DNA from: Flavobacteriia bacterium | GTDB lineage: Bacteria > Bacteroidota > Bacteroidia > Flavobacteriales_D > Crocinitomicaceae | DNA length: 34,681 nt | Direction of reading: 5' to 3' | NCBI GenBank assembly: GCA_016183815.1 | Contig: JACPDW010000029.1 | Span: 1-34,681, forward strand | Shown here: one piece after another, positions 1 through 34,681 of the stretch | How the letters are laid out: each line of letters begins with the position of its first letter | Numbering within the stretch: position 1 is the first letter of the stretch | Made by a program: the position numbers and the translations under genes | Notes under the pieces: generated by a model | What the model saw: only the letters and a program-made list of their open reading frames with translations | Database searches by the model: none | What the model was told of the DNA's origin: nothing

Positions 1-579
1 AAAACTAATTTAGATGGCTTAAGCTTAAAAAGTGGAAATACACCTTTCGCTGATTGGAATAGATATCCTAACAGACTGTGTGTATGTAATAATATTTTCA
101 TAGGAATAGGAACTTGTATTCCTAGAGTGGAATTAGATGTAATTGGAACAGGTTATTTAAGTAAACTTGCAATTGGAAACATTAACCCAACAAATTTAGA
201 AAATAGATATTTTTATTTAAAAACATCCTCACAAACAGAAGCCAATCAAGCGATATTTACCATAGAAAACAATGATCGTAAAATCTTTCAAATAGAAAAT
301 AATGGTTTAATTTGGTGTCGAGAAATAAAACTCAACCAAACTTGGGCAGATTATGTTTTTGATAATAATTACAAATTAATGCCTTTAAAGGAATTAGAGA
401 ATTTCATAATTCATAACAAGCATTTGCCAAATATACCATCTGCTCAAGTGATTGAAAAAGAAGGAATAACAGTAAATGAAACCAATAGAATTTTGTTGGA
501 AAAAATTGAAGAATTGACTTTGTATGTCATTCAACAGCAGAAAGAAATTGAGGAATTGAAAGAAAAACTAATTAAATAA
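1..579 (+). CDS. Tail-fibre-like / S74-like C-terminal protein (5' partial)
   Basis: The frame is open from the first base, so this is the 3' end of a larger gene; the GTG at 127 is internal and not the start. The visible part holds a short beta-rich stretch of the kind GIGTxxPRVELDVIGTG, then the module common in Bacteroidota adhesin- and tail-fibre-like proteins: a DYVFDNNYKLMPLKELE segment, a HLPNIPSAQVIEKEG segment, and a final coiled coil (roughly the last 35 residues, rich in E, K, L and Q). That layout resembles the end of intramolecular-chaperone (peptidase S74-like) domains that trimerise surface fibres. The stop is 7 bases before the next gene, so the two are probably co-transcribed. 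The function of the missing N-terminal part cannot be seen. Confidence 0.8.
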   Translation, partial: KTNLDGLSLKSGNTPFADWNRYPNRLCVCNNIFIGIGTCIPRVELDVIGTGYLSKLAIGNINPTNLENRYFYLKTSSQTEANQAIFTIENNDRKIFQIENNGLIWCREIKLNQTWADYVFDNNYKLMPLKELENFIIHNKHLPNIPSAQVIEKEGITVNETNRILLEKIEELTLYVIQQQKEIEELKEKLIK

Positions 580-586
580 AACTAAG

Positions 587-3448
587 ATGAAAAATTTAAT
601 ATTTATTATAGTTTTAGTATTTAATATTTTAAATTTTGCAATAACACAGGATTCATTAGCTTTTAAAACTGATAAAGAATTGACAAGATATATTTACAGT
701 AATTCAAATTTGAATGAGATTACAACTGGGTATTTTTTAGATTACATATCTGATTTTAATGACTCAACTATTTCAAATTATTTGTCAACAAATACATTTA
801 TAAATTCAAATGGTGAAGATTATTATCATATTGCAAGAATAATTGAAAATTCAGATATTAATGAAAATTTCAAGACGGACAGTGTGCTTTTTCCAATTTA
901 TACTAATTTTTATTCCACAAACTATAAAAATGATTTAAATGTTCCTATAATGGCATTTGATTTAATCATGAACCAACTTAATAATGAAAAAAGAAATGAA
1001 TTAAATAACTGGACTTCTGTTCAACCATACAATGCTTTGAGCAATATAGATTTAATTGAAAAAAAAATACAATTTGTTGCCATATTATTAGACTCATTAA
1101 TGTACAGCAAAGATAAAGTATTTCTTTACTTTGATAATAATACTATTAAAACGGATAATGAAATTGAGAAAATTGAAATATTAGTTTCAAAAAACAAGTA
1201 TTCATTATACCCAAATGAAAGGTTGGCATTAGACTTTCTTGAAAATGGTAATAACCAGTTAATTATTACCTTGTATTATACAAATGGCAACACATTCACA
1301 AACATTCAAAATGTTAAATATTTTGATTATGATGAATTTAGAAATTCTACTAAAAGTGAAATAACTGATCTTCAAAATTGGGTTGATTTTATTGGAACCT
1401 CTCAATATTTTAATTCTGATAATGAAACACAACATTATATTGAATATAGTATTTTATACGGATGTAATAGAAATCAAATAAAAAAACCTTTTATTTTACT
1501 AGCAGGTTGGGGAACAAATACACCGGATTATTCCATAAATAGCTACTATGCTTGGCCATCATCAATTTCAAAACTAATTGGGCAATCAAATGAGTTAGAA
1601 GGATTCATTCAAGATTTATATGATAAAGGTTTTGATGTTATTTTTGCACGTTTTCTTCCTCCAAATGCATCAATAAAAAAAAATGTAAGAGAATTTAAAA
1701 ATTTTATACATTATATAAATGATATTAAAGAAGGCCATGAAGAGAATATTATTTGTGGGTATAGTGCTGGTGCGTTGTGTACAAAACTAACATTATTAGA
1801 AATGGAGCATGATCACATGAATTACAACTCCCCACATCCTCATACAAAATTGTTTGTTTCTTTTGATGGTGAAAACAAAGGTGCAAATATACCATTAGGA
1901 TTACAACATTTAGTTGATTATTTGTGGAGATATGAATATAACAACACAGCATTAGAAACAGGAAAAGGAATGTACGCATTATATTTTATATTAAATGCTC
2001 CACTTACTGCTGAACTTTTACATTATTTTTATACTGAAACTGGTAGTGGAGATTATCCAGGTCAAGCACATCATCCTATACGAACAATGTATTTAAATTA
2101 TCAAAGTTCTAAAAATCACATTAAAAACACTCATAATTTAGATTATCCATCTTTTTCTAGAAATATTTCTATTTCAAACGGAGCGTCAAATAATGATTAC
2201 TATTTAGAACCTGCAATTTATCCTTTTCCTCCCAATGATGGTTATACTTTTTTAAATCAAATGAACTTAAGAAGAAAATGGAGAGCTAGTTTTTTAGCTG
2301 GTGGTGATTATGAGGTTTTTTATTTTAAAAAGAAACGTGCTTTTGGTCCATGGTATGTTGAATATGGTGCAAAAACAAGAGATCCTTTGATAATTGATAA
2401 TAGCCCTGGGGGTATGATTTTTTTACAAGAAAATCCTCTTGTTGGTGCTGTTAAAATTTTTAGATGGGCTGTTTGGGGATGGGTAGATGAAGCTTTACCT
2501 AGACCAATATTTTCTTTTACCCCAACCCTTTTTACTCACGATATCAGAAATTATTCTTATCCAGCTAGTAGCCATCTAATTTATAATACAAGAGAAAACC
2601 ATTTGAATTATGATAATATAGGAGATTTACAAATGGAGGATGATGAAAATAATAAATTTTCTTCTATAGGTTATCCACATCTTTATTACCCTTTAAATCA
2701 TTACACTATTACTCCTTTTGATGCTTTATGGACTAATAATTATAATACAGTACATTTAACCAGTGGGGTAAATTCATTTGAGTTTGATTCGGATTATTTT
2801 TATTCTGAAAGATGGTCTGAATCACGAGGTCAAATTAAAAACTTTATTATGGACGAAACTGATCATTGGACTTTGTATTTACAAAATAGAAATATTGGAG
2901 AAAATACGAATGGTAGTGTCTATTATGCAGATTTTGAGGCAGATGATGATGTTTTTATAGGAGACTCAGTAACTCAAAGAACAGATTTCAAAGGGTTTAG
3001 TGTAAAAAGTAATGCCGTTGTAAATGTTCAAGCTGGTAATACTATCCATTTTGTTGATGAAATAGAACTTATTGGAAGTTTTCATGCTTTTAATGGAATT
3101 GTTGAATGTGAAATAGATGGTTTTTCTGGAATGGCTATAAAGGATAAAAATTTATTGGAAAAAATAGATCCAAAAAAGGTGAATACTTCAGGGTCTAATA
3201 TTTATAATGTACAAACACAAATAAATCTTTTTCCAAATCCGAATACAAATGAGTTTCAAATAGAAATTAAAAATATAGATAAATCAGAAATTTTTGAATT
3301 TCAAGTTTACGACAATTTTGGAAAATTAATGGTAAGTGACAAGGCATATAATGGCTGTAAAATAAAACATTCTCTTCAAAAAGGATTATATATTATTAAA
3401 ATAAATTCTCAATATTCATGCATTTCACAAAAATTATTTATCGAATAG
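587..3448 (+). CDS. Secreted T9SS cargo with alpha/beta-hydrolase (lipase-like) core
   Basis: The 953-residue protein begins with a signal peptide (about residues 1-21, hydrophobic core IFIIVLVFNILNFA). Residues 301-309 (PFILLAGWG) look like the first strand and oxyanion region of an alpha/beta hydrolase, and Ser393 lies in a GYSAG nucleophile elbow, as in lipases and PGAP1-like esterases. Acid and His partners cannot be assigned by eye. The last ~75 residues form a type A T9SS sorting domain: INLFPNPNTNEF, then VYDNFGKLM, then GLYIIKI and a terminal QKLFIE. The enzyme is therefore expected to cross the outer membrane by T9SS and be surface-attached or released. The substrate is unknown. The next gene starts inside its last 31 bases in another frame. 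Secretion is confident; catalysis is moderately so. Confidence 0.8.
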   Translation: MKNLIFIIVLVFNILNFAITQDSLAFKTDKELTRYIYSNSNLNEITTGYFLDYISDFNDSTISNYLSTNTFINSNGEDYYHIARIIENSDINENFKTDSVLFPIYTNFYSTNYKNDLNVPIMAFDLIMNQLNNEKRNELNNWTSVQPYNALSNIDLIEKKIQFVAILLDSLMYSKDKVFLYFDNNTIKTDNEIEKIEILVSKNKYSLYPNERLALDFLENGNNQLIITLYYTNGNTFTNIQNVKYFDYDEFRNSTKSEITDLQNWVDFIGTSQYFNSDNETQHYIEYSILYGCNRNQIKKPFILLAGWGTNTPDYSINSYYAWPSSISKLIGQSNELEGFIQDLYDKGFDVIFARFLPPNASIKKNVREFKNFIHYINDIKEGHEENIICGYSAGALCTKLTLLEMEHDHMNYNSPHPHTKLFVSFDGENKGANIPLGLQHLVDYLWRYEYNNTALETGKGMYALYFILNAPLTAELLHYFYTETGSGDYPGQAHHPIRTMYLNYQSSKNHIKNTHNLDYPSFSRNISISNGASNNDYYLEPAIYPFPPNDGYTFLNQMNLRRKWRASFLAGGDYEVFYFKKKRAFGPWYVEYGAKTRDPLIIDNSPGGMIFLQENPLVGAVKIFRWAVWGWVDEALPRPIFSFTPTLFTHDIRNYSYPASSHLIYNTRENHLNYDNIGDLQMEDDENNKFSSIGYPHLYYPLNHYTITPFDALWTNNYNTVHLTSGVNSFEFDSDYFYSERWSESRGQIKNFIMDETDHWTLYLQNRNIGENTNGSVYYADFEADDDVFIGDSVTQRTDFKGFSVKSNAVVNVQAGNTIHFVDEIELIGSFHAFNGIVECEIDGFSGMAIKDKNLLEKIDPKKVNTSGSNIYNVQTQINLFPNPNTNEFQIEIKNIDKSEIFEFQVYDNFGKLMVSDKAYNGCKIKHSLQKGLYIIKINSQYSCISQKLFIE

Positions 3449-3455
3449 GGATATT
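3418..3455 (+). repeat. 38-bp direct repeat, copy 1 (dual-coding)
   Basis: This segment is identical base for base to 4209-4246. Here it is translated in two frames: as the end of the T9SS sorting domain (CISQKLFIE and stop) and as the first residues of the lipoprotein (MHFTKIIYRIGI). Confidence 0.9.
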
Positions 3456-4167
3456 TATTAGTCTATTAATATTATTCAGTGATTGTAAAAAGTTAACTGA
3501 AGAAAAATATGGAATAAAAGTTCGTCTTATTTATCCACATATTAATAAAGGTGTATCTGGTATTAACTATGAAATTATTGAAACAAAAGAAAAATTTTCA
3601 ATAACTGGAGATCTTTTTCAAAAATTTGAAAGTAAAGTTGTAAAATCAGGTGTTTTATCTAATTCAACAAACTATCAGATTATTGAATTTATTGGAAAAA
3701 AAAGAAAAGGTAAATATGGATATTCTGTAAATTTTGATTTTTCATCATTAAATGAATTGGATGAAGTTTATGCAACTAATATAGGGCTAGGTAATGGAGC
3801 TATAGATCATGCCTATTGTAACGAAGCAAACACATTTGACATTTATGTTTTAACTACTGTCAAAAATTTAACAATACATTATAAAAATATTAATTTTTTT
3901 AATGAAACTGATAGTTTTAGGCATAAATCGGCAATATTAGAAAGAAAAATTTATAAAGAAAGAAAAAATGAAATAGATTTTGAAAACATGAATTGGAATA
4001 ATTTTTCATACCTTCAAGGTATTGTTGACTATTCAAAAGTTAGTGAAAGTTTTAATGCAGGTCATTGGGTAGTAAAGTGGGAAGCTACTAGAAATGGAAT
4101 AATTACTACAGGTTTAGATACAATTTTAATAAAAGACGACAATCAAACAATAGAATTAGAGTGGTAG
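3418..4167 (+). CDS. Lipoprotein, first of two tandem paralogues
   Basis: 249 residues. The N-terminus MHFTKIIYRIGIFISLLILF is a lipoprotein-type signal ending at a Cys followed by KK (SDCKK), a common Bacteroidota pattern, although Asp just before the Cys is unusual. The ATG lies within the last codons of the T9SS gene, so the start of the signal peptide is encoded in a shifted frame of the sorting-domain end. The rest matches the next gene in order: KFSI.GDLF, a YQII block, a YxxxxxFDFS block, AYCNEANTF and HYKNxNxF. No known domain is recognised. The overlap suggests translational coupling with the hydrolase gene. An alternative start further down would lose the signal peptide, so the overlapping ATG is preferred. 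Confidence 0.75.
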   Translation: MHFTKIIYRIGIFISLLILFSDCKKLTEEKYGIKVRLIYPHINKGVSGINYEIIETKEKFSITGDLFQKFESKVVKSGVLSNSTNYQIIEFIGKKRKGKYGYSVNFDFSSLNELDEVYATNIGLGNGAIDHAYCNEANTFDIYVLTTVKNLTIHYKNINFFNETDSFRHKSAILERKIYKERKNEIDFENMNWNNFSYLQGIVDYSKVSESFNAGHWVVKWEATRNGIITTGLDTILIKDDNQTIELEW

Positions 4168-4208
4168 TAGTGAAAAAAAACATCAAATTTTGATTTTATT
4201 TTAAACTT

Positions 4209-4246
4209 ATGCATTTCACAAAAATTATTTATCGAATAGGGATATT
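4209..4246 (+). repeat. 38-bp direct repeat, copy 2 (vestigial T9SS tail)
   Basis: Identical to 3418-3455. Only the lipoprotein frame is used here, but the other frame still spells CISQKLFIE followed by a stop, a relic of the T9SS gene end copied together with the lipoprotein start. Confidence 0.9.
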
Positions 4247-4934
4247 AATTTGTTTTTTATTTCTATTATCAACATGTAAAAAACAAAATCTTTTTGGAGT
4301 AAAAATTAAAGCCGTTAAAAGTCCTTTTGGAGAAGGAATTGAGGGGATTGCCTACAAAATCATTGAGATTAAAGAAAAATTTTCATTAAACTCCGATTTA
4401 TTTGGAGGAAATAATTTGAAATATAAAACCATCAAATTTGGGATTTTAGAAAAGTCATCTGATTACCAAATTATACCTTTTTATGGACTAAATAGAGGGA
4501 AATATACATATATGATACAATTTGATTTTTCAGCTTTACCAGACGAATATTCAAATTATAAAAGCAGTTTGGGTGGAGCAATGTTAGATGAAGCTTTTTG
4601 TAATGAAACAAATACTTTTGAGATTTATTTTCAAAAAGAAATTAAAAATTTAATTCTTCATTATAAAAACATGAATTGTTTTGATGAAAACGATGAGTTT
4701 AAGTATAAACAAATTAGTTTAATGGACAAAAATGAATTTAAAGATTTAAACACATTAACTTGGACTGTGTCACAAAATTTGCAGGGTTGTGCTGATTACT
4801 CAACTCCCCCAGGTTTAAGTAAATCTGGTATTTCGGTTTTCCAATGGGAAGCCAAAAAAAACAATATAATAACAAGTGATATTGATACTTTTTATAACTT
4901 TAAAGACAGTCTAATATTAGAAATATTTTGGTAG
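4209..4934 (+). CDS. Lipoprotein, second tandem paralogue
   Basis: 241 residues, clearly homologous to the preceding gene along its length (KFSLNSDLF, SDYQII, FDFSALPDEY, AFCNETNTF, HYKNMNCF, and a C-terminal QWEAKKNNIIT). The signal peptide ends at a good lipobox, LLSTC, followed by KK. The first 38 bases are identical to the start of the first paralogue, whereas the rest has diverged strongly. The gap to the upstream gene is 41 bases with no clear promoter, so a single transcript with the T9SS gene is likely. The function is unknown; being an exported lipid-anchored partner of the secreted hydrolase is inference from position. Confidence 0.75.
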   Translation: MHFTKIIYRIGILICFLFLLSTCKKQNLFGVKIKAVKSPFGEGIEGIAYKIIEIKEKFSLNSDLFGGNNLKYKTIKFGILEKSSDYQIIPFYGLNRGKYTYMIQFDFSALPDEYSNYKSSLGGAMLDEAFCNETNTFEIYFQKEIKNLILHYKNMNCFDENDEFKYKQISLMDKNEFKDLNTLTWTVSQNLQGCADYSTPPGLSKSGISVFQWEAKKNNIITSDIDTFYNFKDSLILEIFW

Positions 4935-5302
4935 GTTTTATTAGCGTTTTATAAAAATTAAACTAAATTTGATATTGAAATACACACTTTTCAATAAATT
5001 ATTTCGTTGTTTTTTGTTTCATTTGAGTAAATACTTCATCGATTGGTTCCCACAGCTCAATTTTATTTCCTTCTAAATCCATAATATGTACAAACTTGCC
5101 ATATTCAAAGGATTCAATTTCATCTACTATTTCCACTCCGTTATCTTTAAGATTTTTAACTAATTCTTCAATATTTTGTACTCTATAATTAATCATATAC
5201 TCTTTTTTTGAAGGGGCGAAATAAGTACTGCCTTTTTTAAATGGACTCCATTGAAGGTAATTTATTTCATCGGGTCTATTTGCATTTCTAATACTAAATA
5301 AA

Positions 5303-5440
5303 ATTATAAGACCATTGCAAAACCCAATTTTCATCGTTAATCCAAAAATTTAAACTCCTCATCCCGAAGCAAACAATCGGGACTGCGGATTCAAATTTTT
5401 GAAAAGCCTCGATTATTAACTTTTGTAACGGTCTTATTAT
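5303..5440. mobile_element. MITE-like palindromic element with ~20-bp terminal inverted repeats
   Basis: The left end ATTATAAGACCATTGCAAAA (5303-5322) matches the reverse complement of the right end (5421-5440) at 17 of 20 positions. Further in, CAAAAATTTAAACTCC pairs with GGATTCAAATTTTTG, and the centre is a CCCGA...TCGGG hairpin, so most of the 138 bases can fold as one imperfect hairpin. It encodes no protein and lies inside the VOC gene. No clear target-site duplication was found, so the exact boundaries are uncertain. Confidence 0.6.
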
Positions 5441-5465
5441 TATATAATCCAAAATTAATTCGTAT

Positions 5466-5529
5466 TATGCCGATACAGTCTGAAAGTAATCCAATTTTAT
5501 TGGACTACATTGAATACGTATTCGGTATA
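5466..5529. repeat. Imperfect ~60-base inverted repeat at the VOC insertion edge
   Basis: The arms TATGCCGATAC (5466-5476) and GTATTCGGTATA (5518-5529) pair with one bulge, and the inner arms GTAATCCAA (5486-5494) and TTGGACTAC (5500-5508) pair with one mismatch. One end of this hairpin coincides with the point where the VOC reading frame breaks. Confidence 0.6.
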
Positions 5530-5850
5530 AACTCAAAGCTAGACCCATATTCGTTGGTTTCTAAACCCAAATTTTTACTGTACCACTCTTTAAGTTTTTC
5601 AGGATTTTCAGTAAAAAAGAAGATACCACCAACTCCTGTAACTTTTGGAATTAATTCGTCGTTTTTGTCTTTAACTTGCTTTTTCATATTTATTTTAATT
5701 TTTCGATTTGAATTGATAGCAAATTACAAAAAAATTTAATATTGTGTAATAAATATAAGTTATAATCTATTTAGTCTTTAGTTTAAAATAGATAAAAACA
5801 ATTCGATTTGTAATTTTAAATTAATTTTACAATTTTTTTAATACAACTTT

Positions 5851-6483
5851 TTGGATAAAAATTTAGCTCTAATATATTCTTATTTTCCTGATTTAACTGA
5901 GGTGCAAAAAGAAAAATTAATGAAAATGAAGGCACTTTATTTATCTTGGAATGAAAAAATAAATGTGATTTCCCGCAAAGATTTTGAAGAGTTTTACATT
6001 CATCATGTTTTACATTCATTAGGAATCTCAAAAATCATTTCATTTAAAGCAGGTACAAAAATCCTTGATATCGGCACAGGTGGTGGTTTTCCTGGACTTC
6101 CATTGGCAATTTTATTTCCCGATTGTCATTTTATTTTGTGCGATTCTATTGGAAAAAAAATTAAAGTAATAAATGAAGTTGCGAAAGAATTGAACATTCA
6201 AAATGTAACTACTTATCACCAAAGAGCGGAATCACTAGCTATTGAAGTGGATTTTATTGTGAGCAGGGCAGTAACGAGAATGAAAGATTTTATTCCTTTA
6301 TGTGAGAAAAAAATACTCAAAGCCCAAAAAAATACTTTTAGAAATGGCATATTTTACCTTAAAGGTGGAGATTTAAAAGTGGAAATGTCAGAAATTAAAG
6401 AGAAGTATCAAATATTTGAATTAGCAAATTATTTTTCACCTAACTTCTTTGAAACCAAAAAGGTTGTATATGTTGAATTATAA
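5851..6483 (+). CDS. rsmG: 16S rRNA (guanine-527-N7)-methyltransferase RsmG
   Basis: 210 residues, a normal length for RsmG (GidB), which uses S-adenosylmethionine to methylate G527 of 16S rRNA. The signature SAM-binding loop ILDIGTGGGFPGLPLA starts at about residue 71. The N-terminal LYLSWNEKINVISRKDFEEF and HHVLHSLGI segments and the later DFIVSRAVTRMKDF and YLKGGDL segments are typical of the family. The start is TTG at 5851, because the family N-terminus aligns there and no ATG gives the full protein. No strong promoter box is visible immediately upstream. The gene is convergent with yajC. Confidence 0.95.
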   Translation: MDKNLALIYSYFPDLTEVQKEKLMKMKALYLSWNEKINVISRKDFEEFYIHHVLHSLGISKIISFKAGTKILDIGTGGGFPGLPLAILFPDCHFILCDSIGKKIKVINEVAKELNIQNVTTYHQRAESLAIEVDFIVSRAVTRMKDFIPLCEKKILKAQKNTFRNGIFYLKGGDLKVEMSEIKEKYQIFELANYFSPNFFETKKVVYVEL

Positions 6484-6487
6484 CCTT

Positions 6488-6507
6488 AGTAGTCTTTAAG
6501 GACTGCT
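6488..6507. terminator. Possible hairpin between convergent rsmG and yajC
   Basis: AGTAGTC and GACTGCT form a 7-bp stem with one G-U pair around the loop TTTAAG, just after the rsmG stop. There is no U-tract, so it is only a weak terminator candidate. Confidence 0.3.
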
Positions 6508-6569
6508 GAAAACTACAAACAGTTTATAAATAAGGGTTTACAGCCGAAATTTTAAAATGACGTGCAAAC

Positions 6570-6830
6570 TTATCCTTGTAATTGGTCTGAAACGCTTTGA
6601 GAAATAGCTGATTTTTCAAAACGAATTTTACTACCATCGGTTTGAACTAAAACAGTTGAATCTGCTACTTCTAAAATTTTACCGTGAATTCCTCCAATGG
6701 TTACAACTTTATCTCCTGATTTAAGGTTTTCTCTAAATTTCTTTAAATCTTTTTGTTTCTTCATTTGAGGGCGAATCATGAAAAAGTAAAATACGATTAC
6801 AATCATCCCTAACATTATTAACTGTTGCAT
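6570..6830 (-). CDS. yajC: Sec translocon accessory protein YajC
   Basis: 86 residues: one N-terminal membrane segment ([16 protein letters not shown], about residues 6-21), then the cytoplasmic YajC domain with [27 protein letters not shown] and [10 protein letters not shown]. YajC associates with SecDF at the inner membrane. It lies 26 bases downstream of the DUF1573 lipoprotein gene on the same strand. The DUF1573-yajC pair is a common arrangement in Bacteroidota and is probably a single transcript from the promoter at 7269-7276. Confidence 0.93.
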
Positions 6831-6856
6831 TTTTTTTTAATTTTTAGTTTGTTTAT

Positions 6857-7258
6857 TTATTTTCTAATTACTTCTGCGTTAATTTTTAACACGGTTATCG
6901 AAGGGTCAGTATTTGCAACCACACGTACTTCTTTCGACAACATTCCAACGCTTGCATTTTCTGTTTTTACGGTTGCATAGATTGTTTCTGTTTTTCCTGG
7001 AGAAATTGGCTCATCTGGATAATCGGCTATGGTACATGAGCAAGAACCTTTAACTTCTGAAATAATTAATGGGTATTTTCCATCATTTTTCACTTTGAAA
7101 GTAGCATGGATTTCTTCTCCTAAAAGCACTTTTCCACCATCAAATATTGGGTTAATTTGGATACTCGTTTTTTGTCCAATCTCAACATTCTTATCTTCTG
7201 AACAAGAAAAGAAAAGAATACTTAAAAAAACAAATAATACATTTTTCATACAATTCAT
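6857..7258 (-). CDS. DUF1573-domain lipoprotein
   Basis: Up to 133 residues. The signal peptide ends in LFFSCSED, with the lipid-anchoring Cys at about residue 19. It is followed by one immunoglobulin-like DUF1573 domain (GGKVLLGEEIHATFKVKNDG, then GSCSC, then SPGKTETI). There are two candidate ATGs, at 7258 and 7249 (MNCMKN). The -7 element at 7269-7276 puts the transcript start only a few bases before the first ATG, so the second at 7249 is slightly favoured. DUF1573 proteins are exported and of unsettled function. The gene is co-oriented with yajC. Confidence 0.85.
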   Translation of the reverse strand: MNCMKNVLFVFLSILFFSCSEDKNVEIGQKTSIQINPIFDGGKVLLGEEIHATFKVKNDGKYPLIISEVKGSCSCTIADYPDEPISPGKTETIYATVKTENASVGMLSKEVRVVANTDPSITVLKINAEVIRK

Positions 7259-7268
7259 TTTGAGGGTG

Positions 7269-7276
7269 CAAAGATA
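7269..7276 (-). promoter_or_regulatory. Bacteroidota -7 element for the DUF1573-yajC operon
   Basis: On the minus strand the bases read TATCTTTG, an exact match to TAnnTTTG, 11 bases before the first possible ATG. No convincing TTG at -33 was seen. Confidence 0.55.
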
Positions 7277-7494
7277 ATGAGTTTATTTAAATGGTTTGTT
7301 AAATATTTCTTAATGTAAAGGTTTTATTTCCTAGTTCTGTCTAAATCCAATATTTCTTTTACTTTTTCAACTCCTTAAATCATTGAATTTGTTTTCAAAA
7401 TTCCAAAACAAAAAAAATAACAACTATTTTATAATATGAAAAACGGAAGATTTTTAAATTATCGATTGATTAAAGCATATTAAGCAACGTTTAT

Positions 7495-7502
7495 TAATTT
7501 TG
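7495..7502 (+). promoter_or_regulatory. Bacteroidota -7 element for serS
   Basis: TAATTTTG matches TAnnTTTG exactly, 13 bases before the serS ATG. The -33 element is not clear (the nearest TTG, at 7466, is too far upstream). Confidence 0.5.
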
Positions 7503-7515
7503 TAAAAAAAACAAC

Positions 7516-8790
7516 ATGTTAGAAATTCAAAAAATTCGAAGTAACAAAGAACAAATTATTGAAGCGTTAAACAAAAGATTTTTTCCAGCAGAAAAATTTA
7601 TTCAAGAATTATTAGACAAAGACAATCAGTGGAGAAAAAACAAGACAGAGTTGGAAACTATCACTTCTGAATTGAATAAATTTGCTAAAAATATTGGAGA
7701 ATTGATGAAAAACGGTCAAAAAGAGCTGGCTGAACAGGAGAAAGAAAAATCAAAAAAAATTAAAGAAAAGGAAAGCGAATTAAAATCCGTTGTAGAAGAA
7801 TTAGAAAAAGAAATTCAACTTTTATTATACCAAATCCCAAACACACCAAATGAATTAGTTAAAGCTGGAAAATCAGCTGAAGACAATGAAGAAATATTTA
7901 CACAAGGTCAAATTCCAAAATTACATGAAAAAGCTGTTCCTCATTGGGATTTAGCTCAACAATATAACTTAATTAATTTTGAATTAGGCGTAAAAATTAC
8001 AGGAGCTGGATTTCCTGTCTATTTAGGTAAAGGTGCTAAATTACAAAGGGCATTAATTCAGTTTTTTTTAGACGAGGCCTGTAATGCTGGTTATGAGGAA
8101 TATATGCCTCCAATTGTAGTTAATGAAGCAAGTGGTTTTGGAACTGGTCAATTGCCTGACAAAGAAGGTCAAATGTATTATATGCCCGCCGATGATTTGT
8201 ATATGATACCTACCGCCGAAGTGCCAGTTACTAATATTTTTAGAGAGGTTTTACTTCCTGACGAAAATTTTTCTTTTAAAATGTGTGCTTATACCCCTTG
8301 TTTTAGAAGGGAAGCAGGTTCATACGGTAAGGATGTGAGAGGTTTAAATAGACTGCATCAATTCGACAAAGTAGAAATCGTTCGAATTGAACATCCTGAC
8401 AATACCGCCAAAGCATTGGAGGAAATGCTTGAACACGTTAAAAATTTGCTTATGAAGTTAGAACTTCCTTTTAGAATTTTAAGACTTTGTGGAGGCGACA
8501 TGGGTTTTTCTTCAGCGATGACTTACGATTTTGAAGTATATTCAGCAGCTCAACAAAAATGGCTTGAAGTAAGCTCTGTTTCTCGTTTTGACACTTTTCA
8601 GTCGAATAGATTAAAATTGAGGTTTAAAACAAAAGACAAAAAAACGGTTTTATGCCACACTTTAAATGGTTCAGCTTTAGCATTACCGAGAATTGTAGCT
8701 GCCTTACTTGAAAACTTTCAAGATGAAAAAGGAATAAAAATTCCAAAAGCTTTGATTCCATATACAGGATTTGACAGAATAGAACATTAA
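7516..8790 (+). CDS. serS: Seryl-tRNA synthetase
   Basis: 424 residues, the usual length of bacterial SerRS, which charges tRNA-Ser. Residues ~30-110 form the long antiparallel coiled-coil arm (rich in K, E and L) that contacts the tRNA variable arm. The class II catalytic core follows: MIPTAEVPVTN, motif 2 in FRREAGSYGKDVRGL with HQFDKVEIV, EVSSVSRFDTFQSNR, and motif 3 in NGSALALPRIVAALLENFQ. The ATG at 7516 gives the standard N-terminus MLEIQKIRSNKE. The gene stands alone behind its own promoter. Confidence 0.97.
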   Translation: MLEIQKIRSNKEQIIEALNKRFFPAEKFIQELLDKDNQWRKNKTELETITSELNKFAKNIGELMKNGQKELAEQEKEKSKKIKEKESELKSVVEELEKEIQLLLYQIPNTPNELVKAGKSAEDNEEIFTQGQIPKLHEKAVPHWDLAQQYNLINFELGVKITGAGFPVYLGKGAKLQRALIQFFLDEACNAGYEEYMPPIVVNEASGFGTGQLPDKEGQMYYMPADDLYMIPTAEVPVTNIFREVLLPDENFSFKMCAYTPCFRREAGSYGKDVRGLNRLHQFDKVEIVRIEHPDNTAKALEEMLEHVKNLLMKLELPFRILRLCGGDMGFSSAMTYDFEVYSAAQQKWLEVSSVSRFDTFQSNRLKLRFKTKDKKTVLCHTLNGSALALPRIVAALLENFQDEKGIKIPKALIPYTGFDRIEH

Positions 8791-8934
8791 TTTTTCTTAA
8801 AATTAATATGGTATTTTTCATGTAAATAGGGTCTTTAAGAAAATATTTATTTTATTTTAAGCACCATATTCACTTTAATTTTTTTAATTATAGATTTTTA
8901 ACAAATAAGAATTAAAACGTGTTTTTTATTCCAT

Positions 8935-8942
8935 TACTTTTG
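8935..8942 (+). promoter_or_regulatory. Bacteroidota -7 element for the 8976-13278 operon
   Basis: TACTTTTG matches TAnnTTTG exactly, 33 bases before the first ATG of the operon. Its last G is also the first base of a palindromic operator candidate. Confidence 0.6.
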
Positions 8943-8957
8943 TAAGCGAACACTTAC
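8942..8957. promoter_or_regulatory. Palindromic operator candidate (TetR-like)
   Basis: GTAAGCGAACACTTAC has perfect 5-base arms around a 6-base centre and is followed by a second TTAC step. It covers the expected transcription start, so a bound repressor would block initiation. The spacing and the GTAAG...CTTAC form are like operators of TetR-family repressors; no such regulator gene is in the window. Confidence 0.5.
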
Positions 8958-8975
8958 TTACTAAAAGTATAAAAG

Positions 8976-9386
8976 ATGAATGGAAAATATAATATCGCAA
9001 TAGGTTTTTTCACTTTAAGTGAATTTATGGCTTATGGTTTTTTGTTAATTTATTTTAGAGATTTTGCTCCAGATAAAGTGGAGTGGATTAACTCTTACAG
9101 CACTGGAAAACATTTTGAAAGTAGATTGGCCCACGTACACGGAAACCTATTTGCATTTTTAAATATTTTGATTGGTTACTTATTACTTCATTTTAGTAAA
9201 GAGCTTAAATTCATCAAAATTATCTCATGGCTAGCATTAATTGGTCTTTTAATGCCTTTAGGGATTTTGGCAGAAATCTATTTTGGTTTTCCTCCATTAT
9301 TGGTGCTAATTGGAGCAGTTTCTATGATTTCTTCTGTGATATTTTTAGGATATTCTTTTATCAAAATAAATATAAAAACTGCATAA
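8976..9386 (+). CDS. Small four-helix integral membrane protein
   Basis: 136 residues with four predicted membrane helices at about 9-27, 53-71, 79-100 and 105-128. A polar first loop (DFAPDKVEWINSYSTGKHFESR) precedes AHVHGN, whose two His residues sit at the start of helix 2 and could bind metal or haem; that is inference only. No named family is recognised. It is the first gene behind the operator-promoter at 8935-8957 and ends 1 base before the next start, so co-expression with the DUF2141 gene is almost certain. Confidence 0.75.
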   Translation: MNGKYNIAIGFFTLSEFMAYGFLLIYFRDFAPDKVEWINSYSTGKHFESRLAHVHGNLFAFLNILIGYLLLHFSKELKFIKIISWLALIGLLMPLGILAEIYFGFPPLLVLIGAVSMISSVIFLGYSFIKINIKTA

Positions 9387-9387
9387 A

Positions 9388-9837
9388 ATGAAACAACTAC
9401 TCGTTTTATTAGTTGTGTATTTATTCACAACAACACTCTTTTCTTTTAAATATACTGAACAAAACAACTATTCATTAAGTGTAAAAGTTTCAAATCTTAA
9501 AAATGACAAAGGACTTGTTCAATTTACTTTATACAACAAAGAAGGTACTATACCTGATGAAGACTATAAAAATTATTATAAAATCTTGAAATGTAAAATT
9601 GAAAATGGTGTTTCAAAAGTAACTTTTAAAGACCTTCCAAAAGGAAAATATGCAGTGAATATTTTACATGATGAAAATAAAAATGGTAAAATTGACAAAG
9701 GGATTATTTTTCCGAAAGAAGGAGTAGGATTTTCAAATTTTGAATCCATTGGATTTTCAAATCGACCAAATTTTAACAAAGCAAGTTTCGAAATAAATGA
9801 TAATAAAACACTTTCTGTCAAAGTGATTTATTTTTAA
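9388..9837 (+). CDS. DUF2141-family exported protein
   Basis: 149 residues with an N-terminal signal peptide (LLVLLVVYLFTTTLFSF). The body matches the DUF2141 pattern: a beta-sandwich with GLVQFTLYNKEG, DLPKGKYAVNILHDENKNGKID, then GVGFSNF. The DENKNGKID loop is a Ca-binding-like Asp/Asn turn. The start immediately follows the stop of the 4-TM gene. The protein is probably periplasmic or at the outer membrane. The biochemical function of the family is unsettled. Confidence 0.85.
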   Translation: MKQLLVLLVVYLFTTTLFSFKYTEQNNYSLSVKVSNLKNDKGLVQFTLYNKEGTIPDEDYKNYYKILKCKIENGVSKVTFKDLPKGKYAVNILHDENKNGKIDKGIIFPKEGVGFSNFESIGFSNRPNFNKASFEINDNKTLSVKVIYF

Positions 9838-9868
9838 TTAAACCTTCATTCATTAAAAAATTACAAGC

Positions 9869-10099
9869 ATGAAAATTACAGAAAAAACGTATGTATCAGA
9901 AATATTAAAAGAATATGGAGACATTGCTGATGTGATGGAAGTTTTTGGCATCAAAAAAGTAAGTGGATTAAAATTGAGAAAATTCATCGCCAAATTCATT
10001 ACAGTTAAAACGGCCGCTTATATCCATAAAGTTCCATTAGACAAATTCATTTTAATGCTGGAAAAAGCAATCAATGAAAAAACCAAAGTAAATAAATAA
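9869..10099 (+). CDS. DUF1858-like small helical protein
   Basis: 76 residues, cytoplasmic, with no signal peptide. ITEKTYVSEILKEYGDIADV followed by MEVFGI fits the start of DUF1858 domains, and VPLDKFILMLEKAI fits the end. The usual Cys-containing middle is replaced by a basic stretch (KKVSGLKLRKFIAKF), so any metal or cluster role of Cys-bearing relatives would not apply. It is third in the operon, 31 bases after the DUF2141 gene and 23 bases before the receptor gene. Confidence 0.6.
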   Translation: MKITEKTYVSEILKEYGDIADVMEVFGIKKVSGLKLRKFIAKFITVKTAAYIHKVPLDKFILMLEKAINEKTKVNK

Positions 10100-10122
10100 T
10101 CAAATACGATAATTGAAAATAA

Positions 10123-12450
10123 ATGAAAAGTCCACTGTTTTTTATTTTACTTTTTCTTTTACAGATTCAATTTGTAGAAGCACAAAACAAATACACCTTA
10201 AGTGGTTATGTTAAAAACACTAATAATGGAGAAGAGATTATTGGTGCTAAAGTATTTTTAAAAGAACCTTTTTTTGTAGGTGCTGTAACAAATGCTTACG
10301 GGTTTTATTCGATAACTTTACCTGAAGGTGAATATACTATTTCCGCTCAATATTTTGGATACGATACAAAAATTTTGAAAATCAATCTTAAACAAAACTT
10401 AAAACAAGACTTTTTACTATCAGAAAGTATTAATCAATTAGAAGAAGTGGAAATTAGTGCGAAAAGAAAAGATGAAAATATTACAAATATTCAAATGGGT
10501 ATGGCAAAAATCAATATGCAAGACATAAAAAACATTCCAGTTTTATTTGGCGAAAAGGACATTTTGAAAACGATTCAATTGTTACCCGGAGTAAGCTCTA
10601 CTGGAGAAGGTAACAGTGGTTTTTACGTAAGAGGTGGAAATGCTGATCAAAATTTAATTTTACTTGACGAAGCTACAGTTTATAATGCTTCACATTTAAT
10701 GGGTTTTTTCTCGGTATTTAATGCAGATGCTATAAAAGATGTTTCTTTATATAAAGGGAGTCAAACTTCAGAATACGGTGGGCGTTTATCGTCATTACTT
10801 GACATTAGAATGAAAGATGGAAATGATAAAAAGATTGGAATTGAAGGGGGTTTGGGTTTAATAGCATCACGATTAGCAGTGGAAGGACCTATAGTAAAAA
10901 ATAAAGGTTCATTTATTATTTCAGCAAGACGATCTTATGCTGACCTTTTTCTAAAACTTTCTAAAGACAGTGCAATGAGAGAAAGAAAACTTTATTTTTA
11001 TGATTTAAATGCAAAAGCCAATTATAGAATAAACACAAACAACAGAATATTCCTTTCAGGATATTTCGGGAAAGATGTTTTTAAATTTGGAGATAAGATT
11101 GGCATAGACTGGGGAAACGCCACAGGAACATTTAGATGGAATCATCTTTTTAGTGCAAAAGTTTTTTCCAACACCTCTTTAATTTTTAGTAATTATGATT
11201 ATAGCATTAATACAGTTTTAGCTGGTACAAATGGAGAAATTATTTCTAGAATTCAAGATTATAATTTTAAACAAGATTTTCAATACTACCCTAATTCAAA
11301 AAATAAACTTTCATTTGGATTAAACTCAATATACCACAAAATTATACCGGGGGTAATAAAGGAAGAAAGTGACTCTTCTATTAATGAACTCAATATAAAC
11401 TATAAACATGCTCTAAATAACGCTTTATACTTTTCACATCAATTCAACTCAAATAAACTTATAAGTTTTGAATACGGATTTCGTTTTTCATTTTTCAGTA
11501 CACTTGGACCAGGAAATTTTTATTCCTATAACTCTTTAGGTGAAATTAATGACAGTACTTATTACAGAAAAGGAGAAATAGTTCAAAATTATTTTAACAT
11601 CGAACCAAGGTTTTCTTTAAATTTCCTTTTGAATGAAAAAAGTTCAGTCAAATTCGCGTATGGAAGAAATACTCAAAATCTTCATCTTTTATCAAATTCA
11701 ACTTCTGGAAACCCAACTGATCTATGGATTCCAAGTAGTAATAATGTAAAACCAGAAATTTCTGATCAAGTTTCATTGGGATATTTTAGAAATTTTAAAA
11801 ATAACACATTTGAATTTTCGACTGAAATATATTATAAATATTTACAAAATCAACTCGACTATAGAGATGGTGCTGAACTTCGATTTAATGAGTATGCTGA
11901 AGCTCAAATTCTATTTGGTATTGGAAGAGCTTATGGTTTAGAGCTTTTTTTAAAAAAGAAATATGGGAAATTTAACGGGTGGATTGGCTATACATTATCC
12001 AAATCAGAAAAGAAAATCAATGGAATAAATAACGGAGAATATTATAATGCAAAACAAGATAGAACACACGATTTATCTATTGTCGCTATTTATGAGTTTA
12101 CAAAAAAATGGACTGTGTCAGCCACTTGGGTTTATTACACAGGAAATGCGGTTACTTTTCCAAGTGGAAAATATGAGGTTGCTGGTCAGATTGTAAACTA
12201 TTATACCGAAAGAAATGGCTACCGAATGCCTACTTATCATCGACTTGATATTGGGGTAACTTGGCAAAGAAAAACAACAGAAAAATTTGAATCAAGTTGG
12301 AGTTTTTCATTATACAATGCTTATGGCAAAGAAAATGCATATTCCATCACTTTTCAAGAAGACCCTACAGATGCAACAAAAACTCAGGCAGTTCAAACGA
12401 CATTATTCAGATGGGTTCCATCAATTACGTACAATTTTAAATTTAAATAA
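10123..12450 (+). CDS. TonB-dependent receptor with carboxypeptidase-regulatory-like domain
   Basis: 775 residues. The signal peptide ends near VEAQ (about residue 21). Residues ~23-105 form a carboxypeptidase-regulatory-like domain (SGYVKNTNNGEEIIGAKVFL ... TNAYGFYSITLPEGEYTI). The plug follows (KTIQLLPGVSSTGEGNSGFY, VRGGNADQNLILLDEATVYN), and then the 22-strand barrel, ending in YNFKFK. It is an outer-membrane importer powered by TonB. Its stop abuts the ATG of the DUF4249 lipoprotein, a recurrent partner of this receptor group. The ligand is not evident from the sequence. Confidence 0.92.
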   Translation: MKSPLFFILLFLLQIQFVEAQNKYTLSGYVKNTNNGEEIIGAKVFLKEPFFVGAVTNAYGFYSITLPEGEYTISAQYFGYDTKILKINLKQNLKQDFLLSESINQLEEVEISAKRKDENITNIQMGMAKINMQDIKNIPVLFGEKDILKTIQLLPGVSSTGEGNSGFYVRGGNADQNLILLDEATVYNASHLMGFFSVFNADAIKDVSLYKGSQTSEYGGRLSSLLDIRMKDGNDKKIGIEGGLGLIASRLAVEGPIVKNKGSFIISARRSYADLFLKLSKDSAMRERKLYFYDLNAKANYRINTNNRIFLSGYFGKDVFKFGDKIGIDWGNATGTFRWNHLFSAKVFSNTSLIFSNYDYSINTVLAGTNGEIISRIQDYNFKQDFQYYPNSKNKLSFGLNSIYHKIIPGVIKEESDSSINELNINYKHALNNALYFSHQFNSNKLISFEYGFRFSFFSTLGPGNFYSYNSLGEINDSTYYRKGEIVQNYFNIEPRFSLNFLLNEKSSVKFAYGRNTQNLHLLSNSTSGNPTDLWIPSSNNVKPEISDQVSLGYFRNFKNNTFEFSTEIYYKYLQNQLDYRDGAELRFNEYAEAQILFGIGRAYGLELFLKKKYGKFNGWIGYTLSKSEKKINGINNGEYYNAKQDRTHDLSIVAIYEFTKKWTVSATWVYYTGNAVTFPSGKYEVAGQIVNYYTERNGYRMPTYHRLDIGVTWQRKTTEKFESSWSFSLYNAYGKENAYSITFQEDPTDATKTQAVQTTLFRWVPSITYNFKFK

Positions 12451-13278
12451 ATGAAAACTAGTATATTAAACATTGTTAAATTCAAAAATTATTTTTTGAT
12501 TAGTTCAATATTAATATTTTTTTCTTGTGAAAAAGTGGTGGACATCAATTTGAATGAAAAAGATCCGCAAATAGTAATTGAAGGAAATATAAACGATCAA
12601 GCAGGACCATACTTTGTTAAATTAAGTCAAACTGTTAATTATGATCAAACCAATGAATTTCCTGAAATTAGTGGCGCTTTTGTTCTTATTAATGACAATT
12701 ATGGAAATTTGGATACGCTATTTGAAACGGTCAATCCAGGAATATATGCAACAAAATTTCTTCAAGGTGAAAATGAAAGGACATATACTTTAAAAGTTGT
12801 AACAAATGGCAAAGAATATCTTTCCACTTCAACCATACATTCTCCTGTTCAAATAGATACGCTTACAATTGAAAATCAGAGTTTACCAATGGGTAATAAA
12901 AAAGTTATCAATGTGGAATTTCAAGATGTTGCTGGAAAAACCAATTATTACAGATTTATTAAAATAGTTAACAATGTAGTTCAACCGACAATTTATTTAG
13001 CAGAGGATTTAACACAAGATGGGGAAAAATTAAAAGTCAGTTTAATTGATAAAAAAAGTGAAGATGTAAACATCAAATCAAAAGATACTATTACCATTGT
13101 TCTCGAGTCAATTGATGAAAACGTACACGCCTATTTCAAAAGTTTATTAAAGCTAAATAGCGGAGGTATGATTAATCAATCTTCAACACCCACCAATCCA
13201 ATTTCAAATATTAATAACAATGCTTTAGGTTATTTTAACGCTTGTTCTTTGACAACTAAAACTATTATTCTACCCTAA
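12451..13278 (+). CDS. DUF4249-family lipoprotein
   Basis: 275 residues. The signal peptide ends at FFSCEK with the lipid-anchored Cys, followed by the DUF4249 pattern: VVDINLNEKDPQIVIEGNI, a GPYFVKLSQTVNY segment, ISGAFVLINDNYGN and the family end ALGYFNACSLTTKTIILP. The length and both ends look complete. Such lipoproteins commonly follow receptors of the preceding type and are thought to sit at the cell surface with them. There is zero spacing to the receptor gene. No strong terminator is visible after the stop. Confidence 0.88.
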   Translation: MKTSILNIVKFKNYFLISSILIFFSCEKVVDINLNEKDPQIVIEGNINDQAGPYFVKLSQTVNYDQTNEFPEISGAFVLINDNYGNLDTLFETVNPGIYATKFLQGENERTYTLKVVTNGKEYLSTSTIHSPVQIDTLTIENQSLPMGNKKVINVEFQDVAGKTNYYRFIKIVNNVVQPTIYLAEDLTQDGEKLKVSLIDKKSEDVNIKSKDTITIVLESIDENVHAYFKSLLKLNSGGMINQSSTPTNPISNINNNALGYFNACSLTTKTIILP

Positions 13279-13410
13279 ATAGTCTTTTTAAGAAAAGGCA
13301 AAACACTTCGTTATTCAATTTATTGATACAAACATATACAAAAGTTATGTCAAATTGAAAAAATACAACATACGAACAATTGTATGTATTTTTACGCAAA
13401 TTAAATTGAT

Positions 13411-13950
13411 TTGGACAATACAAACATAAATACTTTTATTAAAAAGTGGAAAAGTGGTAAACATTTTTTTCTGGATAATGAAAATAATTCTGACTATTAT
13501 AGTGCATTAAATCAATACATTAATGAAAGTATTTTGCCTGACGAAAACATACTATTACCAAGAGTGATTTTACTTTTCGAAACCATTGAACAACTTAATG
13601 TTTACATCTCCACTTTTGAAAAAAATCCAATCAATAAAGATTTGATATGTTGTGAAATAAATGAGAAAAAAAACAAGATAAAGCTCAGAAACGATCTATA
13701 TCAAGGTGTTGATGTGATTTATGGAACAATTCCATCAGTTATGTTTTTTTATCTTCAAAATGGCATTTCATTAAGTATTTTAAAATGGATGTATATTGAA
13801 TTAAATAGTAAAAAGCATTTTGCTTCTTTAATTAGAATTATGGAAAGCATGAAAAAAGGTCAATTATTGCTTTGTACCAATAAAAAAATTGTTGATTCTC
13901 TAATCCAAATGGATTCCTTAAATAATAAAATCAGCCATTTCAATGAATAA
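13411..13950 (+). CDS. Uncharacterised protein, possibly a degenerate SF2-helicase-like fold
   Basis: 179 residues from a TTG start at 13411. The order of elements resembles the first RecA-like domain of DEAD-box helicases: LLPRVILLFETIEQLNVYI (like the PTREL motif region), then VDVIYGTIPSVMFFYLQNG (like the VxTPGR region), then ISLSILKWMYIELN where a DEAD motif would lie. There is no Walker A and no DExD, so ATPase activity is unlikely. This resemblance is my reading and would need a profile search. The gene overlaps the EamA gene by 8 bases, suggesting translational coupling. Confidence 0.55.
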   Translation: MDNTNINTFIKKWKSGKHFFLDNENNSDYYSALNQYINESILPDENILLPRVILLFETIEQLNVYISTFEKNPINKDLICCEINEKKNKIKLRNDLYQGVDVIYGTIPSVMFFYLQNGISLSILKWMYIELNSKKHFASLIRIMESMKKGQLLLCTNKKIVDSLIQMDSLNNKISHFNE

Positions 13951-14869
13951 AAAATGGTTTCCGATTTTTTTGCTAGTTTTATTAGCTTGTATTTGGGGTA
14001 GCTCGTTTATTCTAATGAAAAGAGGGATGATTGCACTTGATGGAAGTGCTTTGTTTTCAGACAAACAAGTTGCATCGTTGAGAATGTTTATCGCTTCAAT
14101 TGCATTGTTTCCATTTTTTTTAAATTCTGTCAAAAAAATTAAATCTTTAAAAGTGTTTCTATTTCTTTCTGTGGTTGGTGTTTGTGGAAATTTTATACCC
14201 GCATTTTTGTTTACCTATGCTGAAACAGAAATAGCCAGTGCTTATGCAGGATTATTAAACAGTTTCACTCCAATTTTCACATTAATACTAGGCACTTTAT
14301 TATTTAGGCAAAAATTAAAATGGAATCAAGTGTTTGGTGTACTAATTGCTTTTGTTGGTGTAGGATTTTTGTTGTTGTTTGGTCAGCCAGAAATTCAAAA
14401 TAAAGCACACTTTTTACCCACTTTAGCCATTATTTTAGCAACTTTTCTCTATGGTATTTCATTAAATACAATCAAACATAAATTATCTCATTTAAAATCC
14501 ATGGAAATCACCTCCTTGTCTTTTGGTATTTTATTTTTACCTTCTTTATTAGCCGTTTTTTCAAATGAGGCGTTTACAGTGATAAAAAATCATCCAAAAG
14601 CATACGAAGGATTGTTTTTTATTTCAATTCTCAGTTTGTTTGGAACGGCATTTGCCTTAATTATTTTTAATCGTTTGATAGCATTATCCAACACTATTTT
14701 TGCCAGTAGTGTAACTTTTTTAATACCCATTGTTGCTTTGTTTATTGGGATTTCTGTCGGTGAAAAAGTTAGTTGGGTTCAAATATTATCTATCTTTATT
14801 GTAATTGTAGGTATTTTATTTGCAAATTATTTTGAACTTCTTAAAGAAAAATTTTTAAAACGTAAATAG
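13943..14869 (+). CDS. EamA-family (DMT superfamily) permease
   Basis: 308 residues with about ten membrane helices in two EamA repeats. The first begins with LACIWGSSFILMKRGM; the second covers roughly residues 150-295. AYAGLLNSFTPIFTLILG in repeat 1 and ASSVTFLIPIVALFIGISVGE in repeat 2 are typical of the family. These inner-membrane proteins export amino acids or other small metabolites; the substrate cannot be told. The ATG overlaps the previous gene end. Confidence 0.92.
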   Translation: MNKKWFPIFLLVLLACIWGSSFILMKRGMIALDGSALFSDKQVASLRMFIASIALFPFFLNSVKKIKSLKVFLFLSVVGVCGNFIPAFLFTYAETEIASAYAGLLNSFTPIFTLILGTLLFRQKLKWNQVFGVLIAFVGVGFLLLFGQPEIQNKAHFLPTLAIILATFLYGISLNTIKHKLSHLKSMEITSLSFGILFLPSLLAVFSNEAFTVIKNHPKAYEGLFFISILSLFGTAFALIIFNRLIALSNTIFASSVTFLIPIVALFIGISVGEKVSWVQILSIFIVIVGILFANYFELLKEKFLKRK

Positions 14870-14887
14870 TTTACGTTGTTGGAGTCT

Positions 14888-14895
14888 TAACTTTG
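14888..14895 (+). promoter_or_regulatory. Bacteroidota -7 element
   Basis: TAACTTTG matches TAnnTTTG exactly, 19 bases before the ATG at 14915. No TTG at the right distance for -33 was seen. Confidence 0.45.
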
Positions 14896-14914
14896 TTTCA
14901 TAAAATTTATCATT

Positions 14915-15253
14915 ATGGAAAAAGTTCATTTAATCAACAGAATTAAAAGCATTGAATTTCAATCGAATAAACAAAATGTATGGATGTTTCTAGAAAGAGA
15001 TTCTCCAAGAAAAAATACTTTAGAATTTTCCTTAAGTCATAAGGAATTAAACCAATTTTTGTTAAGTCTTACTCCATATCTTGTTCAAGAAGAGAACAAT
15101 GAATTACTATGGAGTGAACAAATTTCCGAAGAAGAATTTCTCTACGGCTTGCATATCGATGCCTTAAAAGGAAACTGGATTGAGTCTTTACAAGGATTTA
15201 TTGACAACATTCAATTATCTTCTGAAAATAAGGAATATAGATTCATTGCTTAA
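14915..15253 (+). CDS. Uncharacterised 112-residue protein
   Basis: The family is not recognised. The protein is soluble, acidic and has no signal peptide. It contains a LEFSLSHKELNQFLLSLTPYL segment and a C-terminal helical stretch ending ENKEYRFIA. The coding look is good (codon use like its neighbours, no internal alternatives), and a well-placed -7 element lies upstream. It is probably a monocistronic cytoplasmic protein. Function unknown. Confidence 0.65.
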   Translation: MEKVHLINRIKSIEFQSNKQNVWMFLERDSPRKNTLEFSLSHKELNQFLLSLTPYLVQEENNELLWSEQISEEEFLYGLHIDALKGNWIESLQGFIDNIQLSSENKEYRFIA

Positions 15254-15340
15254 AAAAATATATAAAAAGACAATTATTGCATAAATATCTTAAATAAAAA
15301 AAATGTAATTTTACTTTTTTAAACAAAACAAGGATACTCT

Positions 15341-15826
15341 GTGCTGTCAATTTTATTTTTTTTAAGTTTTTCATTTTACAACCTTCATCAAAGTTATTTT
15401 GCTTTTGCAGAAATGGAGTACCTAAAAGAAAAACAGCGAATTGAACTAACATTGCAATTTACCACCCACGACTTAGAAAAAGACTGGTTACAAAAGGATA
15501 TTATTAATAAAGAATTGAGTTTAATCAAACAAGATTCGCTTACACTTTCAAAAATTGAAAACGGCTTAAATCAAGGTTTTTCGATTGGACATCAACAAAA
15601 TATTATACCTTTAAAGTTATCTGGTTTTGAAACTTCTAAAGAAGGTATTTGTTCTTTTTATTTATATTCAGAAAAAATACTTTTAAATTCAGAAATTACA
15701 GTTCAATTTAATGCTTTAATGAACACTTTTCCCAAACAACAAAACAAATTGACTTTTATTAATAAAGGTAAAAAACAGACTTTTGTTTTCTTAAAAAATC
15801 AGTCCAAACATAAGATTCCTATATAA
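15341..15826 (+). CDS. DUF6702-like exported protein
   Basis: 161 residues from a GTG start at 15341, preceded by AAGGA. A short hydrophobic signal (MLSILFFLSFSFYN) is followed by LHQSYFAFAEMEYLKEKQRI, TTHDLEKDW and a late LTFINKGKKQTFVFLK. This matches the DUF6702 pattern (HxxYVSxxEIxYN...DLE), a family often encoded immediately before an M1 peptidase in Flavobacteriia. The next gene is indeed an M1 peptidase, 10 bases away. It is likely periplasmic; function unknown. Confidence 0.75.
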   Translation: MLSILFFLSFSFYNLHQSYFAFAEMEYLKEKQRIELTLQFTTHDLEKDWLQKDIINKELSLIKQDSLTLSKIENGLNQGFSIGHQQNIIPLKLSGFETSKEGICSFYLYSEKILLNSEITVQFNALMNTFPKQQNKLTFINKGKKQTFVFLKNQSKHKIPI

Positions 15827-15836
15827 ATATTTCGAT

Positions 15837-18128
15837 ATGAAAATTTTTACCACTCTTTCACTTTTTATATTTTCAAATGTCCTTTTTGCTCAAACAAAAT
15901 TTGCACAACTAGATATTGAACTTCCAACACCTAACCAATATAGAAATGCCTCAGGTGCACCTGGACATGGATATTATCAGCAAAAAGCTGATTATAAAAT
16001 AAAAGTTACTATCGATGACAAAAAACAACAATTATTCGGTGAAGAAGTCATTACTTACACCAATAATTCTCCAGATGTACTTGAATTTCTTTGGTTACAG
16101 TTAGATCAGAATATAAATCAAGACGATTCAGATGCAAAATTAATCCAAATTGAAAAAATGGAAGATTTTAAGCAAATCAGTGATGTCAAACGAAAATTAT
16201 TTTATTTTGATGGTGGATTTAAAATTGATAAAGTTGAAAATTTGAATGGTGATAAAATGAAATTTTATATTCATAAAACCATGATGAGAATCGACCCTTC
16301 TAAACCTTTATTGCCAAAACAAAGTATCAGTTTTAAAATTAAATGGTGGTATAACATTAATGACAGAGCTAAAATTGGAGGTCGATCTGGTTTGGAATAT
16401 TTTGAAGAAGAAGACAATTATCTTTACACTATCGCTCAATTTTTCCCTAGAATGTGTGTTTACAATGATGTGGAAGGATGGCAAAACAAACAATTTTTAG
16501 GAGCTGGTGAATTTACTTTGCCTTTCGGTGATTATGAAGTAGCTATCACCGTGCCAGACGATCATATTGTTGGGGCAACTGGAATATTACAAAATGGACA
16601 ATCTGTTTTAACTAATGAACAAAAAAATCGTTTGAAACAAGCAGAAAATGCTGACAAACCTGTTTTTATAGTCAATACCGACGAAGCCCTTCAAAGTGAA
16701 AAATCAAAAAGTTCTTCATTTAAAACCTGGGTTTTTAAAGCACAAAATGTAAGGGATTTTGCTTTTGCCAGTTCACGTAAATTTATTTGGGATGCACAAG
16801 GCATTCAAATTAATGGTAAAAAAATAATGTGTATGTCTTTTTATCCAAAAGAAGGAAATCCTCTTTGGGAGCGATATTCAACAAAGCTTGTAGCTCATAC
16901 GATAAAAACTTATTCCAAATATACTGTTGATTACCCCTACCCTGTTGCTATTTCTGTTCACACCAATAGAATCGGAATGGAATACCCCATGATTTGTTTT
17001 AATGGAGGTCGGCCTCAAAATGACGGCACTTATTCAGAAGAAACAAAATACGGTATGTGGGGCGTTATCATTCATGAAGTAGGTCATAACTTTTTTCCAA
17101 TGATTATTAATTCTGATGAACGACAATGGACTTGGATGGACGAAGGATTAAACACTTTTGTTCAATATCTTACTGAACAAGAATGGGAGAGAGGCTATCC
17201 TTCTCATCGTGGACCAGCACATAAAATTACTGATTATATGAGGGGTGATAAAAAAACTATTTCTCCCATTATGACCAATTCAGAAAGTATATTTCAATTT
17301 GGCGACAATGCCTATGGAAAACCAGCCACAGCATTAAATATCTTACGGGAAACCATAATGGGAAGAGAATTATTTGATTATTCGTTTAAAACCTATTGTG
17401 AAAGATGGAAATTTAAACACCCAACTCCAGCTGATTTTTTTAGAACAATGGAAGAAGCTTCCTCTGTTGATTTAGATTGGTTTTGGAGAGGATGGTTTTA
17501 TTCAAAAGATTATGTGGACATCTCACTTGACGAAGTGAATTATTTCCAATTAAACACTAACAATCCGGAAATTGAAAAAGAATGGTTAAAAAATAATGAA
17601 AATGACAAACTCTTTATTTCAAACATGAGGAATAAAAATTCCATACAAAAAACGGTCAACGAATTAGATCCTGAAATTGATGATTTTTATGCCAAAAGAA
17701 ATAAATTTATTGCAGATACTTTAGATAAACTTCAATACAGCGAGTGGAAACAAAAAATGAAAAAAGAAGAATTGGATTTACTGTCTTCTAACAAACATTA
17801 TTATGAATTAAAATTCAGTAATATTGGTGGCTTGGTTTCCCCGATTATCATTTTAGCAATTTTTGAAGACAATAGTGAAAAACTTATTCATATTCCAGCT
17901 GAAATATGGAGAAAAGAAGAAGAAAAATGTTCAAAGGTTTTTATTTTTGACAAAAAAGTAAAGTCTTTTGTATTAGATCCATATTTGGAAACAGCAGATT
18001 GTGATACAGACAATAATTCATGGCCAATAAAATTTAATCCTACTCGATATCAGCTTTTTCAACAACAAAAAGATAAAGAAAACCCCATGCAAAGACAGAA
18101 AAAAGTTGAACAATTGAAAACTAAATAA
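15837..18128 (+). CDS. M1-family zinc metallopeptidase, secreted
   Basis: 763 residues with a signal peptide (FTTLSLFIFSNVLFAQ, to about residue 19). The zinc site is complete: HEVGH at residues 413-417, then exactly 18 residues to Glu436 in WMDEGLNTF. Upstream, RIGMEYPM takes the place of the GxMEN substrate-binding motif of classical aminopeptidases, as in many Bacteroidota M1 proteins. An N-terminal beta domain precedes it, and a poorly conserved C-terminal tail ends in a lysine-rich segment. It probably degrades peptides in the periplasm or outside the cell. It is co-transcribed with the DUF6702-like gene. Confidence 0.92.
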   Translation: MKIFTTLSLFIFSNVLFAQTKFAQLDIELPTPNQYRNASGAPGHGYYQQKADYKIKVTIDDKKQQLFGEEVITYTNNSPDVLEFLWLQLDQNINQDDSDAKLIQIEKMEDFKQISDVKRKLFYFDGGFKIDKVENLNGDKMKFYIHKTMMRIDPSKPLLPKQSISFKIKWWYNINDRAKIGGRSGLEYFEEEDNYLYTIAQFFPRMCVYNDVEGWQNKQFLGAGEFTLPFGDYEVAITVPDDHIVGATGILQNGQSVLTNEQKNRLKQAENADKPVFIVNTDEALQSEKSKSSSFKTWVFKAQNVRDFAFASSRKFIWDAQGIQINGKKIMCMSFYPKEGNPLWERYSTKLVAHTIKTYSKYTVDYPYPVAISVHTNRIGMEYPMICFNGGRPQNDGTYSEETKYGMWGVIIHEVGHNFFPMIINSDERQWTWMDEGLNTFVQYLTEQEWERGYPSHRGPAHKITDYMRGDKKTISPIMTNSESIFQFGDNAYGKPATALNILRETIMGRELFDYSFKTYCERWKFKHPTPADFFRTMEEASSVDLDWFWRGWFYSKDYVDISLDEVNYFQLNTNNPEIEKEWLKNNENDKLFISNMRNKNSIQKTVNELDPEIDDFYAKRNKFIADTLDKLQYSEWKQKMKKEELDLLSSNKHYYELKFSNIGGLVSPIIILAIFEDNSEKLIHIPAEIWRKEEEKCSKVFIFDKKVKSFVLDPYLETADCDTDNNSWPIKFNPTRYQLFQQQKDKENPMQRQKKVEQLKTK

Positions 18129-18293
18129 TATTTAGTCAAAAAGTTTTCTTCAAAAAAGTTAAAAAATAAAATTTAATTCGATTTTTTTTTCAAATTTTAT
18201 TATTTTTTCGTAACAAAATAGTGTTTCATTGCTTTTGTAAAAACTATTTAAGAGAAAAACGAAATCACATGGTTTAACTTGACCAATATATAT

Positions 18294-18301
18294 TACTTTT
18301 G
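18294..18301 (+). promoter_or_regulatory. Bacteroidota -7 element for the carboxylase gene
   Basis: TACTTTTG matches TAnnTTTG exactly, 19 bases before the ATG at 18321. A TTG at 18279-18281 is closer than the usual -33 spacing. The rest of the 193-base gap (18129-18320) is AT-rich without other clear signals. Confidence 0.5.
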
Positions 18302-18320
18302 TTAGTCAAAACAGATTAAA

Positions 18321-19859
18321 ATGGATTGGAATCAAGAGTTAATTGAAAAAAGAAAAAATTCAAAGTTAGGTGGTGGGCAAAAAAGAATTGACAAACAGCA
18401 TGAACAAGGCAAATTAACTGCAAGAGAAAGAATTATTTTTTTATTAGATGACAATTCTTTTCAAGAAATGGGAATGTTTATTCAACATCGATCTACTTCT
18501 TTTGGTCTTGATAAGCAAACATTTCCTGGAGATGGAGTAGTAACTGGTTATGGTACAATTCACGGCAGATTAGTCTATGTTTTTTCACAAGATTTTACAG
18601 TTTTAGGTGGGTCATTATCAGAAACACATGCAGAAAAAATTTGTAAAATAATGGATTTAGCTTTAAAAAATGGAGCACCTCTTATAGGATTAAATGATTC
18701 TGGAGGAGCAAGGATTCAAGAAGGAGTGGTTTCCTTGGCTGGTTATGCCGATATATTTTACCGAAATACTAGAGCGTCGGGTGTAATTCCTCAAATCAGC
18801 GTAATCATGGGCCCTTGTGCTGGAGGCGCGGTTTATAGTCCTGCCTTAACGGATTTTATTTTTATGGTAGAGGACACTTCTTATATGTTTGTAACCGGAC
18901 CTAATGTTGTAAAAACAGTTACTCATGAAGAAGTGAGTTCTGAAGACTTGGGAGGAGCTAAAGCTCATGCAGAAAAATCAGGAGTTACTCATTTTACTGC
19001 CTCAAACGATGTTGAGTGTTTAAAAAAAGTTAGAGAATTTATGACCTATATGCCACAAAATTATGGTGAGTTGGCTCCTAGTACTAAATTTAAATACAGT
19101 AAAAACAAACAAGAGATTATTCAAAAAATATTACCTGAAAATGCGAATTTTCCTTATGATATACGCGACATAATCGATTGTATTATTGACGATAATTCTT
19201 TTAGAGAAGTACAAGAACTTTTTGCCAAAAATATTGTCGTTGGTTTTGCTCGTTTGGAGGGTAGAACAATTGGAATTGTAGCCAATCAACCTAATGCATT
19301 GGCGGGTGTTTTAGATATTGATTCATCTAAAAAAGGAGGACGATTTGTACGTTTTTGTGATTCTTTTAACATTCCTTTATTGGTTTTAGAAGATGTACCT
19401 GGGTTTTTGCCTGGAACAGATCAAGAATGGAAAGGAATTATTAGTAATGGTGCAAAATTATTGTATGCTTTTTCAGAAGCCACTGTTCCTAGAATAACCG
19501 TTATAATCAGAAAGGCGTATGGGGGTGCTTTTGATGTGATGAATTCAAAAAATATTGGTGCAGATTTAAACTTTGCCTGGCCAACAGCAGAAATTGCAGT
19601 GATGGGAGCCAAAGGAGCTGCTGAGATAATCTTCAAAAAAGAAATCAGTGAAGCAAATAATCCTGAAGAAAAATGGAAAGAAAAAGAAACTGAGTACGCT
19701 ACTATGTTTGCAAATCCCTATAAAGCTGCCGAAAGAGGTTTTGTCGATGATGTAATATTGCCTGAAGAAACAAGATTGAAATTAGTGTTGGCCTTCCGTT
19801 CTTTAGAAAATAAAGCAGAAAGTTTGCCTAGAAAAAAACATGGTAACATTCCATTATAA
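18321..19859 (+). CDS. Acyl-CoA (propionyl-CoA-type) carboxylase beta subunit
   Basis: 512 residues, the normal length of carboxyltransferase beta subunits (PccB/AccD5-like). The start [20 protein letters not shown] is diagnostic. [14 protein letters not shown] and [19 protein letters not shown] lie in the N-terminal half. [33 protein letters not shown], [16 protein letters not shown] and [11 protein letters not shown] segments form the biotin- and acyl-CoA-binding crotonase folds. The enzyme transfers CO2 from biotin to propionyl-CoA or a related acyl-CoA. The biotin carboxylase partner is not nearby, so the exact substrate is open (a decarboxylase alpha subunit is the main alternative). ysxC follows after 5 bases. 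Confidence 0.93.
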
Positions 19860-19864
19860 TTTTT

Positions 19865-20461
19865 ATGGAAATTACTTCTGCAATATTTAAAATTAGTTGT
19901 CCCGACAGAAAATCGTGTCCTAAAGAAACAGTTCCAGAATTTTCCTTTATTGGACGTTCAAACGTTGGCAAATCAAGTCTAATTAACTTTTTATGTGGAA
20001 ATAAAAAATTAGCTAAAACTTCTTCAACGCCAGGCAAAACACAACTTATTAATTTTTTTGAGATCAATCATACATGGAATTTAGTAGATTTACCTGGATA
20101 CGGTTATGCAAAAGTTTCAAAAGGAAAAAGAGATGTATTTGAACAATTTATTTCTGATTATTTATTAAATCGCGAACAATTAATCAATACTTTTGTTCTA
20201 ATCGACTGCAGATTAAGTCCACAAAAAATTGATATTGAATTTATAAACTGGTGTGGGGAGAAAAATATACCTTTTTCGTTGATATTCACAAAGATCGATA
20301 AAATTTCCTCCTCTGAACTCCAAAAAAAAATGGCAGAATTTAAGAAAGAACTCTTAAAATATTGGGACGATTTACCTCCTATTTTCACAAGTTCAGCTGT
20401 TTCGCTTTTTGGAAAAGAGAAAGTATTAAATTACATTGAAAAAATACTGAAATCTAATTAA
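19865..20461 (+). CDS. ysxC: Ribosome biogenesis GTP-binding protein YsxC/EngB
   Basis: 198 residues. G1 motif GRSNVGKSS at residues 30-38, G2 region TSSTPGKTQLINFFE, G3 DLPGYGYAKVSKGKR and G4 TKIDK near residue 145 identify the YihA/YsxC/EngB GTPase needed for 50S subunit assembly. It starts at the ATG 5 bases after the carboxylase stop, so it is probably in the same transcript. Confidence 0.96.
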   Translation: MEITSAIFKISCPDRKSCPKETVPEFSFIGRSNVGKSSLINFLCGNKKLAKTSSTPGKTQLINFFEINHTWNLVDLPGYGYAKVSKGKRDVFEQFISDYLLNREQLINTFVLIDCRLSPQKIDIEFINWCGEKNIPFSLIFTKIDKISSSELQKKMAEFKKELLKYWDDLPPIFTSSAVSLFGKEKVLNYIEKILKSN

Positions 20462-20482
20462 ATAGTAGTTTATTATTCAAAG

Positions 20483-20510
20483 TTGATATATTAAAAAAAA
20501 GATAATTTTG
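20483..20510 (+). promoter_or_regulatory. Full Bacteroidota promoter for the metal-uptake-like pair
   Basis: TTG at 20483-20485 is separated by 17 bases from TAATTTTG at 20503-20510, a good match to the TTG / TAnnTTTG consensus in both boxes and spacing. The expected start of transcription is only about 8 bases before the TTG start codon at 20522. Confidence 0.65.
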
Positions 20511-20521
20511 TTTCAAATATT

Positions 20522-20908
20522 TTGTTAAAAAAGAGATTAAATATTAAATTCAATGTTATAGTTTTATTACTAATTTATTTATTTAGTAATAGTCCTAACG
20601 TACTATTTCACCATCACGAAGTTGAACATTCTTTTTTTCAACATGCTGATTCTTGCGAAAAAGCTATTTATTTCGCTGATTCAGAGAACTATTGTAAACA
20701 CAAAACACATATTTCTGAAACAAATGAAGAGTGTTCTATGTGCGACACGCACACTTTTTCTCCACATTCGAATCAATTATTTTATGGAAACTATTTAATA
20801 AATGATTTAAACAAAATATTTACTGAATTTTCTTCACCTTATTTTCCCCTAACACCTTCTTCTTTATCTAATAGAGGACCTCCAAAAGTCTCATCAAACA
20901 TTGTTTAA
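20522..20908 (+). CDS. His/Cys-rich membrane-anchored protein, possible metal binder
   Basis: 128 residues from TTG at 20522. One N-terminal hydrophobic segment (NVIVLLLIYLFSNSP) is a signal or anchor. The exported part is rich in metal ligands: FHHHEVEH, HADSCEKA, YCKHKTH, and ECSMCDTHTF with a CxxC. The C-terminus carries a SNRGPPKV motif seen in short proteins encoded beside Bacteroidota TonB receptors. The receptor gene follows after 164 bases. I infer a periplasmic metal (zinc or copper) binding role; the metal is not known. No other start codon gives the signal segment. Confidence 0.7.
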   Translation: MLKKRLNIKFNVIVLLLIYLFSNSPNVLFHHHEVEHSFFQHADSCEKAIYFADSENYCKHKTHISETNEECSMCDTHTFSPHSNQLFYGNYLINDLNKIFTEFSSPYFPLTPSSLSNRGPPKVSSNIV

Positions 20909-21072
20909 TCAAAACATCAAGTATTAAAATAAGGTCAAAATTTGTATAAGAATTTGTTAACAAAGCAGATTTTTAGTATTTATTGACTTAATTTAATTAT
21001 GCAGTTTTAAATTTCTAAAGGAGTTTTTAATTTCCTGTAATCTAGTTTATTAATTATCAAAAAATATTAAAG

Positions 21073-23487
21073 ATGAAACTAAAAATTATTTATAATATTG
21101 CTCTATACGTTTTCGTAACACAAAATATTGTTGCTCAAATTAAAATTTCTGGCAATATTAAAGACGAAAAAACGCAAGAAAATGTAATGGGAGTCGCCGT
21201 TTACATAAGTGAATTGAAAGTAGGAGCCGTAACAGATGCTAAAGGTAATTACAAAATTGAAAATGTGCAAAAGGGAACTTATTTATTTGAAATAAGTAGT
21301 TTAGGATATAAAAAAAGAGTTACAAGACTTGAAATATATAAAGACACAATAATTAATTTTTTCCTAACCGAGTCGGTAACTGAAATAAGTGAAGTGGTCA
21401 TAACCGCTGTTTCACATTCGACAGAATTAAAATTAAGTCCAATTATCATCAAACCGTTCGATATGAGTGAATTAAATGAAAACAGTTCAACTAATTTAAT
21501 TGATGTATTAAAGAATGTGCCAGGTGTAAACCAAATTACTACAGGTGCTGGAGTTTCTAAACCCACCATTAGAGGACTAGGATATAACAGGGTCATTTCT
21601 CTTTACAATGGAATTCGTCAAGAAGGTCAGCAATGGGGAGACGAGCATGGGATTGAAATTGACGAATATTCTATCGATAGAATAGAAATAGTAAAGGGTC
21701 CAGGAAGTTTAATGTACGGATCCGATGGTATTGCAGGAGTTTTAAATTTCATCTCTCCAAAATCTCCAGTTATGGGAAAAACTAAAACGCAACTCATTTC
21801 CAATTATCAGAGTAATAATAATTTAATTGGCTACTCATTTTCTAATGCTGGAAATATAAAAGGATATCAATGGTTGGCTCGATTTAGCAATAAATTTGCT
21901 GGGAATTATCAAAATAAATACGACGGAAAAGTATATAATTCTGGATTTCAAGAATATAATGGAAACTTATTTTTAGGACTAAATAAAAAATGGGGTTATA
22001 TTCATTTGAATTTAAACACCTTTAATACAATATTAAACATGATAGAGGGAGACAGAGATAGTTTGGGCAATTTTATTTTCGCTTTACCAGATGGAATGGG
22101 TTCAACAACCGAAGTGACAGCAACTGAAAATGATTTAAAAGGATATAAAACTGGGTTTCCTCACCAAGAAGTCAATCATTTAAGGGTACTAATCAATAAT
22201 TATTTTATTCTTAAAAAAGGAAATATTAATTTAGATTTAGGATTTCAAAATAACAAAAGAAAAGAATTTGGTGACATTTTAAATCCCAATGATAAAGCGT
22301 TGTTTTTTGATTTAAACACCTTTAATTATAATTTAAAGTACAATTTTGCTCAAAAGAAAGGTTGGGAAACTTCCATTGGTGTAAGTGGAATGCAACAAAG
22401 TAATACCAATAAGGGTTTAGAATTTCTAGTTCCTGCTTATAAATTGTTTGATGTTGGTGGATTTGTTTTTACTCAAAAAACCTTTAAAAAACTAACTTTT
22501 GCTGGTGGTTTACGCTTTGACAGTAGAAACATCAATGCAGAAGAATTGATATTAGATAGCTTGGGAAATTCAGTCAGTGTTGAAGACAGTACTACTGAAT
22601 TAAAATTTAGTCATTTTGAAAAGAACTTTAGTAGTTACTCTGGAAGTATTGGATTGACGTATCAAATTAAAAAATTTTCAACACTTAAATTCAATATTTC
22701 AAGGGGTTTTAGAGCGCCAAACATAGCGGAACTTGCTTCTAATGGTAAACACGAAGGCACATTGAGATTTGAGTTTGGAACAGTTGATTTAAAACCTGAA
22801 ATAAGTCACCAAATTGATCTTGCATATTTTATAAATTCAGACCATGTTACCATTGAATTTACACCATTTGTGAATTTTATTTCAAATTATATTTTCTCAG
22901 AAAAATTAAAAAATGTATTTGGTGGCGACTCAATTCCTGACCTGTCTGATCCTACTCCTGCCTTTAAATTTGCTCAAGGAAATGCAACACTTTTAGGCGG
23001 TGAATTTTATTTTGATGTTCACCCACATCCTTTAGATTGGTTACACATTGAAAATTCATTTTCATACGTTCAAGCGACACAAAATAATCAAACTGACAGC
23101 ACAAAATATCTGCCCTTTGTCCCTGCACCAAGATATAGAGGAGTGTTGAAAGCACAATTTAAAAATATTGGCAACAAATTGACCAATGTATATGCTAAAT
23201 TTGGCGTGGACTACTTTTTTCAACAAGATAAATTTTTTCAGGCTTACGGAACAGAAACCACAACAAATTCATATACTTTATTAAGTGCAGGAATTGGAGC
23301 AAATGTTAAAGCGTTTAAAAATGCAAATTTTTTGAATGTCTATTTGAGTGCTGAAAATTTAACCGATGTTGCCTATCAAAGCCATTTAAGTAGATTAAAA
23401 TATGCTCCTGAAAACCCATTGACTGGAAGAACTGGGGTGTTTAATATGGGCAGAAATATTAGTTTGAAATTGATTTTTAATCTTTAA
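21073..23487 (+). CDS. TonB-dependent receptor, probable metal/siderophore importer
   Basis: 804 residues. The signal peptide ends at VAQ (about residue 22). A carboxypeptidase-regulatory-like domain covers ~24-105 (SGNIKDEKTQENVMGVAVYI ... TDAKGNYKIENVQKGTYLF). The plug has DVLKNVPGVNQITTGAG, KPTIRGLGYNRVISLYNGIR, then QQWGDEHGIEIDEYSIDRIE and VKGPGSLMYGSDGIAGVLNF. The barrel ends with the Phe-containing ISLKLIFNL. The QWGDEHG region with acidic and His residues at the plug apex fits metal-type receptors, and the neighbouring His/Cys-rich protein supports metal uptake. The ligand is unproven. A strong terminator follows. Confidence 0.9.
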   Translation: MKLKIIYNIALYVFVTQNIVAQIKISGNIKDEKTQENVMGVAVYISELKVGAVTDAKGNYKIENVQKGTYLFEISSLGYKKRVTRLEIYKDTIINFFLTESVTEISEVVITAVSHSTELKLSPIIIKPFDMSELNENSSTNLIDVLKNVPGVNQITTGAGVSKPTIRGLGYNRVISLYNGIRQEGQQWGDEHGIEIDEYSIDRIEIVKGPGSLMYGSDGIAGVLNFISPKSPVMGKTKTQLISNYQSNNNLIGYSFSNAGNIKGYQWLARFSNKFAGNYQNKYDGKVYNSGFQEYNGNLFLGLNKKWGYIHLNLNTFNTILNMIEGDRDSLGNFIFALPDGMGSTTEVTATENDLKGYKTGFPHQEVNHLRVLINNYFILKKGNINLDLGFQNNKRKEFGDILNPNDKALFFDLNTFNYNLKYNFAQKKGWETSIGVSGMQQSNTNKGLEFLVPAYKLFDVGGFVFTQKTFKKLTFAGGLRFDSRNINAEELILDSLGNSVSVEDSTTELKFSHFEKNFSSYSGSIGLTYQIKKFSTLKFNISRGFRAPNIAELASNGKHEGTLRFEFGTVDLKPEISHQIDLAYFINSDHVTIEFTPFVNFISNYIFSEKLKNVFGGDSIPDLSDPTPAFKFAQGNATLLGGEFYFDVHPHPLDWLHIENSFSYVQATQNNQTDSTKYLPFVPAPRYRGVLKAQFKNIGNKLTNVYAKFGVDYFFQQDKFFQAYGTETTTNSYTLLSAGIGANVKAFKNANFLNVYLSAENLTDVAYQSHLSRLKYAPENPLTGRTGVFNMGRNISLKLIFNL

Positions 23488-23499
23488 AAAATAATGATG

Positions 23500-23529
23500 A
23501 AACGTCATTCGAAAGAGTGGCGTTTTTTT
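23500..23529 (+). terminator. Rho-independent terminator after the TonB receptor
   Basis: AAACGTCATTC pairs with GAGTGGCGTTT over 11 positions (two G-U pairs) around a GAAA tetraloop, followed directly by a run of seven T. It lies 13 bases after the receptor stop and is the clearest terminator in the window. Confidence 0.85.
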
Positions 23530-23553
23530 AATAATCGAACTCAGGTTATTATT

Positions 23554-23937
23554 TCAATTACTCAACACCCAATTCCATTTGTCTTTTAACCTAAAATATT
23601 CTGTTACAAAGTCTTCTAAAGCAATATTTTTTGACGTTCTGTGAATTTCCGAGTTTTGTATATATTGAAATGCCCTTTGAATCAACTCTAAAACTGGGGA
23701 ATCAATATATTTTTTTGAAGTATTTATATCAAATTTAAAAGAAGAAAACAAAGCATTAATTTTTAACATATTTTCAATATCTTCATTAGTTTTTTCCTCT
23801 TTAACACTCAATGTCAGATAGATAGGTAACAAACGGAAATTCACTTCTATAAAGTGTTTAATTACATTCAACCCGACATTGGTCAAAACTATCTCTTTAT
23901 AAGGCATGAATGATCGATATGTAAACTGTTTGTTCAT
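23554..23937 (-). CDS. Uncharacterised 127-residue protein
   Basis: The family is not recognised. The predicted protein is soluble and mostly helical, with no signal peptide or Cys. It begins MNKQFTYRSFMPYKEIVL, contains LPIYLTLSVKEEKTNEDIEN, and ends in an aromatic-rich FRLKDKWNWVLSN. The ATG at 23937 is the only suitable start. It is transcribed toward the terminator of the receptor gene. No -7 element was found upstream; the heptamer array starts about 107 bases behind its start codon. Confidence 0.6.
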   Translation of the reverse strand: MNKQFTYRSFMPYKEIVLTNVGLNVIKHFIEVNFRLLPIYLTLSVKEEKTNEDIENMLKINALFSSFKFDINTSKKYIDSPVLELIQRAFQYIQNSEIHRTSKNIALEDFVTEYFRLKDKWNWVLSN

Positions 23938-24043
23938 CTTGTTTTAATAACGATTGAATTTTTAAAAGGTTGTATGAAAAACTTACAAATTGAATAAAAA
24001 GCAGCTTTGAATGAGCAAAAGCCAATATTGATTTATTATTTGA

Positions 24044-24211
24044 ATTCACCATTCCTATTTCTCCATTCTCCATTCTAAATTCTAAATTCCTAATTCTCCA
24101 TTCCTAATTCTCCATTCTTAATTCCTAATTCTCCATTCTTAATTCTTAATTCTCCATTCCTAATTCTCCATTCTCCATTCTCCATTCTAAATTCCTAATT
24201 CTCCATTCACA
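24044..24211. repeat. Heptamer tandem array, 24 units of ATTCNNN
   Basis: 168 bases divide exactly into 24 consecutive 7-base units. Nearly all start ATTC and end in one of four triplets: TCC, CTA, TTA or TAA. From left to right the units are ATTCACC, ATTCCTA, TTTCTCC, then a mixture of ATTCTCC (9), ATTCCTA (5), ATTCTTA (3) and ATTCTAA (3), closing with ATTCACA. It is non-coding, lies in the 409-base gap between 23938 and 24346, and has stops or shifts in all frames. The bases on either side of it in this gap are plain AT-rich DNA. Confidence 0.9.
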
Positions 24212-24299
24212 AATAAAACCGAAATGATTTTCATGAAATTTATAGTAAAAAAGATATAAACATATTTAACAAAAGACTTTCTTTTTCAAAAAATTACTT

Positions 24300-24307
24300 T
24301 ATATTTG
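24300..24307 (+). promoter_or_regulatory. Bacteroidota -7 element for the dksA-like/lspA operon
   Basis: TATATTTG matches TAnnTTTG exactly, 39 bases before the ATG at 24347. The -33 region is a T-rich stretch without TTG. Confidence 0.45.
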
Positions 24308-24346
24308 CCATCTTAAAATTTTAGGATACGAACAAAAATATAGATT

Positions 24347-24727
24347 ATGGCTACAGAAAAAACAAGATATTCTGACGATGAGTTAAATGAATTCAAAAAA
24401 TTAATACTTGAAAAAATTGAAGAGGCAAATGAAGATTTGAAACTTTTAAAAGGAACACTTTCTTTGAGTGATGATCACGGCACAGATGATACAGGTCGTA
24501 CTTTTAATATGATGGAAGACGGATCTGAAACATTATCAAGAGAAGAAGTAGCACAATTGGCAGCACGTCAAGAAAAATTCATACAAAATTTACATAATGC
24601 TTTATTGAGAATTGAAAACAAAACTTATGGTATTTGTCGAGAAACAGGTAAATTAATACCAAAAGAAAGATTAATGTTAGTACCTCACGCTACACTTAGT
24701 ATCGAAGCAAAAAACGCACAAAAATAG
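24347..24727 (+). CDS. TraR/DksA-family protein with degenerate zinc finger
   Basis: 126 residues. Residues ~8-40 and ~65-90 form the two coiled-coil helices (FKKLILEKIEEANEDLKLLK; VAQLAARQEKFIQNLHNAL), separated by DDHGTDDTGRTFNMMEDGSE. The C-terminal globular part YGICRETGKLIPKERLMLVP followed by HATLSIEAK is the DksA zinc-finger region, but only one of the four usual Cys remains (the others are Thr, Ser and Ala). Such zinc-independent DksA-like proteins bind RNA polymerase in the secondary channel. Its TAG stop overlaps the GTG of lspA by one base, so the two are translationally coupled. Confidence 0.88.
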   Translation: MATEKTRYSDDELNEFKKLILEKIEEANEDLKLLKGTLSLSDDHGTDDTGRTFNMMEDGSETLSREEVAQLAARQEKFIQNLHNALLRIENKTYGICRETGKLIPKERLMLVPHATLSIEAKNAQK

Positions 24728-25368
24728 TGAAGAACAAGCTACTTTGGGTTGGATCCATAGTTTTTTTCATTTTATTGATTGACCAAATTCTAAAGATTTG
24801 GGTAAAATCAACATTTACTGTTTATGATGACCCAGTACACCTTTTAGGTTCTTGGTTTAGACTGATTTATGTAGAAAATCAAGGCATGGCTTTTGGTACA
24901 ACACTTGGAAGTAGTCTTTGGGCAAAACTTTCGTTGAGCATCTTTAGAATAATCGCAATTATTGGAATATCATATTATTTATTTCAACAAATAAAAAAAA
25001 ATGCGAATTTAGAATTTCTTATTGCTGTTTCTTTGGTTTTAGCTGGAGCAACTGGCAACCTAATTGATTCTATGTTGTACGATTTTATTTTCCCTTATGA
25101 TCCTTGTATGCCTTTCAACCAATTAATAGGTTCTGGAAACAAAATTGATTGTGGTTTTTTAGGAATTATTGAAACAAAAAACACTGGTTTTCTCTTTGGA
25201 AATGTGGTAGATATGTTTCAAATAAATTTAACATGGCCAAAATGGATTCCATGGCTTGGTGGTGGTGAAGTCTTTCCTGCAATATGGAATATAGCTGACT
25301 TTAGTATAAGTGTAGGTGTTATACTAATGCTAATTCGTCAAAAAAAATATTTCCCTAAAAAGAAATAA
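24727..25368 (+). CDS. lspA: Lipoprotein signal peptidase (signal peptidase II)
   Basis: 213 residues with four membrane helices. The aspartyl protease pair is Asp114 in GATGNLIDSML and Asp191 in WNIADFSISVG. VENQGMAFG near residue 53 is the family's conserved loop. The extra segment between the two Asp (about residues 120-180, with GNVVDMFQINLTWPKW) makes it longer than the E. coli enzyme, as is usual in Bacteroidota. It cleaves prolipoproteins before the lipidated Cys and so serves the several lipoproteins of this window. It begins with GTG sharing a base with the upstream TAG. Confidence 0.95.
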   Translation: MKNKLLWVGSIVFFILLIDQILKIWVKSTFTVYDDPVHLLGSWFRLIYVENQGMAFGTTLGSSLWAKLSLSIFRIIAIIGISYYLFQQIKKNANLEFLIAVSLVLAGATGNLIDSMLYDFIFPYDPCMPFNQLIGSGNKIDCGFLGIIETKNTGFLFGNVVDMFQINLTWPKWIPWLGGGEVFPAIWNIADFSISVGVILMLIRQKKYFPKKK

Positions 25369-25376
25369 TAAAATCC

Positions 25377-25589
25377 TTATATTTTCTTCTCAATTTTCTT
25401 TACTATAACTTTATTACTTGGAGTTGTTATAGTTAAAAATATCACAGAGTCCCCCTTTAAAAAGGTAACTTTAGCTCCTGGATGAAAAAATTCATAATCA
25501 GAACCTGTTCCCTCTTCTCTTATCAAACCAGTGTCTTCATCATAAAAATCTAAAATTTTTCCTTCTCTTTGTGTTTCAGTTATTGGCAT
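25377..25589 (-). CDS. Small cold-shock-domain-like protein
   Basis: 70 residues. REGKILDFYDEDTGLIREEG and then EFFHPGAKVTFLKGDSVIF follow the order of a cold-shock OB fold (start strand, K/F nucleic-acid strand, a loop, GDxVxF). The aromatic RNP1 motif KGFGFI is replaced by DTGLIRE, so nucleic-acid binding may be weak or different. It is convergent with lspA (8 bases apart) and divergent from the SpoIIE-type gene by 22 bases, leaving almost no room for separate promoters. Confidence 0.65.
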   Translation of the reverse strand: MPITETQREGKILDFYDEDTGLIREEGTGSDYEFFHPGAKVTFLKGDSVIFLTITTPSNKVIVKKIEKKI

Positions 25590-25611
25590 TTTTTATATAT
25601 TTACAGTTAAT

Positions 25612-27651
25612 ATGACCAAAAGTACTATTTTTTTTCTTATTATAAGAAGTATTAAAATACTTTTTTTTTCTTTTTGTCTTAGCAATATATCATTTGGACT
25701 TAATATTGATAAAGTTTATGAAGCTAAATTATCCAAAGCAAAACACGATACAATAAAATTACAATTATATTTAGATTGGATTAATGACATTAATGAAACA
25801 GATAATGCTAAAAAAGTAGAATTATTTAAAAAAATAAAAAAGAATAATTATTATAAAAAATTCAATTACCATAAATCATTATTATCTGAAGCCAAGTTTT
25901 ATAGTAATAAAGGAGAATTTAAAAAAGCGATAAGTTTAGTTTTTAAAACAATTAACGAAGCTAAAAAATTAGACAATTATACTAAAGCAGATTACACTGG
26001 AAGAGGTAATTCTTTGTTAGCTACTATATATAAAAGTGAAGAGAATTATGAAACGGCAATTTATTATCAAAAATTATCCATTAAAGAATATAAAAAATTA
26101 ATACCTTATAGTAAAAATGATGAGTCTTTTTATTATGCTTTTCAAATGAATTTGGCTGATTTATATCGTTTAAATAAGCAAGTTGAAAAGGCAATAAGTT
26201 TATACAATTTTATAGAAAAAAAACTCATTGAATTTAATGATAAAGAAAATTTATATTTTTTATATACTGGAAAGTTAGCATGTTATGAGAAAAATTTAAA
26301 TTTCAAAGAAAAAATTATTTTACTAAACAAAGCAGAAAAAATAGCTAAAGAATATTTCAATGATGACCCAAGTTATATAGCTTATATTCATAACAGTTTA
26401 GGTTCTGCTTATGAATATAATAACAATTTTCTGAATGCTATAATACATTATAATGAAGCAAATGAAATATTTAAAAAATTAAAAGATATTAATAATCAAA
26501 TGATTTTGTCTTATAATTTGGCTTTGATTTATAAAAAATTAAAACAATTTGAAAAATCAAATAACTATATGTTACAATATCTTTCAATGAAGGATACTAT
26601 TTTTAACATGGAAACTAAACAAACCATACATGATTTATCCATTAAATACGAAACAGAAAAGAAAGAACAAGAAAATAAACTTTTAACAAAAGAGAATGAA
26701 AAAAAACAATTGACCATATATTTTGTTCTTGTTGCAATATGTCTCGTTTTAACTGTTTTAATAGTAATTTATCGAAATAGCAGAATAAAATCAAGAATCA
26801 ATAAAGAATTGGCTGAAAAAAATAAAATTATTCATGAGCAAAAAGTAATTGTTGAAGAACAACATAAAGAAATTACCGATTCAATCAAATACGCAGAAAG
26901 AATACAAGGAGCAATTTTACCACCAGACCAAAAATGGTTAAAAATATTGCCCAACTCCTTTGTTTTGAATAAACCAAAAGACATTTTAAGTGGTGATTTT
27001 TATTGGATTGCACAAACAGACGAGCACATTTTTGTTGCTGCTGCAGATTGTACTGGTCATGGTGTTCCAGGGGCTTTAATTTCGATAGTGAATTTTAATT
27101 TGTTAAATAAAGCTGTTTTAGAAAAAGGATTAAAAAATCCTGGTGAAGTTCTAGATGCTGTAAACATTTGGCTTACTGAAAGTTTAAATCAAACTATTGA
27201 AAACAGCTCTATCAAGGATGGAATGGACGTTGCTTTAGTGTCTATTAATAAAAAAACAGGTCAAATTTTATATTCAGGAGCCAACAATCCATTGTATTGG
27301 TTTCATAAAAATGAATTGATTGAAATTAAAGCAGATAAATTTCCCGTTGGTGCTTTTATTAATGAAGATGTGCAACATTTTACAACTAAAGAAATACCAG
27401 CTCAATTTGGAGATACTTTATATTTATTTTCAGATGGATTTGCCGATCAATTTGGTGGACCTTTAGGAAAAAAATACAAATACAAACAGTTAAAAGAAAA
27501 ATTCTTTGAGATTTTACAAGAACCTATGGAAGAACAAAAAATTAAATTGGAGATAGAATTTCGTTCTTGGAAAGGTGAATACGAACAAACAGACGATGTA
27601 TTGATTATTGGAATTCAAGTTAATTCAAACTCATCATCTAAACTGATTTGA
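25612..27651 (+). CDS. TPR-containing membrane SpoIIE/PP2C-type serine phosphatase
   Basis: 679 residues. A signal or anchor segment (about 7-30) is followed by tetratricopeptide repeats (~60-330), an EKKEQENKLLTKENEKKQ coiled coil, a membrane helix at ~367-388, a second coiled coil, and a C-terminal SpoIIE/PP2C phosphatase domain (~430-675). Metal-binding acidic motifs are present: SGDFYW, AADCTGHGVPGALIS, KDGMDVAL, SDGFADQFGG and TDDVLIIG. The layout (exported TPR sensor, cytosolic phosphatase) is common in Bacteroidota and implies partner-switching signalling acting on anti-sigma-factor antagonists, none of which is in the window. Confidence 0.9.
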   Translation: MTKSTIFFLIIRSIKILFFSFCLSNISFGLNIDKVYEAKLSKAKHDTIKLQLYLDWINDINETDNAKKVELFKKIKKNNYYKKFNYHKSLLSEAKFYSNKGEFKKAISLVFKTINEAKKLDNYTKADYTGRGNSLLATIYKSEENYETAIYYQKLSIKEYKKLIPYSKNDESFYYAFQMNLADLYRLNKQVEKAISLYNFIEKKLIEFNDKENLYFLYTGKLACYEKNLNFKEKIILLNKAEKIAKEYFNDDPSYIAYIHNSLGSAYEYNNNFLNAIIHYNEANEIFKKLKDINNQMILSYNLALIYKKLKQFEKSNNYMLQYLSMKDTIFNMETKQTIHDLSIKYETEKKEQENKLLTKENEKKQLTIYFVLVAICLVLTVLIVIYRNSRIKSRINKELAEKNKIIHEQKVIVEEQHKEITDSIKYAERIQGAILPPDQKWLKILPNSFVLNKPKDILSGDFYWIAQTDEHIFVAAADCTGHGVPGALISIVNFNLLNKAVLEKGLKNPGEVLDAVNIWLTESLNQTIENSSIKDGMDVALVSINKKTGQILYSGANNPLYWFHKNELIEIKADKFPVGAFINEDVQHFTTKEIPAQFGDTLYLFSDGFADQFGGPLGKKYKYKQLKEKFFEILQEPMEEQKIKLEIEFRSWKGEYEQTDDVLIIGIQVNSNSSSKLI

Positions 27652-27662
27652 AATAAAATTTT

Positions 27663-28526
27663 CTATATTCTTTCTAAAACATACTGAATTAATTCGTTCA
27701 TTTCTTTAGAATAACCTTTTGAAAATTCACGATTTGGTCTGTTCGCTATTCCTAAACAAATTGTACAAACTTTGTGACCGAGATTTTTTCCTAAGAAAAA
27801 TAAAGCGGAACTTTCCATTTCAAAATTATTGACTTTTAATCCATTGTAATTAAATAAAGCTAAATTTTCATTTAAATTTTCGCTTGCCAATCCAAGTCTT
27901 AAACTTCTACCTTGAGGGGCATAAAATCCACTTGATGTTACTGTAATTCCTTTAAAAGTTTTTTCACTATTTAATTTATTTATTAACTCTTCGCTTGCAG
28001 AAACAAAATAGGGTTTAATTTTTTCAGGAAGTTGTAAATAACTGTCTAATAAGTCGTTTAGTTTCTTTTCTTCTTCAGTAAAATCAGCTGGATAAAAATG
28101 AGCAATATTATCTAAACCATAAGCATGTGTTGAAAGAATATAAGAGTGAACAGGAATATGTGCCTGTAAAATCCCACAGGTACCAATCCTCACCAAATTT
28201 AAAGAGGTAAATTGTGCATTATCTTCTCTTTTTTCTAAATCAATATTAACCAAAGCATCTAATTCATTGATTGCGATATCCAAATTATCTGTTCCAATAC
28301 CAGTGGACAAAACTGAGATTCTTTTCCCTTTATATGTACCAGTATGACAAACGAACTCTCTGTGTTGTGATTGATGTTCGATTTTTTCAAAAAATTGAGA
28401 TACTAAATTTACTCTATCTTGATCTCCGACTAAAATTACGTTTTCAGCAATTTGTTCAGGAGAAAGACCTAAGTGATAAACTTGTCCTTTATTATTTAGA
28501 ACCAATTCAGAAGCAGGATATTTCAT
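27663..28526 (-). CDS. Nucleoside phosphorylase (PNP/UDP family)
   Basis: 287 residues. NVILVGDQDRVNLVSQFFEK (phosphate-binding loop with Gly and Arg), HTGTYKGKRISVLSTGIGTD, LVRIGTCGILQ, and NNFEMESSALFFLGK (the catalytic and ribose-binding ExE region with FEMES) define the PNP/UDP phosphorylase fold. It splits nucleosides into base and ribose-1-phosphate in purine or pyrimidine salvage; FEMES leans to uridine phosphorylase-like. It is convergent with the SpoIIE-type gene (11 bases between) and divergent from the next gene. Confidence 0.92.
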   Translation of the reverse strand: MKYPASELVLNNKGQVYHLGLSPEQIAENVILVGDQDRVNLVSQFFEKIEHQSQHREFVCHTGTYKGKRISVLSTGIGTDNLDIAINELDALVNIDLEKREDNAQFTSLNLVRIGTCGILQAHIPVHSYILSTHAYGLDNIAHFYPADFTEEEKKLNDLLDSYLQLPEKIKPYFVSASEELINKLNSEKTFKGITVTSSGFYAPQGRSLRLGLASENLNENLALFNYNGLKVNNFEMESSALFFLGKNLGHKVCTICLGIANRPNREFSKGYSKEMNELIQYVLERI

Positions 28527-28546
28527 TTAATATTTATGTAAAAAAA

Positions 28547-28554
28547 CAAAATTA
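28547..28554 (-). promoter_or_regulatory. Bacteroidota -7 element for the nucleoside phosphorylase
   Basis: The minus strand reads TAATTTTG, an exact TAnnTTTG match, 20 bases before the ATG. No -33 TTG was found. Confidence 0.5.
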
Positions 28555-28606
28555 ACTAAAATATTAATTTGTTTGTGATTAGAACTACTTTTACTATTGA
28601 AATAAT

Positions 28607-28614
28607 TAATTTTG
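28607..28614 (+). promoter_or_regulatory. Bacteroidota -7 element deciding the start of the 28626 gene
   Basis: TAATTTTG is an exact TAnnTTTG match, 11 bases before the ATG at 28626. It lies downstream of the earlier possible start at 28569 and therefore argues against it. Confidence 0.55.
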
Positions 28615-28625
28615 CACTTTTTAAA

Positions 28626-29723
28626 ATGTTTAAAAACAAGTCAATTAAAACTATTGTTAAAATAATCATTCTACTGTTTTCCTTTATTGGATTTGGTTTA
28701 ACAATGGCGTATATAGCTATTCAATTTCAGTGGACAAAGCAGGATGGATCTATAGATTCTAATTCAAGATATCTTGAATACGTTCATTCTAAAAATCAAA
28801 CAATCAACTCTTTAGATGAGAAAGAAAAAAAACTTTTTGCTGTTAATTTATTAAAAAGGATACTGTTGTTGAACAAATTTTATCCAAAACATGCAGAAAA
28901 TATTATGATTGTTTACAAACAAAACAATTATTCAGAGTGTGCTAAAATGTTAGAAATTGTTGAACATTCAATGGAAGCAAATTCTTCTTACAATAAAGCA
29001 CTACAACTTATAAATAAAATCACTAAACCTATTAAAAACAAAAAAAATTTAGTTTTTGATTGGATGAACAGAATAGAATGGGAAGATTTTAAAATTGCTG
29101 TAAAAAAAGACAAAAAATTAATAGATTCTGTTGAAAAAGTAACTAATGTTGAATCAAGATTAATTGTTTCTTGTTTAGTTGGCGAACAGATTAGACTGTT
29201 TAATTCCAACCGAGAGGCCTATAAAAAATGGATTGGACCATTAAAAATATTATCCGTTGAATCACAATTTTCTCTTGGAGTTACTGGCATTAAAGACTTT
29301 ACTGCTGAAAGAATTGAGAAAGGAATTAAAGATCCGAGCAGTCTTTTTTATTTGGGAAAACAATACGAACATTTGCTTGATTTTAAAACGGAAAACATTC
29401 AAGAAGAAAGATTTAAGCGACTAACTTCTTTTCGTAATCATTATTATTCCTACTTGTATGCTGCATTATTTTTAAAACAAATGAAAGTACAATGGGAAAA
29501 AAGTGGTTATTCTATTGATAATCGTCCTGAAATATTAGCAACCTTGTTTAATGTAGGATATGCTCAATCAAAACCGAATCCATCACCTAAAGTTGGTGGC
29601 TCTAGTATTGAGATTAATGGAAAAAAATATACTTTTGGAAATATAGCCCATCAATTTTATTATTCAGGTGAGTTGATCGAATTATTTCCTATCAACATAA
29701 AAAAATTCGATTTTGAAATCTAA
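28626..29723 (+). CDS. Membrane-anchored protein, possibly lysozyme-fold
   Basis: 365 residues if started at ATG 28626; a longer frame begins at 28569 but lies upstream of the -7 element. One membrane helix near the N-terminus (IVKIIILLFSFIGFGLTMAYI) is followed by a helical exported region. LIVSCLVGEQIRLFNSNRE, then KILSVESQFSLGVTGIKDFT, resembles the catalytic-helix and Glu region of lysozyme-like domains (ExxF/SLGVTGI), and HYYSYLYAALFLKQM and LATLFNVGYAQSKPNP follow. Peptidoglycan cleavage is inference. It overlaps the next gene by 11 bases, so the two products are probably used together. Confidence 0.7.
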   Translation: MFKNKSIKTIVKIIILLFSFIGFGLTMAYIAIQFQWTKQDGSIDSNSRYLEYVHSKNQTINSLDEKEKKLFAVNLLKRILLLNKFYPKHAENIMIVYKQNNYSECAKMLEIVEHSMEANSSYNKALQLINKITKPIKNKKNLVFDWMNRIEWEDFKIAVKKDKKLIDSVEKVTNVESRLIVSCLVGEQIRLFNSNREAYKKWIGPLKILSVESQFSLGVTGIKDFTAERIEKGIKDPSSLFYLGKQYEHLLDFKTENIQEERFKRLTSFRNHYYSYLYAALFLKQMKVQWEKSGYSIDNRPEILATLFNVGYAQSKPNPSPKVGGSSIEINGKKYTFGNIAHQFYYSGELIELFPINIKKFDFEI

Positions 29724-30609
29724 AATAGCTTTAAAAAATCGTTTTTTATCCCCTATAGCTTTGCACTTATTTTTCCTTTTTAGTATTGTTCAATTTGTTT
29801 ATTATGCACAAAATAATTCAAATCCTACTTTATTTTTTGAATGGAAAAAAATATGTAATGGTCTTGAAACAGCAGAATTCTTAGCTCCAAAAAAATCAAT
29901 TTTAGGCGACTCAAAAATAACTGTTGTAAAAATAAATCCAAACCACTTTGAAATTGAAATGCACACCGCAGGTAATGAAAAAAAGAAACCTTATACTGTG
30001 GAACAATGGTCTGATTCTTTTCGATTAAATATTGTATTTAATGCTGCAATGTATGAATTGTCAAATCCTTTAAAGTCAAGAGGGTACTTAAAAAACAAGC
30101 AGTATTTAAACAAATCGGAAGTTCACCCTTCATTTAATGCAGCCATTTGCTTTAATCCTTATCAAAACGATAGTCCAAAGATGGATATTGTGGATTTAAC
30201 AAACACTTCTATTTCTGAACTATCGAAAAAATATTCTTGTATTGTTCAAAGTTTAAGAATGATAGATCACAATGGAAATCCAGTTTTTTGGAAGAAAAAA
30301 GCTCAATCATGCAGTATGTTGGTTGCAGCAGTTGACAAGGATAAAAATTTTTATTTGATTTTTTGTCGTTCTCCATATACCCACAATGAAATGATAGAAT
30401 TTCTAATACAATTCCCTACAAAATTATACAATGCCATTTATTTAGAGGGAGGACCACAAACCAGTTTATATATTGATTTACTACTTGAAAATGAAGAATT
30501 AATCTGTATTGAAAAGGTTGGAAGTTTTGTTTCCGAAACCTATCCTACAAATAAAAATATGCAATTTTGGGAATTGCCAAACATTATTGGATTAAGGCTT
30601 AGGAAATAA
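29713..30609 (+). CDS. Phosphodiester-glycosidase (NAGPA)-like exported protein
   Basis: 298 residues from TTG at 29713, inside the end of the preceding gene. The N-terminal hydrophobic segment LHLFFLFSIVQFVYYAQ is a signal or anchor. FNAAMYELSNPLKSRGYLKN, SFNAAICFNP and, near the end, the diagnostic FPTKLYNAIYLEGGPQTSLY (NAxxLxGGxSxxL pattern) follow the fold of the phosphodiester glycosidase domain of the GlcNAc-1-phosphodiester uncovering enzyme. The usual Asp before GG is Glu here. It probably acts in the periplasm on a glycan. The overlap with the lysozyme-like gene suggests a shared envelope role (inference). Confidence 0.75.
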   Translation: MKSKIALKNRFLSPIALHLFFLFSIVQFVYYAQNNSNPTLFFEWKKICNGLETAEFLAPKKSILGDSKITVVKINPNHFEIEMHTAGNEKKKPYTVEQWSDSFRLNIVFNAAMYELSNPLKSRGYLKNKQYLNKSEVHPSFNAAICFNPYQNDSPKMDIVDLTNTSISELSKKYSCIVQSLRMIDHNGNPVFWKKKAQSCSMLVAAVDKDKNFYLIFCRSPYTHNEMIEFLIQFPTKLYNAIYLEGGPQTSLYIDLLLENEELICIEKVGSFVSETYPTNKNMQFWELPNIIGLRLRK

Positions 30610-30910
30610 AATTTTGAGATTATTCTAAATACAATTTTTAAAATTAAGACAAATTTATTTGGAAAATCTTGAATATGTATTAGGTATTAAACTTTCCTGA
30701 TTTGTGTGGTTTAGTGCGGTAAAAAACAAGAAAAATAAAATATAGTTTATTGTAAAACAATTAGTTATAAAATATATTCATTTTAAGCGGACAAGTCAGA
30801 CATACCAAAGCGATTCCGAAGTTTGGGAAAGCTATTGAAATGGCTATTGAAACTGAGTTTTACACGAGGGAACTTGTAATTATAGGGCGATTAGGTAGCA
30901 TAGAAAATAA
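30610..30910. other. Gene-poor gap with a higher-GC remnant
   Basis: The left two thirds are plain AT-rich DNA. From 30786 to about 30900 the GC content rises to about 41 % and one plus-strand frame stays open from 30771 to a TAA at 30912-30914, reading RHTKAIPKFGKAIEMAIETE in its middle. There is no start codon for it, and the other two plus frames are also open for 60 bases or more. It could be the tail of a lost gene or an element boundary; the identity is unknown. Confidence 0.4.
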
Positions 30911-31168
30911 CTAATCAATTGGATACAACATTTGACCATCTGCTCTTGCATAGATGCGACCATCTGGCTTTTTACATATTTTTATATTTGTTGTTTTAAA
31001 CTTTGTACCTAAGTGATATCTATCTAAATCTCTAAAAATCTTCAAAGATTCGACCATTAATGAATTTGGTAATGCTGGACATTTTATTGTCCTAATCCGA
31101 ACTCTTCCAGTCTCAGGGTCAAGAAAAGATTCACATAAAATATTGTTATAATAATCACCTACTTCCAT
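30911..31168 (-). CDS. Uncharacterised 85-residue protein of the helicase module
   Basis: The family is not recognised. The small basic protein begins MEVGDYYNNILCESFLDPET and contains RVRIRTIKCPALPNSLMVES, FRDLDRYHLGTKF, then KKPDGRIYARADGQ. Alternating charged and beta-prone residues suggest a compact beta fold; there is no signal peptide. It starts 36 bases after the end of the helicase reading frame on the same strand and is probably in the same transcript. Confidence 0.55.
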   Translation of the reverse strand: MEVGDYYNNILCESFLDPETGRVRIRTIKCPALPNSLMVESLKIFRDLDRYHLGTKFKTTNIKICKKPDGRIYARADGQMLYPID

Positions 31169-31204
31169 AAATATAAGTTTTGAAAAGTAATAAAAATTAA
31201 AGTT

Positions 31205-31690
31205 TTAATTCATTAATGACCAAGTTAATTTATCTCTCGAAAAAGCTTCAGCTATAAAGCCAATTCTATTTGAATCCGAACATGTAACACCTAAATAAAA
31301 TGCAGCACGAGATAAACCCACATATATGTTTTTGAGTAAGAGGTCTTCATCCGTTTTACTTATTTTCTTACCTTCAAATAAATTGTCAATATTATGAAAA
31401 AATGCCGCTTCAAATTCCAAGCCCTTTACGTAATCAATTGAGAAAACTCTAACTGAGTTTTTATCTCCTAGTATTTGACCGTTTTCGCACGGGACAACAT
31501 TAATTCCAATATCACACAGTAAATCTAATTGACCAAGTGTTTTAGAAAAACGACTTAAATCTTCATTAGGAGGTAAAAAGATTGCAATTGAAGGAATCAT
31601 TTGACCATAAGCTTGATAAATTTCTACAATACGTTCTGCAAGCCATTCTATTTTTACAAACTCATTTTCGCTTTCAAAAAATAAAGGCAC
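31205..31690 (-). pseudogene. C-terminal part of split SF1 helicase (motifs IV-VI)
   Basis: This continues the frame of the larger helicase piece: after the TAA at 31694-31696 the same frame reads PVPLFFESENEF and on for 161 codons (the apparent GTG start at 31690 is just the second codon after the stop). It contains SVRVFSIDYVKGLEFEAAFF (motif V of UvrD-like helicases) and LLKNIYVGLSRAAFYLGV (motif VI, with the conserved Arg). Without a connection to the N-terminal piece it cannot form an active helicase by itself. Independent translation from GTG is possible but unlikely. Confidence 0.75.
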
Positions 31691-31693
31691 AGG

Positions 31694-34051
31694 TTATAAG
31701 GGGTCTTTATCAGTAAAACTTTCATATACAGAAGGATGACCTATTGCTTTTTCATAGATTTTATTGGCAACTTCTAACAAAGTTGGACTTTGACGGTATG
31801 ATATTTTTAATTCATTGATTTGAAAATTTTTTATGAAGGGTTTTAGTTCCTCCCATTTTCGAATACCATCTTTTGTCAGTCGTTGCATTAAGTCACCCGA
31901 ATAAGTCACGGAAGCAATTTCTGGATGTTTTAAGCTCTCCATTGCTATCAAATCAATAATATGAAAATCTGTTGCTTCATCAATACCTATCACTGGACAA
32001 GCAATCTCTAGAAAAGCCTCTATGTATGAGTGATTCAATTGCTCAAATCTTGGCTTCGATATTTTTCGAGATTCTACCACTAATTTATTTGCAAAGTAAA
32101 TTAGAAAGGCATGTTCATTTGGATGAATTCTTTTATTTCGTTCTTTTGGATCATTGATTATTGCATCCAATATTGTTCGATTCCATGTTGTATTGTCATT
32201 CAATAATTCATTCCTTCTGTAATTTTTATAAACTTGAGGAAATCTACTAAAAACATTAGAAACGACACCTTTAGTATATTTAACAAAATATTTACTGAAA
32301 AAAGCAAGCTCAGCAACTTTAATGAAATTAGAATGAATTTCAAAATCAGAAGATGATTGTAAATCTATATAAAGTAATTCTTGATTTTTTGTCAAAGATT
32401 GTTTACCATCAAATTGTGACAATGCTTTCTTTCTAATAAGTGATTTAATTTGTTGTAAGGCAAAATGATCGATATTTAATATTAACTCTTCATCATCTTC
32501 TTCGTCTTCCAGATCATCATCTTGATACGCGGTTTGATTTTTTTGCCATTCAGAAAAGAACAATTCAATACTTCGCCATTTTGATGACTTTTTTAGTAAT
32601 ACAAGAGATTCTAGGGCTAAATCATTTAAAATGGTTGAATACTCTTTGTTTATTGAAGAAAATGATTCATTGAAATTGGATTCCAGCTTAAAGAAGAATC
32701 GAAGTAAATCTGAAATTGAAATTATTTTTTTGTAGTCACTTAAGTCTTTTTTTATTAGTAAGACGTCTTTATGCCAGAAAAATGAGTTTGTCTTTAATGT
32801 TGCTATTTTTTCAAAAGATGAACATATTGATTTTATAAAAAAGACTTCAAAATCATCAAGGATTTGTTTTAACTTTTTAGCATCTCTTGGCAATAATGTG
32901 TCTTGTTGATACTGATTAAAAAGTAAAAAGGGATTCCTTGTTTCTGAATTTATGAATTTGTATTTTTTTATTAGAAGATTTTTAAAATCAGCCCAAACCC
33001 ACACGCGATTATCCTCGGCTTTTAAACCTTCTTTAATCATACTGTTCTTTAAAAATAATTTTAAAAGCTCACTTGGAGAAAGGAAAATCCAGTTATTAGT
33101 GCCAAAAAGTAAGTCTTGTTGAATTTTCGACATATTAGGAAAATAGCCTTCTTCTAAACCTTCTTCAGAATTTGCGGAAGCTGAACCAAGCATAGCTGTT
33201 TTGTCGGTCAAAAATTTGATACGTTGAATGAGAGCGGTAGTTTTACCAGTTCCTGGACCACCGTTTATCGCCATTGCTCCTTCAAATAAATGACTACGTT
33301 TGATTTCTTCTTGCCATTTATCTAATATTGGTTGGTGACGTAACTCAGCATGCTTGCGTATGAAACTGCGTGAATTTGCATATTCGGCATTAATTCTTTC
33401 TTTAAGTTCTTGGAGTTGTTCTACCAACTGAAGCTTATCTTGCTCTAATTCTAATTTTCGAAGATTATCTGCTTGTTCTAATTCTTGTAAAACCTCTCTT
33501 TTTGAAAGATTTTCAAGTTCAGCTTGATCTTTTTGTAAGCGTGTATTTAATATTTCTGAATTAATTTCATCAACTAATAATTGCAAACTTTGAAATGATA
33601 TTGGTTTTGAAGAACCCAAGTTAATAAGTAAATCAGAAGCATCTGCATTATTGTGATTTGGAATATATGAGGTAAAATTAAATATTTCAATTTCCTGAGG
33701 ACCTTTTGGAGTATGAAATGTATGTTTTCCAGTATAGTTGGTAATCAGAAGTTCACCCATTTTACTATTCTTATATATAGGTATACCATCATTTGTAATC
33801 GTTGTTCGACCTCCTGCCATCGTACCAACAAAATCACCAACCACATTTCTATTGACACCAAAACTTCCTAAGTTTTCAGATGGTGTGAGCCAAAACTTCA
33901 TTTCTTGACCAAAATAATAAACGTTAGAATGAGCAATTGCAAGATTCTTGTCAGGTCTTTGTAGTAAATCTGCCTCTAAAACACGGTGTTTTTTTATATT
34001 TTGACCAATTTCAGCTATCCACTGATTTTTGTTTTGTTTTCTCTTTGCCAT
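31694..34051 (-). pseudogene. Large SF1 (UvrD-like) helicase, N-terminal 785 residues, truncated by TAA
   Basis: Residues 1-190 are an unrecognised N-terminal region (NVVGDFVGTMAGG, KMGELLITNYTGKHTF); ~165-235 is a charged coiled coil (QELEQADNLRKLELEQDKLQ). Walker A is GGPGTGKTT at 264-272, Walker B GIDEATDF near 687, a GDLMQRL element near 715, and SYRQSPTLLEVANKIY near 750 (motif IV-like). Motifs V and VI lie after the in-frame TAA at 31694-31696, in the 161-codon piece. With the stop ignored the protein is about 947 residues. It starts at ATG 34051, 29 bases after the upstream small ORF. It is either a pseudogene, a readthrough case or a sequencing error. The partner genes are unknown. 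Confidence 0.8.
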
Positions 34052-34080
34052 TACTTTTAATTTTATGAAACGACGAAATT

Positions 34081-34401
34081 TTAAAATCTAAAATCTTCCA
34101 AATATCGACCTTCTTCCGTTCTGAATGTTTTGTAAACATTGTAAACATGAGATTTATTTTCTGGACGATATTTGATTGACATTTGAAAAAATGCTTGATT
34201 TAAACTTGAAAAATCTAAATCTAGTTCTTCATGAATGCTCCTAGAGTTGACAGTTAAAATTCTGAATGAACAGCGAGAAATGAGAGAATCTTTATTATTC
34301 TTTTTTGACATGATTAATGGTTTTGTTAAAATCCCATAAAAATGAAAAGCATCATACTCACAAGAAAATGAAAAGTGTAAATAAGTACCTTCACTTAACA
34401 T
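34081..34401 (-). pseudogene. ORF at the IS21 edge, probably 5'-truncated
   Basis: 106 residues from ATG 34401, but the frame is open for seven more codons upstream (HKEEVKE) until it meets a stop at the IS21 end. KEEVKEMLSEGTYLHFSFSC reads as an uninterrupted helix-to-strand segment. This suggests that the ATG is internal and the gene's 5' part was cut off by the insertion. No family is recognised; FHFYGILTKPL, RCSFRILTVNSRSIHEELDL and FFQMSIKYRPENKSHVYNVY suggest a beta-rich soluble protein. It is probably co-transcribed with the helicase 29 bases downstream. Confidence 0.55.
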
Positions 34402-34420
34402 TTCTTTTACTTCTTCCTTG

Positions 34421-34681
34421 TGTTAGTATTCATGAAAAAGAGCCACTTTTATTCATCAAAAGTGTACCAGCAAAATTAAAATTTTTTAATCATTTTTAAA
34501 GTTTTTTATTCTAAAACTTTCACCATTAATTTTAATAATATGTGCATGATGAATAATTCGATCAATAATTGCCGATGCCATAGTGTAATCCCCAAAAATA
34601 GCTCCCCAATCTTCAAAATTTCTATTTGTTGTAATAATAATAGAACCTTTCTCATATCTTTTACGAATGACCTCAAAAAAA
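34421..34681 (-). mobile_element. IS21-family element, istB-side end (partial)
   Basis: The istB gene tail runs off the right edge, and beyond its stop the sequence carries two copies of TATTCATnAAAA (34427-34438 and 34450-34461), as expected for the repeated transposase-binding sites in IS21 ends. The likely terminus is TGTTAGT at 34421 (or TGTG at 34419). The other end, istA, and any target duplication are outside the window. Confidence 0.75.
34486..34681 (-). CDS. istB: IS21 helper ATPase IstB (C-terminal part)
   Basis: The frame is open to the right edge and ends at TAA 34486-34488, giving about 64 C-terminal residues. FFEVIRKRYEKGSIIITTNR, NFEDWGAIFGDYTMASAIID and RIIHHAHIIKINGESFRIKN are the C-terminal signature of IstB-type AAA+ transposition helpers. 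The N-terminal Walker motifs lie outside the window. IstB assists the IstA transposase of IS21. Confidence 0.92.
   Translation of the reverse strand, partial: FFEVIRKRYEKGSIIITTNRNFEDWGAIFGDYTMASAIIDRIIHHAHIIKINGESFRIKNFKND

Follow-up and report, generated by a model that had tools for sequence, protein, structure and literature searches.

A heptamer array with an ATTC core and variable triplets beside a dksA-like gene of a Bacteroidota genome resembles dispersed heptanucleotide satellites

Tandem repeats of seven bases have been described in several bacterial lineages, mixed heptamer repeats in Bacteroidetes among them (parts of PMC4679880, PMC4692102 and PMC6749651). The short tandemly repeated repetitive (STRR) sequences of cyanobacteria (Mazel et al. 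1990, as cited in PMC4692102) share with the array analysed here tandem heptanucleotide units and dispersed copies, and the cyanobacterium Moorena carries arrays of the ATTC kind; the present host, however, belongs to Bacteroidota, and its arrays place mixed triplets on a fixed core. The TAACTGA heptamers of Beggiatoaceae, Cyanobacteria and Bacteroidetes are mostly intergenic 7-bp direct repeats of up to 43 copies, and some Bacteroidetes copies likewise lie beside other heptamers and are missing from a close relative whose spacer is shorter; nevertheless, the heptamer is another one, and the copies of the Guaymas genome lie mostly near start codons and consist largely of one unit (MacGregor 2015, PMC4679880). 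The GGGNATC and GGGGA(C/T)T repeats of Xanthomonas and Nostoc, as presented in part of PMC4692102, are similar in being dispersed heptamers enriched outside genes, with a variable position and length variation between relatives, but they are G-quadruplex-capable, whereas the present array is free of G on one strand and has no GGG on the other. In addition, (GATAGRA)n of Chloroflexus aurantiacus, a heptamer-derived prokaryote satellite, is comparable in its scattered heptamer satellites and degenerate position and differs in unit and organism (sections of PMC6749651). The accessible part of PMC4060949 does not mention heptanucleotides.

Within the window, that is, the whole stretch of 34,681 nt that was analysed, the array occupies positions 24044-24211 of the plus strand and comprises 168 bp in 24 head-to-tail units of seven bases, all in one register and without an indel; the coordinates, length and register given in an earlier note, which had been made from the sequence alone, were exact on recheck. 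The main units are ATTCTCC, ATTCCTA, ATTCTTA and ATTCTAA. The same note had every unit begin with ATTC, which is the case for 23 of the 24 (unit 3 reads TTTCTCC), and had allowed for four interchangeable triplets, where we counted six: TCC (10), CTA (6), TAA (3) and TTA (3), together with one ACC (unit 1) and one ACA (unit 24). Its description of the unit order as non-periodic was borne out by unit shuffling, since the repeated triples, best lag and longest repeated string were reached by 296, 171 and 845 of 1000 shuffles, respectively; this shuffle-like order retains no trace of multi-unit duplication. Based on composition, approximately 0.01 runs of four ATTCNNN units were expected genome-wide, compared with 104 overlapping matches found, 18 of them within this array. 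Stops are present in all six frames, so coding was rejected and the statement that no gene explains the array stands. A structured RNA was likewise rejected: Rfam returned no matches in the window, the plus strand as RNA had a minimum energy of 0, and the minus strand did not fold better than shuffles (118 of 200 equally good). The plus strand contains no G in its 168 bases and the minus strand at most GG, short of the GGG or longer per unit that characterizes G-quadruplex heptamers.

Two divergent genes flank the spacer that holds the array. On the left, an ORF of 127 aa on the minus strand (23554-23937) has no Pfam match and has homologues of 40-43% identity at the same place in all four congeners (G001-G004; the source genome is G000). 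On the right, the plus strand carries a dksA/traR zinc-finger gene (24347-24727, PF01258), followed by lspA, assigned to signal peptidase II by domain search (24727-25368), which served to locate the orthologous loci. Gene order at the locus is identical in the five species of the genus, the source included, and TATATTTGC is found upstream of dksA in all five. A motif match on the plus strand, TATATTTGCC at 24300-24309, is 88 bp away from the array end and is the predicted promoter element of the dksA-like gene; we take it to be a -7 element of the Bacteroidota type. To the left of the array, a 29-bp block on the plus strand, TGAAYAAAAAGCAGCTTTNNNTGAGCAAA (23991-24019), is identical in 26 of 29 positions in G001, at the same place, and marks the ancestral spacer. 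This block contains the palindrome AAAGCAGCTTT and is a possible operator; copies of it occur once in G000 and twice in G001 (one with 3 mismatches), and none were found in G002-G004. Elsewhere in the window, near the contig end, adjacent ORFs of 785 and 161 aa on the minus strand (31205-34051) resemble one split UvrD-like helicase, an impression from the translation only, and Pfam gave just a weak P-loop match for the 785-aa ORF.

At the orthologous locus, the array is missing in all four congeners, as the fetched loci hold no chain of at least five ATT heptamers. With mechanical starts, the spacer between the 127-aa ORF and dksA measures 409 bp in G000, compared with 206 bp in G002, 203 bp in G003, 233 bp in G004 and 94 bp in G001; the G003 value becomes 233 bp if the 126-aa dksA start of its relatives is used, and the G001 value, by arithmetic, approximately 230 bp if the longer minus-strand ORF started as in the other species. 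After excision of the array, the best of 28 junctions resembled the spacer of G001, to a degree that 14 of 1000 shuffles reached, and no similarity was detected to the spacers of G002, G003 and G004 (154, 119 and 172 of 200 shuffles as good, respectively). This junction similarity hints that the atypical first three units on the plus strand, ATTCACC, ATTCCTA and TTTCTCC (24044-24064), could be a pre-array remnant and the ancestral seed of the array, an idea that arose post hoc and draws on similarity in one of the four congeners.

The earlier note had made its reading depend on whether similar arrays exist elsewhere and called for a genome-wide search for ATTCNNN runs, and such arrays were found. 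G000 contains nine ATTC arrays on eight contigs and both strands, covering all 104 four-unit matches, with the two pieces of the C23 array counted once. The ninth, C43 (approximately 146,315-146,426), is composed of 16 ATTCTTA and ATTTTAA units, accounts for 4 of the 104 matches and reads ATTT instead of ATTC in 3 units. Judged by mechanical ORFs, eight of the nine arrays fall between genes or run into one gene end, by no more than 25 bases, and the ends of two neighbouring ORFs extend across the C13 array (five units). Of the 24 arrays of congener G002, 23 are placed between genes or reach into a gene end, and one lies inside an ORF of 102 aa. Three features of STRR-like repeats, seven-base units in tandem, dispersed copies and a mostly intergenic position, are thus present here, the last with gene-end overlaps included. 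The original STRR1-3 definition does not extend to the array, given that the Calothrix unit sequences differ from the present ones. The gaps holding the 24 arrays of G002 are divergent in 7 cases, convergent in 7 and tandem in 10. In tandem gaps, the ATTC strand was sense to its same-strand neighbours in 7 cases and antisense in 3 in G002, and sense in 1 and antisense in 5 in G000, amounting to 8 of each; the C11 array, at a contig end, was excluded from this count.

To delineate where the units vary, we built a minimum tree over the unit types of each array and counted changes by position. Across the nine G000 arrays, 2 of 58 changes fell in ATT against 25 expected (P = 8e-12), and 10 of 58 in ATTC against 33 expected; the ATT skew persisted in seven arrays with C38 and C43 left out (P = 2e-9). 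A looser array-end rule, under which 23 G002 arrays entered the count instead of the 24 used for gene context, gave a weaker skew in eight G000 arrays, with 18 of 70 changes in the four core positions against 40 expected. The same skew, again weaker, was observed in Moorena (10 of 32 and 18 of 51 changes). Because the arrays were found via ATTC, part of the skew exists by construction, and in short arrays of 4-6 units, including most ATCT loci, the search itself imposes the fixed core, which is then uninformative. Nevertheless, in the 160 units outside the first four-unit ATTC run of eight arrays, A, T and T were kept in 159, 159 and 160 units and C in 139; therefore, ATT is held more firmly than ATTC. 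Exchanges between A and C exceeded those between C and T (12 versus 7). The constant core with interchangeable triplets described in the earlier note consequently extends over the nine arrays, but the skew is weak in the 24044-24211 array alone (one change among 7 fell in ATTC; P = 0.027, uncorrected for position choice), and the core is breached by the ATTT units of C43. The view that one unit with random point changes is too simple an account is partly upheld. A literature search, covering mostly papers outside subscription, returned no paper on such a fixed-core, free-triplet rule.

Four consecutive ATTCNNN units are present in three of the four congeners (four of the five genus genomes including the source), G001 being without a match, and in 135 of 296 sampled Bacteroidota genomes, the source again included. 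The control core ATCT, searched in the same form, was found in 52 of the 296 and not in G000, and carries its own mixed triplets in several genera; the backward control CTTA, at approximately 65 of 296 (counted by eye), is unclean because ATTCTTA arrays contain CTTA. A 21-base string of array units retrieved 39 stretches from genome_contigs, many of them from metagenome bins: going by record title, 22 from Bacteroidota, 8 from Cyanobacteria and 9 from other lineages, including Clostridia, Acidobacteria, Peregrinibacteria and Nautiliaceae. A chain of at least five ATT heptamers was present in 35 of the 39. Carriage by phages was rejected, as the string had no exact match in viral_contigs. Among eight of these genomes searched whole, four-unit matches numbered 2040 in Moorena bouillonii, 751 in a Prevotella bin and 2-38 in the remaining six; with that number in 8.3 Mb, M. 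bouillonii (L082, L051, G300, G309) is a good system for studying array growth. In Cecembia rubra (L064, 5963-7160), a unit of approximately 430 bp bearing a heptamer array is repeated in tandem, and the regular spacing of its arrays looks like the outcome of this duplication carrying the arrays along.

Signs of how arrays change came from their unit order. Among seven arrays tested, multi-unit duplications were clear in C11, whose repeated triples and longest repeat were reached by none of 1000 shuffles, and weaker signs were found in C21 (repeated triples in 1 and best lag in 12 of 1000) and C38 (repeated triples in 16 of 1000). C11 and C38 have 13 consecutive units in common (0 of 500 shuffles). 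The BLAST matches listed between them (longer than 60 bases) are confined to the arrays, C11 having a flank of 177 bases on one side, and an assembly error behind the shared units is possible because both arrays lie near contig ends. Unit vocabularies were not closer within genomes (mean similarity 0.278) than between G000 and G002 (0.301; 1345 of 2000 permutations reach the difference); genome-specific vocabularies were accordingly rejected, which counts against copying between arrays as part of a satellite origin.

One 40-kb stretch each of the Moorena genomes G300 and G309 was compared, in which three pairs could be matched among 8 and 7 arrays. One pair has 11 versus 16 units, 11 of them in common, and another 6 versus 5 units, both in segments approximately 98.6-98.9% identical; in the third, the two 16-unit arrays are identical, and their segment shows 91.7% identity overall and 97.5% over the 200 bp closest to them on the upstream side. 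For the 5 of 8 and 4 of 7 arrays left unpaired, the locus is beyond the alignment or no simple counterpart exists. The earlier note had regarded random point changes of a single unit between strains as evidence against its reading; the Moorena pairs differ by whole units instead of simple point changes, a result that applies to Moorena. Copy number may vary between relatives of the source: the array is absent from the four congeners, and differences in unit number were seen only in Moorena.

Several functional accounts can be weighed against these data. An array bound by a protein that recognizes the core specifically, in which three units would span 21 bp or two helical turns, appears unlikely: the retention of the core in nearly every unit and across the G000 arrays, and the 88-bp distance to the dksA promoter motif, are in its favour, but the array is absent from all four congeners despite their kept promoter motif and genes, arrays occur in both orientations and in all three gap types, and other lineages use a different core (ATCT). 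The protein-binding array suggested by the earlier note is hence unsupported, with neither a fixed orientation nor a fixed gap type, and so is its replication landmark, judging from the spread over contigs and strands.

An element acting as a G-free, unstructured transcript, putatively a Rho loading site or a spacer, would agree with the lack of G and of a fold on the plus strand. We consider it very improbable, however, as the orientation is evenly mixed (on which ground a Rho site was rejected), the promoter motif of dksA is downstream of the array, and the TonB gene further upstream already has behind it what looks, by eye, like a terminator hairpin. Least probable of all is a dedicated machinery, for instance a reverse transcriptase, that would write units from a template into many loci. 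The fixed core and the string shared by C11 and C38 are what such a machine might produce, but RVT_1 does not follow the arrays, being present in G001, which has no four-unit ATTC match, and missing from array-bearing G003 (86% complete), and a link to reverse transcriptase was rejected; the vocabularies, no closer within than between genomes, and the lack of an exact match among viral contigs are further points against it. The coded product of a templated process proposed in the earlier note thus finds no support.

We favour the explanation that the array is a lineage-specific, STRR-like heptanucleotide satellite, a simple sequence grown by in-register slippage or template switching and probably without use to the cell. 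An ATTC-bearing stretch of the spacer would have been duplicated by seven-base slippage during replication, and further in-register slippage or template switching, inside an array and at times from one array to another, would then have enlarged and reshuffled it. A unit would be re-copied only while ATT(C) holds the register, so that the core would stay and the triplets drift because re-copying needs it, and the array would be tolerated in the spacer, probably doing nothing for the cell. The satellite explanation is favoured by the site between divergent genes, the absence from the four congeners, the scattered sets of similar arrays and the whole-unit differences in Moorena. It is strained by the core, since under simple slippage with random point changes all seven positions should vary, whereas ATT received so few changes. 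Further strain comes from the excess of A/C over C/T exchanges, the shuffle-like order in this array, vocabularies that are not genome-specific, a seed signal in one of four congeners and a Moorena comparison of three pairs only. The unchanging ATT(C) is the sole unexplained part of the array. A broader interpretation, in which a fixed four-base core with interchangeable triplets defines one phylum-crossing class, its lineage-specific core (ATTC in the source genome and Moorena, ATCT elsewhere in Bacteroidota) being kept by core-specific amplification and copying of units between arrays rather than blind slippage, seems unlikely to us.

Such heptanucleotide repeats of bacteria have been published before, and the array adds another. 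Of more lasting value is the pattern over many genomes: the core stays constant while the triplets drift, unrelated phyla share one core, and other lineages have different ones. With this pattern, the old question of why repeats in bacteria are so often seven bases long can be tested by comparing sequences.
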